From assembly GCF_002002885.1 (NCBI RefSeq), contig NZ_CP019510.1, forward strand, positions 1,488,001-1,552,000: a stretch of 64,000 bases of DNA, written 5' to 3'. A program made the position numbers and the translations under genes. The notes beneath the pieces are model-generated. The model was not told where the DNA came from, searched no databases, and worked only from the letters and a program-made list of their open reading frames with translations. The DNA is from Janthinobacterium sp. LM6. Lineage in GTDB: Bacteria > Pseudomonadota > Gammaproteobacteria > Burkholderiales > Burkholderiaceae_D. Of the stretch, positions 1-64,000 are shown piece by piece. Position 1 is the stretch's first letter. Each line of letters starts with the position of its first letter.

Positions 1-29
1 AAAACCGCCACCGATGGCGGTTTTTTTTT
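1..29 (+). terminator. Intrinsic terminator of an upstream gene
   Basis: A short GC stem (ACCGCCA / TGGCGGT, loop CCGA) is followed directly by nine T residues. It would end a plus-strand gene lying before the window. Confidence 0.75.
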
Positions 30-69
30 ACCCAGATGTTTTACCCTTCCTTAAATTTTGGAGAAAATG

Positions 70-1134
70 ATGCCCCGCACCGATGATTTGCGCATTCGCG
101 AAATGAAGGAACTGACCCCGCCGTCCCACCTGATCCGCGAATTTGCCTGCTCGGAGCAAGCCGAACAGACTGCCGCCAGCGCCCGCATTGCCCTGCACCG
201 TATCCTGCATGGCCAGGACGACCGCCTGATGGTGGTGATCGGGCCTTGCTCCATCCACGACACCAAGGCGGCGATGGAATATGCGCGCCTGCTGGTCAAG
301 GAGCGCGCGCGTTTCGCGGGCGAACTGGAAATCGTCATGCGCGTCTACTTCGAGAAGCCGCGCACCACGGTGGGCTGGAAGGGCCTGATCAACGATCCGT
401 ACATGGACAACAGCTTCCGCATCAACGACGGCTTGCGCATGGCGCGTGAACTGTTGCGCGATATCAATGAACTGGGCTTGCCGGCCGGCACGGAGTTCCT
501 CGACGTCATCAGCCCGCAATACATCGCCGACCTGATCAGCTGGGGCGCCATCGGCGCGCGCACGACGGAGTCGCAGGTGCACCGCGAGCTGGCGTCTGGA
601 TTGTCCTGTCCGGTCGGCTTCAAGAATGGCACGGACGGCAATGTGAAAATCGCCGTGGAAGCCATCAAGGCCGCCTCGCAGCCGCACCATTTCCTGTCCG
701 TCACGAAGGGCGGCCACTCTGCCATCGTCTCGACCAACGGCAACGAGGATTGCCACATCATCTTGCGCGGCGGAAAAACCCCGAACTATGACGCGGCCAG
801 CGTGGACGAGGCGTGCAAGGCCATCGCCGCGCAAGGCCTGGCGGCGCGCCTGATGATCGACGCCTCGCATGCGAACAGCTCGAAAAAACCGGAAAACCAG
901 ATTCCCGTGTGCGCCGACATCGCCAGCCAGGTGGCCGGCGGCGACAGCCGCATCGTCGGCGTGATGGTGGAATCGCACCTGGTGGCGGGCCGCCAGGATT
1001 TGATCCCGGGCAAGGAATTGATCTATGGCCAGTCCGTCACGGACGGCTGCATCGACTGGAGCGCCAGCGTGGCCGTGCTGGAAAACCTGGCGGCGGCCGT
1101 CAGGCAGCGCCGCCTGCAGGGCGACGCGGAATAA
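70..1134 (+). CDS. aroG: 3-deoxy-7-phosphoheptulonate (DAHP) synthase, class I, AroG type
   Basis: First enzyme of the shikimate pathway: it condenses phosphoenolpyruvate and erythrose 4-phosphate to DAHP in the cytoplasm. The 354-aa length and the N-terminal DDLRI..MKEL..P motif match the E. coli AroF/G/H type. The metal-ligand cysteine sits in IGPCSIHD (Cys60), and the family motifs KPRTTVGWKG and GLINDP are present. The start at 70 is chosen because GGAG at 60-63 is well spaced for it; an in-frame ATG at 67 and a TTG at 58 are less well placed. The gene stands alone between two terminators. Feedback specificity (Phe, Tyr or Trp) cannot be read from the sequence. Confidence 0.95.
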   Translation: MPRTDDLRIREMKELTPPSHLIREFACSEQAEQTAASARIALHRILHGQDDRLMVVIGPCSIHDTKAAMEYARLLVKERARFAGELEIVMRVYFEKPRTTVGWKGLINDPYMDNSFRINDGLRMARELLRDINELGLPAGTEFLDVISPQYIADLISWGAIGARTTESQVHRELASGLSCPVGFKNGTDGNVKIAVEAIKAASQPHHFLSVTKGGHSAIVSTNGNEDCHIILRGGKTPNYDAASVDEACKAIAAQGLAARLMIDASHANSSKKPENQIPVCADIASQVAGGDSRIVGVMVESHLVAGRQDLIPGKELIYGQSVTDGCIDWSASVAVLENLAAAVRQRRLQGDAE

Positions 1135-1152
1135 AGCGGCGCGCAGCATGAA

Positions 1153-1187
1153 AAAAAGCCCGGAAAGCTAAGCTTTCCGGGCTTTTT
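1153..1187. terminator. Bidirectional terminator between aroG and the first TonB receptor
   Basis: A perfect 16-bp stem (AAAAAGCCCGGAAAGC with its complement, 3-nt loop) has A and T tracts on its two sides. It can therefore end transcription from convergent aroG (+) and the receptor gene (-). Confidence 0.85.
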
Positions 1188-1211
1188 CAGTTTTCAGCCG
1201 ATGCAATCAGC

Positions 1212-4058
1212 TTAGAACTTGTAGGAACCGCTCAGGTAAAACTGGCGGCCCAGGGCGCTCGAGTACGATGGGTTGTAGCCAATTTGATGCGAACCCGTGT
1301 TACGCAGGGTGAACGGCGGATTGCGGTCGAACAGGTTCAGGATGCCGCCCGTGATTTCCACGTTCTTCAGCGGACGGTAAGCCGTCTGGAAGTCGAAGGT
1401 GGTGTAGCTCGGCACTTCCAGCTGGATGCCATAGCATTCGCCAGGGCTGCCGGCGACGATCACGGCGCAATCGTCGACCGTCTGTTCCTTGTCCGTGTAG
1501 CCATTGCGGTAGCTGGCGCTCAGCGTATGCGTGAACTTGGCCGTCTCATACGAGGTGGTGGCGCGGATGATGTTGCGGAAGCTGACCTTGTCGTTCGAAC
1601 CGTAGCGATTCAGGCTGGTTTCCCACTGATCATCGGTGCCCGGCGTCGTGTAGCGCGAACGCAGCAGGTAGGTACCCATCAGGCGGCTCGTCAGACGGCC
1701 GTCCAGCAACTTCATCTTGTGGGTGAAGTCGTAGTCGATACCGCGGTTTTCCACCTTGCCGATGTTAATCGGCAGCAGCTTGATGGCCAGCACGTCGAGG
1801 CCTGTCGAGGTGATGTGCTTGGTGGTAAACAGGTTGGCATACTTGGCTGGATTGTTGAAGATCAAGCCTTCGGAGACCGCCGTGACCTGGTCGCGGATTT
1901 CCACGTTCCACAGGTCGAACGACATCGACAGGCTGTCGATCGGCTCGAACACGGTACCGATGCTCCATTGCTTCGACGTTTCCGGCTTCAGCTCAGGATT
2001 GCCGCCCTGGAAGGCTTCGAATTGCTGGCGTCCAACGCCACTGCAGTAGCTGGCCAGCGGGTGACCGCCCATGCCGTTTGCCGCCGTCAATGGGCATTGG
2101 TAGGTACCGCCCGTGACGCCCCAGTCTTCCAGCGGTCCGGCGATTTCCTGCATGCTGGCGGCGCGGAAGCCGGTGCCGGCAGCGGCGCGGAACATCAGGC
2201 TCTTGGTTGCCGAGTACTTGCCGCTGATTTTCCAGGTGGTGGCGTTTTCTTTCTTGCCTACCGTCTTGCCCGTCAGCTTGTCGTCGATGGCGCCGATCTG
2301 GTCATAACGCACCGAGCCGGTCACTTCCAGTTTTTTCGAAATCGGCAGCATCAGCTCGGCATAGGCGCCCGCGTTGTCGCGTGCGTATTCGCTGTCGACT
2401 TGCGCATTGTCAAACAGGATTTGCGCCTGCTTGGCAACATCCGCCTGTTGCACCTTGAACGAGGTGTTGCGGTAGTCGGCGCCCACGCCCAGCATGGCCG
2501 TGCCGCCCGGCAGCGAGAACACAGGGCGCGAAGCGCGGCCGTCGACGCCCTTCATTTCCACGGTTTGCGTGTTGTAGGTGCCGCTGAAGCCAGTGCCGAG
2601 CAGGGCCTGACGCATGACGTCCGGCATGGCGCCCACGGGGTAGGCGAACGGGTCGATAGTGCCGGCGTCGAGCAGGGCGTTGAACTTGTCGGACAGCGGG
2701 AAGCCGCTGACGTATTTCTGCGTCTGCTTGTTTTTCGAGTACGTCACGGCCGTGTTGATATCCCAGCCGAATGCACTGCCTTCCACGCCACCGACGAGGT
2801 GAGTCGCCTTGTTGCCGTAGTCGTACACGCGGTTACCCATTTCGGACAGGCGGTACTTGGCGACGCCGCTCACGGCATTGGCCAGCTGCGACGGGCTCAA
2901 CTGCGAGGCAATGTATTTGCTGAACAGGGGCGAATCCGGGGAAATGGAGAAATCGGCCGGGTACGGCGCGATGCTGGCCTTGATGCTCGCTTCGGTGTAG
3001 GCGAAGTCGTAGAAACCCTGCCAGCCGGTCTTGCCCAGCTTGACGGTACCCGAACTGAACAGCGAGTCGCGCTTCGATTCGGGATTGATTTCAATGGTCG
3101 ACGGCGAATCGAAATAGCAGTTGCCATCGCCGTAGAAGTCCATATTGCCTGGCGCGCACTTGCCGCCGTGGGCCAGTGCATACGGATTGGCCAGGTTGAC
3201 GCTGTCGACGAACGGTTTGTTGGTTTCCGGGTTGATCACCACATTGCCGTTTGCATCGGTACGGTTGTAGGTGGCAGCGGCATTGGCCGCCGACGAACGC
3301 GAGGAACCGTTGATGAATTGCAGCGCCTTGCCGGTCTTCGGATCGTTGAAATTGATGATGCCGCTTTTTGCGAAGCTGCGCTGCGATGCTTTCAGCGATT
3401 TTTGTTCATCATGGCTGGCCGACACGAAGATGCTGTAGCCGTCTTCGTCGATGTCGCCGAAGCCCTTGCTGATCGAAATCGAATTGCTGGCGCCGCCTTT
3501 TTCTTCAGGGCGCGAGTACTTGGCATTGATTTCCAGCGGCGATGTGCCTTTTTTCAGGATGAAGTTGACCACGCCGGCGATGGCGTCGGCGCCATACAGG
3601 GCCGAGGCGCCGTCCGTCAGCACTTCCACGCGCTCGATGGCCGACAGGGGGATCGAGTTCAGGTCGATGGTGGTGCCGGAATTGGATGGCGCCAAGCGGC
3701 GGCCGTTCAGCAGCACCAGCGTGTAGGCTGCGCCGATATCGTGGATCGAGGCCGTGGTGACGCCGCCGCCGCCGCCGCCGACCGAATCGGCGGCCACGGA
3801 GAAGCCCTGCATCGCAGGAATTTGCTGGATGAAATCGGTAACCGTGGTAACGCCGGTTTTCTTGATGTCTTTCTGGTTGAACGACTGCACCGGCAGCGAC
3901 GCTTCGGAAGCGATGCGCTTGATGCTCGAACCCGTGACTTCCACGCGCTGCATGGTGCCATCTGTTGTTTCTTGCGCATACGCGGCGTGCATGCTCAGAG
4001 CCATGCCGCCTGCAAACATCAGGCGCAGCGACCGCGATATTACATTTTCTATCATCAT
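1212..4058 (-). CDS. TonB-dependent outer-membrane receptor (paralogue 1 of 3)
   Basis: A 948-aa outer-membrane beta-barrel receptor that should import a ligand using TonB/ExbBD energy. It has a signal peptide ending near AYAQ, a VEVTGSSIKR segment where the TonB box lies, a plug domain ([37 protein letters not shown]) and a C-terminal barrel ending in an aromatic residue (GSYKF). No N-terminal STN signalling domain is present, so FecR-type surface signalling is unlikely. The start at 4058 is supported by AAGGAA six bases upstream; the longer reading frame lacks such a site. The N-terminus closely resembles the two following receptors, suggesting duplication. The GSSIKR-type subfamily is common in Massilia-like and xanthomonad genomes; the substrate is unknown. 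Confidence 0.9.
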   Translation of the reverse strand: MMIENVISRSLRLMFAGGMALSMHAAYAQETTDGTMQRVEVTGSSIKRIASEASLPVQSFNQKDIKKTGVTTVTDFIQQIPAMQGFSVAADSVGGGGGGVTTASIHDIGAAYTLVLLNGRRLAPSNSGTTIDLNSIPLSAIERVEVLTDGASALYGADAIAGVVNFILKKGTSPLEINAKYSRPEEKGGASNSISISKGFGDIDEDGYSIFVSASHDEQKSLKASQRSFAKSGIINFNDPKTGKALQFINGSSRSSAANAAATYNRTDANGNVVINPETNKPFVDSVNLANPYALAHGGKCAPGNMDFYGDGNCYFDSPSTIEINPESKRDSLFSSGTVKLGKTGWQGFYDFAYTEASIKASIAPYPADFSISPDSPLFSKYIASQLSPSQLANAVSGVAKYRLSEMGNRVYDYGNKATHLVGGVEGSAFGWDINTAVTYSKNKQTQKYVSGFPLSDKFNALLDAGTIDPFAYPVGAMPDVMRQALLGTGFSGTYNTQTVEMKGVDGRASRPVFSLPGGTAMLGVGADYRNTSFKVQQADVAKQAQILFDNAQVDSEYARDNAGAYAELMLPISKKLEVTGSVRYDQIGAIDDKLTGKTVGKKENATTWKISGKYSATKSLMFRAAAGTGFRAASMQEIAGPLEDWGVTGGTYQCPLTAANGMGGHPLASYCSGVGRQQFEAFQGGNPELKPETSKQWSIGTVFEPIDSLSMSFDLWNVEIRDQVTAVSEGLIFNNPAKYANLFTTKHITSTGLDVLAIKLLPINIGKVENRGIDYDFTHKMKLLDGRLTSRLMGTYLLRSRYTTPGTDDQWETSLNRYGSNDKVSFRNIIRATTSYETAKFTHTLSASYRNGYTDKEQTVDDCAVIVAGSPGECYGIQLEVPSYTTFDFQTAYRPLKNVEITGGILNLFDRNPPFTLRNTGSHQIGYNPSYSSALGRQFYLSGSYKF

Positions 4059-4181
4059 CTGAAATTCCTTGTTATTGTGATAAAGGCGGCAATTATTTTG
4101 AAATAACTTGTTGCTCGCCAACAATTTATTTGCCTTTTTACAAATCCACCAATGAAAATTCTGTAAATTTTCAGGGCCCTC

Positions 4182-4210
4182 ATCAAAACATTCACGATTC
4201 AGATTGTCAA
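4182..4210 (-). promoter_or_regulatory. Candidate sigma-70 promoter for receptor 1
   Basis: On the minus strand TTGACA is followed after 17 bp by TTTGAT, about 125 bp before the start codon. The -35 box is perfect and the -10 box poor. Confidence 0.35.
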
Positions 4211-4312
4211 TTTCGTGCGGACTTTTTGGACGAAATGCAACATTTTCCTGCTTTTTTTATAATCCTTCAGTAATAAAATATCGTGAACCCTTGTCAGACT
4301 TGCTCAGATGCG

Positions 4313-4350
4313 TAAAATAAAACGGCGCACATCATCGCTGATGGCGCCGT
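4313..4350 (-). terminator. Terminator of receptor 2
   Basis: Read on the minus strand, a long stem (ACGGCGC/GCGCCGT plus CATCA/TGATG, one bulge) is followed by a TTTTATTTTA tail, 65 bp after the receptor 2 stop codon. Confidence 0.75.
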
Positions 4351-4415
4351 CTTTGGTTCCGCTGGAAAATACTTGCCAGCGCTGCCCGTCTGATCTCGTT
4401 TCCCGCAATTCCCCC

Positions 4416-7085
4416 TTAAAACGTATAGCTGCCGCGCAAGTACCAGGCGCGCCCGATCGGGTCCGTGTAGCGCGGGTCATAGCCTTTCTGGAACAAGGTG
4501 CCCTGGTTCGAGAATGGCGGTTCCTTGTCGAACAGGTTTTTCACGCCGGCCGTCAGCAGCAAGCCTTTCCACGCATAGCTGCCGGACACGTTCAGCAGGC
4601 TGTAGGACGGCACATCGTGGCGGTACTGCGGATCCACCTGGTTCTGATCCGTGTAGCCGGACTTGAACGATTGCGACACGGTGGCGCCCCAGTTGCCCAT
4701 GCGCCAGTTCAGCGCCGCCGTATGTTTCCAGCGGAAGACGGGATTGTTGTCCGCGTAGCGGCCCACGTTGGCGATGAATTCGCCGCCGCGCTCGTTCTGG
4801 TAGTCATACTTGTGGGTCCAGGTGCCGTCGACCGACACGCTGAAATCGCCATACGCGCCGCGTCCCAGGCGCGCATTCAGGCTGACGTCGATGCCGTCGG
4901 TCTTCACTTCACCGAGGTTGTCGTTCAGGTCGAGGATGGCGTAGGGCGAACCGTCGGGATTGCGCAGGAACAAGGCCTTGTATTTTTCATAGTTGCCGTA
5001 GATCGATTGTTCGGGCAGGGACGAAATCTTGTCCTTCAAATGGATGTTCCAGTAATCGACGGCGACGGTGACTTCCTTGATGGGTTCGAGCACCAGGCCA
5101 AAGGCGAAGGTGGTGGATTTTTCCGGTTTCAGCTTTTCATTGCCGCCTTGCAACTTGAATTGCTGCAAGTCGCAATCGCGCAAGGGATTGGCGCCCGGCT
5201 GCGGCACGCCTCCGGGGCACAGGATCGGGTCGTCGTAGGAATCGTTGGTATCGTTCTTCGACGGCGGCGCATTCTTTTCAAACAACGTGGGAGCGCGGAA
5301 ACCCGTGCTGGCCGAGCCGCGCAGCACCAGCGCGCTGCTGGCCTGGTAGCGCAGGGCCAGCTTCGGATTGGTGGTGCTGCCCACGTCGCTGTAATGGTCG
5401 AAGCGGGCGGCCAGCTGCACTTCCAGGTCCTTGATCAGCGGCAAGTTAACTTCGCCGAAGACGGCCTGGATCGTGCGTGAACCGCTCTTCGACAGCGAAC
5501 CGGACAGGCCTGAACTGGTGGCCTGGCCGGCGATGTCGCGGTTCACGTTGAAGTCGGCCTTTTCGCGCCGTACTTCGCCGCCCAAAGCGATGGCCAGCGG
5601 GCCGCCGGCCAGTTGCATCAGGTCGCGGCTGCCCTTGATGTCGAAGCCCGTGGTGGTGACCTTGGCGTTCTGCACCTCGCCGCGCAGGGCAGTGCTGTCC
5701 AGATAAGTCTTGCCGGCCGCATCCTGCACGCCAAACGGGTTCAGGATGCCATTGAGCACGCCGGCGGCGAACGAGGCATCCTGCACATAGCCACCCGTAA
5801 ATTTCTCGGACGATTTGCTGATCGCGTGGCTCAGCCCCGTCTTGTAATCCCAGCCCGCCAGTTCGCCTTCGAGAGCCAGCACCAGGCGGTCCGCCTTGCC
5901 GTCCGAATCGATCTGCCGTTGGCCCGCTTCCACGGGGCGCCAGTTGACGCTCAGCGGCTGGCCCGACAAGCCCGGCTGCGCCGGTACGCCGCCTGCATTG
6001 CCCGGATAATATTTGCTGCTAATGGGCAAGATCAAGCCCGTTTGCGGCGGCGGCGCCGTGCGTGCCTTCACCTTGTTTTCCGAATGCAGATATTCCACCG
6101 TGGCCAGGTGGCCGCCACCGAGCTTGAAGGCGCCCTTGCCGAAGAAGGCCACTTGCTCCTGCGCGGGCAGATCGTCGATCTGGCGCGTGTAATCCTGGCG
6201 GCAAGTGCCGTTGGCGGCCGCCACCGACAGCGGCGGCAGACAGCCGCTGGCCGCGTACGGATTGCCGGCCAGGCCCTTGCCGCCGTTGGCCGCCGCATCG
6301 AAGTAGTTGCCGGGGAAGGTGGTGCCGCTGGTGAGCGACAGGCCCCGCTCGGGAATGATGCCGGTCTTGGAAAAATCGCGGTCCTGCGACGTGAGCACAT
6401 TTTGCTTGTGGTAGTCGACCACGCCGAAAATATTGTAGCCATCCGTGTCGAGCTTGCCGAAACCCGTCGACAGGTTGATGCGGTGCTCGCCTCCGCCCTT
6501 GTGTTCGGGCGCGACGACCTCGGCGGTGATATTCGTGACGTTGACGGAGCGCTTCGTGATGAAGTTGATGACGCCGCCGATGGCGTCCGTGCCGTAGATG
6601 GCCGAGGCGCCGTCGCGCAGCACTTCGACCCGTTCCAGGGCGGCGATTGGGATGATGTTCAGGTCGACGCTGGCGCCGTCATACGGATGGTTGGCGATGC
6701 GCCGGCCGTTGAGCAGGACCAGCGTCTTGTCGCCGCCCAGGCCGCGCAAGTCGGCGCTGGCCTGGCCGCCCGTGGGCAAGCCGCTGGTATTGCCGCCGAC
6801 GGCGTTGCCGCTGCCCATGCTCGACGCATTCGAGGGGATCTTGCTGAGCACTTCCTGGGCCGTCGTCAAGCCCTGTTTGGCAAAATCCTCGGCCTTGAAG
6901 ATGGACAAGGGCGTCGCCGTTTCCGAGACGAGGCGCTTGATGGAGGAACCGGTGACTTCGACGCGTTGCATGCTGCTGGTATCGCTGACTTCTTGCGCCA
7001 GCACCTGCTGGCTGAGCAGGCCGGCGGCAAGACCGCTGGCGCAGATCAAACGGATGGAACGGGACAAGCGTGTTTCTCTGATCAT
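4416..7085 (-). CDS. TonB-dependent outer-membrane receptor (paralogue 2 of 3)
   Basis: An 889-aa receptor of the same type as its neighbours: signal peptide ending near VLAQ, VEVTGSSIKR motif, plug domain with [14 protein letters not shown] and LERVEVLRDGASAIYGTDA, then a beta-barrel ending in RGSYTF. ATG at 7085 is preferred because AGGAG lies eight bases upstream; a TTG two codons earlier is too close to that site. The gene is expressed in the same direction as the other two receptors but has its own terminator and an upstream TTGACA, so it is probably not one operon with them. There is no STN domain. The ligand is unknown; plant- or chitin-derived oligomers and siderophores are both possible for this subfamily. 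Confidence 0.9.
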   Translation of the reverse strand: MIRETRLSRSIRLICASGLAAGLLSQQVLAQEVSDTSSMQRVEVTGSSIKRLVSETATPLSIFKAEDFAKQGLTTAQEVLSKIPSNASSMGSGNAVGGNTSGLPTGGQASADLRGLGGDKTLVLLNGRRIANHPYDGASVDLNIIPIAALERVEVLRDGASAIYGTDAIGGVINFITKRSVNVTNITAEVVAPEHKGGGEHRINLSTGFGKLDTDGYNIFGVVDYHKQNVLTSQDRDFSKTGIIPERGLSLTSGTTFPGNYFDAAANGGKGLAGNPYAASGCLPPLSVAAANGTCRQDYTRQIDDLPAQEQVAFFGKGAFKLGGGHLATVEYLHSENKVKARTAPPPQTGLILPISSKYYPGNAGGVPAQPGLSGQPLSVNWRPVEAGQRQIDSDGKADRLVLALEGELAGWDYKTGLSHAISKSSEKFTGGYVQDASFAAGVLNGILNPFGVQDAAGKTYLDSTALRGEVQNAKVTTTGFDIKGSRDLMQLAGGPLAIALGGEVRREKADFNVNRDIAGQATSSGLSGSLSKSGSRTIQAVFGEVNLPLIKDLEVQLAARFDHYSDVGSTTNPKLALRYQASSALVLRGSASTGFRAPTLFEKNAPPSKNDTNDSYDDPILCPGGVPQPGANPLRDCDLQQFKLQGGNEKLKPEKSTTFAFGLVLEPIKEVTVAVDYWNIHLKDKISSLPEQSIYGNYEKYKALFLRNPDGSPYAILDLNDNLGEVKTDGIDVSLNARLGRGAYGDFSVSVDGTWTHKYDYQNERGGEFIANVGRYADNNPVFRWKHTAALNWRMGNWGATVSQSFKSGYTDQNQVDPQYRHDVPSYSLLNVSGSYAWKGLLLTAGVKNLFDKEPPFSNQGTLFQKGYDPRYTDPIGRAWYLRGSYTF

Positions 7086-7189
7086 GTTCAAGACTCCTGG
7101 AAAAGCGGTTGGCTAGAAGGGCAAGAACGGCCGCGCTGGTTGGCGCACCGAGAACATTGAAAAGTATTTATATCTTTTCAAGAGATTCA

Positions 7190-7218
7190 CTGTAATGAGC
7201 TGCAAAAGTCCTTGTCAA
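7190..7218 (-). promoter_or_regulatory. Candidate promoter for receptor 2
   Basis: On the minus strand CGTTGACAAGG is followed after 17 bp by a weak -10 (TTACAG). The same CGTTGACA core occurs upstream of receptor 3, at 10397-10402. Confidence 0.35.
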
Positions 7219-7334
7219 CGTGGCAAACAGGTTTGTGTGCCTAAACAACGCAGTGCATCAGAGGTACTGATTTAGAACAAAGAAGGTGCATTTTGTGCCG
7301 CATTTTTGATGAGGCTGCCATCCCCCTCGTGCGC

Positions 7335-7371
7335 AAAATAAAAAAACGCTCGCTGCGGTGCAGCGGGCGTT
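7335..7371 (-). terminator. Terminator of receptor 3
   Basis: A 12-bp stem (AACGCYCGCTGC with one wobble, loop GGT) is followed on the minus strand by TTTTTTATTTT. Confidence 0.8.
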
Positions 7372-7445
7372 GGTGTGGATGGCACGGCGATAGTGACTTG
7401 TGCCTGCCGGATGTTCAGGCTGTGCGTGGCAGCCTGAGCGGACGC

Positions 7446-10250
7446 TTAGAAGAACTTGTAGCTTGCGCCCAGTTTGAAGTAACGGCCGATGGCGCCGCTG
7501 GCGTCCATCGGGTTGTAGCTCATGCCGCCATAGGTCAGCGGGTCGAGCGGCGCGATCTTGTCGGTCACGTTGTTGATCGAGGCAAACAACTGCAACTGTT
7601 TGTTGACGTTCCAGCGGGAGGACAGATCGAGCGTGGTGAACGAGGCGAGCTTGCAACCGTTCGGCGCCGGCGTGCCGTTCGCCAGTTTGGAGGCGCAAGG
7701 GTCGCCTTCGAACTTGATATTTTTCATATCCGAACGGTAGTTCAGCACGCCGCTGACGTTCCAGTTGCCCAGGTCCCACGAGCCGGTGAGATTGATCTTG
7801 TCCTTCGGCGTGCCGGCGCAGTTGGACGTATCGCAGTTGCCGTGCGTGCCGGCGAACTGGTAGCGCACGGTGGCCGACTCGGCCCGCACCCACGATGCGA
7901 TGTGGGTCCAGGTCAGGCCGAACGTGGCGCGGCCGTAGTCGCCCAGGCGCACGCGCTGCTTGATGTCCAGGTCGATACCCTTGATCTCGGTGTAGCTGGA
8001 GTTGCGGTACGGTGCCTTGGTGAGCAGCAAGGTACCCGTATTTGGCACCACCACGCCGTTGATGATCAGGTTGTTGTCGGAACGGATGGCGTTCGGCAGG
8101 GCGGCCGCTTCGTTGTACGGCAGCGGATTGATTTCGTTTTCACGCTTGATCTTCCAGCCATCGAGCGACAGGCTGGTATCGTTGAACGGATCCCACACGA
8201 TGCCCAAAGTGTAGCCTTTGGACTTTTCCGGCTTCAGGCTGGGGTCGCCGACCTTGACGGCTGCCACTTGCAGTTCGCAGTCGTTGGCATTGGCGCCCGG
8301 CAACTGCTTGCCGCCCGGGCAGCGCACGGGATCGCTGACGGTCGAGGTACCCGTCGATTGCGAATTGGCATTGCTTTCAGCGGGACCCGGCGCGCGGAAG
8401 CCTTCCGAATACGTGCCGCGCACGGCGAAGGTTTTGACCGGCGTCCACTTGGCGCCCAGTTTCGGCGTCGTCGACGAGAAACGGTCGTATTTGTCGTAAC
8501 GCAAGGCGCCGGACAGTTCCACCGTCTTGATCACGGGCGCCAGCACTTCCAGGAAGACGGCCGAGACCTTGCTGTCGCCCTTTGCGGCTACATAGCTGGA
8601 ATTGATGGAGCCGTCTTCCGTGCCCGACAGCGATGGGTTGTCGAGCTTGTCGCGGCGGTGTTCCGCGCCCATGGCCAGGCCCAGGGCGCCGCCCGGCAAC
8701 TGCATCAGCTCGCGCGATGCCCTGAAGTCGATGATATCGAGCTTGGTCGTGGAATCGGAGGTGGCGTTGGTCACCATGGCCGCGTACAGCGAGGCCGGAT
8801 TCTTGTTTGCCTGCGCACCGATGTAGTATGGGAAATACGGGTTTTTTGGGCTGGAATCGCCCAAGGCCGCCTTGACGACGGCCATGTTCAGCATGTTGCT
8901 GTAATCGAGGTGCAGCTTCGATTCCGAATGCGTATAGCCGGCATCGTAGTCCCAGCCCATGGCGTTGCCCTTGACGCCAAGCACGATGCGGTTGAACTCG
9001 TTATTCGCCTTGCGCGTGCTGGCGCCGACGTCAAAGGCCTGGTAGCGCACGCGCACCGGCACGCCATACGGATTTTGCGGGTGGCCGGCGGCCAGCACGA
9101 TGCTGGTGTCCTCTCCGGTGGCGTAGTTGATGACGCCCGCCTTGTTGCCGGCGTTGGGCGGGAAGGCGATGGTCGGCGTGACCGATGGCGGGATCATGGT
9201 GAACGCCGTGTCGCGTTTCGAGTAGCCCGCTTCCGCATACACCTGGGTGTCGGCATTGACTTGCCACGTGCCGCGCGTGTACAGGTTGATCGATTCGATC
9301 TTCGGCTGCATCGAGCGGAACTGGTCGTGGTGCCACACGCAGCCGCCTTTCGGATCTTGCGGCGAAGATACGGACAAGTTGGCGCAGCCGGGCAGCGATA
9401 CATAGTTGTTGGTGACGGGGTCGCGGATCAGGCCTGTGGGCGAGGCATTCGCATCGTTGTTGCGATTGATGTAGCCGCCGGCGAACTGGGTGTTGATCGC
9501 ATAGCCATACGGGCGCAGGTCGCCTTTGCCTATCCATTTGCGGCCGGCGCGGTCGCTGTTCATCAGCATGTCCGATTTGCTGTACTCGGCATTGACGACG
9601 ACATTGAATTTATCCGTGTCCAGGTTGCCCTTGCCGAAGGTCAGCGAGGCGCGGTGCTGTTTTGCGTCGCTGTCGCCGGAGATGCCCGTATCGCCTTTCA
9701 GGGTCAGGCCTTCGAAGTCCTTGCGCAGGATGATGTTGACGACGCCGGCGATGGCGTCCGCGCCATACGTCGACGAGGCGCCGTCCTTGAGGATCTCGAT
9801 GCGCTCGACGATCTGCATCGGCACGGTGGACAGGTCGGTAAAGCTCTTCTGGCCATCATCGGCCCGTGCGAACGGCGCCATGCGGCGGCCATTGAGCAAG
9901 ACCAGGGTCGAAGTGGCGCCCAGGCCGCGCAGCGAGATGGCCGTGGAACCGGCGGCAAAGCCGTTGCCGAAGCCCGTCGGCAGGGAGCCGGCGCCATCGG
10001 CGGTGAGGGTTTGCAGGTATTCGGCCACGGTAGCCTTGCCTGATTTCATCAAATCGTCGCGGGTGATCAGCTGTACCGGCGATGCGGTCTCGGCCGTGGC
10101 CCGTTTGATGCTCGAGCCTGTAATTTCCACACGTTGCACACTGGCGTCTTGCGCCATTGCCGGCGCAGCCATGATGCCAAGGCTGAGCGCTGCCACGCTA
10201 CCCGAAAAGATCAGGCGTACGGAGCGGGATATCACTGTTTCCATCATCAT
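7446..10250 (-). CDS. TonB-dependent outer-membrane receptor (paralogue 3 of 3)
   Basis: A 934-aa receptor with a signal peptide ending near [14 protein letters not shown], a plug domain ([41 protein letters not shown]) and a barrel ending in LGASYKFF. The start is set at the first of three consecutive ATG codons (10250) with CGGAG eight bases upstream; the frame extends further upstream without a ribosome site. The first 20 residues ([12 protein letters not shown]) nearly repeat those of receptor 1 (ENVISRSLRLMF), which supports tandem duplication. No STN domain. The ligand is unknown. Confidence 0.9.
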
Positions 10251-10854
10251 TCTCAGAACTCCGAAAGTAAGCTCGGCCGGCCTGTGTGCGGCACAGCTTT
10301 GCCAGGGTGATAAAGATTGCTGCGTCGGCAATCGCTGTGGGTCAAACGGCATATCGTGCGTTGCCGTGATTGATAAGACCATTTGCCGGGAAACCCTGTC
10401 AACGCGCACACATGCATTTTCAGCATGGAAACAACAGTGTTTTTTATAATGTTGACTTGTTTCAGTATTTGCAATTATTTCAATGTTGCACCGCGCCGTA
10501 TATTTTCCGTACTGCCATAAAAACAGTTGTCATTCGGGGCCGTAAGGGTTATTACCAAGGTGTTTTTTCATGGTGGCGACCGGTCTTTGTTGCGCTGCGG
10601 AAGATTTTCCCTGCACGGCAGGCAGCCGTGGCTGCCCGTCACGCCAGTACTGCGGCTTTTCGCCCGGCGAACAAAATATGCGTTATCGTTACGCCTTTTT
10701 CCAGCGCGCCTGCATGCGGACGCGGCTGGCGATGAGCAAGGCATAGATCTTGCGTGGATGGACTGGTTTTGGCGGTGGAATCCTGTATCCCAGGGGGAAG
10801 CCAGTACAAGCGCACCAATACGGTGCGACAGATAATCGAGATGAAGGGTATTAC
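10251..10854. other. Divergent intergenic region, receptor 3 and ABC importer
   Basis: About 600 bp carrying the receptor 3 promoter on one strand and presumably the importer promoter on the other. It is AT-rich around 10435-10530 (for example TTGACT at 10452 followed by TTATTT). The short frames here look non-coding. Confidence 0.5.
10373..10402 (-). promoter_or_regulatory. Candidate promoter for receptor 3
   Basis: On the minus strand TTGACA is followed after 18 bp by TCTTAT, about 120 bp upstream of the start codon. Confidence 0.4.
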
Positions 10855-12702
10855 ATGAAGTCACCATGGATGCGGCGCGTGGCGCTGCTCGCCTGTCTGG
10901 CCACCCTGCCGCTGGCGGCCGTTGCCGCCGATGCCCCAGGCGCCGCGGCCGCGCCGGTCAAAACCTTGCGCTATATCCTGCCGGCCGCCGAGACGGGCTT
11001 CGATCCCGCCACCGCGCGCGACCTGTATTCGAACCACATCACGCAGGCCGTCTTCGACACCCTGTACACCTATGACTACCTGGCGCGCCCCGTCAAGGTG
11101 GTGCCCGGCGCGGCCGCCGCCATGCCGGAAGTATCCGCCGACGGCAAGACCTACACCATCCGCCTGAAAAAAGGCATCCTGTTCACGCCCGATGCGGCGT
11201 TCGGCGGCAAGCGCCGCGAACTGACGATGGCCGATTACGTGTATTCGTGGAAACGCCTGTTCGACCCGCGCCTCGCTTCGCCGCACAGCTGGCTGTTCGA
11301 AGGCAAGGTAGTGGGGCTGGACGACCTGGCCAAGGAAGCGGCCAAGTCGAACAAGCTGGACTTCAACAAGAAGGTGGCCGGCCTGGAAATCCTCGACCCG
11401 TACACCTTGCGCATCACGCTGACCAAGACCGATTTCAACTTCCCCATGATTCTCGCCTACGTGCCGACAGCCGCCGTGGCGCGCGAAGTGGTGGACAAAT
11501 ACGGCGACGTGAAGGGCGAAGTAGGCTCGAATCCCGTCGGCACCGGCTACTACACCCTGGGTGAATGGACGCGCGGCAACCGCATTGTCCTCAACCGCAA
11601 TCCGCAACACTTGCCGGAAACGTGGAATTTCATGGCCGGCGACGACCCGGACGACCAGCGCATCGTGCGCCAGATGCAGGGCAAACGGATTCCCGCCATC
11701 GACCGCATCGAAATTTCCGTGATGATCGAAGACCAGTCGCGCTGGCTGTCCTTCCAGAGCGGCGGCACGGACGTGTTCTGGCTCGACGGTCCGCTGGCGC
11801 CGAAAGCATTGCTGAACGGCAAGCTGCGTCCCGAGCTGGCGGAGAAGGGCGTGCAACTGTCGCGCCTGCTTGACCCGGAGATCAGCTATTACTACTGGAA
11901 CATGGAAGACCCGACCCTGGGCGGTTTCAGCAAGGAAAAGATCGCGCTGCGCCGCGCCATTGCCATGGCGCACAATATCGACGAAGAAATCCGCATCATC
12001 TGGAATGGCCAGGCCAAGCGCCTCGACTATCCGATCCCGCCCGGCGTCGTCGGCTACGACCCGCACTATAAATCCCTGCTGCAATACGATCCCGTGCTGG
12101 CCAATAAATTGCTGGATAAATTCGGCTACAAGAAGGGTGCCGACGGCTGGCGCACCTTACCGGACGGCAAGCCGCTCTTGATCCGCTACGCTTCGCGCAA
12201 CGAAGCCAATGGCGTGCTGCAGGCGGAAATGTGGCGCAAGACGTACAACTCGCTGGGCATCCGCATGGAAAACGACCGCATGATCTTTTCCGACATTTTA
12301 AAGACGGAAAAGCAGTGCAAGATGCAGACGCGCACGGCGCCGTGGCTGGCCGATTATCCGGACGGCGACAATTTCATGCAGCTGTTCTACGGCCCCAATA
12401 CGCACCAGAACAACAATGGCTGCTACCAGGACCCCGAGTACGATAAATGGTACGCGGCCAGCCAGGCCATGCCGGCCAGCCCCGAGCGCGACGAGCTGTT
12501 CCACAAGATGGCGCGCCGCCTGGAAGTCAATGCGGGCGCCCTGATCGGCTACGCGCGCTACCGCAATATGCTGGCGCAAAAGTCGGTGCTGGGCTACAAG
12601 AAGCACCCGATCCTGTTCCAGGAGTGGGCGTATATGGATATCGACAGCACGGGCGCACCAGTGTCTGCCGCGCCAGCCCCTGCAGCCTCGGCTAAAAAAT
12701 AA
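10855..12702 (+). CDS. ABC transporter substrate-binding protein, family 5 (peptide type)
   Basis: A 615-aa periplasmic solute-binding protein of the oligopeptide/dipeptide family. It has an N-terminal signal peptide (hydrophobic stretch ending AAVAADA) and SBP family-5 hallmarks: a Pro-rich ligand-lobe entry (LRYILPAAETGFDP), YTIRLKKGILF, SNPVGTGYYTL, and the C-terminal YARYRNM region. AAGGG six bases before ATG 10855 fixes the start; the open frame extends 105 nt further without support. It heads a four-gene operon with two permeases and a fused ATPase. No Cys lipobox is seen, so it is probably soluble. At over 600 aa it is longer than DppA or OppA (~535), like YejA-type proteins. The substrate could be peptides or other amphipathic solutes. 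Confidence 0.88.
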   Translation: MKSPWMRRVALLACLATLPLAAVAADAPGAAAAPVKTLRYILPAAETGFDPATARDLYSNHITQAVFDTLYTYDYLARPVKVVPGAAAAMPEVSADGKTYTIRLKKGILFTPDAAFGGKRRELTMADYVYSWKRLFDPRLASPHSWLFEGKVVGLDDLAKEAAKSNKLDFNKKVAGLEILDPYTLRITLTKTDFNFPMILAYVPTAAVAREVVDKYGDVKGEVGSNPVGTGYYTLGEWTRGNRIVLNRNPQHLPETWNFMAGDDPDDQRIVRQMQGKRIPAIDRIEISVMIEDQSRWLSFQSGGTDVFWLDGPLAPKALLNGKLRPELAEKGVQLSRLLDPEISYYYWNMEDPTLGGFSKEKIALRRAIAMAHNIDEEIRIIWNGQAKRLDYPIPPGVVGYDPHYKSLLQYDPVLANKLLDKFGYKKGADGWRTLPDGKPLLIRYASRNEANGVLQAEMWRKTYNSLGIRMENDRMIFSDILKTEKQCKMQTRTAPWLADYPDGDNFMQLFYGPNTHQNNNGCYQDPEYDKWYAASQAMPASPERDELFHKMARRLEVNAGALIGYARYRNMLAQKSVLGYKKHPILFQEWAYMDIDSTGAPVSAAPAPAASAKK

Positions 12703-12730
12703 GCGCAGCTTATAAAGACAAGGAATCATT

Positions 12731-13669
12731 ATGTTCGCTTATATCCTGCGCCGCCTGTGGCAGATGCTGCCCACCATGCTGGGCGTCGTCCTGCTGGTGT
12801 TTATCCTGTTTAACTGGGTGGGTGGCGACCCCGCCTACATCCTGGCCGGCAAGATGTCTAGTGCGGAAAGCATCGCCAACATCCGCCGCCAGCTGGGCGT
12901 CGACCAGCCATACTATGTACAGCTGTGGATCTTCATCAAGCAGATCGTCACCTTTGACTTCGGCCAGAGCTGGGCCACGGGGGAATCCGTGTCGCACATC
13001 ATCACCTCGCGCCTGGGACCGTCGATGATGGTCTTGATCCCGCTGACCGTGCTGGAAACGTTCTTCGGCGTGGCGCTGGCGCTGGCCATCGCCTTCGTGC
13101 GCGGTTCGCTGACGGACCGCATGGTGATGATCGCCTGCACGGTGGGCATGTCGATTTCCATCCTCGTCTACATCATCGTCTTCCAGTACGGCTTTGCCTA
13201 TAAACTGGGCCTGTTCCCCGTGCAGGGCTGGGGCGACAGTTTCTGGGAAAACCTGCTGCGCTATTCGACCCTGCCTATTTTGATCGGCCTGGCCGTGTCG
13301 ATTGCGCCGACCCTGCGCCTGTTCCGCACCTTCGTGCTGGACGAGGCGAACCAGGATTACGTGCGCACGGCGCGCGCCAAGGGCTTGAGGGAAGGCCGCA
13401 TCATGTGGGTCCACGTGCTGCGCAACGCCGGCATCCCCATCATTACCTATGTGATGTCGAACTTGCCGGCCCTGCTGATCGGCGCTTTCCTGCTGGAACG
13501 CTTCTTCGGCATCCCCGGCATCGGGCGTGAAGTGATCCTGGCCGTCGAGCGCAGCGACTTTCCGGTGATCAAGGCGATCACCGTGTATGTCGCCGCCGCC
13601 ACCATGCTCTTCAACCTGCTCACCGACCTGCTGTACCAGGCGGTCGATCCTCGCGTACAACTGAAGTAG
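12731..13669 (+). CDS. ABC transporter permease, DppB/OppB type
   Basis: A 312-aa inner-membrane permease with six likely membrane segments. It starts with the family signature MFAYILRRLWQMLPT and carries the cytoplasmic EAA loop (DYVRTARAKGLREGRIMW) that docks on the ATPase. It pairs with the next gene to form the heterodimeric channel. AAGGA lies well placed before the ATG, 28 bp after the binding-protein stop. The length and the GGDPAY motif after the first segment fit the peptide importer family. Confidence 0.92.
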   Translation: MFAYILRRLWQMLPTMLGVVLLVFILFNWVGGDPAYILAGKMSSAESIANIRRQLGVDQPYYVQLWIFIKQIVTFDFGQSWATGESVSHIITSRLGPSMMVLIPLTVLETFFGVALALAIAFVRGSLTDRMVMIACTVGMSISILVYIIVFQYGFAYKLGLFPVQGWGDSFWENLLRYSTLPILIGLAVSIAPTLRLFRTFVLDEANQDYVRTARAKGLREGRIMWVHVLRNAGIPIITYVMSNLPALLIGAFLLERFFGIPGIGREVILAVERSDFPVIKAITVYVAAATMLFNLLTDLLYQAVDPRVQLK

Positions 13670-13678
13670 AAAGAGACG

Positions 13679-14794
13679 ATGTCGAAACCTCATACATCGC
13701 CCGGCCTGTGGGCCCTGGCGTGGCGCCGTTTGCGCGGCGACAAGATTGCAATGGTATCGCTGGCCGTGGTCGGCGCCTTTTTCCTGCTGGTGCTGGCTTC
13801 CGCCAGCGGCCTGGTGGCGGCGAACTGGGAAGACGAAGTGGCCGTCAGCTACGCGCCGCCCACCTTTGTCGGTGCCGACAAGGATGCGGCCGCGGCCGCC
13901 GACGGCGCCATTCCCCAGTCCGACGAGCGCAGCGCGCCGACACCCGTCAACGTGCTCGACCCGCTGGCCGACGATATCGCCGAACTGCGCGCGCAGATGG
14001 GCAGCAACCCATCGGCCGGCGTGGAAATGTACGGCGTCACCGACCCGCTGGCCGACGACTTGACGGCCTTGCGCGCCGGCATGGGCAAGACGAAGAAGTT
14101 GATCGCGCACAAGGCGGCAACCTTGCCGTTCGGCGCCGACAAGTGGGGCCACGACATTGTGCAGAAAACCATCAAGGGCGGCGAGACGTCGATCGTCGTG
14201 GGCCTGGTGGCCGCCTTGCTGGCCGTCGTGCTGGGCACCCTGTTTGGTGCCGTGTCCGGCTACTTCGGCGGCATCGTCGATGACTTTTTTAATTGGTTCT
14301 ACAGCATTTTTACCTCAATTCCATCGATCCTGATGATTCTGACGGTAGCGGCGGTGCTGCAGCAGAAGGGCGTGCTGACCATCGTGCTGATCCTGGGGTT
14401 GACGGGCTGGACGGGGCCGTACCGCCTGATCCGCGCCGAATACATCAAGCACAAGGCGCGCGAATACGTGATGGCGGCCGACGCCATCGGCGCCTCGCAC
14501 TGGCGCAAGATGTTTTCCCACATCTTCCCGAATGTGAGTCACGTGGCCTTGGTGCAAATGTCGATTCTCGTGGTGGGCTTCATCAAGGCGGAAGTGATCC
14601 TGAGTTTCCTCGGCTTTGGCGTGCCGGTAGGCACCGTTTCGTGGGGCAGCATGCTCAACGAGGCGCAAAATGAACTGATCCTGGGCAAATGGTGGCAGCT
14701 GACGGCCGCCGCCACGGCGATGGCCGTGCTGGTGACGGCGTTCTCGCTGTTTACCGATGCCTTGCGCGATGCGCTCGACCCCAAAGTGAAATAG
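13679..14794 (+). CDS. ABC transporter permease, DppC/OppC type with periplasmic insert
   Basis: A 371-aa second permease. The first membrane segment lies at about residues 24-44, the EAA loop is [18 protein letters not shown], and the C-terminus ALRDALDPK is typical. Unlike standard DppC (~300 aa) it has an extra ~90-residue hydrophilic stretch after the first segment. This carries two copies of DPLADD(I/L)xxLRAxMG, at about 94-108 and 122-136. The stretch should lie in the periplasm, facing the binding protein. It is separated by 9 bp from the upstream permease and overlaps the ribosome site of the ATPase gene, so translation is likely coupled. Confidence 0.9.
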
Positions 14795-14803
14795 GAGTTG
14801 CTC

Positions 14804-16510
14804 ATGGACCAGAATAACCTGTTGGAAGTGCGCGACCTGCGCGTCACATTCCGCCTGGACAAGAAGACCACGTTCGAAGCCGTCAAGGGCATCTCGTTCA
14901 ACGTGCCGCGCAACAGCACCGTCGCCCTGGTGGGCGAGTCGGGCAGCGGCAAGTCCGTCAGCTCCCTGGCCGTGATGGGCTTGTTACCGCCGGATAACAC
15001 TATCATCGACAAGCAATCGAGCATCCATTTCGGCGGGCGCGACCTGCTCAAATTGTCGATTGCCGAGCGGCGCACCATGTGCGGCAAGGATATCTCGATG
15101 ATCTTCCAGGAGCCGATGTCGTCGCTGAACCCCGTGTTCACGGTCGGCTTCCAGATCGCCGAGGTGTTGCGTCAGCACATGGGCATGAACCGCAAGCAGG
15201 CGCGCGCGCGTACGCTGGCGCTGCTGGAAGAAGTGGGCATTCCCGACCCTGCCACCAAGATCGACGCCTACCCGAGCCAGATGTCGGGCGGCCAGCAGCA
15301 GCGCGTGATGATCGCCATGGCCATCGCCTGCGAACCGAAACTCTTGATCGCGGACGAACCGACGACGGCGCTGGACGTGACGATCCAGAAGCAGATCATG
15401 GACTTGATCGCGGCGCTGCAAAAGAAACACCAGATGTCCGTGCTGTTCATTACCCACGACCTGGGCCTGGTGGGAGAGATCGCCGACCAGGTGATCGTCA
15501 TGCGCCACGGCGAAGTGCGCGAGACGGGGGAAGTGCGGCAAGTGTTCGACAGCCCCAAAGACCCGTACACCAAAGCATTGCTACATTGTCGGCCTTCGCT
15601 GGACGAGCGCCCGTGGCGCCTGCCCGTGATCGCCGACTACATGGATGGTAAGCATGAGGCAATCAAGGCCGGCCCCGGTATCGAAATGAAACAGCGCACG
15701 CGCGGCTATACGCCGGGCGACGAGCCGGTGCTGGTGGTGAAGAACCTCAGTAAAAGTTTTTATACGCGCGAGGGCCTGTTCGGCAAGCGCGAATTCCAGG
15801 CCGTCAAGGACGTGTCGTTCACCTTGCCGCGCGGAAAAACGCTGGGCGTGGTGGGCGAATCCGGCTCCGGCAAGACGACGGTGGGCTTGACCTTGCTGCG
15901 CTTGCACCAGGCAACTAGTGGCACGGCCATGTTCCATGGCAAGGATTTGATCGCCATGCCGAACAAGGAGTATTTGCCGTATAAACGCCGCATCCAGATC
16001 ATCTTCCAGAATCCGTACGCGTCGCTGAACCCCCGTTTCACGGTGGGACAGATTTTGCTGGAACCCATGCGCATCCACAAGATCGGCGCGACCGACCAGG
16101 AACGCATCGCCAAGGCCTACTGGCTGCTCGATAAAGTCGGCTTGCCGGAACAGGCGTTCCACCGCTATCCGCACGAGTTTTCCGGCGGACAACGCCAGCG
16201 CATCGCCATTGCCCGCTGCCTGACCATGCAGCCGGAAATTCTGGTGTGCGACGAATCCGTGTCGGCGCTGGACGTGTCGGTGCAGGCGCAGGTATTGAAC
16301 TTGCTGCAGGATTTGCAGGATGAATTCGGATTGTCGTACATCTTCATCTCGCACGATTTGTCCGTCGTCAAATACATCGCCGACCAGGTGATGGTGATGC
16401 ACAAGGGGCAAGTGGTGGAGCTGGCCGATTCGGATGAGCTGTACCGCAATCCCGTGCATCCATATACGCGCACCCTGCTGAGCGCCATCCCGAAGGGCGT
16501 GCAAGTATAA
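14804..16510 (+). CDS. Fused double-ATPase subunit of peptide-type ABC importer
   Basis: A 568-aa protein with two complete ABC ATPase domains, equivalent to DppD and DppF joined (as in YejF or GsiA). Domain 1 has Walker A GESGSGKS (about 44-51), signature SGGQQQR and Walker [13 protein letters not shown]. Domain 2 has GESGSGKT (351-358), FSGGQRQR and [12 protein letters not shown]. Oligopeptide C-terminal segments follow each domain (the NPVHPYTR-type motif in the second). AGGAG at 14793-14797 fixes ATG 14804; the TTG at 14798 is inside that site. It is the last gene of the importer operon, starting 9 nt after the permease stop. Because it carries both ATPases, no further subunit is needed. 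Confidence 0.93.
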
Positions 16511-16626
16511 CGTCTGCCAAAACCTGCTGCGCGGCGCGCTTTGCGGCCTGCGATGCTCACCGTGCTCAAGCACGGTTGCGCTTCTTAGCCACAAATCACT
16601 GCCGCTCGCTACGGTTTTGTCTGACG
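16511..16626. repeat. Hairpin-forming intergenic element, copy A
   Basis: An imperfect 14-nt inverted repeat (16511-16524 with 16613-16626, 12 of 14 paired, CAAAACC/GGTTTTG core) encloses a second perfect hairpin (ACCGTGC/GCACGGT, 16559-16576). The right arm carries TGCCGCTCGCTAC, which recurs in the element at 36688-36738. It may work as a Rho-independent-like or processing structure after the importer operon. Confidence 0.5.
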
Positions 16627-16660
16627 TTTGAGTGGGGATTTTTACGGTAAGATAGCGGCC

Positions 16661-17623
16661 ATGCCCAACCTCATTTACCTGCTCGAACATTACGGTGTCC
16701 TGATTGTCTTTGGCATCGTGCTGGTGGAGCAGCTCGGCCTGCCGATTCCCGCCTTTCCCATCCTCGTGGTGGCGGGGGCGCTGGCCGTCGATGGCGACAT
16801 GAATGGGGGACTGGTGCTGGCCGCCGCGCTAAGCGCTTGCCTGATCAGCGACTTCACGTGGTTCCGCGCGGGCCGCCATTTCGGCAAGCGCATCCTGCGG
16901 CTGCTGTGCCGCATCTCGCTGTCGCCCGATTACTGCGTCAGCCAGACGGAAGACAAATTCAAGCGCTGGGGCCCGAAAGCCCTGATCGTTTCCAAGTTCG
17001 TGCCGGGATTCAATACCGTGGCCGCGCCCATGTCGGGCGCGCTGGGCACGCCGCCGCGCCTGTTCTTCCTGTACGCGGGCCTGGGCGCCTTGCTGTGGAC
17101 CGGCACGGGCATCGTCGTCGGCGTGATCTTTCACGCCAGCGTGCAGCAGGTGCTCGATTTGCTCAGCACCATGGGCAGCACGGCCTTGCTGATGCTGGCC
17201 ACCTTGCTGGGACTGTTCCTGCTGTACAAATTCCTTGAACGCCGGCGTTTCCGCCAGGCCTTGCAGATCGAGCGCATCGGCATCGATGAATTGCTTGAAC
17301 TCATAGAGCAGGGCGAGGAGCCGCTGATGGTCGACGCGCGCAGCGCCACGGCACAGGCCCTGGAGCCGGCCGTGCCGGGCGCCTTGTTCTTCAATGGCAA
17401 GGAACCGGTGCCCGCCATGATCGCCATGGACAAGGACCGCCACATCATCGTGTATTGCAGCTGCCCCAACGACGTGACTGCCGCGCAAGTGGCCAAGCTG
17501 CTGCACCAGCACGGCTTCCACCGGGCCAAGCCCCTGCATGGCGGCCTCGATGCGTGGAATGCCGCCTACCGCTCGGACCAGCCGGCGCCGGCCAGCCTGC
17601 TGGGCGAAGGCTTGCCGTCCTGA
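16661..17623 (+). CDS. DedA-family membrane protein fused to a rhodanese domain
   Basis: A 320-aa protein. Residues 1 to about 200 form a DedA/SNARE-associated membrane domain, with family motifs EQLGLPIPAFP, a cytoplasmic GR.FGKR segment and KFVPGFNTVAAPMSG. DedA proteins are linked to lipid scrambling and membrane homeostasis. Residues about 215-318 are a rhodanese-like domain with the active-site loop YCSCPND and the downstream LHGGLDAW motif, suggesting sulfurtransferase activity facing the cytoplasm. Fusions of this kind are known in Betaproteobacteria. The start at 16661 is chosen because the protein then begins directly before the first hydrophobic stretch; no strong ribosome site is visible. 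Confidence 0.85.
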   Translation: MPNLIYLLEHYGVLIVFGIVLVEQLGLPIPAFPILVVAGALAVDGDMNGGLVLAAALSACLISDFTWFRAGRHFGKRILRLLCRISLSPDYCVSQTEDKFKRWGPKALIVSKFVPGFNTVAAPMSGALGTPPRLFFLYAGLGALLWTGTGIVVGVIFHASVQQVLDLLSTMGSTALLMLATLLGLFLLYKFLERRRFRQALQIERIGIDELLELIEQGEEPLMVDARSATAQALEPAVPGALFFNGKEPVPAMIAMDKDRHIIVYCSCPNDVTAAQVAKLLHQHGFHRAKPLHGGLDAWNAAYRSDQPAPASLLGEGLPS

Positions 17624-17985
17624 TCCGGGCTGCCGCCGGCACGCCAGGCCGGCAGTAAAACCCGCAGTAAAAACCGGTAGTAATAATACGAAAACACCTT
17701 TGCGGCGCGCCCAGGGCGGCAGCGCCGCACCAGCGCCGTCGCGTACCAAGCGGCTTTGCGCAAACTCCGGCATACTCTGTTTTCAAGGTGATTCCTGCTG
17801 CTATGCAGCATGCTTTTCGCGTGTCTGGTGAGTGCAAGTACTTACTATAAATCATTGTTTCTAAGCAATTTTGACGCTGCCTGTTGCATTTGGAGTGGAA
17901 CTACCAATAAAGGCTTGTTTTGATGTACTTAAACTACAAACTTTGCTTGCCTCCGGGCGCATTCATCCTTTAAGCTTGGCGTCCC
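17624..17985. other. Intergenic region before glk
   Basis: About 360 bp with no convincing coding frame. The first part is GC-rich with short inverted repeats (CTGCCG/CGGCAG near 17632-17654). The second part (17830-17960) is AT-rich and probably carries the glk promoter, for example TATAAA near 17846. Confidence 0.4.
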
Positions 17986-19032
17986 ATGCGTCCCACTTCA
18001 TCATTTAAAATCATGAGCGCTTCGTCTTCTCCCGTACTGCCGACTTCCGCCTTCGCCGATGGACCGCGCCTGCTGGCCGACGTGGGCGGCACCAATGCCC
18101 GTTTCGCCCTGGAAGTGGCCGCCGGCCACATCACCCTGGTGGAAGTGTTGCCCTGTGCCGATTACCCGAGCCTGTCCGCCGCCCTGCAAGCCTACCTGGC
18201 CCTGCCGCACATCGCCGCGGCCGGCGGGCAAGCCGTGCGCCATGCCGTGATTGCCATCGCCAATCCGGTCGACGGCGATTTCCTCAGCATGACGAACCAC
18301 CACTGGTCGTTCTCGATCCGCGCCATGCGCGAAGAGTGCGGTTTCACGACCCTGGACGTGGTCAACGATTTCACGGCCCTGGCGCGCGCCTTGCCGCAGC
18401 TGTCTAACGAGCAAAAGCACCAGGTGGGCGCAGGCACGGCCCGTCCGAACACGGCCATCGGCCTGATCGGCGCCGGCACGGGCCTGGGCGTATCGGGCCT
18501 GATTCCGTCGCATGGCGGCTGGATCGCCCTGCAAAGCGAAGGCGGCCACGTCAGCTTTGCGCCGTTCAATGAGACGGAAGTGAGCATTTTGCAATTTGCC
18601 TGGCGCGAATACGAGCATGTCTCGGCCGAACGCCTGATTTCCGGCGATGGCCTGGAACTGATCTACCGCGCCCTGGCCGACCGCGCGGGCGTGCCGGCGG
18701 AAGACTTGCCGGCGGCGGAAATCACGCGCCGCGCGCTGGCCGGCGAATCGCAGCTGTGCGACGACGTCATCGAAGCGTTCTGCTGCATGCTGGGCACCGT
18801 GGCGGGCAACGTCGCCGTCACCCTGGGCGCGCTGGGCGGCATTTATATCGGCGGCGGCATCGTGCCGCGCCTGGGCGCGCGTTTCGACCGCTCCGGCTTC
18901 CGCGCCCGCTTCGAGCGCAAGGGCCGCTTCGCCAATTATGTCTCGCAAGTGCCGACCTTCGTCATCACGGCGCAGTACCCAGCTTTCCTGGGCGCATCGG
19001 CCATTCTCTCGGAGAAACTCGCCTCCCTGTGA
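17986..19032 (+). CDS. glk: Glucokinase
   Basis: Phosphorylates glucose with ATP to glucose 6-phosphate in the cytoplasm. It is an ROK-unrelated, proteobacterial-type glucokinase (Glk family, ~350 aa here). Seen motifs: phosphate-binding [14 protein letters not shown] near the N-terminus, NDFTALA, the ATP-binding [23 protein letters not shown], and [13 protein letters not shown] near the C-terminus. The start is uncertain: ATG 17986 and ATG 18013 both lack a good ribosome site, and the family core begins well after either. A strong terminator follows at 19064. Confidence 0.92.
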
Positions 19033-19063
19033 TGCGGGCAGCGGGCGGGATGTCGCGCCAGAG

Positions 19064-19100
19064 CCGGGTAAAACGCGTGTTTTACCCGGTTTTGCGCTTT
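19064..19100 (+). terminator. Terminator of glk
   Basis: An 11-bp perfect stem (CCGGGTAAAAC / GTTTTACCCGG, loop GCGT) is followed by TTTTGCGCTTTT. Confidence 0.8.
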
Positions 19101-19444
19101 TCCGCTTTTTATCAGGTACAATTGGCATCGTTGGATGAAACGACGACTGTCGCTTTCCTGTCTGGCTGCATCGTCGCCACGGGAAAAGCAGCTGCTCCGG
19201 AGATCGTTTCATTGCTGGTTACTTAGTGAAGGTTAATTAAGGCCAGCACCATGGATGGCAGGACTTTCACTGCATCCGCTTTAGTCCCGCTTTGCGCGCA
19301 TCGGCCAAGGCGTCGGAAAAACAGCCTCAACTAGTAACCCAGCACGGCGTCATCATCGATGTCTGCCCTCTGTTACGTTGAAATGAACGTTTTTGATTTC
19401 TTTCTCTGCATACGAATTGCAACACACATCCGCACAGAATTGCT
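19101..19444 (+). other. Unexplained region between glk terminator and scpB
   Basis: About 340 bp after the glk terminator and before scpB. A TACAAT box (19117-19122) has a poor -35 (TTGCGC, 19 bp away). It is followed by a perfect 9-bp inverted repeat (ATGAAACGA 19135-19143, TCGTTTCAT 19204-19212), so a structured leader or sRNA is possible. A 33-codon frame (19135-19236, basic, no ribosome site) overlaps that repeat; I do not call it a gene. Confidence 0.35.
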
Positions 19445-20239
19445 ATGAATACAATTGAGGCTAAAAAAGTCCTCGAAACCGCGTTGCTGTGCGCTCGTGA
19501 ATCGCTGACGATCCACAGCTTGAAGAAGCTGTTCGTCGATGCGGACGAGAATGGTCGCGTGCGCGGCGTCGGCGTCGGCGCCGACACGATCAAGCAATTG
19601 CTGGAAGAATTGCGCGATGAGTGGGAAGGGCGCGGCATCGAGATCGTCAGTCTCGCTTCGGGCTGGCGCTTTCAAAGCCGCCCGGAAATGAAGATGTATC
19701 TCGATCGCCTGACGCCCGAACGGCCGCCCAAGTATTCGCGGGCGACCCTGGAAACCCTGGCCATCATCGCCTACCGCCAGCCGGTGACGCGCGGCGATAT
19801 CGAGGAGATTCGCGGCGTTGCCGTCAATTCGCAGACGATCAAGATGCTGGAAGACCGTGGCTGGGTCGATGCCATCGGTTACCGCGACGTGGTGGGACGG
19901 CCGGCCTTGCTGGCCACCACCAAGCAGTTTTTGGATGACCTGGGTTTGCATTCGCTGTCCCAGCTGCCGCCGTTGCAGCAAATCAGCGAAATGCAGGGCA
20001 ATGGGCTGGAAGCCCTGGAAGCGGCCCTGCAAGAGAATTTTGACAAGGCAAGCAATGAGCTTGTCCCCCAGCTTGGTGCAGGTAGCAATACGGCTGTGAC
20101 AGATGTAGATGTGACAGCAAGCCTTGATGCCGGCCCCGATGCTTCGCCCACGGACGAAGCCTACACTCACGACCCTGCGCCAGAACTAACGGTTGACGCT
20201 GCGCCAGGTCAGCACAGCCAAGAAACGAAGAATGAATAA
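19445..20239 (+). CDS. scpB: Segregation and condensation protein B
   Basis: ScpB dimerises through winged-helix domains and, with the kleisin ScpA, regulates SMC in chromosome condensation. The 264-aa protein has the two winged-helix halves (about 5-85 and 95-165). The family-diagnostic stretch [20 protein letters not shown] and [20 protein letters not shown] follow. The last ~75 residues are acidic, low-complexity and probably disordered, longer than in the usual ~200-aa ScpB. No scpA is adjacent: glucokinase lies upstream. The 3' end overlaps the rluB-type gene by 8 bp, so the two are translationally linked. Confidence 0.93.
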
Positions 20240-22316
20240 TCCGAACACACCCGAGACAGTAACCGCCAGCGACGAAGCCATCGTTGCCAAGCCCAAGCGC
20301 CGCACCAAGGCCCAGATCGAAGCCGACGCGGTTGCTGCAACCGCTGCTGCCGCCGCCGGCGACACTGCCGTGGCCAAGCCGAAGCGCCGCACGAAAGCCG
20401 ACGTGGCCGCCGATGCGCCCGTCGTCGCCGTCGCTGCTGAAACTGAAGCGGCGCCAGCCGCCAAGAAAACCCGCGCCAAGCCAGCCCTGAAAGCCGTCGC
20501 CGACGCCGCCGAAGCCGCCGCCGAAGCAGTCGCTGCCCCTGCGCCGCGTCCGCCGCGCGCCCGCGCCGCCGCCAAGGCCGCTGCCGCCGTCGCTGAAACG
20601 GCGCCGGAAGCCGTCGCCGACAAGCCTGCCGAAGCGCGCCCGACGCGCGGTCCGCGCCAGATGCGCGGCGTGCAGGCCGAGCGCGCGCTGCGCCAGCCGC
20701 CGCGCGCCGAAGCGCCGCAGGCGGCCGACGCCGTTGCCGCAGCGCCTGCCGCAGAGCAAGCTGCCGCGCCTGTCGCCGATGTGTTCGATGCCGAAGGCAA
20801 CCTCGTGTCCGGCCCGCGCCTGCCGCGCGGTCCGCGCAACGACGTGCCGGGCGCCGGCAAGAATGCCGGCAAGAGCCGCAAGAAGGGCAAGGGCCGCCAG
20901 GCTGCGCCGGGCAAGCTCAGCGACGCTGATGCTGTCTTCTCGTTCGTCACTTCCGACGCGTTCGACAGCGAAGAAGGCGGCACGGGCCGCGTACAGAAAG
21001 CCGTCGTGCGCCGCGACCTGACGTCCGACGACGACGCGCCGAAGCTGCACAAGGTGCTGGCCGAAGCCGGTCTCGGTTCGCGCCGCGACATGGAAGACCT
21101 GATCATTTCGGGCCGCGTGTCCGTCAATGGCGAGCCGGCCCACATTGGCCAGCGCATCCTGCCGAGCGACCACGTGCGCATCAACGGTAAATTGATCCAG
21201 CGCCGCGTCAGCAAGAAGCCGCCACGCGTATTGGTCTACCACAAGCCGGCCGGCGAAATCGTCAGCCATAATGACCCGGACGGCCGTCCATCCGTATTCG
21301 ACCGCTTGCCGACCATGAAAGCCGGCAAGTGGCTGGCCGTTGGCCGCCTCGACTTCAACACGGAAGGCTTGCTGCTGTTTACCACTTCCGGTGACCTGGC
21401 CAACCGCCTGATGCACCCGCGCTACGGCATCGACCGCGAGTACGCCGTGCGTACCCTGGGCGAGCTGGAAGAGGGCATGCGCCAGAAACTGCTGGCCGGC
21501 GTCGAGCTGGAAGACGGTCTGGCGCAGTTCTCGAAGATCGCCGATGGCGGCGGCGAAGGCATCAACAAGTGGTACCGCGTAGTGATCGGCGAAGGCCGTA
21601 ACCGCGAAGTGCGCCGCATGTTCGAAGCCATCGGCCTGACCGTCTCGCGCCTGATCCGTACCCGCTACGGCGCCATGACCCTGCCGAGCGGCCTGAAGCG
21701 CGGCCGCTGGGAAGAGATGGATGAAAACACCGTGCGCGACCTGCTGACGGCCTACGGCATCGAAAAGAAAATGCCGGCATCGGGCGACCCCCGTGCCGCT
21801 GGCGCCGCCAAGGGCCGCGAAGCGCGCAAGGCGAGCCGCGATGACGAGCCGAATGGCAACCGCATCGATGTGAGCAACCGCAACGCCGATCCTTTCCCGG
21901 TCGCGCCGCGCCGTGGCCAGCCGCAAGGTCAGTTTGCCCGTCCGCAAGGCCAGGGTCGCCCAGGCGGCGCCGGCCGTCCAGGCGACGCGCGTGGTCCTGG
22001 CCGTGGCCAGCCGCAAGGTCCGTTCCAGGGTGGTCAGCCCCGCTCGTCGGCATCGTTCGAAGGCGCGCCGCAAGGCCAGGGTCGTCCGCCGCGTGCGGCA
22101 GGCCAGGGTCAAGGCCGTCCGGGTGGCGAAGGCCGCGCGCCGCAGCGCGGTCCGCGCCAGCCCGATCCGCTGCAAACGGCCTTCGGCTTCGCCAACACGG
22201 GTCCGCGCCGCAATACGGGTGGTGGTGCCGGTGGGCAACGTTCCGGTGGCCAGCCGCGTGGCGGCATGGATCGTGGCGGCATGGATGGCATGCCGCGCCG
22301 CCGCAGCAAAGGTTAA
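20232..22316 (+). CDS. rluB: 23S rRNA pseudouridine synthase (RluB/RsuA family) with long tails
   Basis: Isomerises a uridine in 23S rRNA (U2605 in E. coli RluB). The 694-aa protein is about 2.5 times the E. coli length. Residues 1 to ~265 are Ala/Pro/Lys-rich with repeats of AKPKRRTKA. An S4 RNA-binding domain follows ([18 protein letters not shown]), then the synthase domain with catalytic Asp374 in [14 protein letters not shown]. The last ~150 residues are Gly/Arg/Gln/Pro-rich (repeated PQGQ, RPGG). The basic, disordered tails probably add RNA contacts. The start at 20232 overlaps the scpB stop; an earlier TTG is less likely. The exact target uridine is an inference from family. Confidence 0.88.
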
Positions 22317-22408
22317 TCGGGAAGAGTTTCTTCTTGCGCGCCCGCCGATCTGCCGCGGGTGCGCGCTCTTGTAACTGTTGTAAGCCGGGCCGCTCCGCGT
22401 GTGCGGCA

Positions 22409-22437
22409 TTGCGGCGAAGTTAATAAGAGGTTATAAT
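22409..22437 (+). promoter_or_regulatory. Sigma-70 promoter upstream of the rimP operon
   Basis: TTGCGG (22409-22414), a 17-bp spacer and a perfect TATAAT (22432-22437). Transcription should start near 22444 and meets a terminator about 90 nt later. Confidence 0.7.
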
Positions 22438-22443
22438 CTGCAG

Positions 22444-22537
22444 CCTAATAAAAGTTCTCCGCAGGGTTGTTTGGTGGGGAGTGCTTTCATCTGGTTGGGG
22501 AAATACAAGAAGATGGGCAGATGCCCATTTTTTTTTT
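22444..22537 (+). ncRNA. Candidate leader/attenuator RNA or sRNA upstream of rimP
   Basis: The stretch lies between a consensus promoter and a strong intrinsic terminator and contains no coding frame. It includes a CTCC/GGGGAG hairpin around 22456-22481. Premature-termination leaders upstream of rimP have been described in gammaproteobacteria, so attenuation of the rimP-nusA-infB operon is one reading; a free sRNA is the other. Confidence 0.5.
22513..22537 (+). terminator. Strong terminator in front of rimP
   Basis: Stem ATGGGC/GCCCAT with loop AGAT is followed by ten T residues. It lies 124 bp before the rimP start and about 200 bp after the rluB stop, so it acts either as attenuator or as the end of an sRNA. 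Confidence 0.8.
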
Positions 22538-22661
22538 GTTGAACCGTTTGTAATGGCGCCAACAAGGGGCCATATATGACTTGAATGCGTGTTTTTGCAT
22601 GTTGTAGGCGCCCGATGTGGCGCCGTCATGCCGAAAACGGGCCTTATTTCTGGAGAATTTC
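22538..22661 (+). promoter_or_regulatory. rimP leader downstream of the terminator
   Basis: Contains TTGTAA (22549) and ATATAT (22573) as a possible second promoter, and a GGCGCC-CGATGT-GGCGCC hairpin near 22606-22624. GGAG at 22652-22655 serves the TTG start of rimP. Confidence 0.35.
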
Positions 22662-24712
<2,051 letters not shown>

Positions 24713-24758
24713 TTTGAGTATCTTTATCATCTCCGCGACACATAGAAAAGAGGACTGA

Positions 24759-27617
24759 ATGGCGAGTAACAACGTAGCCCAATTTGCCACCGAACTGAAG
24801 ATGCCTGCAGATTTGCTGCTGACGCAGCTGCGTTCTGCCGGCGTCGAGAAAAGTTCGACGTCAGATCCATTGTCGAAAGATGATAAGGACAAGCTTTTGG
24901 ATCATCTGCGCCGCACACACGGCGCAGCGGCTGACACAGAAAAGAAGAAAATCACCGTGACCCGCAAGGAAACGACTGAAATCAAGCAAGCTGACGCCAC
25001 CGGCAAATCGCGCACCATCCAGGTGGAAGTGCGCAAGAAACGCACTTTCGTCCAGCGTGACGAAGCTGCGCCGGTCGCAGCTGAACCGGTCGCGCCTGCC
25101 GCACCGGTAATCGATCCCGCCGACGTGGCGCGCCGTGAAGAAGAAGCCCGTAAACAGGCTGAACTGATCGCCCGCCAGGAAGCCGATCTGCGCGAAAAGC
25201 AAGAACGTCTGGCCAAGCTCGACGCGGAAAAAGAAGCCCAGGCGAAAGCCACGCAACAGGCTGAACTGGCTGCGAAGAAAGAAGCGGAAGCGGAAGCGAA
25301 GAAAGCCGCTGCCAAGGCTGCTGCCGCGCCTGCCGCCAGCGCTGCTGCGCCTGTCGTTGACGACGCCGCCGCCGAAGCGAAAAAAGCTGCTGCTGCCGAA
25401 GAAGCGAAGAAGAAAGCGGCTGCCGCTGCTGTTGCCGCCAAGGAAGCCGCTGACAAAGCGGAAGCCACCGAGCGTGCCCGCAAGGCCGTTGCCGACGAAG
25501 TTGCCCAGATCAAGGCCATGATGAACGCGCCACGCCGCGCCATCAAGGCACCGGAACCCGTACCGGTTCCCGTGAAGCCGAAGGCGCCGGAAGGCACCTT
25601 GCACAAGCCTGCTGACAAGAAACCTGGCGACAAGCCGGGCGACAAGAAGCCTGCTGTTGCAGACAAGAAATCCATCAAGTCGGCGAACGTGTCGTCCACC
25701 TGGTCCGATGACGCGAAAAAACGCGGCACCACCGGTGGTCCCAAGCCACGCGGCAACAGCGGCCCAGGCGGCCGTGACAGCTGGCGCGGTGGCGCGAAGG
25801 GCCGTCGCCCGACGCACCATGACGACCGTGAATCGAACTTCCAGGCTCCTACGGAAGCCGTCGTCAAAGACGTGCACGTACCGGAAACGATCACCGTGGC
25901 CGAATTGGCGCACAAAATGTCCGTCAAGGCATCCGAAGTCATCAAGCATTTGATGAAATTGGGCCAGATGTGCACGATCAACCAGGTGCTGGACCAGGAA
26001 ACCGCCATGATTCTGGTGGAAGAAATGGGCCACAAGGCGTTTGCCGCCGAACTGGACGATCCGGAAGCGCTGCTGGCCGATGTGGGCGAACACGCGCACT
26101 TCGAAACCAAGCCACGCGCACCGGTGGTCACCGTCATGGGTCACGTCGACCACGGCAAGACCTCGCTGCTGGACTATATTCGTCGCGCCAAGGTTGCATC
26201 GGGCGAAGCGGGCGGCATTACGCAGCATATCGGCGCTTACCACGTCGATACGCCACGCGGCATGATCACCTTCCTCGACACCCCGGGTCACGAAGCGTTT
26301 ACCGCGATGCGTGCCCGTGGCGCCAAGGCAACCGACATCGTCATTCTGGTGGTTGCCGCCGACGATGGCGTGATGCCGCAAACGAAAGAAGCGATTGCCC
26401 ATGCGAAAGCAGCCGGCGTACCGCTGGTGGTGGCGATCAACAAGGTCGACAAACCGGGCGGCAACGTGGACCGCGTGACGCAGGAACTGGTCGCCGAACA
26501 AGTCGTGCCGGAAGAATACGGTGGCGAATCGCCATTCGTGCCGGTCTCGGCCAAAACGGGTCAGGGTATCGACGACCTGCTGGAACAAGTGCTGTTGCAA
26601 GCCGAAGTGCTGGAACTGACGGCGCCGGTCGAAGCGCCTGCGCGCGGCCTGGTAGTCGAGGCGCGTCTGGACAAGGGCCGTGGTCCTGTCGCGACGATCC
26701 TGGTGCAGTCCGGTACCTTGCGCCGCGGCGACGTGATCCTGGCTGGCTCTTCGTATGGCCGTGTTCGCGCCATGCTGGACGAGAACGGCAAAGCCATCGC
26801 TGAAGCGGGCCCTTCGATTCCGGTCGAAATCCAGGGTCTGACGGAAGTGCCTGTTGCCGGTGAAGAAGTTGTCGTCATGGCTGACGAGCGCAAGGCGCGT
26901 GAAATCGGTCTGTTCCGTCAAGGTAAGTTCCGCGACGTGAAACTGGCGAAGCAGCAAGCTGCGAAACTGGAAAACATGTTCGACCAGATGGCCGAAGGCG
27001 AAGTGAAAAACTTGCCATTGATCATCAAAACCGACGTGCAAGGTTCGCAAGAAGCGCTGGTCGGTTCGCTGCAGAAACTGTCGACCTCCGAAGTGCGCGT
27101 ACAAGTGGTTCACGCAGCCGTCGGCGGCATCACGGAATCGGACGTCAACCTGGCAGTCGCCTCGAAAGCGGTCATCATCGGCTTCAACGCCCGTGCTGAT
27201 GCCCAGGCGCGCAAGCTGGCCGAGTCGAATGGCGTGGACATTCGCTACTACAACATCATTTACGATGCGATCGATGAGATCAAATCGGCGTTGTCGGGCA
27301 TGTTGGCACCAGAGAAACGCGAAACGGTCATCGGCCAGGTCGAGATCCGCCAGGTTATCCTGGTCTCGAAAGTGGGCGCGATTGCCGGTTGCCTGGTCAC
27401 CGATGGCGTGGTCAAGCGTGCTTCTTCCGTCCGCCTGTTGCGCAACAACATCGTGGTGTGGAGCGGCGAGATCGACTCCCTGAAACGCTTCAAGGACGAT
27501 GCGAAAGAAGTTCGCGCCGGTCTGGAGTGCGGCCTGTCGCTGAAGAACTACAACGACATTCAGGTTGGCGACACGCTGGAAGTGTTCGAAGTCCAGGAAA
27601 TCGCTCGTACCCTGTAA
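24759..27617 (+). CDS. infB: Translation initiation factor IF-2
   Basis: GTPase that places fMet-tRNA on the 30S subunit and promotes subunit joining. At 952 aa it is a long IF-2. It has an N-terminal winged-helix-like domain ([15 protein letters not shown]), about 330 residues of charged Ala/Lys/Glu-rich linker, a second small IF2-N domain (about 385-435), the G domain with G1 GHVDHGKTS near residue 461, G3 DTPGHE and G4 NKVDKPGG, and then domains II-IV ending in [14 protein letters not shown] lies nine bases before the ATG. It follows nusA by 46 bp in the same operon. Confidence 0.97.
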
Positions 27618-27631
27618 TCACAGCAGTAATG

Positions 27632-27655
27632 GCGCGGACATATCTTTGTCCGCGC
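27632..27655 (+). other. Intercistronic hairpin infB-rbfA
   Basis: A perfect 9-bp stem (GCGCGGACA/TGTCCGCGC, loop TATCTT) without a T tract, 15 bp after the infB stop. It is more likely an mRNA stability or processing element than a terminator. Confidence 0.55.
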
Positions 27656-27731
27656 AAACACGTGGGGCGCATTGGTCAACGGGCAACCGTTTGACCCATG
27701 CGCCCTGCGGCACTTAGGACAGCATAAAATC

Positions 27732-28160
27732 ATGGCTAAACATAGCAAAACCATGCCAGCGCGCGGCTTGCGCGTGGCCGACCAGATCCAGCGCGATCTG
27801 GCTGAAATCGTCGCCTACGAATTGAAGGACCCGCGCGTCGGCACGATGATCACCATCACCGAAGTGCAGATCACGCCCGATTACGCGCACGCCAAGGTGT
27901 TTTTCACGATGTTGAAAGACAGCAAGGAAGCCATCAAGAACACCACCGAGGGCCTGATGGCCGCGGCCGGCTTCATCCGTGGCTTGCTGGGCAAGCGCCT
28001 GCACATCCACACCTTGCCGATGTTGCATTTCGTGCACGATAGCTCGACTTCGCGCGGCATGGAAATGTCCTTGCTGATCGACAAGGCCAACGCTACGCGC
28101 GCGGCCGATGCCGAGCCGGACGCGAAACCGGAAGACAAAGCGGACGAGCATGGCGGGTAG
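27732..28160 (+). CDS. rbfA: Ribosome-binding factor A
   Basis: A KH-fold protein acting late in 30S maturation and in cold adaptation. It is 142 aa. Motifs: [14 protein letters not shown] near the N-terminus, [23 protein letters not shown], and the [14 protein letters not shown] strand/helix. The start at ATG 27732 matches the family N-terminus ([18 protein letters not shown]); the open frame extends 60 nt upstream without support. An AGGA at 27715 is about 12 bases away, rather distant. The 3' end overlaps truB by 11 bp. Confidence 0.95.
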
Positions 28161-29085
28161 TAAGCGGCCGCCAGGCATCAAGCGGGTGCGCGACCTGGTC
28201 GACGGCGTCTTGCTGCTGGATAAGCCTGTCGGCTGGTCCAGCAATGACGCCCTGATCAAGGCCAAGCGCGTGCTGAACGCGAAGAAGGCGGGCCATACGG
28301 GCACGCTGGACCCGTTCGCCACGGGCTTGCTGCCGCTGTGCTTTGGCGAGGCGACGAAGTTCTCGCAGGACTTGCTGGAAGCCGATAAAACCTACGAAAC
28401 CCTGGTGCACCTGGGGCAGACGACGGATACGGGCGATACCGAGGGCGAAGTGCTGGAAACGCGCGACGTCAACGTCACCGAAGAGCAGATCGAAGCCGTG
28501 CTGGCGCAGTTCCGTGGGCCGATCCTGCAGACGCCGCCCATGTACTCGGCCTTGAAAAGGGACGGCAAGCCCTTATATGAGTATGCAAGGGCCGGCATCA
28601 CCCTGGAGCGCGAAGCGCGCCCGGTGACCATCCACAAGCTCGAGTTCCTCGGCTACGAAGCCCCGTTCCTGAAATTGTCCGTGATGTGCAGCAAGGGCAC
28701 GTATATCCGCGTGCTGGGCGAAGACATCGGCCGTGCCTTGGGTTGCGGCGGTCATTTGAACGCCTTGCGCCGCACGCACGTGGGCAACCTGACCCTCGAC
28801 GGCGTCGTCACCTTGGACGAGCTGACGGCGCATGCCGCGCCGTTGAGCCTGCTGGCGCCCGTCGATGCCTTGCTGTCGAGTTTCCCTGCCGTCCAGCTGA
28901 CGGAAGAATTGGCCAAGCGTTTCCTGCACGGCCAGCGCATCGCGCTGGGCAAGGAAGACGTCGCCGTGCCAGCCGAGCCGGGCAGGGTGCGCGTGTATCA
29001 CGACAGCAAGCTGCTGGGCACGGGCCAGTTGCAGGAATACAGCATCCTGGCGCCCGAGCGGCTCATTGCCACGGCGCATCAATAA
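28150..29085 (+). CDS. truB: tRNA pseudouridine(55) synthase
   Basis: Makes pseudouridine 55 in the T loop of tRNAs. It is 311 aa. It shows [15 protein letters not shown], the catalytic motif [14 protein letters not shown] (Asp54), the KTYE segment and the thumb/PUA-like C-terminal part. ATG 28150 lies inside the end of rbfA and gives the normal N-terminus; the frame extends upstream into rbfA. It is the last gene of the rimP operon and is followed by a clear terminator. Confidence 0.96.
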
Positions 29086-29109
29086 GTCACAGCAACGTCA
29101 TATTACCCA

Positions 29110-29139
29110 GCGACACTCGTCAAACAGTGTCGCTTTTTT
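29110..29139 (+). terminator. Terminator of the rimP-truB operon
   Basis: An 8-bp stem (GCGACACT/AGTGTCGC, 8-nt loop) is followed by six T residues. Confidence 0.85.
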
Positions 29140-29200
29140 AAACAAACCGTCCCCGACTGCGGGAGCCGCCAGCATTTTTAGATAGCGTTGCAACGCAACA

Positions 29201-29209
29201 TGCTATACT
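29201..29209 (+). promoter_or_regulatory. Extended -10 promoter of typA
   Basis: TGCTATACT is an extended -10 element (TGnTATACT) with no good -35 box upstream. It lies 84 bp before the typA start. Confidence 0.45.
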
Positions 29210-29292
29210 ACGCGGTTCCGGAAATAGATTAGCATTCGGGTATCTCGTACATCTTGTACGCACTCCGCAGTTTTTCAGTAACTACTACGACC

Positions 29293-31125
29293 ATGTCAAA
29301 TACAAAACGCGCAATTCGTAATATCGCCATTATCGCCCACGTTGACCACGGCAAAACCACGCTGGTGGATCAGCTGCTGCGCCAGTCCGGCACCTTCCGT
29401 GAAAACCAAGCGGTCGACACCCGAGTCATGGACTCGAACGACCTGGAAAAGGAGCGCGGCATTACGATTCTGTCGAAGAACTGCGCCGTTGAGTACGAAG
29501 GCACCCACATCAACATCGTCGACACCCCAGGCCACGCCGACTTCGGCGGCGAAGTGGAACGTGTTCTGTCGATGGTGGACTCGGTTCTGCTGCTGATCGA
29601 TGCACAAGAAGGCCCGATGCCGCAAACCCGTTTCGTCACGCGCAAGGCGCTGGCACTGGGTCTGAAGCCTATCGTTATCGTCAACAAGATCGACCGTCCA
29701 GGCGCACGTCCGGACTGGGCCATCAACCAGACGTTCGAACTGTTCGACAAGCTGGGCGCTACCGACGAACAACTGGACTTCCCTATCGTTTACGCTTCGG
29801 GCCTGAACGGCTATGCCGGCCTGACCGAAGACGTGCGCGGCGGCGACATGAAGCCGATGTTCGACGCCATCCTGGAACACGTTCCAGTGCGTGACGACAA
29901 TCCGGAAGGACCGCTGCAAATGCAGATCACCTCGCTGGACTACTCGTCGTACGTCGGCAAGATCGGCATTGGCCGCGTCAACCGCGGTACCGTCAAAGTT
30001 GGTCAAGACGTGCTGGTCATCAATGGCCCAGGCGCCACGCCAATCAAAGGCCGCATCAATCAGGTGCTGAACTTCAAGGGCCTGGAGCGCGTGCTGGTGG
30101 ACGAAGCCGTTGCCGGCGACATCTGCCTGATCAACGGTATCGACGAAATCGGCATCGGTTCGACCCTGTGCGCAGTGGACACGCCTGAAGCGCTGCCTAT
30201 GCTGACCGTCGACGAGCCGACCCTGACCATGAACTTCATGGTCAACAACTCGCCACTGGCTGGCCGCGAAGGCAAGTTCGTTACCTCGCGTCAACTGCGT
30301 GACCGTCTGGAAAAAGAATTGAAAGCCAACGTTGCTCTGCGCGTGGCGCCAACCGACGACGACACGATCTTCGAAGTATCGGGCCGCGGCGAGCTGCACC
30401 TGACGATTCTGATCGAAAACATGCGTCGCGAAGGCTTCGAGCTGGCCGTATCGCGTCCACGCGTGGTCTTCAAAATGGTCGATGGCGTGCGCCACGAGCC
30501 GTTTGAAAACCTGTCGGTCGACGTTGAAGAAGCCAACCAGGGCGGCGTCATGGAAGAGCTGGGCCGTCGTCGCGGCGACCTGCAAAACATGGAATCGGAT
30601 GGCAAGGGCCGCGTGCGTCTCGAGTACCTGATCCCGGCGCGTGGCCTGATCGGCTTCCAGGGCGAATTCATGACCCTGACCCGCGGCACCGGCCTGATGA
30701 GCCACGTATTCCATGAATACGCACCAGTCGACAACACCCGTGGCGAAATGGCTGGCCGTCGTAACGGCGTGCTGATCTCGCAGGACGACGGCGCCGCTGT
30801 TGCTTACGCGATTTGGAAACTGCAAGACCGCGGCCGCATGTTCGTGTCGCACAATGACCCGGTCTACGAAGGCATGGTCATCGGTATCCACTCGCGCGAC
30901 AACGACCTGGTCGTCAACCCGATCAAGGGCAAGCAGCTGACCAACGTGCGTTCGTCGGGTACCGACGAAGCGGTGCGCCTGGTGCCGCCAATTCAGATGT
31001 CGCTGGAATACGCAGTCGAATTCATCGAGGACGACGAACTGGTGGAAATCACCCCGAAATCGATCCGTCTGCGCAAGCGCTTCCTGAAAGAGCACGAGCG
31101 TAAAAAAGCGTCGCGTGATTCGTAA
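29293..31125 (+). CDS. typA: Translational GTPase TypA/BipA
   Basis: A ribosome-associated GTPase of the EF-G family that helps 50S assembly and stress responses. It is 610 aa. Features: G1 AHVDHGKTT, switch I region with EKERGITI, G3 DTPGHADF, G4 NKID, and the BipA-specific C-terminal domain ([29 protein letters not shown]). ATG 29293 gives the standard N-terminus ([17 protein letters not shown]). It is monocistronic, with a promoter-like element upstream and large hairpins downstream. Confidence 0.97.
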
Positions 31126-31136
31126 TCTGTTGTAGA

Positions 31137-31211
31137 GCATGGCCTGCGGGCCATGCCGCTTCCGGCCCGCTGCGCCGCGTCACCGTCACTGGTGAGGCGC
31201 GCAGCGGGTTT
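31137..31211 (+). terminator. Double hairpin after typA
   Basis: Two hairpins occur in series: GCATGGCC/GGCCATGC with loop TGCG (31137-31156), and CCCGCTGCGC/GCGCAGCGGG (31166-31208) containing an inner TCACC/GGTGA, followed by TTTGT. It probably terminates typA, although the T tail is short. Confidence 0.5.
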
Positions 31212-31243
31212 GTCATTTGCAGCTCCTGTTTTTTGTAGACACC

Positions 31244-32239
31244 ATGACTTCCTCTTCTTTGCCTTCCCGCCGCCTGTCCGTCGCCCCGATGATGGACTGG
31301 ACTGACCGCCATTGCCGCAAGTTCCACCGCGAAATCACGCGCCACACCTGGCTCTATACCGAGATGGTGACGACGGGCGCGCTCGTGTACGGCGACGTGG
31401 AGCGCCATCTGCGCTTCAACGAGGAAGAGCATCCGGTGGCGCTGCAGCTGGGCGGCAGCGATCCGACGGACCTGGCCACCAGCGCCAAGCTGGGCCAGCA
31501 GTGGGGCTATGACGAGGTCAACCTGAACTGCGGCTGCCCGTCCGAGCGCGTGCAAAAGGGCGCGTTTGGCGCCTGCCTGATGGCCGAGCCGCAACTGGTG
31601 GCCGACTGCGTAAAGGCCATGCGCGACGTGGTCGATATCGACGTGACGGTGAAACACCGCATCGGCATCGACGACAGCGAATCGTACGACTTCGTGCGCG
31701 ACTTCGTCGGCACCGTGGCCGACGCCGGCTGCAAGACGTTTATCGTGCATGCGCGTAACGCCATCCTGAAAGGGCTGAGTCCGAAGGAGAACCGTGAAGT
31801 GCCGCCCCTCAAGTATGACTATGCCTATCGTTTGAAGCGTGATTTTCCGCAATTCGAGTTCATTATCAACGGCGGCATCAAGACGCTCGAGGAAATCGAC
31901 CTGCACCTGCAGCACCTGGACGGCGTGATGCTGGGCCGCGAGGCGTATCACAACCCGTATGTGATGGCGCAGTTCGACCAGCGCTATTACGGCGACGACG
32001 CCCCCGCCAAAACGCGCGAACAGGTGCTCGAAGCGATGATTCCGTATATCAGCGCGCAGCTGGAAAAAGAGGCGGGGCGCTTGAAACTGAACAGCGTCAC
32101 GCGCCACATGCTGGGCTTGATGCAAAACCTGCCCGGCGCGCGCGGCTTCCGCCAGACCTTGTCGGATTCGAAGAAGCTGGCCTCGGGCGACCCCCGTTTG
32201 CTGCTGGAAGCGGCGGCGCGCTTGTCCTTGCCTGCCTGA
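31244..32239 (+). CDS. dusA: tRNA-dihydrouridine(20/20a) synthase
   Basis: An FMN-dependent enzyme reducing uridines 20 and 20a in the D loop of tRNA. It is 331 aa, with the DusA-type N-terminus SVAPMMDWTDRHCRKFHR, the catalytic Cys in NLNCGCPSERVQKGAFG (Cys98 by alignment with the usual NxxxGCPS motif), VKHRIGID, HARNAILKGLSPKENR and NGGIKT. ATG 31244 is taken because the longer frame starts at a TTG with no family match. The TGA stop overlaps the ATG of the next gene (TGATG), so the two are probably co-translated. Confidence 0.93.
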   Translation: MTSSSLPSRRLSVAPMMDWTDRHCRKFHREITRHTWLYTEMVTTGALVYGDVERHLRFNEEEHPVALQLGGSDPTDLATSAKLGQQWGYDEVNLNCGCPSERVQKGAFGACLMAEPQLVADCVKAMRDVVDIDVTVKHRIGIDDSESYDFVRDFVGTVADAGCKTFIVHARNAILKGLSPKENREVPPLKYDYAYRLKRDFPQFEFIINGGIKTLEEIDLHLQHLDGVMLGREAYHNPYVMAQFDQRYYGDDAPAKTREQVLEAMIPYISAQLEKEAGRLKLNSVTRHMLGLMQNLPGARGFRQTLSDSKKLASGDPRLLLEAAARLSLPA

Positions 32240-32703
32240 TGCGCGGCGACTGCCACGCCCATGCACAGCAGTTGCATGGCTACCTGCAAGCCGTCACCGC
32301 GCTGAAGGATGATGGCAGCCTGTTTCTTTGCGAGTATCTGGGGCCCGTCGCACCGCAGGCAGCGCTCGACGCGCTGTGCCGCGCACTGGAGATAGCGTCG
32401 GACGGCATGCGCCTGCAGCCGATCGAGAGCGTGGTGTGCAGCGGCGTCCTGTGCACGCCGCGCCAGTGGCTGCTCGAGCGCTTGAACCCGGCGAGCGAGG
32501 CCGACCGCCAGCCGCTCGACGCGCGCCTGTTCGATGGTTTCGAGAACGAACTGGCCGAACTGCTGAGCAGCGCACCCCGCTGGTATCAACTGGTATCATC
32601 GGGTCAGCGCAGCCTGGCCGGTCAATTGGGCGCCATCTGGAGCGTCTTTGTCTTTGGTACAGAGCGTCACGCCTATGTGATGCATTGCAGCTGGGACCGC
32701 TGA
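32239..32703 (+). CDS. Hypothetical protein translationally coupled to dusA
   Basis: A 154-aa protein I do not recognise. It is mixed alpha/beta with no signal peptide or membrane segment, so it is probably cytoplasmic. It contains Cys-rich spots (SVVCSGVLCTP) and a C-terminal FGTERHAYVMHCSW. The start codon overlaps the dusA stop, which argues that it is a real gene even though no family is obvious. Codon use looks like the neighbours. Confidence 0.7.
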   Translation: MRGDCHAHAQQLHGYLQAVTALKDDGSLFLCEYLGPVAPQAALDALCRALEIASDGMRLQPIESVVCSGVLCTPRQWLLERLNPASEADRQPLDARLFDGFENELAELLSSAPRWYQLVSSGQRSLAGQLGAIWSVFVFGTERHAYVMHCSWDR

Positions 32704-32928
32704 GCAAACTTGTCTATACCGGTGCCCTGGCGCACTGGTATTGTCCGCACCACCCCCTCCTCTGAATACCACTTCCGAAACGATGTCATATGGCTATGCC
32801 ATGTGTTGTAAATGCGCTGTTTCGGCGCACGGCCGCACTGTCGTGGGGCATTTCTATGGGGCAAGAAACGGCGTTGTTGCCATTTCCCCGAAGAAAGTTA
32901 ATCAGCCATTTATTCAGGTACTTATTGC

Positions 32929-32958
32929 TTGCTTTGAGGCAAAATTTACACCTATAAT
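32929..32958 (+). promoter_or_regulatory. Candidate sigma-70 promoter of the chemoreceptor gene
   Basis: TTGCTT (32929-32934), 18-bp spacer, perfect TATAAT (32953-32958) inside AT-rich DNA. This gives a leader of about 260 nt. Confidence 0.5.
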
Positions 32959-33097
32959 TGATTATAGACAAATATTTCTCATATGAATGTTTGATGTTGA
33001 TCTCACATCATCGGTGTCAAAAATTCAGTCCGTGGAACAAATTTGCATTCGCAGTCACTGGTGGTTTTCAGGGCTGTTGTAGACCAGGAAGTACCCC

Positions 33098-33165
33098 AGG
33101 CTGCGTGCGGCCGGATACCGCCAGCATACCAATGGGTAAGGGCGGATGCCGGTGTTACGCAGCCT
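33098..33165 (+). other. Large hairpin in the chemoreceptor mRNA leader
   Basis: A perfect 9-bp outer stem (AGGCTGCGT 33098-33106, ACGCAGCCT 33157-33165) encloses an imperfect inner stem (CCGG...CCGCC with GGCGG...CCGG, 9 of 12 paired). It lies 58 nt before the start codon. It lacks the GEMM c-di-GMP riboswitch core, so no known class is assigned. Confidence 0.45.
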
Positions 33166-33223
33166 TCGTCTTGTCGTGCCGGGCAAAAATCCTTATCAAT
33201 AGTTTCATTTACGAAGAGCCGAA

Positions 33224-34984
33224 ATGAATTTAGCAAAAATGAAGGTTGGTACCCGCCTGGGCCTGGGTTTCGCCCTGGTACTGGTTCTGCTGGTGGCCGT
33301 GACCGTCCTCGGCATCGCGCGCATGGCGCAAATCCAGGAACGTCTCGATCACGTGATCAATGTCAACAACGTCGTCACCCGCCTGGTGATCGATATGCGT
33401 GGCAACGTCAGCGACCGCATCACCTCGCTGCGCATCCTGACCCTGATGACGGACGCGAGCGATATGGAGCCGGAAATGGCACGTATCAAGACGCAAACGG
33501 CCACCTATCAGGAAACGCAGAAGAAGCTCGAAGAGAAATTCGCCATCGAGTCGACTTCTGAAGAAAAAGCCCTGCTGGCCTCGATCAAGGAATACGAGGC
33601 GGCCGCCATGCCGGCCATCGCCAAGGCGTCGGCACTGTGGATGGCCAACGATGCGGAAGGCGCCACGCGCGTGATGATCAAGGAAATCCGCCCGGTACAG
33701 AAAAAATGGATGGAAGCGCTGGAGCAGCTGGCGACCCTGGAAGACAAGCTCAATGAACAGATGCAATCGGATGCCCGCAAGGCCTTCGACAGCGCGCGCC
33801 TGTTCATGATCATCCTCGGCGTGCTGGCCGTGGCGATGGGCGTGGCGGCGGCACTGGTGATCACCCGCGGCTTGCTGAAACAGCTGGGCGGCGAGCCTGA
33901 CTACACGGCATCGATCGCCGGCAGCATCGCCAATGGCGACCTGTCGATCGGCATCCACACGCAGCCATCGGACAATTCCAGCTTGCTGGCGGAAATGAAG
34001 GAAATGCGCAACAGCCTGGTGGGCATCGTCGGCCAGGTACGTGTCGGTACGGAAACCATCGGCACGGCGTCTCGCGAAATTGCCGACGGCAATATCGACC
34101 TGTCGTCGCGTACGGAGATGCAGGCCAGCGCGCTGGAAAAAACGGCGTCGGCCATGGAAGAGCTGACCTCGACCGTGAAACAGAATGCGGACAATGCACG
34201 CGAAGCCAATAAACTGGCTGCCACCGCGTCGGACGTGGCCCTGAAAGGCGGCTCCGTCGTGTCGCAAGTGGTCGATACCATGAGCTCGATCAATGAATCG
34301 GCGAAGAAAATTGTCGACATCATCGGCGTGATCGACGGCATCGCCTTCCAGACGAATATTCTGGCGCTGAACGCGGCCGTGGAAGCGGCACGTGCCGGCG
34401 AACAAGGCCGCGGCTTTGCCGTGGTGGCGTCGGAAGTGCGCAACCTGGCCCAGCGTTCCGCTGGCGCCGCGAAAGAAATCAAGATCCTCATCGACGATTC
34501 GGCCGAGAAGACGGAACGCGGTACGCGTTTGGTGGGCCAGGCCGGCGTGACGATGGGCGAAGTGGTCGACAGCGTGCGCCGCGTCACCGACATCATGAGC
34601 GAGATCGCCAGTGCCAGCCAGGAACAAAGCGCCGGCATCGAGCAGGTCAACCTGTCGATCATCGAAATGGATGGCATGACGCAGCAAAATGCGGCCCTGG
34701 TGGAGCAGGCAGCCGCCGCGGCGCAAAGCTTGCAAGACCAGGCGGCCGAACTGGCCCACGTGGTCAGCATCTTCAAACTGGTCGAAGGCGAAGAAAAGCC
34801 GGCCGCGTATGTGCCAGCCCCCGTGGCGGCTGTCGCTGCACCGGTTGCCGCGCGCAAGCCGGCGCCGGCATTGCGCCCGGTGAAATCGCTGGCACGCAAG
34901 GCGGAAGCGGCAGCTCCCGTGGCTGCTCCGGCGCCGCGCAAGGCGGCAAGCGCCGGCAGCAATGACGAGTGGGAAGAGTTTTAA
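33224..34984 (+). CDS. Methyl-accepting chemotaxis protein with C-terminal pentapeptide
   Basis: A 586-aa transmembrane chemoreceptor. It has a first membrane segment (about 11-32), a helical four-helix-bundle-type periplasmic domain (about 33-190), a second membrane segment (about 192-214), a HAMP-like region, and a cytoplasmic signalling domain with the hairpin tip [20 protein letters not shown]. The N-terminal part ([13 protein letters not shown]) and periplasmic domain resemble Tsr/4HB_MCP types. The chain ends in an Ala/Pro-rich linker plus EWEEF, which fits the xWxxF tether for CheR/CheB. The ligand is unknown. No che genes are in the window. Confidence 0.93.
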
Positions 34985-35044
34985 GCGCGGCCAACAGCGC
35001 ACAGGAAGTTGTAATTACCGTATCTGATAATCATGGGGAAGCAC

Positions 35045-35392
35045 ATGTTTGAGAATAAGCGTTTGATGAGTGTTGCAGCAGCCTTGCTGGTGTCCGTTTC
35101 TTCCGCAGCTTTCGCTGCCGAGGTGCCGGCGTCGTTCGATGCCAAGAACTGCAAGGCCGACTATCCGAAAGCCTCGTTGATGAACGAAGAGCAGGGCACC
35201 GTGACGATGTCCTTCCTGGTCAATGCCGATGGTAGCGTTGCCGATTCGAAAGTCGAGAAGAGCAGCGGCTTCAAGAACCTGGACAAGGCCGCCATCAAGG
35301 CCCTGTCCGCGTGCAAGTTCAAGCCGGGCACCAAGGATGGCGCCGCAGCGCAGACCTGGACCAAGGTCGACTACGCCTGGAAGCTGGACTGA
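35045..35392 (+). CDS. Small periplasmic TonB C-terminal-domain protein
   Basis: A 115-aa protein with a signal peptide (residues 1 to about 24, ending FAAE) and a TonB-C-like fold (YPKASLMNEEQGTVTMSFLV, GSVADSKVEKSSGFKNLDKAA, FKPGTKDG). It lacks the membrane anchor and the Pro-rich spacer of real TonB, so it is probably not an energy transducer itself. Proteins of this kind are common in Oxalobacteraceae. GGGGAA four bases before ATG 35045 fixes the start; a further ATG at 35033 is less well supported. Confidence 0.75.
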   Translation: MFENKRLMSVAAALLVSVSSAAFAAEVPASFDAKNCKADYPKASLMNEEQGTVTMSFLVNADGSVADSKVEKSSGFKNLDKAAIKALSACKFKPGTKDGAAAQTWTKVDYAWKLD

Positions 35393-35401
35393 TCCACCTA
35401 T

Positions 35402-35467
35402 CGCCGGGAGCCTGGCTCCCGGCGTGAGTTCTCCGCTACGGGCGGCGCCTGCAAGGGTGCCGCCCGT
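35402..35467 (+). terminator. Two tandem hairpins after the TonB-C-like gene
   Basis: CGCCGGGAG/CTCCCGGCG with a 5-nt loop (35402-35424) and ACGGGCGGC/GCCGCCCGT (35438-35467). Both stems are perfect, but no T tract follows, so terminator function is only probable. Confidence 0.45.
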
Positions 35468-35559
35468 CGTGTTATGTGCGCCAGCCAACGGCACTGTCGC
35501 CGCCGATTCTGTTACCCTCGAAACATACCTTCGGGATCTCCCACCACAAGAGGCCTACC

Positions 35560-36132
35560 ATGCAGCGCATCCTGACACTTTCCTTTCTCGCCGTTACCGG
35601 CATGCTGCTTTCCGCCTGCGCCTCGCTGGACACGCCCGTGGGCTTGCAGGCGGGGCAGACCGTGGCCGTCGTCAATAGCCTGAGCTGGGACAATCCCCTG
35701 ACGGGCAAGCGCGACGGCGTGCGCACCAGCTGGCCCATCAAGGACGGCAAGATTGCCCCTGAGTATTTTCCGCTGGCGCAGCTGAAGCAATGCGAGGCGG
35801 GCGGCAAGCCTTGCGCCTGGGGCGTGATGCGGGCGCAGCGCGGCACGCCCGCTTTGCAGTATGCGGACGGCGGCGTCGACCTGGCCGTGAGCGTGGCTAT
35901 CGACGTGGCGCGGCGCCAGGATGCGCGCCAGGGGGAAACGCAGACGGCGATGGCGATTCCGCAGGATGTGGCCGCGCTGGCTGGCCGGCAACAGGTGCAG
36001 CCCAGCTGGAAATTGAAGTATGGAAAGGTCGAGCAGGTCGAGCTCGATTACGGCGTGCGCTATCAGGTGTGCGTGCAGCGCTACGATGCGGCCGGCAAGG
36101 CCATCGATACTTGCGCGATACCGTTTATTTGA
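35560..36132 (+). CDS. Putative lipoprotein of unknown function
   Basis: A 190-aa protein with a lipoprotein signal peptide; the lipobox is LLSAC, so Cys20 would be lipidated. The remainder is mainly beta and contains two Cys pairs (KQCEAGGKPCAW and YQVCVQRY...DTCAIPF) that could form disulfides. It should sit in the outer or inner membrane facing the periplasm. AGAGG lies eight bases before ATG 35560; a longer frame starting at 35476 would lose the signal peptide. I do not recognise the family. Confidence 0.72.
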   Translation: MQRILTLSFLAVTGMLLSACASLDTPVGLQAGQTVAVVNSLSWDNPLTGKRDGVRTSWPIKDGKIAPEYFPLAQLKQCEAGGKPCAWGVMRAQRGTPALQYADGGVDLAVSVAIDVARRQDARQGETQTAMAIPQDVAALAGRQQVQPSWKLKYGKVEQVELDYGVRYQVCVQRYDAAGKAIDTCAIPFI

Positions 36133-36294
36133 GGAAACATGCCGCGCGGGCCGTTTGTGGCGGCTTTGCGACACTTCATGTTGCGGCGTGCGTCGGGGTG
36201 TAACAATCGGTAAAAGCACAGCAAAGCGCGGCGTAATTTCTTATAGTACTTAATTAAGGTAGTACACCAGTATTGGTACCCGAGGAGAATTGCA

Positions 36295-36678
36295 ATGAAA
36301 ACCCTGTTGGCAGTAATTTCGCTGGCCGCCCTGGGGGGCTGCGTCGTGGCGCCGCCTGGTCCCGCGTATTACGGTTCGCGCGCGCCGCAGGGGGCTTACA
36401 ATCCCTATGAATGGCATACGGTCTCGTCCGAGCCGGTGCAGTCATCGCGCGTGGTGAGCGCGCCGCGCGTGGAGTACACGAATGAACCCGTGTATGTGCA
36501 GCAGCAGCCGGTGTACGTGCAACAGCCCGTGTATGTGCCGGCGCCCGTGTACGCGCCGCAACCGTATTATTACAATCCGCCCGTATCGATCGGGCTGGAC
36601 TTCGTGTTTGGCTTTGGGCGCTACGGTGGACACCGCGGCGGCTGGGGCGGGCACGGACGCTACTACGGCCGCCGCTAG
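36295..36678 (+). CDS. Putative lipoprotein with PVYVQQ-type repeats
   Basis: A 127-aa protein with a lipobox (LGGC, Cys16). A middle section of Pro/Val/Tyr/Gln repeats (PVYVQQ, PVYVPA, PVYAPQ) runs from about 63 to 92, followed by a short hydrophobic patch and a Gly/Arg/His/Tyr-rich tail (GRYGGHRGGWGGHGRY). AGGAG nine bases before the ATG supports the start. Similar short YXQQP-repeat lipoproteins occur widely in Betaproteobacteria without known function; a cell-surface or envelope-stress role is only a guess. Confidence 0.72.
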   Translation: MKTLLAVISLAALGGCVVAPPGPAYYGSRAPQGAYNPYEWHTVSSEPVQSSRVVSAPRVEYTNEPVYVQQQPVYVQQPVYVPAPVYAPQPYYYNPPVSIGLDFVFGFGRYGGHRGGWGGHGRYYGRR

Positions 36679-36687
36679 TCAACATCC

Positions 36688-36738
36688 CACCAAATTTACT
36701 GCGCGTCGCGATTCATTGCCGCTCGCTACAATTTGGTG
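36688..36738. repeat. Hairpin-forming intergenic element, copy B
   Basis: A perfect 9-bp inverted repeat (CACCAAATT 36688-36696, AATTTGGTG 36730-36738) encloses ACTGCGCG and TGCCGCTCGCTAC, the latter shared with the element at 16511-16626. The outer stems differ but pair in both copies. Confidence 0.5.
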
Positions 36739-36760
36739 AGAATTGTGACGTAATATGAGC

Positions 36761-36877
36761 TCAGTGGAAATACACGGAACTCTGGTGCAGCACGTCCGCC
36801 GAGCACAGGATGTACATCGCCGCCGCTGCCAGACCTATTTGCAAGGCGCCAAAGCTGATCGGGATGAGGCGGGACAT
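36761..36877 (-). CDS. Small hydrophobic protein, 38 aa
   Basis: A very short gene whose best support is an ideal ribosome site: AGGAG, six bases, ATG at 36877. The product starts MSRLIPISFG and has one hydrophobic stretch (about 9-27, IGLAAAAMYILC), so it may be a single-span membrane peptide. It is convergent with the repeat-containing lipoprotein gene. No family is recognised. A long in-frame extension upstream lacks such a site. Confidence 0.5.
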   Translation of the reverse strand: MSRLIPISFGALQIGLAAAAMYILCSADVLHQSSVYFH

Positions 36878-37174
36878 GTCGTACTCCTGAGTAGTGTGAG
36901 GTGTGGTCAGGCTTTCATCATAGGATGACTCGATGCCTTTGGGCATCGGATGAATGTCCGCCACGATGTAGGACAACACCTCGTGCCTGGCGCCCCGCCT
37001 CGCTCTCCGGCCGCCTGAGTAACCCCCAATAAATTATTCCGATTTCTGACTTCTATAACCGGCGCTCTGCGGTGTTGCCCACTGCTAGCGGTGCTCGCAC
37101 TGCGTCGCAGCGGGCGCCTTGCATAGCACCCGGTTCTGTTCGTCATAACTTCACAATAATTTCCTGAGGATTAC

Positions 37175-37624
37175 TTAGCGGTTTTTCCAGCGCACTACAG
37201 GCTCTTCCGGCGCCGTGTCCGGCACGTTCGAGATCGCCAGCCAGTGCGTCAGACGTTCCGGATGCTTGAGATTGATGCCCATGCCATCGATGATGCCGAC
37301 CTGTTCCAGCATGCGCGCGTCGATTTTCGCCTTCGACACCGTGGGCGCGCCCATGACCATGCGGTCATACGCCTTGCGCGCCTTGTGTTCCCACTTGTGC
37401 AGATTGCTTTCATCGAAACGGTTCGCTTCGAAATACACGGTCAGGGTGCCATCGAGGTTGCCGAAGCCGACAATGCCCGCGCCCTTGCGGATGGTGGTGG
37501 TGTTGTCGATGTCAAATTCTGCCGTGGGCACGAAAATGCCGGCGCGGCCATCGATGTCGGGACGTCCCACGGGCGTTTCCTTGCCGTAGGAACTCGTTTC
37601 TGTAATGGTTTTTTCTGCAGACAT
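37175..37624 (-). CDS. Hypothetical protein
   Basis: A protein of 149 aa with this start (MSAEKTITET); a TTG at 37687 would give 170 aa, and neither has a clear ribosome site. It is hydrophilic, without signal peptide or membrane segment. It has a Gly-rich beta section (GIVGFGNLDGTLTVYFEANRF would be too long to quote as one motif; core GFGNLDGTLTVYFEA) followed by helices (KWEHKARKAYDRM) and a LTHWLAIS patch. I do not recognise it. The composition matches its neighbours, which supports a native gene. Confidence 0.55.
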   Translation of the reverse strand: MSAEKTITETSSYGKETPVGRPDIDGRAGIFVPTAEFDIDNTTTIRKGAGIVGFGNLDGTLTVYFEANRFDESNLHKWEHKARKAYDRMVMGAPTVSKAKIDARMLEQVGIIDGMGINLKHPERLTHWLAISNVPDTAPEEPVVRWKNR

Positions 37625-37824
37625 GGTGCGTGTGGTGGCCGTGCCGGGAGCGCGATCGGGCCCGGCAGCGCCAGTCATCCTGTTCAAAAAATGCGTGCTG
37701 ATGATCAGGGCGGGGTAGTGGCCCTGGCGGAGCGATGCTTGGCATTGCTTGATACCCCGCTATTGTAGCGTCAATTTAATTCTTTTTGGCAACATTTCCT
37801 GAGGTTATGCTCCCGTTTTGGCCA

Positions 37825-37859
37825 TAAAAAAAGCCGCCCGGCCTGGTGGCGGAGCGGCT
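37825..37859 (-). terminator. Terminator of the PEP-CTERM gene
   Basis: On the minus strand AGCCGC(T)CCG pairs with CGGGCGGCT, one bulge, followed by TTTTTTT. Confidence 0.75.
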
Positions 37860-37879
37860 GTTGCACGACGACTTCAGAC

Positions 37880-38539
37880 TCAGGCGGCAGTCTTGCGGCG
37901 TGCCATGAAACCCAGCAAGCCCAGGCCCAGCATCATCATGGCGTAGCTTTCCGGTTCCGGCACGGCCGTCGTCACCGAGACGTTGTCCAGGTAGGAACCA
38001 TAGGTTGGCGCGGAGGCCGGGCCGATCGATTCGAAGCGCAGCAAGGTGGACGAGCCGAGCGCGGTCACGTTCTGGCTGTAGGTTTGCCACACGCCGGTGG
38101 TGTTGCCGACCAGGGCCGTTGGCGTCAGCAGGGTCGAACCCCAGTAGACGTTCATCAGGCTGCTTGCGCCGCCTGGCGTATTCGGGCGGCCCGAGTAGGC
38201 AAACGACAGCGCATACGTGCCGCCGGCTGTGGTAGCGAGCGATTGCGACACGGACGTCAGGCGCTCGGCGTTGAGTTCCAGGTATTGCGTGCCGGCGGCA
38301 GCGACGGGGTTGAAGCCGCTCTGGCCGCCTTGCGTGGCGCCCTTCTGGATTTCAAAGGCCGTATTGCCGCTGACGGACGAGGTCCAGCCCGTCACGGCGC
38401 TCAATTGCGCGAATGGGGTGGTGATGGCATTGCTTTCGAAGCTGCCGTTGACGACCAGTTCGGTCGCGGCGTTGGCGCCGCCGGCAGTGATCAGGGAGGC
38501 CAGCGCGGCGATCTTGAAGAGGGTAGCAGGCATTTTCAT
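37880..38539 (-). CDS. PEP-CTERM sorting domain protein
   Basis: A 219-aa exported protein. It has a signal peptide (ending ANAA), then a beta-sandwich-like part starting ELVVNGSFESN that resembles DUF642 or carbohydrate-binding modules. The C-terminus is a textbook PEP-CTERM tail: VPEPESYAMMMLGLGLLG followed by ARRK. Such tails are recognised by an exosortase (EpsH-type), which removes the anchor and passes the protein to the cell surface or exopolysaccharide. No exosortase gene is in the window, so it must lie elsewhere. The gene is monocistronic with an AT-rich upstream region. Confidence 0.88.
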   Translation of the reverse strand: MKMPATLFKIAALASLITAGGANAATELVVNGSFESNAITTPFAQLSAVTGWTSSVSGNTAFEIQKGATQGGQSGFNPVAAAGTQYLELNAERLTSVSQSLATTAGGTYALSFAYSGRPNTPGGASSLMNVYWGSTLLTPTALVGNTTGVWQTYSQNVTALGSSTLLRFESIGPASAPTYGSYLDNVSVTTAVPEPESYAMMMLGLGLLGFMARRKTAA

Positions 38540-38865
38540 GTGGGTCCGTTATATTATTTAAAAGTTAATTTCATTTCCTAAATGACATTTAAAGAATATC
38601 ACTAAAACTCACGAAAAAAACTGCTACGCGATAAAAATATTTGTAATTGTGAAATCATTTGTGTTCAAAATTGCATTAATTTCCATGGTGAATCAATTGC
38701 AGTGCTGCCGCAAGGTGAGCGCGGCCCTGAGGCTGCTTGCCGCGGAGTATTTTTGTGACATCGGGGCGTAAAAAAACCTGCATCGAAACAACAACGATGC
38801 AGGTTTTTGCGTGCCGCCCGCGTGCGCGTCCGGCTATTGATGCCGTAGCCGGGACGTGCGGGGGA
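38540..38865. other. Intergenic region before the PEP-CTERM gene
   Basis: The part next to the PEP-CTERM start (38540-38700) is strongly AT-rich and likely holds its promoter. The other end holds the terminator of the iron receptor. No coding frame is seen. Confidence 0.5.
38770..38808. terminator. Terminator of the iron receptor gene
   Basis: An 11-bp stem (AACCTGCATCG with its complement, 9-nt loop) has seven A on the left and five T on the right, so it works in both directions. On the minus strand it ends the receptor gene. Confidence 0.85.
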
Positions 38866-40971
38866 CTAGAACGCCAGGCGGCCCTGCAGGTAGACCATGC
38901 GCGGCGCGCCCACCAGCTTGCCCAGGTTGCCGTCCGAGGTGCGCGTGAAGTAGCGCTTGTCGGCGAGGTTGTTGACGCCGGCGACCAGTTCCAGGCCCTT
39001 CTGGCCCGGCACTGTCCATTTCACTTGCGCGTTCCAGGTGCGGAAGCCTGGAATGACGCCCAGGTTGCCGGCCGGATTTTCCGCCACGGTATTCGCCTCG
39101 TCGGCGAACTGGCGGCTCTGGTGGCTGCTCGACAGATCAACACCCCACGCGCCCAGCTGGTAGTGGGCGCCGACGGTGTCCGTGGTGCGCGAATAGAAGG
39201 GCACGTCATTGCCCGCGTTCGCGCCATCCTGCAAGGTTGCCTTGGTGTAGGTATAGGTGGCGTAGGCATTCAAGCCGGCCAGCGGGCCGGACTGGTCGAA
39301 GTGGTAGTCGACGGCCGTTTCCAGGCCCCGGTGGTGCGTGGCGCCCACGTTGTAGAAGACGACGTTCTCGCCGCTGCCGACGGACTGGATCTGGTTGTCG
39401 AACTTGATGTTGAACAAGGTCGCCTCGGCCGACAGCTGGCCGCTCTTCCAGCGCGCGCCCAGCTCGGCGGTTTTCGCCAGTTCCGGCTGCAGCGGGTTCT
39501 TGCTCGACTGCGCATTGAGCTGCGTATTCTGCACGGCGCCAAACGAGCTGTTGTAGTTGCCGAACAGGGTCACGTTGTTGCTCAGCAAGTAGGCCACGTT
39601 CAGCGAGGGCAGGGCCTTGTTGTTGAGCAACTCGATCTTCTGGTCGACCGGCAAGTGGTTGAAGCGTTCCGTCTTGATGTGTTCGTAGCGCACGCCGGGC
39701 GTGATGCGCCAGGCGTCGATGGCGATCTTGTCGTCGATATACACGGCTTGCGCATCGGTGGCGTTGTCGGCGAAGCGCGTCGGCGCCTGCCGCACGCCGC
39801 TGGCGATGACGACGTTGTAGATGGTTTCATCGGCCCGTTCGGCCAGGTAGCGGTAGCCGACGGTGACGTCCTGCGACACCTTGCCGGTCGTGAAGCGCTG
39901 CGTGTAGCGCGGCTCGATGGCCGTCGTTTCATAGTTGCGCGGCTGGTGGCCCAGGTTTTTTCCGCTGATCAAGGTGCTTTCGCGCGAGCTCTTGTTGTAA
40001 TAGGCGCGCACCTCGAATTCTTGCGTGCCGGAAATGGCATTCAGGTAGCCGATGTCGAAGGCCTTGCGCTCGCCGCTCCAGAAGTCGGTGGGGCGCGTGT
40101 TCTGGAACGGGTCGGCCTTGTATTGCGCGGCAGTCAGGCCGCCCGGCGTGCGCGACGTCACATCATAGTAGGACAGCTTGGCGTACACCTCGGCCGTCGG
40201 ACTCAGGTCGTAGCGGAATTTGAGGGCGAAGTCGTTGACCTTCTCATCGCTGCCCACGCGCCAGTCGCTGCCGCGGATGCCCGAGTACAGCACCGCCAGG
40301 CCCAGGCCGCTGTCGAGCTGGGTGCCGGCAAACACGCTGGCCTGGGTGTTGTGGCCCACTTCGCTGTACGAGTTGTAGCGCACGGTGGCGTCGCCCGTGA
40401 TGCCAGGCGTGGTGGGCACGCGGCGCGTCTTGAAGTTGATGATGCCGCCCACGTTTTGCGGGCCGAAGCGCACGGCGCCGCCGCCGCGCACCACGTCGAC
40501 CGTCTCGACATTGGCCAGGCTGACGGGCGCGAACGACAGTTGCGGCTGGCCATACGGCGCGACCGACATCGGGATGCCATCGAGTAACACCGTGCTGCGC
40601 GGCGAATAGCGCCCGGCCAGGCCCCGCACGCCGATATTGAGCGAGATGGCGCTGCCGGCGCTGCCAGAGTTGTCGCTGATCTGCACGCCGGGAATGCGGC
40701 GCATCACGTCGCTGAGGCTGGTCGCGCCCGAGTTTTCGATGTCATCCTTTTGTACTACCGTGCGTGCGCCCGCGAAATTCTTCGTGCTGGCGGCCATGCT
40801 CGTGCCCAGCAGATTGCTGCTGACCTGGATCGATTCCAGGATGGGACCGGCATTCTCGGCGCTGTTGGCCTCCTGTGCCTGCGCGGCAAGCGGGGCGCCC
40901 AGGCAGGCGAGGGCGATGGCCAGCGCGCACGGGCGCAGGGAAAACGGCAGGGTAAAAGGTGTGGCGGCCAT
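38866..40971 (-). CDS. Fur-regulated TonB-dependent ferric receptor (FecA-like)
   Basis: A 701-aa outer-membrane receptor. It has a signal peptide ending near AAQAQ, a plug domain (TVVQKDDIENSGATSLSDVM, RRIPGVQI, STVLLDGIPMSVAPYGQPQ, VRGGGAVRFGPQNVGGIINF) and a barrel ending in YLQGRLAF. The YGQPQ..FGPQNVGG signature and the overall length fit the ferric dicitrate/siderophore receptor group. The N-terminal STN domain of FecA itself is absent, so no sigma-factor signalling is expected. ATG 40971 is chosen because GGAG lies eight bases upstream. A near-consensus Fur box 87 bp upstream indicates iron repression. The exact ferric ligand is not evident. Confidence 0.9.
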   Translation of the reverse strand: MAATPFTLPFSLRPCALAIALACLGAPLAAQAQEANSAENAGPILESIQVSSNLLGTSMAASTKNFAGARTVVQKDDIENSGATSLSDVMRRIPGVQISDNSGSAGSAISLNIGVRGLAGRYSPRSTVLLDGIPMSVAPYGQPQLSFAPVSLANVETVDVVRGGGAVRFGPQNVGGIINFKTRRVPTTPGITGDATVRYNSYSEVGHNTQASVFAGTQLDSGLGLAVLYSGIRGSDWRVGSDEKVNDFALKFRYDLSPTAEVYAKLSYYDVTSRTPGGLTAAQYKADPFQNTRPTDFWSGERKAFDIGYLNAISGTQEFEVRAYYNKSSRESTLISGKNLGHQPRNYETTAIEPRYTQRFTTGKVSQDVTVGYRYLAERADETIYNVVIASGVRQAPTRFADNATDAQAVYIDDKIAIDAWRITPGVRYEHIKTERFNHLPVDQKIELLNNKALPSLNVAYLLSNNVTLFGNYNSSFGAVQNTQLNAQSSKNPLQPELAKTAELGARWKSGQLSAEATLFNIKFDNQIQSVGSGENVVFYNVGATHHRGLETAVDYHFDQSGPLAGLNAYATYTYTKATLQDGANAGNDVPFYSRTTDTVGAHYQLGAWGVDLSSSHQSRQFADEANTVAENPAGNLGVIPGFRTWNAQVKWTVPGQKGLELVAGVNNLADKRYFTRTSDGNLGKLVGAPRMVYLQGRLAF

Positions 40972-41057
40972 GCATGGATCTCCGTAGGGACAATGGTTGC
41001 GCGGGCATTTTTGGCGGCGCGACAACATCGTGGCGTGGGCATCCTGCGCAAGGGGAT

Positions 41058-41076
41058 GATAATGATAATGATTCTC
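41058..41076 (-). promoter_or_regulatory. Fur box upstream of the iron receptor
   Basis: GATAATGATAATGATTCTC matches the 19-bp Fur consensus (GATAATGATAATCATTATC) at 17 of 19 positions. Confidence 0.85.
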
Positions 41077-41260
41077 ATTTTATCCGTCAATTGCGAATAT
41101 TGCGTAGTGGCGGTATGCCTGCCCGCAGGGTGGGGAAGTGTTGCTGGCGCGGTACAGCGGGCGGCCTTGATTGCCACTTGGCACCAGTGCTCGGGTGCGG
41201 CGGCATTGTGCGCGCTTCTTGTATACTCCCGCTTTTGCAGCCGTCAGACGTGAACGTACA

Positions 41261-41707
41261 ATGAGCCAGACAACTGAAACGACACCAGGCAATCCCCCCG
41301 TGGAGCGCCGCCAGGGCGACCAGCCGGCAAGTGCTGCGCGCAAATTGAATCTGCTGGTGGTCGACGACAACCAGGAAGTGGGCGAATCGCTGGCCATGCT
41401 GCTCGAAGCGCTGGGCCACCACGCCGTGGTGGTGCGCAACTGGCAGATGGCCGTCGAACAAGTCAAGCTGTGCGTGCCCGACGCCGTCTACCTCGACATC
41501 GAAATGCCCGGCATCAGCGGCATCGAAATCGGCCGCCGCCTGCACCACAACCCCGAAACGGCCAACGCCGTGCTGATCGCCGTCACCGGCCACAGCCTGC
41601 CCATGTACATGGACGACGCGCTGGCCGTGGGCTTCCGCCACTTCCTCGTGAAACCCGTGCGCCTGGAAGACCTGGCCACGACGGTGCAGTCGGTGCTGGT
41701 GGGCTGA
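41261..41707 (+). CDS. Stand-alone response regulator receiver protein
   Basis: A 148-aa protein made of one CheY-like receiver domain after a ~40-residue polar N-terminus. Key residues are visible: the acidic pair in LLVVDDNQEVGE, the phospho-acceptor Asp in VYLDIEMPG, Thr in TGHS and Lys in FLVKP. There is no output domain, so it must act by protein-protein contact or in a phosphorelay. No histidine kinase is adjacent. ATG 41261 lacks a strong ribosome site; upstream frame extension has no homology. It diverges from the iron receptor gene. Confidence 0.85.
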   Translation: MSQTTETTPGNPPVERRQGDQPASAARKLNLLVVDDNQEVGESLAMLLEALGHHAVVVRNWQMAVEQVKLCVPDAVYLDIEMPGISGIEIGRRLHHNPETANAVLIAVTGHSLPMYMDDALAVGFRHFLVKPVRLEDLATTVQSVLVG

Positions 41708-41760
41708 AATGTGTGCTATGGTTTGCGGCCCATCCCCGGGCATCCGGATACAGGCACGCA

Positions 41761-42519
41761 ATGACCATGCATTCCCCGCAGCAAGCTGCAAGCACCGACC
41801 TGGCCAGCCGCTATCTGGGCGTACTGGCCGATTTTGATACGGCCTTGCTGGACCGTCATGCGCCGCATGCCGATGCGGAAAAGCTTTCCGGCCTCTTCCT
41901 TCCCAGCGTGCCGCCCAACTGGCTTGGCGCCCGGCCGCGCATCATGATCGTGGGCTGCGAAACGCGGCAATGGAATGTGCTGCAGGCAGGCGAGCGTTTT
42001 AGTTCGCTCGAGTACTATGTCGAGCGGTCCATGGCCGTGCATCAAGATTATTTTGCGCAGCAATTGTCACGCTCGGATATCCAGGGCCGCGCCTTCCATA
42101 ATTTTACGCGCGCCGTTGCACAGCGCTCCGGCAGCAATGGCTTGATCTACGCCAACCTGTTGTGCATGGCGTGGAAGCGTGGCAGCCCCGTTCGGTGCGA
42201 TCACTTTGAGGTGATCAAACGCTATTCCAAACTGTTGTTGGACGTGCAAATCGATTTCTTCCAGCCCGAGATCATCATCTTTGCCAACGGCAGTGCTACG
42301 GCCGGACACCGGCGCGACTTCTTTCCGCTGGCCCGCGATGCGCAGGGCAAGGCGCTGGGCTGCGATTATGTTGAGGATGGCATACCGAATGCGCAATTGT
42401 GGCAGTTCCCGCTGGGCCACAGGACGTGCTACCGCATTCAGCATCCTTCGTCGCGTTCGCCTGATTCCGCCAGTGCGCGCCGGTTCTTGTTGGGATTGCT
42501 ACCGCACAAGGCGGAGTGA
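41761..42519 (+). CDS. Uncharacterised protein, possibly uracil-DNA-glycosylase-like fold
   Basis: A 252-aa cytoplasmic-looking protein. The stretch RPRIMIVGCETRQW resembles the first active-site motif of UDG-superfamily proteins (IMIVGQETNGW-like). Later IYANLLCM and QPEIIIFANGS fit the strand motifs of that fold. The usual Asn/Asp water-activating residue is not certain here, so function cannot be claimed. It starts 53 bp after the receiver gene and is probably co-transcribed with it. If not UDG-like, it remains unknown. Confidence 0.6.
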   Translation: MTMHSPQQAASTDLASRYLGVLADFDTALLDRHAPHADAEKLSGLFLPSVPPNWLGARPRIMIVGCETRQWNVLQAGERFSSLEYYVERSMAVHQDYFAQQLSRSDIQGRAFHNFTRAVAQRSGSNGLIYANLLCMAWKRGSPVRCDHFEVIKRYSKLLLDVQIDFFQPEIIIFANGSATAGHRRDFFPLARDAQGKALGCDYVEDGIPNAQLWQFPLGHRTCYRIQHPSSRSPDSASARRFLLGLLPHKAE

Positions 42520-42559
42520 AGCGGCCGATGGCGCCGTTTTTATTTATGGCTGGCGGAAA

Positions 42560-42596
42560 TGAAAAAAGGGTTACAAGCCGAAGCATGTAACCCTTT
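42560..42596 (-). terminator. Terminator of tRNA-His
   Basis: An 11-bp stem (AAAGGGTTACA/TGTAACCCTTT, 10-nt loop) is followed on the minus strand by T6 in total. It lies 18 bp after the tRNA end. Confidence 0.75.
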
Positions 42597-42614
42597 GATT
42601 TGCCGCTAATTCTG

Positions 42615-42690
42615 TGGGGTGGCTGATGGGGCTCGAACCCACGACAACAGGAATCACAATCCTGGACTCTACCAACTGAGCTACAGCCAC
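42615..42690 (-). tRNA. tRNA-His (GTG)
   Basis: On the minus strand a full cloverleaf is read: acceptor GTGGCTG/CAGCCAC, D arm AGCTC-AGTTGGTAGAGT, anticodon loop TTGTGAT (anticodon GTG), T arm with GGTTCGAGCC. The template adds the extra G at position -1 (42691) that pairs with C73, and CCA is encoded at 42615-42617. G-1 is the identity element of tRNA-His. Confidence 0.96.
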
Positions 42691-42832
42691 CACTGTCTTA
42701 CTTACCTGTTTAGCTGTTTTGCTGAACAGGTGCCGAATTATACAAAGAACTCGGCAAAGTGGCAAATCTAAATGCAGTCTTTTTGAAAGAATCGAAAGAT
42801 TGCATGAAAACGCTCGCTTTTGCCCGCACCGT

Positions 42833-43678
42833 TCACACGGACAGGTGCGCGACGGGCGGTTGCAAGTCCAGCAAACCGGCGAAGGCTTGCGCCAGGGATT
42901 CGACCTTGGCCGTCGTGTAGCCCTGCAGCCGCGGCGCGTCGTTATTGATGCGGCGCAAGCTGGCCGCGTCGAGCAGGCGGGCCAGCTGGCGCGCCACGGC
43001 GTCGCCCGTGTCCACCAGGGTGATCGTTTCCTGCGTATGCGCGCGCACCGTGCGTTCGATGGCGTCCTGCACGAACGGGTAGTGCGTGCAGCCGAGCACG
43101 AGGGTATCGACGCCCTGTTCCAGCATGGGGGCGATGTAGCGTTCCAGCATGGCGCCTGTGGCGTCGGCCGGGTCGTGGCCCAGCTCGCACTGCTCGATGC
43201 GGTCGGCCAGGCCAATGCAGGGTTGCAAGATGAACGTGGCGCCCGTGGCGGCGCTCACCTGCTCGCGCAAGGCCAGCAGTTTGTCGCCGCGCAAGGCGCG
43301 TTCCGTGGCCAGCACGGCGATCTTGCCGTTGCGGCTGATGCTTGCCGCCGGTTTCAATCCAGGTTCGACGCCGACGATGGGCAGGTCGGGGTAGCGCGCG
43401 CGCAGCGCCTTGATGGCGGCGATGGTGGCCGTGTTGCAGGCCACGACCAGCGCCTTCGCGCCTTGCTGCAATAAAAAGGCGGTGATCGCCAGCGAACGGT
43501 CGATCACTTGCTGTTCCGTCTTGTCGCCATACGGGGCATAGCCGGAATCGGCAAAGTAAATCAGGTCTTCCTGCGGCAGCTGCGCGCGGATATGGCGCAG
43601 TACCGACAGGCCGCCCACGCCGGAGTCAAAGATGCCGATGGGGGCGTCCGGGCGGGCATTGCTTGCAATAGAAGTCAT
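42833..43678 (-). CDS. murI: Glutamate racemase
   Basis: Converts L- to D-glutamate for peptidoglycan, a cofactor-independent two-Cys enzyme. The 281-aa sequence has the first catalytic Cys in ALVVACNTAT, the second in LVLGCTHYPF, and the N-terminal IGIFDSGVGGLSVLR substrate motif. The Asp near the N-terminus (DSG) and ADSGYAPYG are also conserved. It lies 66 bp downstream of the fumarase gene but after that gene's terminator, so it probably has its own promoter. Confidence 0.95.
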   Translation of the reverse strand: MTSIASNARPDAPIGIFDSGVGGLSVLRHIRAQLPQEDLIYFADSGYAPYGDKTEQQVIDRSLAITAFLLQQGAKALVVACNTATIAAIKALRARYPDLPIVGVEPGLKPAASISRNGKIAVLATERALRGDKLLALREQVSAATGATFILQPCIGLADRIEQCELGHDPADATGAMLERYIAPMLEQGVDTLVLGCTHYPFVQDAIERTVRAHTQETITLVDTGDAVARQLARLLDAASLRRINNDAPRLQGYTTAKVESLAQAFAGLLDLQPPVAHLSV

Positions 43679-43694
43679 ATAAAGCCGAAGAAGA

Positions 43695-43729
43695 TAAAAA
43701 AACGCCGCGCTGTGTTGCCGCGCGGCGTT
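43695..43729 (-). terminator. Terminator of the fumarase gene
   Basis: A 10-bp perfect stem (AACGCCGCGC/GCGCGGCGTT) is followed on the minus strand by seven T. Confidence 0.85.
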
Positions 43730-43744
43730 AATGGTAGTGCTTGT

Positions 43745-45286
43745 TTAAGCGATCGTCACGGGAATCTTGCTGACGCTATTGAGTTGCTCGATCTTCGCCT
43801 GCCACTCTTTCGGGCCCGTGTTGTGCACGGAGGTGCCTTTCGAGTCCACGGCCACCGTCACCGGCATGTCGACGACGTCGAATTCGTAGATGGCTTCCAT
43901 GCCCATGTCGGCAAAGCCCAGCACTTTCGCGCCCTTGATGGCTTTCGACACCAGGTAGGCTGAACCGCCCACGGCCATCAGGTAGGCCGACTGGTGTTTC
44001 TGGATCGATTCGATGGCGACCGGACCCCGTTCGGCCTTGCCGATCATGGCGATCAAGCCCGTCTGTTCCAGCATCATGTCGGTGAACTTGTCCATGCGGG
44101 TGGCGGTCGTCGGGCCGGCCGGGCCGACCACTTCGTCGCGCACCGGGTCGACCGGGCCGACGTAATAAATCACGCGGTTCTTGAAGTCGACCGGCAACTC
44201 TTCGCCCTTGGCCAGCATGTCCTGGATGCGCTTGTGCGCGGCGTCGCGGCCCGTCAGCATCTTGCCGTTCAACAGCAAGGTCTGGCCCGGCGTCCACGAA
44301 GCGACTTCTTCCTTCGTCAGGGTGTTCAGGTCGACGCGCTTGGATTTTTCCGTGTCCGGCGTCCAGTGCACTTCCGGCCACGACGACAGCGATGGCGGTT
44401 CCATGTAGGCAGGGCCCGAGCCGTCGAGCACGAAGTGGCCGTGGCGCGTGGCAGCGCAGTTCGGGATCATGGCGACAGGCTTCGACGCGGCGTGCGTCGG
44501 GTGCATCATGATTTTCACGTCGAGCACGGTCGTCAGGCCGCCCAGGCCTTGCGCGCCGATGCCCAGCGAGTTGATCTTGTCGCACAGCTCGATACGCAAT
44601 TCTTCCAGTTTATTTTGCGGGCCGCGTTGTTTCAGCTCAAACATGTCGATGTCTTCCATCAACACCTCTTTTGCCATCAGCATGGCTTTTTCGGCCGTGC
44701 CGCCGATGCCGATGCCCAGCATGCCAGGCGGGCACCAGCCGGCGCCCATGGTCGGCACGGTCTTCATGACCCAGTCCACCAGCGAGTCGGATGGGTTCAT
44801 CATGATCATCTTCGACTTGTTTTCCGAACCGCCGCCCTTGGCAGCCACTTTTACGTCGACGGTATTGCCTTCAACCAATTCCATGTGCACGACGGCTGGC
44901 GTATTGTCCTTGGTGTTCTTGCGGTCGAAATGCGGGTCGGCCACGATGGAGGCGCGCAGCTTGTTGTCGTCGAAGTTGTACGCGCGGCGCACGCCTTCGT
45001 TGACGGCGTCGGTAACCGTGCCGCTGAAACCTTCGAAGCGCACGCCCATGCCGATTTTCAGGAAGACGTTGACGATACCCGTGTCCTGGCAGATAGGACG
45101 CTTGCCTTCCGCGCACATGCGCGAATTGGTCAGGATTTGCGCGATCGCATCTTTTGCCGCCGGGCTTTGCTCGGCCGCATAGGCGCGCGCCAGATGTTCG
45201 ATGTAATCAGCAGGGTGGTAGTAGCTAATGTACTGCAACGCTGCGGCGACGGATTCGATCAGGTCTTCTTGCTTTATGACAGTCAT
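43745..45286 (-). CDS. fumA: Class I fumarate hydratase (4Fe-4S, oxygen-sensitive type)
   Basis: Interconverts fumarate and malate in the TCA cycle. At 513 aa it is the two-domain class I enzyme (FumA/FumB type). The three Cys that ligate the 4Fe-4S cluster are seen at Cys66 (ICQDTG), Cys185 (GAGWCPPG) and Cys277 (PNCAATRHGHF). The C-terminal domain has NRVIYYVGPVDPVRDEVVGP and TRMDKFTD. It is unrelated to FumC. The neighbours acs and isocitrate lyase belong to the same acetate/C4 metabolism. Confidence 0.95.
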   Translation of the reverse strand: MTVIKQEDLIESVAAALQYISYYHPADYIEHLARAYAAEQSPAAKDAIAQILTNSRMCAEGKRPICQDTGIVNVFLKIGMGVRFEGFSGTVTDAVNEGVRRAYNFDDNKLRASIVADPHFDRKNTKDNTPAVVHMELVEGNTVDVKVAAKGGGSENKSKMIMMNPSDSLVDWVMKTVPTMGAGWCPPGMLGIGIGGTAEKAMLMAKEVLMEDIDMFELKQRGPQNKLEELRIELCDKINSLGIGAQGLGGLTTVLDVKIMMHPTHAASKPVAMIPNCAATRHGHFVLDGSGPAYMEPPSLSSWPEVHWTPDTEKSKRVDLNTLTKEEVASWTPGQTLLLNGKMLTGRDAAHKRIQDMLAKGEELPVDFKNRVIYYVGPVDPVRDEVVGPAGPTTATRMDKFTDMMLEQTGLIAMIGKAERGPVAIESIQKHQSAYLMAVGGSAYLVSKAIKGAKVLGFADMGMEAIYEFDVVDMPVTVAVDSKGTSVHNTGPKEWQAKIEQLNSVSKIPVTIA

Positions 45287-45352
45287 GGTGTTCTCGCGGT
45301 AGATAAGAAGGGTAAGACTCTTTACTAATACTAGTTACTGCATTGGAATGAC

Positions 45353-45389
45353 AAAGCCCATGGCCGCTGCTGGCAGTCATGGGCTTTGA
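45353..45389 (-). terminator. Hairpin after the UPF0114 gene
   Basis: An 11-bp perfect stem (CAAAGCCCATG/CATGGGCTTTG), directly downstream of the stop codon, but with no T tract. A possible terminator. Confidence 0.45.
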
Positions 45390-45391
45390 GT

Positions 45392-46006
45392 TTAATGCGG
45401 TCGTGCCTGGTTCTGGGTCACTGTCATGATGCGGTCGGTGTACGCGATCGCCATGGCGGAAATGATGAAGACCATGTGGATCACCGTCTGCGCGATGATC
45501 ACTTCCATCTTGTAGGAATTGGCGTTGATGAAAGTCTTCAGCAGGTGGATGGACGAGATGCCGATGATGGCCATCGCCAATTTCGTCTTCAGCACGGAAG
45601 CATTTACATGCGACAACCATTCCGGCTGGTCTGGGTGGTCATCGAGGTGCATGCGCGAAACGAAGGTTTCGTAGCCGCCAATAATGACCATGATCAACAG
45701 GTTCGAAATCATGACCACGTCGATCAGGCCTAATACCACCAGCATGATGGTCGCTTCGTTCAGCTTGGTCGGCAGGGCGCTGCCGGGCACGGCGACGGCC
45801 GTCAGTACGTGCTGCAGGGCTGCATCATTGCCGAACACGGCGCCGATCAGGTCGGATAATTCCACCCAGAAATGGAAGACATACACGCATTGTGCGAGGA
45901 TCAGGCCCAGGTACAGCGGCAACTGCAGCCAGCGCGACATGAAGATGAAGGCGGACAATGGATGCAGCTTGGTATGTTTGGCAGACGGTGGTAGGTGGTC
46001 GATCAT
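45392..46006 (-). CDS. UPF0114/YqhA-family membrane protein
   Basis: A 204-aa protein with about four membrane segments (near 35-55, 85-110, 140-160 and 175-195). It carries the family features SRWLQLPLYLGLILAQ, LGLIDVVMISNLLIMVIIGGYE and LKTKLAMAIIGISSIHLLK of the YqhA/TIGR00645 group. Function is not established for the family. ATG 46006 is chosen since AGGAA lies seven bases upstream; an earlier ATG at 46054 lacks a site. It is upstream of the fumarase gene on the same strand, 105 bp apart, so co-expression is possible. Confidence 0.85.
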   Translation of the reverse strand: MIDHLPPSAKHTKLHPLSAFIFMSRWLQLPLYLGLILAQCVYVFHFWVELSDLIGAVFGNDAALQHVLTAVAVPGSALPTKLNEATIMLVVLGLIDVVMISNLLIMVIIGGYETFVSRMHLDDHPDQPEWLSHVNASVLKTKLAMAIIGISSIHLLKTFINANSYKMEVIIAQTVIHMVFIISAMAIAYTDRIMTVTQNQARPH

Positions 46007-46314
46007 GTGGGGGTTCCTGGGGGAGTAAATACCAATTTTTGGCATGCCCGACATTTTACACTTGCTGTCGATTACTGCGCATGGCCTTGCTCTGTATTAT
46101 TGGGTTTGATGAAACACAAAGTGGTATTGAAGCTTCGGCGCGCCAGGCATTTTCCCAGTGAAAATACTGTACCGCGTCCCCTTGACGCCCATCGCCGAAG
46201 GCGCTTATGGTTAGCCTTGACAGAGGAAAACGCTGCAGAAAATGCGCAATGTAAGGCGTCCGTAAGACATGGCGCTTATCGTGTTAGCAAACAATTACTA
46301 CACTGGAGACAAGC
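46007..46314. other. Divergent intergenic region, UPF0114 gene and acs
   Basis: About 300 bp containing the divergent promoters of the two flanking genes. Possible -10 boxes are GTATTAT (46097) on the plus strand. No coding frame or long hairpin is seen. Confidence 0.4.
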
Positions 46315-48321
46315 ATGGCCGCTACAGAAAACCAAGGACAGGGCACGCAGCAGCAAGGACCAGAAGAGTCGCGCGTATTTGAACCATCGGCGGCCTTTGC
46401 CGCACAAGCCACCATTTCCGGCATGGCCGCGTACCACGCCATGGTGAAAGAGGCGGAAACCGACTACGAAGGCTTCTGGGCCAGGCTGGCGCGCGAAAAC
46501 CTGAGCTGGAAAAAGCCGTTCACCCGCACCCTGAATGAAGACAATGCCCCGTTCTACAAATGGTTCGAAGACGGTCAGCTGAACGTGTCGTACAACTGCC
46601 TCGACCGCAATATCGAAAACGGCCTGGGCGACAAGACGGCGATCATCTTCGAAGCGGACGACGGATCCGTTACCAAGGCAACCTATAAAGAACTGCACGA
46701 AAAAGTCTGCAAGTTCGCCAACGGCCTGAAATCCAAGGGCATCGCCAAGGGCGACCGCGTCATCATCTATATGTCGATGTCCGTCGAAGGCGTTGCCGCC
46801 ATGCAAGCCTGCGCGCGCATCGGCGCCACCCATTCCGTCGTGTTCGGCGGCTTTTCCGCGAAATCCTTGCAGGAACGCATCATCGACGCGGGCGCCGTGG
46901 CCGTCATCACGGGCGACGAGCAATTGCGCGGCGGCAAGAAGCTGCCATTGAAATCCATCGTCGACGAAGCGCTGGCGCTGGGCGGCTGCGATACCGTGAA
47001 AAACGTCATCGTCTACAAGCGCACGGGCAGCGACTTGCCGATGGTGGCAGGCCGTGACACGTGGCTGCACGACCTGGTCGAAGGCCAGTCGGCGCAATGC
47101 GAACCGGAATGGGTCGATGCCGAGCATCCATTGTTCATCTTGTACACCTCCGGTTCGACGGGCACGCCGAAGGGCGTGCAGCATTCGAGCGGCGGCTACC
47201 TGCTGTGGGCCGCGCTGACGATGAAGTGGAGTTTCGACATCAAGCCCGACGACGTGTTCTGGTGCACGGCCGACATCGGCTGGGTGACGGGCCACAGCTA
47301 CATCGCGTACGGCCCGATGGCCGTGGGCGCCACGCAAGTGGTGTTCGAAGGCATCCCGACCTACCCGAACGCGGGCCGTTTCTGGGAAACCATCAAAAAA
47401 CACAACGTCAGCATCTTCTACACGGCGCCTACGGCCATCCGTTCGCTGATCAAGGCGGCCGACGTGGACCCGAAAGTCCACCCAAGCAACTACGACCTGA
47501 CCAGCCTGCGTCTGCTGGGCACGGTCGGCGAGCCGATCAATCCGGAAGCGTGGATGTGGTATTACAAGCATATCGGCGGCGAGAAATGCCCGATCGTCGA
47601 TACCTTCTGGCAAACGGAGACGGGCGGCCACATGATCACGCCGCTGCCGGGCGCCACGCCGATGGTCCCCGGTTCCTGCACCCTGCCATTGCCGGGCATC
47701 ATGGCCGCCATCGTCGACGAAGCGGGCCAGGACGTGCCGAACGGCCAGGGCGGCATTTTGGTGGTGAAGCGCCCATGGCCATCGATGATCCGCACGATCT
47801 GGAACAACCCCGAGCGTTTCAAGTCCAGCTATTTCCCGGAGGAACTGGGCGGCAAGATGTACCTGGCAGGCGACGGCGCCATCCGCAACAAGGATACGGG
47901 CTACTTCACCATCACGGGCCGCATCGATGACGTGCTGAACGTGTCGGGCCACCGCATGGGCACGATGGAAATCGAATCGGCCCTGGTCGCCAACCCGCTG
48001 GTGGCCGAAGCGGCGGTAGTCGGCCGTCCGGACGACACGACCGGCGAATCGATCTGCGCCTTCGTGGTGCTCAAACAGGCGCGTCCGACGGGCGAGGAAG
48101 CGAAGAAGCTGGCCCTGGAGCTGCGTAACTGGGTCGGCAAGGAAATCGGCCCGATCGCGAAACCGAAGGAAATCCGTTTCGGTGACAACCTGCCGAAAAC
48201 CCGCTCCGGCAAAATCATGCGCCGCCTGCTGCGCGTGCTGGCCAAGGGCGAGACGATCACGCAAGACGTGTCGACCCTGGAAAACCCGGCCATCCTGGAG
48301 CAGTTGAAGGAAGCGTCGTAA
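46315..48321 (+). CDS. acs: Acetyl-CoA synthetase
   Basis: Activates acetate to acetyl-CoA through an acetyl-adenylate. The 668-aa length is normal. AMP-forming motifs: [11 protein letters not shown] (phosphate-binding), [35 protein letters not shown] (A5) and the C-terminal [10 protein letters not shown], where Lys633 is the catalytic lysine that Pat-type acetyltransferases modify. It is monocistronic. With fumarase and isocitrate lyase nearby it suggests growth on acetate via the glyoxylate cycle. Confidence 0.96.
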
Positions 48322-48414
48322 TGAAAGGTCGGTCCCTGCGGTGGCCGACCACGGCCTCTGTTGGGCTGATGCTTGTCGTTGCCAGCTTTAACTTTTACCC
48401 CACGGTAAATAACT

Positions 48415-48443
48415 TTGGCAGTCCGTAGAATCTTTGCTATAAT
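48415..48443 (+). promoter_or_regulatory. Promoter of tRNA-Ser
   Basis: TTGGCA (48415-48420), 17-bp spacer, perfect TATAAT (48438-48443). A GCAATGCG/CGCATTGC hairpin lies in the leader (48475-48500). Confidence 0.8.
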
Positions 48444-48505
48444 CTGCGGCTTCGCGACAAGCGAGAAATAGTACGCAATGCGAGCAAGTAGACGCATTGC
48501 CTGCA

Positions 48506-48596
48506 GGAGAGGTGGATGAGTGGTTGAAGTCGCACGCCTGGAAAGCGTGTATAGGTTCATAGCCTATCGGGGGTTCGAATCCCCCTCTCTCCGCCA
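48506..48596 (+). tRNA. tRNA-Ser (GGA)
   Basis: A class II tRNA of 91 nt with acceptor GGAGAGG/TCTCTCC, anticodon loop CTGGAAA (anticodon GGA), a long variable arm (ATAGGTTCATAGCCTAT region) and the T arm GGGGGTTCGAATCCCCC, then G-CCA encoded. Its 3' end is the likely target of the island that follows: a 13-nt repeat of it occurs at 53720. Confidence 0.96.
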
Positions 48597-48600
48597 TAGA

Positions 48601-48646
48601 CACAAAAACAAAAAGGCCACCTTCGGGTGGCCTTTTTGTTTTTGTG
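48601..48646 (+). terminator. Terminator of tRNA-Ser
   Basis: A perfect 21-bp stem (left arm CACAAAAACAAAAAGGCCACC is the complement of the right arm) is capped by a TTCG tetraloop with TTTTTGTTTTT on the right side. Confidence 0.9.
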
Positions 48647-48649
48647 CTC

Positions 48650-48735
48650 GGCGGAGAGAAGCACGCCCCCTGCGGGGCGTGCGCGGGGGATTCGAAGGGC
48701 CGGGCCTACCGGCCCGGCCCTCTCCGAATCGACCA
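48650..48735. repeat. Inverted, interrupted copy of the tRNA-Ser 3' end with nested palindromes
   Basis: On the minus strand TTCGAATCCCCC (48685-48696) and TCTCTCCGCC (48650-48659) reproduce, in order, the T-arm/acceptor end of the tRNA. They are separated by 25 nt that fold as GCACGCCCC/GGGGCGTGC. A second hairpin (GGCCGGGCC-TACC-GGCCCGGCC) follows. This looks like a rearranged attachment-site or REP-like structure. Confidence 0.6.
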
Positions 48736-48835
48736 ACTGCTGCCGCTGCGCGGCAGCCCCGCGCGCCTTCGTGGTTCTAATTAGGTTCTGACTGAGCCAG
48801 CTTCTACGGCGACCAAGGCATCAGTCTGTGTCCGA
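48736..48835. other. Short region between the palindromes and the IS110 remnant
   Basis: About 100 bp with no gene. It may contain the left remains of the IS element, but no terminal repeat could be identified. Confidence 0.3.
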
Positions 48836-49262
48836 ATGGCGGATATGACCCTCGCTCTTGTCAGCATCCCTGGTGTTGGCATGGCCCAAAGCCGCCAGGA
48901 TACTTGGCCAGTTAGGTGACATTCGTTGGTTTTGTAACGCCAAGGCATTTGCGGCCATTCTTGGTGTCACTCCTCGTCAGCGCAATTCCGGCATTTCAGT
49001 GATGGGGCGCACGATGATCGGTCGTACCGGCAATACCTCGCTGCGCGCCGCGCTTTACATGCTCAGCTTGGTCGCACGCCGCCACAATCCCATTCTTTGC
49101 CGTTTTGCCGAACGCTTGTCTGCAACGGGCATGGCGAAAAAAGCCGTGATTGGAGCGATCATGCACAAACTAGCACATCTGATCTATGGTGTGATCCATA
49201 CTGACAAGCCCTATGATGCGCATTATTTGGCAAAAGGACTTGCCATTCAAGACGGTATCTGA
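48836..49262 (+). pseudogene. IS110-family transposase remnant, frameshifted
   Basis: The C-terminal (Transposase_20-type) part of an IS110/IS116/IS902 transposase. One frame reads MADMTLALVSIPGVG; after the run GGCCCAAA near 48883-48890 the homology continues in another frame (KAARILGQLGDIRWF, TPRQRNSGISVMGRT, LIYGVIHTDKPYD). Removing one C restores GVGMAKAARILGQLGD, so a single-base insertion broke the gene. The N-terminal catalytic RuvC-like (DEDD) half is missing. It lies between tRNA-Ser and the NACHT gene and indicates past transposition in this spot. Confidence 0.8.
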
Positions 49263-49321
49263 CCCTCAGTTGCTCATACAGGCTAAACTATTCACCTAAG
49301 AATATAAATCAGGGATACAAC

Positions 49322-52300
49322 ATGGCAGAACCAGGCGGACCAACTACCCAATCCGGCATTTATTATCAAAATACAGTCTCCGCGCTTTACCTTGGCGCTC
49401 TTCTCGATTCGCCTCACCCGTCTGACGTAGGAACCCGCGTAATCTCGGTTAGAATCGAAGCGCCGGAGGACGTGGATGATACCATTGTGACTTATTCGGA
49501 TAGCAGTTGCCACTTCATACAAGCAAAAGAAAATTTATCATTAGCGGGTGAGCCGTGGGATAAATTCTGGGCGGCAGCGAAAAGGCAGATTGAAAAGAGT
49601 ACCAACGAAAGTGATCAAATTAGATTGGTATTGGGGACCTTGGGGGTTAACCTCGAGAACCTTCGCGAAGCACTAGAACGCGCGCAAGGTAAGTTAAGTA
49701 TGGATGAATGGCTCCGCTCGCTAAATGTTAAGCAGAAAAAAATTGCGGCATCAATTGAAAAGTCTCTAGCTACGTCATCGGATCTGGCCTTTACCGTTAT
49801 TCGACGTACTCGAGTAGAATTCATAACACTTGACTTGGCAGAGACCAAACTGGCAAAGATTTGGTTACCTGACTCAAGTGAGACGCCAGCGGCACTGCTT
49901 GGACGGCTCCGTGACTGTTGCGGCGGGGCTGGTAGAATTCGACAGCAGTTTCATGCTAGCGATTTATCCGAACTTTTATTCGATAAATTTCAAGTTTTCA
50001 TATTTGGATCGCAGAGCGACGGATTGGAGCGTTATCGCCAGATGCTGGCGTCTAGAGTTAACCATATAAGCGTTCCTGGCACATCAATTTCCTTGGAAGA
50101 AGCAAAGTTGATTATTTGGCCTCTTGTAAATATAATTTCCAAAGAAGATTATGGCGACTTTGAAAATGAAGACCCTAGGTCGAGATACCTCGATGGAGGA
50201 GATGAAATAGATCTTAAGCAATTTCCAAATGGGAAAAACAAGTTCTTGATACTGGAAAGTGGTGCTGGCCAAGGAAAGTCTACCCTAATTCGCGCGACCG
50301 CGCGTCGTTTAGCAACAGAGACGTCCTATGTTCCGGCACTGATTCACGCTGACGCACTGCCGGAACTTGGCACTATATTGGATTTTTTAAATGGGTCCTA
50401 CAATTTGAGCTACGGTGTAACTATCGATTGGGACCGCCTCTGCGAGCAAGGTCGAGCTGTTATATTGATTGATGGTGTCGATGAAATTGCTGACGATCGC
50501 CGAGCAAGGCTGCTTGAAATGCTGGGATTACTTGCTGCCAATTTCAAGGAGGCGCCAATGATGATTGGTGCTCGTGATGCAGCGATCTCAGCATTTGTAC
50601 CTCACTTCTCTCTATGCCGAGTTCAGCGTCTGAATCGTGTTCAGATGGTGGCAATGTTGACATCATACTTTCGAGCCCGCGGCCAGTTGGACACTCGGGA
50701 AGTTATTAGGCATATAGATGGATACCCTGAATTATCCCTATTGTGTCGAATCCCTTTATTTCTCGCAATATTTGTAGCGACGCTTCCCAAATCCGGGGCA
50801 ATCCCGACAGGGAGAGCGGATTTACTTGAACGATATATTATGCACGTACTCTCACCGGATCGGCACAAGGGGGTACGGAGGAAAAATGTTGCAAAAACCC
50901 AGTTACGCAGGGGTGCGGAGGCATTCGCGGCTATGGCCCTCGAACGTAACGAATCAGCGGTCTCTGAATACATAGCGCGGGCGTGCATATGTAACGTACT
51001 CGGCGATTCGATTGGTGATGATTGCTTCGATGGGTTGGTTCAGCACGGTTTGTTGGAACTGCGCGGGTCTCGGGTTTCGTTTAGTATCCCCACAATTCAG
51101 GAATACTTGGCTGGCTGTACTTTGGCCGACTCTGGTCGGCTAGATGCGACTGATTGGTTATCAAATCTTTATCGGCGTCCTTGGGCTCAGGCGTTTCAGT
51201 TCGCTGTTGAGCGAATTGTAAGTGCTGACTCTGTGCTAGCGCAGCAATTGACGCTTGAAGACGACATTTTTTATACTTCGCTTAGACTAACTGCAAGATG
51301 CCTTGTCAACGGTGCATCGGTTAGTCCACGCCTGCGCGCTGCAGTTGCGGAACGTTTGGTGAGCGCTTGGATTAGTGCAGGGTATTCTACCTGTGTAAAG
51401 ATTGGTCAGCTAATCGAAGATGGGTTTTGCGAACCAATGCATATTGGGGTTCGTAGAGCACTTGTCACATCCGAGCGGGTTAGCCTGTCACGACCAGTTA
51501 TCGTGGCGCGCGCTCGAGAGAGTTCACTAACTCTAGAATGTTTGGCATTTATTTTATCAGGTGATGACATTCGTGAATTATGGAGTCCGGCATGGTTGGA
51601 TGCGTTGTCTGCAGTACTGCCTAATGCATTGGAAATGCTGCTTAACCGTTCTCGTGAGACAAGACGAGGCAATTATGTTGTCGAGGTAATTGCGTCTGTT
51701 ATTTATGGACTCCGCAATGAACACTCCATTGACTGGTCAAAAATTTTTGAAGATCATACGTTGCCCGCAGTTATTCGCCTTGCGGCAAAATTTGCAAGCG
51801 AAAAATTTGATTTTGTTGGCGATGATGAATTGTTTAGGTGTGCTTTTTTAGAGATCGAATCCAGTACGCTATGGAGTGGTTTTGGTATTGCTTACCTTTC
51901 TATTGATGGGTGGAAAGATCATTTGCGAGGCTTATTTTTAGCGCCGCCGGAAGAGCAATCTTTGAACCCATTTTACTTAATTCATGACTTCGACGACGGG
52001 TTTCAAAATCAAGTTGAGTTTCTATCGGAAATTGCCCGTGATCCCCGCACCCAGCCAATTCACATTCAACGCCTTCGATTGACACTTGGAGTGTACGGAC
52101 AGGACGAATTCGCAAGGGCGAGTACCGAATATATTGCTGTAGCGAGTGCACAAGAGGCGATCACATGGAGTCAGTATGCTTGTTATTTCTCCGAGGATAT
52201 CGCGAGATATGGAGTTGAATTATTGCTGGCGCGAGAATTTTTAGTTTCGGATGGCGTTATGCTTTTGGTAGATTTATATGAGCTTGGCATGAGTCGGCCA

Positions 52301-52837
52301 GCGAAGAGGCGCGACGGCGCTGCTATTCGCGGTTACTATAGATTGGAAGAGCCAAGTTTTATTGCCAATCTCGTTATTGCTAAGGCTCGAGAATTATTCA
52401 ATTCGGGAACGCTTAGTATCATTGATAAACGGTCGTTAATAAATTTACTCGCCGAACACGGCGACAGAGAAGATTTAGAGCGACTTCGCGAAGAGATGAA
52501 TATTTATCTTGACTGTCATCAATTAATTAGTAGCGAAGATTGGAGCCTATGGTTCGCACATGCGATCGGTATCGGAAATAGGATAAAATTGGACATCAGT
52601 ATTGATCGCTTGTGGCAAATACTTGATAAATCTAATGGGTTGCCTATGCATGAAATTATTAAACACATTGCAAAAAAGTTGGGTTCAGAAAGTTATGAGG
52701 CATTGGCAAACTACGTGAATCTATCTCCATATTCAAATGTATGGCAGGCGGTTTATTTTTTCTTGGAAGAAAATGCTGAGCGTAATGGCCTCAAAGTTCA
52801 GCGCGTAGAAAATATTCTGACGATTACAAAGTTGTAG
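49322..52837 (+). CDS. DUF4297/Cap4-like nuclease fused to NACHT NTPase (candidate anti-phage NLR)
   Basis: A 1171-aa protein in three parts. Residues 1 to ~210 begin with SGIYYQNTVSALYLGALL, then an acidic motif (IEAPEDVDD, Glu46-Asp53) and FIQAKE (Gln67, Lys69). This E...D...QxK pattern is that of the DUF4297/Cap4 PD-(D/E)xK endonuclease family. Residues ~305-530 are a NACHT-type STAND NTPase: Walker A GAGQGKST (314-321), Walker B LIDGVDE (382-388), then MMIGARD and a winged-helix-like part. About 600 residues of helical, unassigned C-terminal sensor region follow. AGGGA six bases before ATG 49322 fixes the start. Bacterial NACHT/STAND proteins of this type (Avs, bNACHT) sense phage products and then cut DNA. 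The gene is AT-rich, with codon use unlike the neighbours, and sits behind tRNA-Ser, so it was probably acquired. Confidence 0.85.
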   Translation: MAEPGGPTTQSGIYYQNTVSALYLGALLDSPHPSDVGTRVISVRIEAPEDVDDTIVTYSDSSCHFIQAKENLSLAGEPWDKFWAAAKRQIEKSTNESDQIRLVLGTLGVNLENLREALERAQGKLSMDEWLRSLNVKQKKIAASIEKSLATSSDLAFTVIRRTRVEFITLDLAETKLAKIWLPDSSETPAALLGRLRDCCGGAGRIRQQFHASDLSELLFDKFQVFIFGSQSDGLERYRQMLASRVNHISVPGTSISLEEAKLIIWPLVNIISKEDYGDFENEDPRSRYLDGGDEIDLKQFPNGKNKFLILESGAGQGKSTLIRATARRLATETSYVPALIHADALPELGTILDFLNGSYNLSYGVTIDWDRLCEQGRAVILIDGVDEIADDRRARLLEMLGLLAANFKEAPMMIGARDAAISAFVPHFSLCRVQRLNRVQMVAMLTSYFRARGQLDTREVIRHIDGYPELSLLCRIPLFLAIFVATLPKSGAIPTGRADLLERYIMHVLSPDRHKGVRRKNVAKTQLRRGAEAFAAMALERNESAVSEYIARACICNVLGDSIGDDCFDGLVQHGLLELRGSRVSFSIPTIQEYLAGCTLADSGRLDATDWLSNLYRRPWAQAFQFAVERIVSADSVLAQQLTLEDDIFYTSLRLTARCLVNGASVSPRLRAAVAERLVSAWISAGYSTCVKIGQLIEDGFCEPMHIGVRRALVTSERVSLSRPVIVARARESSLTLECLAFILSGDDIRELWSPAWLDALSAVLPNALEMLLNRSRETRRGNYVVEVIASVIYGLRNEHSIDWSKIFEDHTLPAVIRLAAKFASEKFDFVGDDELFRCAFLEIESSTLWSGFGIAYLSIDGWKDHLRGLFLAPPEEQSLNPFYLIHDFDDGFQNQVEFLSEIARDPRTQPIHIQRLRLTLGVYGQDEFARASTEYIAVASAQEAITWSQYACYFSEDIARYGVELLLAREFLVSDGVMLLVDLYELGMSRPAKRRDGAAIRGYYRLEEPSFIANLVIAKARELFNSGTLSIIDKRSLINLLAEHGDREDLERLREEMNIYLDCHQLISSEDWSLWFAHAIGIGNRIKLDISIDRLWQILDKSNGLPMHEIIKHIAKKLGSESYEALANYVNLSPYSNVWQAVYFFLEENAERNGLKVQRVENILTITKL

Positions 52838-52883
52838 ATATTAATCTAGACCTAGCGGAACTATAAGTGAAGCTGTTCCCACA

Positions 52884-53017
52884 GTGTCTTAATTTATGAA
52901 AGCACCTACCAAATGCGTTGAAGTCGTCAAAAAAGAGCACCTCAATAAGAATGGCCGAGCGTCACCCTGAGGAGACGCCGCAGCTCTTTGTGGTTATTCT
53001 ATTCAGGATTAAGACAC
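52884..53017. repeat. MITE-like element with 10-bp terminal inverted repeats
   Basis: GTGTCTTAAT (52884-52893) and ATTAAGACAC (53008-53017) are perfect inverted repeats 134 bp apart. An inner AAAGAGC/GCTCTTT pair gives a long hairpin. It may be a non-autonomous element, or simply the terminator structure of the NACHT gene. Confidence 0.45.
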
Positions 53018-53719
53018 GGTAGAATTGGGTGATATTTATCGGCGGCGCCATGCCAAACCTCCGTAATTTTCGTCGCGTCGATGCCGAACGCCGTCGCCAG
53101 TGCTGGCGGCGGCGGTGACCGACACTGTTTATACTTCCACACCAACGTCCGCATGTTTGAAAATAAAGCAGCTAGGTCTTCGCGAAGTGCGTCAATCTAG
53201 GTTTGGCGAAACTCGGAGACTTTGCTCTCTTTTCCTGCAACAAGAATTGTGTATGCGATACCGCCAGCGTCGAGCGCAGCGCGACAGCGCCTAGGGCAGG
53301 GTATAGCGTAGGTGTAATTTCAAATGGCATGGAAGCATTAGCAGAGTTGTAAATAATGCATCGCATTCAACTTACAACGGTGCAGGTGGGATTTTTTTCT
53401 CAGGTGGCGGAGAGCGCCAGTGTCCTTACCAGATAACGCAACCTACCGGAGCCAGTACAAGTGCCGCTTCGTTCAAATTCATCGACGACTGCGTCGTCTC
53501 TACGCCGTCCGGCAGAATCTATAAACCGCCGCGGATTGGTGGCGACCGCTCATCACGTCGCTGGACCTCGGCGCCGTCCAAGGCAGGGCCTTGTTGAGCC
53601 GCCTTGATAGGCGTGGGTAATGTCTTCATTAAAAGAAAGAACGCGAGGGCACCTATGGGAGCATATCGGCTTTTTGATGAATCACAATCCAACAATGCCG
53701 CTGCCTTTACGAACAATGT

Positions 53720-53732
53720 GAATCCCCCTCTC
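53720..53732. repeat. Candidate att repeat (13 nt of tRNA-Ser 3' end)
   Basis: GAATCCCCCTCTC is identical to 48577-48589 inside tRNA-Ser and in direct orientation, 5.1 kb away. It marks a possible right end of the island. The surrounding DNA is C/T-rich, which weakens the case. Confidence 0.45.
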
Positions 53733-53882
53733 CCATTTTTGAGCGGAACTCGGCCCTTCAGCGCAATATCCCAGCCCGCCGCCCCGAGTACCCAATCTCC
53801 CCCGCAAACCTTATCCCATCTCAACCCCCTCACAATTTCCCCCATGTATCGTAAGCCTCTCCCATCAACCCCGGAGAGTCCC

Positions 53883-54269
53883 ATGTCCTACACCTACACC
53901 AAAGTCACCGACCTGGAAAAAACCGCCATGGTCGGCAATCATCAATGCGTTGCCCTGGTCCGCCACTACGCGGGCGCGCCGGCCACATTGGCCTGGAAGC
54001 AGGGGGAGGCAGTGCTGGGAAATCGTTTTCTGCGTAAGGGCACGGCCATTGCCACGTTTATCAATGGGAAGTATGCGAATCATCAACAAGGCAATCGCGC
54101 GGCCCTGTATATGGGGCAGGCGCTGGACGGGATCATTGTCATGGATCAGTGGGCGGGCAAGCGCCCGGGCATCGTGACTTCGCGCACCTTGCGTGCCAAA
54201 GGCAAGTACAAGAATGGCTTGCATATCGATCCCAGCAACAATGCCGACGCTTTTTTCGTCATCGAATAG
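53883..54269 (+). CDS. BPSL0067-family protein (NlpC/P60-CHAP-like, probable T6SS effector)
   Basis: A 128-aa protein starting MSYTYTKVTDLEKTAMVG. It has a papain-like Cys motif (NHQCVALVRHYAG, Cys22) and later AIATFINGKYANH, VMDQW and DPSNNADAFFVIE, which together match the BPSL0067 family. From family knowledge these are Cys-His peptidoglycan hydrolases, often type VI effectors with an adjacent STY0301-type immunity protein, as here. Where the family usually has GNHAA, this protein has GNRAA (Arg72), so the catalytic His may be missing. GGAGAG just before ATG 53883 supports the start. The second gene follows after 10 bp. Confidence 0.75.
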   Translation: MSYTYTKVTDLEKTAMVGNHQCVALVRHYAGAPATLAWKQGEAVLGNRFLRKGTAIATFINGKYANHQQGNRAALYMGQALDGIIVMDQWAGKRPGIVTSRTLRAKGKYKNGLHIDPSNNADAFFVIE

Positions 54270-54279
54270 GGGAGTGTCC

Positions 54280-54714
54280 ATGCAACATCAACGTTGGTTG
54301 ACCGGCGCCGCCTGCTGCCTATTTCCTATGCTTACTCAGGCTGCGATGCCCGCCGCCCACGCTTGCCCGGAGAGCGTGCCCGAGGCGTCGATCAGCCTGA
54401 ACGCCGTGCCTGCCGGCTGGACGCCGTATATCGGCAGCCCACTCTACCTCAGTGCCGCGGCGCCTATCGACGGCGTACCGGAGCGCAGGGGGCAGCTCGT
54501 GCCTGGCGGGGAGCGCAAGAAGAAAGGGCATACGATACTCAGCTACCGCCTGGAAGGCCCCTATCCAGACGGCAAGTGGCTGCAATGCAGTTACGGCGCG
54601 CATGGTGAAGTAACACTGTCGAAGAGAATGGACGACAGCGTCAGCCTTTGTGAATTCACCTACAGGAAAGGCCGCAAGGCCGGGCAGAACGACATCGATA
54701 TCGATTGCCGTTAG
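54280..54714 (+). CDS. STY0301-family exported protein (probable immunity partner)
   Basis: A 144-aa protein with a signal peptide (hydrophobic stretch ending TQAAMPAA) and then the STY0301-like pattern: CPESVPEASISLNAVPAGW, DGVPERRGQLVPG, GKWLQCSYG, TLSKRM, CEFTY. GGGGAG lies seven bases before ATG 54280. It directly follows the BPSL0067-like gene and probably protects against it in the periplasm. This pairing is inferred from family context. The Cys residues may form disulfides. The pair is followed by a terminator. Confidence 0.7.
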   Translation: MQHQRWLTGAACCLFPMLTQAAMPAAHACPESVPEASISLNAVPAGWTPYIGSPLYLSAAAPIDGVPERRGQLVPGGERKKKGHTILSYRLEGPYPDGKWLQCSYGAHGEVTLSKRMDDSVSLCEFTYRKGRKAGQNDIDIDCR

Positions 54715-54792
54715 CATCGGCGCTATCGCTTCGCGGTATGTCAATGAAGCATGAATATCCTTAAGCAAGCGGGATTGCCGTTCGGTTAACGA

Positions 54793-54818
54793 GAAAGCCC
54801 GCCAAAGCGGGCTTTTTC
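54793..54818 (+). terminator. Terminator of the effector/immunity pair
   Basis: Stem AAAGCCCGC/GCGGGCTTT, loop CAAA, followed by TT. It also faces the isocitrate lyase gene and may serve both. Confidence 0.7.
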
Positions 54819-54840
54819 ACTCTACCGTCAAACCAAAATC

Positions 54841-56421
54841 TCAGAACTGGTTCATCGTATTGTCTTTACCAGCCGCCTTCAGCGCCGCTTCGCCGCTGAA
54901 GTAATCCTTGTGATCGTCGCCGATGTCCGAGCCGGACATGTTTTGATGTTTCACGCAGGCGATGCCCTGGCGGATTTCCTTGCGCTGCACGCCGGCCACG
55001 TAGCCCAGCATGCCCTGGTCGCCGAAGTATTCCTTGGCCAGGTTGTCCGTCGACAAGGCGGCCGTGTGGTAGGTCGGCAGGGTGATCAGGTGGTGGAAGA
55101 TGCCGGCTTCGCGGGCCGAGTCGGCCTGGAAGGTGCGGATCTTCTCGTCGGCCTGGACCGCCAGTTCCGTCTGGTCATATTCCACGCTCATCAGCTGGGC
55201 GCGGTCGTAGGCGGACACGTCCTTGCCTGCCGCTTTCATGCCGTCGAAGATTTGCTGGCGGAAGTTCAGGGTCCAGTTGAACGACGGGCTGTTGTTGTAC
55301 ACCAGCTTGGCGTTCGGGATGACCTTGCGGATTTCGCTGACCATGCCGCCGATTTGCGCGATATGCGGTTTTTCCGTTTCGATCCACAGCAGGTCGGCGC
55401 CGTTTTGCAGCGAGGTGATGCAGTCGAGCACGCAACGCTCTTCGCCGGAACCGGCGCGGAACTGGAACAGGTTGCTCGGCAGGCGTTTTGGACGCAGCAG
55501 CTTGCCTTCGCGCTTGATGATGACGTCGCCATTGCCCAGCGCGTCGGCCGACACTTCTTCGCAGTCGAGGAAGGAATTGTATTGGTCGCCCAGGTCGCCT
55601 GGTTCGTTGGTGACGGCGATCTGCTTGGTCAGGCCGGCGCCCAGCGAATCCGTGCGGGCGACGATGATGCCGTCATCCACGCCCAGTTCCAGGAAGGCGT
55701 AGCGGATGGCGCGGATCTTGGCCAGGAAGTCTTCGTGCGGCACCGTGACTTTACCGTCCTGGTGGCCGCATTGTTTCTCGTCGGACACCTGGTTTTCGAT
55801 CTGGATGCAGCAGGCGCCCGCTTCGATGAACTGTTTTGCCAGCAAATAGGTGGCTTCGGCATTGCCGAAACCGGCGTCGATGTCGGCGATGATGGGCACG
55901 ACGTGGGTGACGTGGCCGTCGATCTTGGCCTGGATCGCTTGCTTCTCAGCACCTTGGGCCGCGTCCAGCTGGCGGAACAGGCCACCCAGTTCGCGGGCAT
56001 CGGCCTGGCGCAGGAAGGTGTACAGCTCGCGGATCAGGCTGGTGACGGCGGTTTTTTCATGCATCGACTGGTCCGGCAGCGGGCCGAACTCGGAGCGCAG
56101 GGCGGCGACCATCCAGCCCGACAGGTAGAGGTAGCGGCGGTCGGTGCTGTTGAAGTGTTTCTTGATGGAGATCATCTTCTGTTGACCGATGAAACCGTGC
56201 CAGCAGCCGAGGGACTGGGTGTATTTCGATGGGTCCGCATCGTAGGCGGCCATGTCGTTGCGCATGATCTTCGCCGTGTACTTGGCGATGTCCAGGCCGG
56301 TCTTGAACTTGTTCTGGGCGCGCATGCGGGCGGCGGACTCGGGATTGATGGCGTTCCATGCGCTGCCTTGTTGGTCTTTCAAACCGGCAACAGCTTTGAT
56401 GTCGTCTTGATATTGGGACAT
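54841..56421 (-). CDS. aceA: Isocitrate lyase
   Basis: Splits isocitrate to glyoxylate and succinate, the entry to the glyoxylate shunt. At 526 aa it belongs to the longer subfamily found in Pseudomonas and Betaproteobacteria. The active-site loop is SDEKQCGHQDGKV (Cys in QCGH), preceded by PIIADIDAGFGNAEATY and IQIENQ. The C-terminal NMSGSDIGDDHK part is also typical. It ends in NTMNQF. No malate synthase is in the window. Two palindromic operators lie about 114-145 bp upstream. With acs it completes an acetate-use theme. Confidence 0.95.
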   Translation of the reverse strand: MSQYQDDIKAVAGLKDQQGSAWNAINPESAARMRAQNKFKTGLDIAKYTAKIMRNDMAAYDADPSKYTQSLGCWHGFIGQQKMISIKKHFNSTDRRYLYLSGWMVAALRSEFGPLPDQSMHEKTAVTSLIRELYTFLRQADARELGGLFRQLDAAQGAEKQAIQAKIDGHVTHVVPIIADIDAGFGNAEATYLLAKQFIEAGACCIQIENQVSDEKQCGHQDGKVTVPHEDFLAKIRAIRYAFLELGVDDGIIVARTDSLGAGLTKQIAVTNEPGDLGDQYNSFLDCEEVSADALGNGDVIIKREGKLLRPKRLPSNLFQFRAGSGEERCVLDCITSLQNGADLLWIETEKPHIAQIGGMVSEIRKVIPNAKLVYNNSPSFNWTLNFRQQIFDGMKAAGKDVSAYDRAQLMSVEYDQTELAVQADEKIRTFQADSAREAGIFHHLITLPTYHTAALSTDNLAKEYFGDQGMLGYVAGVQRKEIRQGIACVKHQNMSGSDIGDDHKDYFSGEAALKAAGKDNTMNQF

Positions 56422-56534
56422 GTGAATCTCCTAAAAAGAAAAGCTATGTTTGAGAAAATCGCCGAGTGCGCCACAACGTCTTGTCGAAGCAAACTGCATG
56501 ACTAAATAGTAGGCCGATTCGCGTCGATGTTCAA

Positions 56535-56566
56535 GTCTTATATAAGACATATAACTTAAATTAAGT
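56535..56566 (-). promoter_or_regulatory. Tandem palindromic operators upstream of aceA
   Basis: GTCTTATATAAGAC (56535-56548) is a perfect 14-bp palindrome. ACTTAAATTAAGT (56554-56566) is a second, 13-bp palindrome with centres about 18-19 bp apart. Both have C/ACTTA half-sites, so two dimers of one regulator may bind on the same face after two helical turns. Confidence 0.55.
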
Positions 56567-56713
56567 CTTTGTTTTTCAATGGCTTAATTATTATTTTTCA
56601 TGATGCGGAATGAATTTTCAAAAAGTGAGAGCATTAATAGATGAGTCCGTTGTTCGGGATTTTGCGATGTGAAACGCCTTTTCAGAATTTGGTGCAGCGC
56701 GGCAAACCAGGGC

Positions 56714-56738
56714 AAAAAAAAAGCCGCCCGAAGGCGGC
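56714..56738 (-). terminator. Terminator of the isochorismatase-like gene
   Basis: Stem GCCGCC/GGCGGC with a TTCG loop on the minus strand, followed by nine T. Confidence 0.85.
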
Positions 56739-56823
56739 GCTGGCCGGTGTGTGCTTGCAGGCAATGTGCCGAGAACCCGGCGGCGATGTTTTTTCAGCGT
56801 AACTGTCGTATGCCGAACACAGC

Positions 56824-57417
56824 TTAGCGGACAAGGTGGTGTGCTGGCATAGGGCTAGGACCGGCCAGTGCATCGATCACCTCCGCCGTGACTACGACTT
56901 GCACATACTCGCCGTGCAAATTGGCCAACGCCATTGCATGCACCTCGTCCGCCGTTCTCGATGTGCCCGCATAATCGATGTGAGCAAACGCAAAACACGC
57001 ATCGGCGACGACTTGCGTGGCAAAGCCCAGATTGCCCGCCGTGCGCGCGCTCGATTCCACGGAATTGTTGGTGCTGACGCCCACGATGACCAGCTTGCTG
57101 ATGCTGCGCACGTGCAGCCAGCGTTCCAGTCCCGAGTGGATGAAGGCATCTGGCACATTTTTCTCCACGACATGCTCTTCCGGTAACGGCGCCAGCGCTG
57201 CCTGGAATTCCACGCCGGGCTGGCCGGGCCAGAAGGGCGAGCCTGGCGTTCTGGAAGTGTGGCGCACATGCACGACGGTGGCGTCCGCTGCGCGCCAGGC
57301 TTGCAGCAAGGTGGCAATCTGGTGTTCCGCAGCGGGATTGTTGCGGCTTCCGGCAGCGGGGCTGGCCATGCCTTGTTGCATGTCGATAATAATCAGGGCG
57401 GGAGTGTGGAGATGCAT
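56824..57417 (-). CDS. Isochorismatase-like hydrolase with Ser at the nucleophile position
   Basis: A 197-aa single-domain protein of the isochorismatase-like (cysteine hydrolase) fold. Asp12 in ALIIIDMQQG and Lys86 in VVEKNVPDAF correspond to two of the catalytic triad. The third is normally Cys in a GxxTxxCV..TAR motif, but here the motif is GVSTNNSVESSAR, with Ser119 instead. The family includes nicotinamidases, carbamoylases and isochorismatases, some of which lack Cys. The enzyme class is open. The gene is followed by a terminator and preceded by an MHS transporter on the same strand. Confidence 0.85.
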   Translation of the reverse strand: MHLHTPALIIIDMQQGMASPAAGSRNNPAAEHQIATLLQAWRAADATVVHVRHTSRTPGSPFWPGQPGVEFQAALAPLPEEHVVEKNVPDAFIHSGLERWLHVRSISKLVIVGVSTNNSVESSARTAGNLGFATQVVADACFAFAHIDYAGTSRTADEVHAMALANLHGEYVQVVVTAEVIDALAGPSPMPAHHLVR

Positions 57418-57501
57418 GCTGGCAGCCTGGAAGGGATGGCAGGCGCACCTGGCGCCTGCCTGGGGAAATAGTGCTGCAGTGATTGCCGCAGGGGCGCGAA
57501 T

Positions 57502-58806
57502 TTAGCGCCCGACCGTCTGCCTTTGATCTTTCACAAACAGCGCCGTCAGCATGCCCACCACGCACACGCCGATCACGTAATAGGCGGGGCCCAGCACGTT
57601 GTTCTTCAGCATCAGGGTCACGACCACGGGCGTCAGGCCGCCGAAAATGGCGTACGACAAGTTGTAGGAAAACGACAGTCCCGAGAAGCGCACCTGGGCC
57701 GGGAACGCCTGCACCAGCACGTAGGGCACGGCGCCGACGACGCCGACGAACAGGCCCGTCATGGCGTACAGGGGCAGCAGCAGGTCGGGGCGGGTGCCAA
57801 TCGTCGTGTAGAAGATATAGGTACTGATGGCCAGCAGCACGGAACCGGTGAAGATCACGCGCTTGCCGCCCAGGCGGTCGGCCAGCATGCCGGCGATGAT
57901 GCAGCCGAAGGCCAGGCAGAGTGTTGCCACGGTATTGGCCACCAGCGTGGTGCGCGGCGCGATGTGGTGAATCTTTTGCAGCAGGGCCGGCGTCATCAGG
58001 ATGACGACGACGATGCCGGCCGACAGCATCCACGTCAGCAGCATCGATACGACGACGGCGCCGCGGTGGCCGCGCAGCACGGATTTCAGGGGCATTTCCG
58101 TCGCCAGCGCCTTGCGTTGCTGCATTTCCGCAAAAACCGGGGTTTCATGCAGCCAGCGGCGCAGATACATGGCGCCAAAGCCGAAGATACCGCCCAGCAA
58201 GAACGGATAGCGCCAGGCGCCCTCGGTGATTTCTGCCGGCGTATAGACGGTATTCAATCCCGTCGCCACGAGCGAGCCGAGCAGGATGCCGACCGTCAGG
58301 CCCGCCGTCAGCACGCCGCAGGCAAAGCCCGTGAAACGGCTCGGTACGTGTTCGGACACAAACACCCAGGCGCCCGGCACTTCGCCGCCCACGGCCGCGC
58401 CCTGGAAGACGCGCATCAAGAGCAGCAGCAGCGGGGCGGCCAGGCCGATGGTGGCATACGTCGGCAGCAGGCCGATCAGCAGGGTCGGCACGGCCATCAT
58501 CAGGATGGAGAGGGTAAACATGCGCTTGCGGCCCAGCAAGTCGCCGAAGTGGGCCATGACGATGCCGCCCAGCGGACGCACGACGTAGCCGGCGGCAAAG
58601 ATGCCGAAGGTTTGCAGCAAACGCAGCCATTCCGGCATTTCCGGCGGGAAGAACAGCTGGCCGATGGCGTTGGCAAAGAAGACGAAGATGATGAAATCGT
58701 AGAATTCCAGCGCGCCGCCGAGGGCGGCCAGCGACAGGGTTTTATAGTCTTGCTGGGTGAGGGGACGGCTTGCGGCGTGGATGGCGGCGGTGTTGGAAGT
58801 AGGCAT
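57502..58806 (-). CDS. MFS transporter, MHS (metabolite:H+ symporter) family
   Basis: A 434-aa inner-membrane protein with twelve likely membrane segments. The N-terminal ALGGALEFYDFIIFVFFA and FGDLLGRKRMF loops are the markers of the MHS group (ProP, KgtP, citrate and shikimate carriers). The LMRVFQGAAVGGE segment is also typical. The substrate could be a carboxylate or a zwitterion; the sequence does not decide. It lies 85 bp upstream of the isochorismatase-like gene on the same strand. A hairpin-forming repeat (AACGCCG/CGGCGTT, 58915-58935) is near the divergent SDR gene. Confidence 0.9.
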   Translation of the reverse strand: MPTSNTAAIHAASRPLTQQDYKTLSLAALGGALEFYDFIIFVFFANAIGQLFFPPEMPEWLRLLQTFGIFAAGYVVRPLGGIVMAHFGDLLGRKRMFTLSILMMAVPTLLIGLLPTYATIGLAAPLLLLLMRVFQGAAVGGEVPGAWVFVSEHVPSRFTGFACGVLTAGLTVGILLGSLVATGLNTVYTPAEITEGAWRYPFLLGGIFGFGAMYLRRWLHETPVFAEMQQRKALATEMPLKSVLRGHRGAVVVSMLLTWMLSAGIVVVILMTPALLQKIHHIAPRTTLVANTVATLCLAFGCIIAGMLADRLGGKRVIFTGSVLLAISTYIFYTTIGTRPDLLLPLYAMTGLFVGVVGAVPYVLVQAFPAQVRFSGLSFSYNLSYAIFGGLTPVVVTLMLKNNVLGPAYYVIGVCVVGMLTALFVKDQRQTVGR

Positions 58807-58958
58807 GTGTCTCGTTCTTGTGTGTTATCGGAGATTGCCAGATCTAGCATACGCATTTCCGCCGCGTGAGTAAATGCGGCGCGTATGGGGAGCCGCCTCA
58901 GCTGTGCTTAATACAACGCCGCTATCATCGGCGTTGACTTCATTGTAAAGGACACAGT

Positions 58959-59675
58959 ATGCATATCATGATCGTGGGCGCCAGCCGGGGCCTGGGACGC
59001 GCGCTGGTGGACGGCTTGCTTGCTGACGGGCATGCCGTCATCGGCGTATCGCGTCAGCAACCCGCCGACTTGCCCTCCGGCCAAGGTACACAGCTGCAAT
59101 GGATCGCGGCGGACCTGGCCGCACCCGCCGAGGCCGTCGAACGCATCGCGCGCGAAGCGCCGGCCATACTGGACGCGGTGATCTACAACCTGGGCATATG
59201 GGAAGAAAAGGCCTTCAGCGACGACTATGCTTTTCTCGCCGATGCGGACGATACTATCGTCGACATGGTCAATACCAACATCACGGCGACCATTCTGCTA
59301 CTCAAGCGCCTGGTGCCGCGCTTGCTGGCGAGCAACAAGCCGCAGCTGATCCTCACGGGCTCGACGTCCGGCCTGCGCCAGAGCGGCCGCCCGGAAGTGA
59401 CGTTCAGCGCCTCGAAATTCGCCCTGAACGGCATCGCCGATGCCTTGCGTGAAGGTTTCCGCGCACAGGGCCTGGCCGTGACGGCGCTGCAACTCGGTTA
59501 TTTGAATACCTACGACGGCTTGTCCGTGCCGCTGGCGGACGCCGCCGCGCGGGGCGAAGGCGAGCTGATCCCCGTGCATGACGTCGTCGCCGTCGTGCGC
59601 ATGCTGCTGAACCTGTCGAATGCCTCGTTCGTGCGCGAACTGGTGATGCCGGCGCTGCGCGATGAGCGTTTTTAG
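58959..59675 (+). CDS. Short-chain dehydrogenase/reductase, catalytic Tyr replaced by Phe
   Basis: A 238-aa Rossmann-fold protein with the cofactor motif GASRGLG (7-13), YNLG (76-79) in place of NNAG, and the Ser of ILTGSTSG. The YxxxK motif is FSASK (149-153), so the catalytic Tyr is Phe here while Lys153 stays. This suggests a changed or lost reductase activity. AAAGGA six bases before ATG 58959 supports the start. The gene is convergent with the next one, 3 bp apart. Arg10 suggests NADP binding. Confidence 0.88.
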   Translation: MHIMIVGASRGLGRALVDGLLADGHAVIGVSRQQPADLPSGQGTQLQWIAADLAAPAEAVERIAREAPAILDAVIYNLGIWEEKAFSDDYAFLADADDTIVDMVNTNITATILLLKRLVPRLLASNKPQLILTGSTSGLRQSGRPEVTFSASKFALNGIADALREGFRAQGLAVTALQLGYLNTYDGLSVPLADAAARGEGELIPVHDVVAVVRMLLNLSNASFVRELVMPALRDERF

Positions 59676-59678
59676 CCC

Positions 59679-60197
59679 TTACGCGTCCTTGCCGTAGACC
59701 TCGGACCAGCCGAGGCGCTCTTCCAGCCACTCGTCCGCTTCGGAGGAATCCATCTGCAGCAGCAGGGCGCCCAGGCGCAAGTTGCCCTTGGCCAGGGCCA
59801 GCACGGCGAACACGGATTCCAGCATGACGGGATCAAGCTGGCCTTGCAAGTCGCGCGCGGCGATGGCGGGCAGTTGCTCCCAGGCCGCCTGGTAGCTGGC
59901 GGCCAGCCACTCCGGCAGCGGCGGATTGTGCTTGCGGTGGCGTTCCAGCTCGATCAGGGCGATGAGCGCATAGAAATCCTCCTCGCGGGACTCGGCGCCG
60001 CCCAGCAGGTGGACGAGCTGGGGCACGGCCGCATACGAGGCGACGCCCACGTCGCCCTGGTGGTGCAGCTCTTCCCATAGCTCATGCCAGACGTCTTCGC
60101 CCGCCCGCATGGCCTTGAGCGCCTCGGCCGCGTCGTAGGGCATGCGGTAGCCGCCTTCCAGGGTGGGCCAGAGGGGATCGTCGAGTGATAGCAGCAC
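59679..60197 (-). CDS. Small cytoplasmic protein, immunity-like (SLDDPLWPTLEGGY type)
   Basis: A 172-aa helical protein with no signal or membrane segment. The N-terminus LSLDDPLWPTLEGGYRMPYD and HELWEELHHQGDVGVASYAAV resemble a family often found near polymorphic-toxin and immunity genes. The rest is helical-repeat-like and acidic at the end. I set the start at GTG 60197 because AAGGA lies about seven bases upstream; the longer frame to 60245 has no site. Function is not established; an immunity role is an inference. Confidence 0.6.
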   Translation of the reverse strand: MLLSLDDPLWPTLEGGYRMPYDAAEALKAMRAGEDVWHELWEELHHQGDVGVASYAAVPQLVHLLGGAESREEDFYALIALIELERHRKHNPPLPEWLAASYQAAWEQLPAIAARDLQGQLDPVMLESVFAVLALAKGNLRLGALLLQMDSSEADEWLEERLGWSEVYGKDA

Positions 60198-60248
60198 GGG
60201 TTTCCTTGATGAAGCAGCTCGCTTGAGCAAACGCGCACTATACAAGCA

Positions 60249-60980
60249 CTAAGCAAGCACCCGGCGCACGCAGCGCGCGTAGCCGTCAAACTCGCGCGCG
60301 TTCTGATAGGCGACGCCCGTGTCGAAATCCTTGCACCAGGCTTCGTCCTCGCTGTCGCCCGGTTCGCTTGACCAGTGCCAGTTGGGCCGGAATGCGTCTT
60401 TCAAGGTCGCATACAGCAAGGTCTGCTCGCGCCGATCCGGCAAGCTGTGGCCCAGGCTGGCGGCCCAGTTGGATGCGGCTTGCCAGGACTGGAATTCCAG
60501 CTCCGGCTCGTTCGGCAGCAGCAACAAGTGGTAATCGGGCGCGCCATCCCAGCCGAGGGTCAGGCCGGCATAGCGTTCGCCCGGCTGCAGGGCGACGGGC
60601 GCGTCGGCCGATGGCGCCAATGTGACCCGGCGCACGACGCAGGCGCGGCCTGAATAAGTCTTGCGATAGTTGTACTGGGTGCCGTTGTCGAAATCGTGGC
60701 TCCAGGCCATGCGGGGCAGGATGGCGTCCGCTTCCGACGACCAGTACCAGGCGTCCGGGAAGACGTGGCGCAAGTTGGCGTGGAGCAAGGCCAGCTCGCT
60801 GCGCGTCGGCAGGCAGGCGCCGCGCGCCGCGGCCCAGTCCAGCGCGGCTTGCCAGGGCAGGGCATCGGCCTCGCCGGGCAGCAGGAACAATTGATAGCCG
60901 GCGGCGCCGGCGGGGTCAGGCATGATGCCCGCGTAGCGCTCGCCGTCAATGGCGCCCTGGTCGTTATGCCTGGCGCGCAT
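60249..60980 (-). CDS. Protein with two DUF1566-like (Lcl C-terminal) domains
   Basis: A 243-aa protein made of two similar halves, each beginning GERYAG(I/L) (about residues 14 and 140). Each carries the DUF1566 pattern: a LLP strand, W...A..WAA helix, LP(T/D)R.E..LL, YWSS or HWSS, and a final CVRR or CVVRR. In other bacteria the domain is found in exported or lectin-like proteins, but no signal peptide is seen here. ATG 60980 overlaps the stop of the upstream DUF1993 gene by 17 bp, so the two are likely co-transcribed. No ribosome site is evident. Confidence 0.65.
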   Translation of the reverse strand: MRARHNDQGAIDGERYAGIMPDPAGAAGYQLFLLPGEADALPWQAALDWAAARGACLPTRSELALLHANLRHVFPDAWYWSSEADAILPRMAWSHDFDNGTQYNYRKTYSGRACVVRRVTLAPSADAPVALQPGERYAGLTLGWDGAPDYHLLLLPNEPELEFQSWQAASNWAASLGHSLPDRREQTLLYATLKDAFRPNWHWSSEPGDSEDEAWCKDFDTGVAYQNAREFDGYARCVRRVLA

Positions 60981-61485
60981 ACGCAAACATATGTTGTACA
61001 TACTCGGCCTTGCCGAGCGGCACGCCGTTATGGCGCAGGATGTTATACGCCGTCACCAGGTGAAAATAGAACTGCGGCGTGGCCCAGTTGAGCGCGTATT
61101 CCAGGCCCGTCATGGCGAAGCTCAAGCCGCCGGCCAGGGTGATCGACACTTGCTGCTCTGCACCCGCGTCGACCGCTGCGCGGTCCGCCGCAGCGAGCAT
61201 CGCCAGCGTGTCCTCGATCAGCGTCTTGGCTTCCGTCATGCTGGCGGGCGTGGCGACCTGGGGCAGCGCTTGCTGCGTCAGCCGGCACACGGCTTCCTGC
61301 GCCTGGGTGCACGTGAATTCCACCTGCCGTGCCAGGGTGTGCATGTCGGGCGCCAGCCGCGCGTCGAGCAGATTTTGGGGAGCGAAACCCAGCGTCTGGG
61401 CGCGTTCCTCGCCTTTATTTAACAGCGTCGTCAGGGAGCGCAGCATCTGTGCAAAGCAGGGGATGGTAATGGCGTAGACCGACAT
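60964..61485 (-). CDS. DUF1993-family protein
   Basis: A 173-aa protein matching DUF1993: SVYAITIPCFAQMLRSLTTLL at the N-terminus (quoted only to its first 20 or so residues), FAPQNLLDARLAPDMHTLARQ, FAMTGLEYALNWATPQFYFH and HNGVPLGKAEY. The family is helical and of the DinB/four-helix type, function unknown; it is often near other stress or unknown genes. GAGGA six bases before the ATG gives a clear start. It overlaps the DUF1566-like gene at its 3' end. Confidence 0.8.
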   Translation of the reverse strand: MSVYAITIPCFAQMLRSLTTLLNKGEERAQTLGFAPQNLLDARLAPDMHTLARQVEFTCTQAQEAVCRLTQQALPQVATPASMTEAKTLIEDTLAMLAAADRAAVDAGAEQQVSITLAGGLSFAMTGLEYALNWATPQFYFHLVTAYNILRHNGVPLGKAEYVQHMFAYARQA

Positions 61486-61536
61486 TGATATTCCTCAAGT
61501 AGTGATGTTGACAGGGAGTGGAAAGGCGCCCGGCCT

Positions 61537-62031
61537 TTACTGATGCCCCAGTACGCCAGGGCAATGGTCGAACCAGCCATCGTCTTCTTCCGTGGCAATA
61601 AATGCCGCGATCAGCGCTTGATGCGCTGGCGGCGCGGCGGCCAGCACGGTGTTGAAGCAGGTGATGGTCGAGGCGTTGGGCGTACCGGCGCCGTTGGCGA
61701 TGCCGACGAGAAAGTCGCCTGCCCAGTCGGGCAAGGTGGCGATCAGGCGCGGCAGTTCGTGCAGCAGGGCCGTGCAATACGCCGTCTCGCCGAAGCGCCA
61801 GGCGGCGCGGTTGGCCGTCTGGTAGGCGCCGTAATCGTGCTCGGCCTGCACGGATTGAAAAATGGCCAGCGCGTAGTGCGCGCCTTCCGTGCCCGTCAGC
61901 GCATCGAGCATGGCGCAGTAGCGCTGGAAGCGCCGCTGGGCCTCATCGGGCGGCGTGGAGGTATCGTCATCCTGGGCGATGTTGCCCACAATTAATAATT
62001 CGGCTTTCCAGAGGTCAAAGGCGGTTGGCAT
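61537..62031 (-). CDS. Hypothetical protein
   Basis: A 164-aa mostly helical protein without signal peptide or membrane segments. It starts MPTAFDLWKAELLIVGNIAQ and has an acidic stretch (DDDTSTPPDEA). The length and composition resemble immunity-like proteins of polymorphic toxin loci, but I recognise no family. It precedes the DUF1993 gene on the same strand, 51 bp apart, and is divergent from the next gene. The start lacks a strong ribosome site. Confidence 0.55.
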   Translation of the reverse strand: MPTAFDLWKAELLIVGNIAQDDDTSTPPDEAQRRFQRYCAMLDALTGTEGAHYALAIFQSVQAEHDYGAYQTANRAAWRFGETAYCTALLHELPRLIATLPDWAGDFLVGIANGAGTPNASTITCFNTVLAAAPPAHQALIAAFIATEEDDGWFDHCPGVLGHQ

Positions 62032-62159
62032 GGCTGTGACTGGCGAGAGTGGCGGCGGCCATGATTATGCCTCGTTCATCGGTATTTCAGCGTGCTGATT
62101 GAACATGCTACAGTCCGCCTTTGCCGCCAGCCCGGCGCGGCCTTGCCTGGATCAAGTTG

Positions 62160-62594
62160 ATGCCCACCTGGACTTCCCCGCCACAACTCGTCGCCCTCGC
62201 CGCCTTTTATGCGCGGGCGCAAGCCCATCCTGAAACGATCAGTGATGCTGTCTTCCTGGAAAATGTGAAAAACGCCCACTGGCCCACAAACTGCTGGAGT
62301 TATGTGGAAGCGTCGTTCGCCATCATCGCCCCAGCCTGCCTGCTGCGTCCGCATTTGACCGCCGAGCTGATCGCCTTGCCCATAGCCGCCATGATCGCGG
62401 GCGGCCTGGAGGATGCTGGGCAAGTCATCGCGATTGGCCTGGCCTGCGCCACGCGCAGCGAACCATATGTGGCGCCCAGCGAGGAGGGCAGGCGCTGGCT
62501 GACGCAGGTGTGGCCGGGACTGGGAGAGGTCGTCGATACCGTGTTCCAGGCCAGGCTGCAGGCGGCGCTGGCCGATGACGATGATGATGAATAA
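62160..62594 (+). CDS. Hypothetical protein with acidic C-terminus
   Basis: A 144-aa protein I do not recognise. It is helical and Ala-rich, with a hydrophobic stretch near 60-85 (LIALPIAAMIAGG) that could be a helix pair, and ends in ADDDDDE. ATG 62160 is used; a TTG-started longer frame at 62121 is weaker. It diverges from the previous gene and precedes the MarR-GNAT gene on the same strand by 94 bp. A cytoplasmic immunity-like role is only a guess from the neighbourhood. Confidence 0.5.
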   Translation: MPTWTSPPQLVALAAFYARAQAHPETISDAVFLENVKNAHWPTNCWSYVEASFAIIAPACLLRPHLTAELIALPIAAMIAGGLEDAGQVIAIGLACATRSEPYVAPSEEGRRWLTQVWPGLGEVVDTVFQARLQAALADDDDDE

Positions 62595-62655
62595 GCGATG
62601 AACAAGCGATCAACAAACGCCGACGCTTGACGCCGAAAGCCTGTTTGCGTTAGGG

Positions 62656-62677
62656 TATACGTAACTACTTACATATA
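62656..62677 (+). promoter_or_regulatory. Operator-like inverted repeat before the MarR-GNAT gene
   Basis: TATACGTAA-CTAC-TTACATATA pairs at 8 of 9 positions. It ends 11 bp before the start codon and is the size expected for a MarR dimer, so autoregulation is likely. Confidence 0.55.
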
Positions 62678-62688
62678 TCCCGCCCAAC

Positions 62689-63645
62689 ATGTCTTCCAAC
62701 CTGCAAACCTACGGCTCCCTGATGCTGGCCAGCCGCCTGCGCCGTCTTTCCGATCAACTGTATGCCGGCGTCGACACCAGCTATCTGGCGGCCGGCGTCG
62801 AACTGACGTCGCGCTGTTTCCCCTTGTTATTACTGCTGCGCGACAATGGCCCCACGTCGATCACGGCCTTGGCCGCGCAGATTGGGCAGACGCATCCGGT
62901 GGTAGTGCAACTGGGGCGCAAGCTGCTCGACGCCGGCGTGGTGGCGGAGCTGCCCGATGCCAAGGACGAGCGGCGCCGCTTGCTGGCGCTGTCCGACGCC
63001 GGTCATGCGTTGCTGCGCAGCATGGCGCCCCTGTGGGACGATGTGCGCGCGGCCGTCGATAGCGTCTTCGAGCAGGGCACGCCGCAGCTGATGGCCAGCC
63101 TGGACCGGGCCGAAGCGCGGCTGCAGGCGCAAGGCTTCGGCGAAACCATCGCTGCCTGCCGGCGCCAGCGCGAGCGGGCTGCCGTCGAAATCATCGCCTA
63201 CGACGCCCAGTACGCAGCCGACTTCAAGCGCCTGAATATCGCCTGGCTGGAACGATACTTTTATGTCGAGGCGCTGGACGACAAAGTGCTGTCCGACCCG
63301 CAACGCTCTATCCTCGACGCTGGCGGGCAGATTTTCCTCGCGCGCCTCGATGGCAAGATCGTCGGCACCTGCGCCCTGATCCGTGCCGGCGATGCCAGCA
63401 TCGAGCTGTCGAAGATGGCCGTCACGCCCGAATGCCAAGGCCTGGGCATCGCGCGCCGCCTGATCGAACGGGCCTTCGACGCCTTCGAGGCCAGCGGCGC
63501 GCAACTGCTGTTCCTGGAATCGAACAGCAAGCTGGCGCCCGCCATCCGCCTGTATGAAAGCAGCGGTTTTACGCACGTGGCGCGGCCGGCCGGCGACGCC
63601 CATTACCAGCGCGCCGACGTCTACATGGAGTGGCAGGGCAGGTAG
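62689..63645 (+). CDS. MarR-type regulator fused to a GNAT acetyltransferase
   Basis: A 318-aa protein in two parts. Residues 1 to ~150 are a MarR winged-helix domain (helix-turn-helix around SITALAAQIGQTHPVVVQLG, wing DERRRLLALS). Residues ~165-318 are a GNAT domain with the acetyl-CoA loop Q-x-x-G-I-A (ECQGLGIARRLIE) and the later FLESNSKLAPAIRLYESSGF. Such fusions usually sense a small molecule and modify it or a target. An operator-like repeat overlaps the promoter region. The acetyl acceptor is unknown. The next gene is another regulator (TetR). Confidence 0.88.
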   Translation: MSSNLQTYGSLMLASRLRRLSDQLYAGVDTSYLAAGVELTSRCFPLLLLLRDNGPTSITALAAQIGQTHPVVVQLGRKLLDAGVVAELPDAKDERRRLLALSDAGHALLRSMAPLWDDVRAAVDSVFEQGTPQLMASLDRAEARLQAQGFGETIAACRRQRERAAVEIIAYDAQYAADFKRLNIAWLERYFYVEALDDKVLSDPQRSILDAGGQIFLARLDGKIVGTCALIRAGDASIELSKMAVTPECQGLGIARRLIERAFDAFEASGAQLLFLESNSKLAPAIRLYESSGFTHVARPAGDAHYQRADVYMEWQGR

Positions 63646-63752
63646 CACACGCCAGGGCGCCACGCGGCGCTCCCCATCGGCCGTCTCCCGCGTTACAATA
63701 CGCGCATCCATAACGGAACTTAGGTTCCACTATTTCGAGACGCCGACGCCGC

Positions 63753-64000
63753 ATGCCTTCCTTCCCGATGCCCTTCCCGCAGTTGATCGTTCCACCCGAG
63801 CCCACCCAGGCGCGCAGCAAGCTGGCCTTCGAGCGCTTGCTGCTGGTAGGGGAACAGTTGCTGGCGGAAAACCGTTTCGATGAAATCGGCGTGGCCGACC
63901 TGGCAAAACTGGCGGAAACCTCGGTGGGCACGTTTTACCGTTTATTGGGCGACAAGGACACCTTGAGCCGCTTGCTGCTGCAGCGTTTTTTCTCCGACAT
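63753..64000 (+). CDS. TetR/AcrR-family regulator, 5' part only
   Basis: The first 82 residues of a DNA-binding regulator that runs off the window. The TetR helix-turn-helix is visible: RFDEIGVADLAKLAETSVG then TFYRLLGDKDTLSRLLL. The N-terminus (MPSFPMPFPQLIVPPEPTQA) is Pro-rich. The ligand domain and the regulated gene are outside the window. ATG 63753 has no strong ribosome site, so the start may be later. Confidence 0.8.
   Translation, partial: MPSFPMPFPQLIVPPEPTQARSKLAFERLLLVGEQLLAENRFDEIGVADLAKLAETSVGTFYRLLGDKDTLSRLLLQRFFSD

What the first reader, a model, noticed from the sequence alone, without database searches (positions are those of the whole stretch)
49322..52837. Single-gene DUF4297/Cap4-like nuclease plus NACHT protein: candidate uncharacterised anti-phage NLR
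The sequence shows a YQ motif and E...D...QxK at the N-terminus, Walker A GAGQGKST (314-321), Walker B LIDGVDE (382-388), and about 600 residues of C-terminal sensor that I cannot assign. STAND/NACHT proteins with nuclease effectors (Avs, bNACHT) are known defence proteins. The AT-rich composition and the tRNA-adjacent site argue for acquisition. That this particular C-terminal sensor defines a new group is inference.
Basis: partly seen in the sequence, partly recalled or inferred. Interest (0 to 1): 0.85.

Follow-up and report, generated by a model that had tools for sequence, protein, structure and literature searches.

The report
Single-gene nuclease-NACHT immune receptor
The gene encodes one large bacterial protein built like an animal inflammasome receptor with a DNA-cutting domain at its front end, most likely a self-contained anti-phage alarm; it forms a small, rare, unnamed family of a kind that is already known to defend bacteria.

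Summary
In detail: window 49322-52837 (+) encodes an intact 1171-aa protein with the motifs at the stated residues. I found 14 full-length relatives, so the family is 15 proteins of 1161-1190 aa.

Fold models give three parts. The N-terminus is a Cap4/LmuA/HamA/DUF4297-type PD-(D/E)xK nuclease; E46, D52, D53 and K69 are invariant in 19 of 19 sequences. The middle is a NACHT plus helical/winged-helix module that aligns with NLRC4, NLRP3 and NOD2 (best Z 27.6-30.6). The C-terminus is a HEAT-like helical-repeat arm, the most divergent part.

The gene lies in an AT-rich insert at a tRNA-Ser site. None of 20 examined congeners has it there; they hold other cargo, defence-gene homologues included. 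Neighbours of 9 of 10 relatives' loci scanned match defence models.

Best reading: a single-gene nuclease NLR acting by abortive infection. The design is not new: bNACHT25/32 (PMC12169576) and Avs3 are similar. New are the family, unclaimed by Pfam, PADLOC or NCBIfam models, and its sensor arm, in which NCH1 of bNACHT25 was not detected. What it senses is unknown.

The parts
49322..52837 (+). single-gene nuclease-NACHT (NLR-like) protein, 1171 aa (P0001)
   Evidence: ORF, translation, 14 full-length relatives, fold model pLDDT 81
49322..50071 (+). residues 1-250: Cap4/LmuA/HamA-type PD-(D/E)xK nuclease domain with helical extension; putative catalytic E46, D52, D53, K69
   Evidence: model pLDDT 88; PDB matches LmuA, Cap4, Avs3, HerA-DUF, HamA; invariance in 19 of 19; weak HamA sequence alignment E 0.013
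50222..51514 (+). residues about 301-731: NACHT NTPase with winged-helix and helical domains, NLR-like (Walker A 314-321, Walker B LIDGVDE 382-388)
   Evidence: Pfam NACHT in 15 of 15 members at E <= 0.01; NLRC4/NLRP3/NOD2 best Z 27.6-30.6 over about 230-731
51515..52834 (+). residues about 732-1171: HEAT-like alpha-helical repeat arm, most divergent part, presumed sensor
   Evidence: helical-repeat model; profile match to alphaRep proteins E 1.1e-4; mean identity to relatives 16% against 30-44% in the other parts
48858..49262 (+). IS110-family transposase, C-terminal remnant (134 aa), between the tRNA and the gene
   Evidence: Pfam Transposase_20 1.3e-14; NCBIfam IS110 1.7e-21 over positions 233-342 of 343
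48506..48596 (+). tRNA-Ser (GGA) that borders the variable site
   Evidence: conserved in congeners
48860..53715 (.). approximate strain-specific stretch, without a match in the same interval of 20 of 20 congeners examined

Best explanation
A single-gene bacterial NLR. In the resting state the C-terminal HEAT-like arm and ADP hold the NACHT module closed (inferred from homology). When the arm, or a host factor bound to it, meets an infection cue, the NACHT module exchanges nucleotide, opens and oligomerises (inferred). This brings several N-terminal Cap4-like PD-(D/E)xK domains together; they cut double-stranded DNA, of the phage, the host or both, and infection aborts (inferred). Shown here: the three-part architecture (by prediction), intact invariant nuclease and NTPase motifs, conservation of the whole architecture among distant bacteria, horizontal acquisition at a variable site, and defence-gene neighbours of relatives. 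Not shown: nuclease activity, protection, trigger.
For: Nuclease: 18 of 18 PDB matches at E <= 0.001 for the N-terminal model are LmuA, Cap4 or Avs3. The aligner's best entries are LmuA Z 14.1, HerA-DUF 13.9, Avs3 13.5, Cap4 12.9 and HamA 12.6; the best entry outside these families has 8.2. Catalytic E46, D52, D53 and K69 are invariant in 19 of 19. NLR module: Pfam NACHT in 15 of 15 members at E <= 0.01; best Z NLRC4 30.6, NLRP3 30.2, NOD2 27.6 over about residues 230-731; Avs3 ranks 7th by Foldseek for the whole model. Sensor arm: helical repeats in the model; alphaRep profile match; lowest conservation. Mobility: absent at the site in 20 of 20 congeners. The nearest kin are a Rhizobium plasmid protein and Tardiphaga (support 100/100), although Tardiphaga is kin of the window's genome only at phylum level. 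GC3 is 0.413 against 0.825. Found in 2 of 398 genomes of the phylum sample, its own included. Context: 9 of the 10 relatives' loci from which I scanned a neighbour have a PADLOC match at E <= 1e-10 (9 of 19 proteins scanned). The same tRNA-Ser interval in congeners holds proteins matching DRT, RmrA, AriA and type I methylase models. Precedent: bNACHT25/32 need their PD-(D/E)XK site for phage protection and degrade DNA on activation (PMC12169576, passages).
Against: No experiment. The Pfam NACHT score for this protein is below its curated cut-off (23.2 against 26.7 bits). Q67 of the QxK motif is replaced by S or N in 9 of 19 sequences. Some entries of the same nuclease families align poorly: DUF4297-HerA 8zir/8ziq Z 5.9-6.0, LmuA entries down to 6.8. 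Neighbours were picked by eye for scanning and have no matched control; 10 of the 19 had no PADLOC match at E <= 1e-10. The fold models rest on 13 and 16 sequences. No phage trigger or interaction is indicated by any result.
Confidence: 0.8

Rival explanations
1. Same machine, different target: it guards against plasmids, integrative elements or gene transfer agents rather than lytic phages, or controls a resident prophage.
For: Two relatives sit on plasmids and the window site is an integrase-associated hotspot in congeners. A CARD-NLR-like system that controls gene transfer agents is in print (PMC13236601, abstract start seen).
Against: Known nuclease-NACHT proteins bNACHT25/32 act on phages (PMC12169576, passages). 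No search for prophage or GTA genes around the window gene was made, so context does not decide.
Confidence: 0.12
2. Non-degradative NLR: the N-terminal domain keeps the nuclease fold but works as a DNA-binding or oligomerising part, and toxicity comes from something else.
For: The second site position (Q67) varies to S/N.
Against: E46, D52, D53 and K69 are invariant across 19 sequences with at least two different backbones, which argues for selection on catalysis.
Confidence: 0.05
3. Decaying cargo: an acquired gene without present function in this strain.
For: The interval holds a transposase remnant and no match to the congeners' integrase; the NACHT bit score is below the Pfam cut-off.
Against: Uninterrupted 1171-codon frame of family-typical length with every invariant site intact.
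Confidence: 0.06

Closest known systems
bNACHT25 / bNACHT32 (bacterial NLR-related proteins, clade 6; PMC12169576, passages seen)
   Same: single protein, N-terminal PD-(D/E)XK DNase, central NACHT module, C-terminal helical sensing part; defends by DNA degradation
   Different: bNACHT25/32 carry the NCH1 C-terminal domain; NCH1 (PF22728, name shown) is not matched by this protein (E <= 1) nor by any of the 15 members (E <= 0.01); sequences of bNACHT25/32 were not available for direct comparison
Avs3 (AVAST type 3)
   Same: STAND protein with Cap4-like N-terminal nuclease (type recalled); N-terminal domain aligns at Z 13.5 over 201 residues with Avs3 8dgc; whole model matches 8dgc_B at E 1.2e-9
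   Different: Avs3 chains are about 2000 residues (2004-2028) with another sensor, solved bound to phage terminase; no PADLOC model named Avs appeared at E <= 1
PADLOC candidate PDC-M54A
   Same: homologous N-terminal domain (residues 3-82, E 1.5e-5); a full PDC-M54A protein (E 0) lies next to the Gemmobacter relative
   Different: PDC-M54A of Gemmobacter is 1621 aa with an ATPase that Pfam sees only as a weak AAA_22 and a weak HEAT match; only the N-terminal domain is shared with P0001
Lamassu LmuA, CBASS Cap4, Hachiman HamA, HerA-associated DUF4297
   Same: fold of the nuclease domain and, with HamA, the aligned E...D...QxK site
   Different: those nucleases work with SMC, SAVED or helicase parts (recalled and entry titles), not with a NACHT module
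Animal NLRs (NLRC4, NLRP3, NOD2)
   Same: NACHT, winged-helix and helical domain arrangement, 398-434 residues aligned at 3.3-3.9 A in the best entries
   Different: no CARD/PYD or leucine-rich repeats seen; nuclease and HEAT-like arm instead

Membership tests
NACHT / STAND NTPase (bacterial NLR-related proteins) | NACHT NTPase with Walker A and hhhD[GAS]hDE Walker B | tested here: met
   GAGQGKST 314-321, LIDGVDE 382-388; Pfam NACHT in 15 of 15 at E <= 0.01, though below the curated cut-off for this protein; fold best Z 27.6-30.6 with NLRs
NACHT / STAND NTPase (bacterial NLR-related proteins) | effector - NACHT - sensor tripartite order | tested here: met
   order of the predicted parts; that the C-terminal arm senses anything is inferred
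NACHT / STAND NTPase (bacterial NLR-related proteins) | ligand-induced oligomerisation | not testable with these tools
   needs biochemistry
Cap4/LmuA/DUF4297-type PD-(D/E)xK nuclease | restriction-endonuclease-like fold of this clade | tested here: met
Cap4/LmuA/DUF4297-type PD-(D/E)xK nuclease | conserved catalytic acid(s) and lysine | tested here: met
   E46, D52, D53, K69 in 19 of 19; Q67 in only 10 of 19
Cap4/LmuA/DUF4297-type PD-(D/E)xK nuclease | DNA cleavage | not testable with these tools
   needs biochemistry
bNACHT clade 6 (bNACHT25/32) | NCH1 C-terminal domain | tested here: not met
   no PF22728 match for this protein at E <= 1 or in any of 15 members at E <= 0.01; PF22728 is NCH1. 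Sequence-profile test only
bNACHT clade 6 (bNACHT25/32) | N-terminal PD-(D/E)XK DNase | tested here: met
   fold and site; activity untested, and whether it is the same nuclease clade was not tested
Avs3 | Cap4-like nuclease at the N-terminus | tested here: met
   Z 13.5, 201 residues, 3.7 A
Avs3 | Avs3 STAND core and terminase-binding repeat sensor | tested here: inconclusive
   no PADLOC model named Avs at E <= 1 (that the library holds Avs models is recalled); whole-model matches to 8dgc have rmsd 17-41 A; length 1171 against about 2000
PDC-M54A | full-length match to the PADLOC model | tested here: not met
   only residues 3-82 match, positions 11-94 of 1621

The most novel reading that the evidence does not exclude
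The 15 proteins form a distinct, unnamed clade of nuclease NLRs whose HEAT-like arm is a previously undescribed class of pathogen sensor, directly recognising a phage component unlike those seen by Avs or bNACHT25. The same nuclease head has been swapped between this animal-like NACHT backbone and PDC-M54A-like ATPase backbones.
Probability: 0.35. Interest if true: 0.55.

Novelty: new variant of a known kind. Interest (0 to 1): 0.42.

Why it matters
If it works as proposed, it adds a compact one-gene NLR with an easily assayed DNase output and a new sensor arm, so that trigger identification by phage escape mutants is straightforward. Its predicted NACHT-winged-helix-helical module is close in fold to NLRC4 and NOD2, which makes it a handy bacterial relative for studying how NACHT modules couple sensing to effector clustering. 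It is an extension of an established picture, not a change of it.

Tried and rejected
Single-sequence searches of PDB (no hit at E <= 1) and of genome contigs (no relative) failed; the alignment-based scan succeeded. Viral contigs gave no relative by tblastn. The two phage records share only the NACHT part (residues 293-599); the one that I opened (PQ189336) is annotated as bNACHT01-like and carries SNaCT11. Housekeeping role: rejected on distribution (2 of 294 genomes of the family sample at E <= 1e-10, the own genome and one NACHT-only match; 2 of 398 of the phylum sample, the own genome and Tardiphaga; 1 of 385 of the class sample at E <= 1e-30, Tardiphaga itself; 1 of 18 of its genus) and on context. 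An att-type repeat of the tRNA end inside the window was looked for with a minimum of 18 bases and not found. PF22733 and PF22729 were guessed as NCH1 and proved to be NNH1 and NCH3; PF22728 is NCH1 but rang in 0 of 398 genomes and 0 of 14 control genomes, so no NCH1 protein could be fetched for comparison. EruA (NF058535) matches only weakly over residues 376-547; the paper on an 'EruA' concerns, by its title, another protein. No Avs row appeared in PADLOC.

Papers. Passages seen: PMC12169576, PMC13092281, PMC12799240, PMC7159879. Listing or abstract start only: PMC13236601 and the rest. Not held: Cell 2023 10.1016/j.cell.2023.04.015 / PMC10294775 and 10.1038/s41467-024-54214-0. Searches for NACHT with DUF4297 found 0 papers in the held library. 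The NACHT consensus, the Avs3 sensor type, the taxonomic classes of the genera and the general NLR activation scheme are recalled.

Full report
Observation. Library scans of the single sequence give little: Pfam NACHT 6.7e-5 (23.2 bits, cut-off 26.7), PADLOC only weak matches of the first 71-200 residues to PDC-M54A, LmuA and HamA, NCBIfam a weak partial EruA match, no solved structure by sequence.

Relatives. tblastn in plasmids found 12 records: a full-length relative on a Rhizobium phaseoli plasmid (36.9%), one on a Gemmobacter fulvus plasmid (tblastn covers 60%; the annotated gene is 1171 aa), and 10 that share only a part. An alignment-based scan of genome contigs gave 15 loci, 12 of them with full-length members (L008-L019; L008 is the contig also seen as G581). 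The family used below is therefore 15 proteins: the window's, two on plasmids, twelve from genome contigs; lengths 1161-1190 aa. By genus they are alpha- and betaproteobacteria and one Geomonas. Three further proteins of 1517-1525 aa (L007, L020, L021) and one of 383 aa (L022) share only the N-terminal part and match PADLOC's PDC-M54A in part. The family is rare: 2 of 294 genomes of the family sample had a match at E <= 1e-10, one being the window's own and the other NACHT-only; 2 of 398 in the phylum sample, the own genome and Tardiphaga; 1 of 385 in the class of Tardiphaga, Tardiphaga itself.

Fold. The full model (13 sequences) has mean pLDDT 81 and pTM 0.64. The N-terminal model (16 sequences) has pLDDT 88 and pTM 0.84 with the alpha-beta-beta-beta-alpha-beta core of a restriction-endonuclease fold. 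All 18 PDB matches of the latter at E <= 0.001 are LmuA, Cap4 or Avs3. The structural aligner's best entries are LmuA Z 14.1, HerA-DUF 13.9, Avs3 13.5, Cap4 12.9 and HamA 12.6, with the best entry outside these families at 8.2; other entries of the same families score lower, LmuA down to 6.8 and DUF4297-HerA 5.9-6.0. E46, D52, D53 and K69 are invariant in 19 of 19 sequences; Q67 is Q in 10, S in 5 and N in 4. A profile of the domain aligns E46, D52, Q67 and K69 with E, D, Q and K of E. coli Hachiman protein A (8zue; E 0.013, so weak on its own). Residues about 230-731 align with NLRC4 (Z 30.6, 434 residues, 3.9 A), NLRP3 (30.2) and NOD2 (27.6). Residues 732-1171 are mainly helical repeats; the family profile matches alphaRep proteins at E 1.1e-4 over positions 769-992, and one of 15 members matches Pfam HEAT_2.

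Conservation. Mean identity of the window protein to its 14 relatives is 43.8% in residues 1-104, 29.7% in 105-250, 29.8% in 251-300, 33.2% in 301-500, 33.1% in 501-640, 36.5% in 641-731 and 16.0% in 732-1171. Over all pairs the arm is again lowest (23.7%, others 32.5-49.9%). In the closest pair, Gemmobacter and Novosphingobium, the arm has 78.7%, against 85.4-92.3% elsewhere except the 50-residue linker 251-300 (78.0%). A conserved effector and switch with a fast-changing arm is what a sensor under arms-race selection would show; relaxed constraint or alignment error in repeats would also lower these numbers, so this is suggestive only.

Genomic context. The gene is bordered upstream by tRNA-Ser(GGA) and an IS110 remnant, downstream by a BPSL0067/STY0301 gene pair and a 526-aa gene that I recognise as isocitrate-lyase-like (from recall, no call). 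I fetched the interval between the tRNA flank and the downstream gene from 20 of the 39 other congeners searched, choosing ones with both flanks on one contig. In all 20 both flanks align and nothing matches window 48860-53715 (blastn E <= 1e-5); tblastn with the protein finds nothing in any of the 20 (E <= 1e-3). The intervals hold other cargo. In 15 of 20 a near-full-length match to one tyrosine integrase lies just behind the tRNA; Pfam integrase domains were checked in two of them. Of 91 ORFs of at least 300 aa from these intervals (92 found; one of 2698 aa left out for size; the 2.5 kb not included), members match PADLOC models that include Drt2 (3), Drt1a (2), RmrA (2), AriA (3), PtuA (3) and type I methyltransferase (2) at E <= 1e-10 (only the first 25 of 362 models are shown, related models overlap on the same proteins, and I did not count how many of the 91 have any match). 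The site is thus an integrase-associated hotspot with defence-like cargo. The window stretch has no match to that integrase.

Neighbours of relatives. I scanned 19 neighbouring proteins from 10 of the other 14 members' loci, chosen by eye. Nine of the 19, from nine of the 10 loci, have a PADLOC match at E <= 1e-10: type I restriction (L011), GmrSD-type (L012), LmuB-like SMC (L009), OLD/AriA-like (L010), Ppl-like in part (L013), PDC-S15 (L016), PDC-S68 (L005), PDC-M54A (L006) and a partial PDC-M68A (L018); L019 has none. L008, L014, L015 and L017 were not scanned, and there is no matched control, so this is supportive but biased.

Phylogeny. The window protein groups with the Rhizobium plasmid and Tardiphaga proteins at 100/100 support in a 15-row tree, although Tardiphaga is related to the window's genome only at the level of the phylum. 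Gemmobacter groups with Novosphingobium; they belong to different alphaproteobacterial orders (Gemmobacter's is given as Rhodobacterales; that of Novosphingobium is recalled). Both point to horizontal spread. GC3 of the gene is 0.413 against 0.825 in a nearby ORF.

Mechanism and comparison. A PD-(D/E)XK DNase fused to a NACHT module is an established antiphage design: bNACHT25 and bNACHT32 need their nuclease site for protection and degrade DNA when activated (PMC12169576, passages). Avs3 uses a Cap4-like nuclease on another STAND backbone, and its nuclease domain is as close to this one as LmuA and Cap4 are. The most likely mode of action is therefore sensor-triggered oligomerisation, nuclease clustering and abortive infection. 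The NCH1 domain of the bNACHT25 clade was not detected, no Avs model matched, and PDC-M54A shares only its head. I file it as a new variant of a known kind, with the caveat that the published bNACHT clade scheme could not be read and may already contain it.

Noticed in passing
window 53604-54714: Adjacent BPSL0067-family and STY0301-family genes (NCBIfam 1.6e-47 and 7.4e-29); DNA of this pair matches at the same side of the interval in several congeners. Possibly an effector-immunity pair (recalled idea, untested).
   Followed up: no
L044 5377-13473 (congener hotspot): A 2698-aa ORF that combines a DnaG-type zinc ribbon, a reverse transcriptase and a Toprim-like match; an unusual primase-RT fusion in the same tRNA-Ser hotspot.
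   Followed up: partly
L002 559-2400 (own genome, contig 1 around 2046888-2047502): A second, short NACHT protein (613 aa) in the same genome; Pfam shows only the NTPase part.
   Followed up: partly
L007 10001-14578, L020 689-5242, L021 735-5306: The same nuclease head on 1517-1525-aa STAND/AAA-like proteins from two Chloroflexota and a Gemmatimonadaceae MAG, partly PDC-M54A-like.
   Followed up: partly
L022 8001-9152: A 383-aa ORF of a Luteibacter MAG that keeps only the nuclease head with another short C-terminus.
   Followed up: no
window 48601-48646: Perfect 21-bp inverted repeat with a 4-nt loop right behind tRNA-Ser; a terminator or part of an attachment site would be guesses.
   Followed up: no
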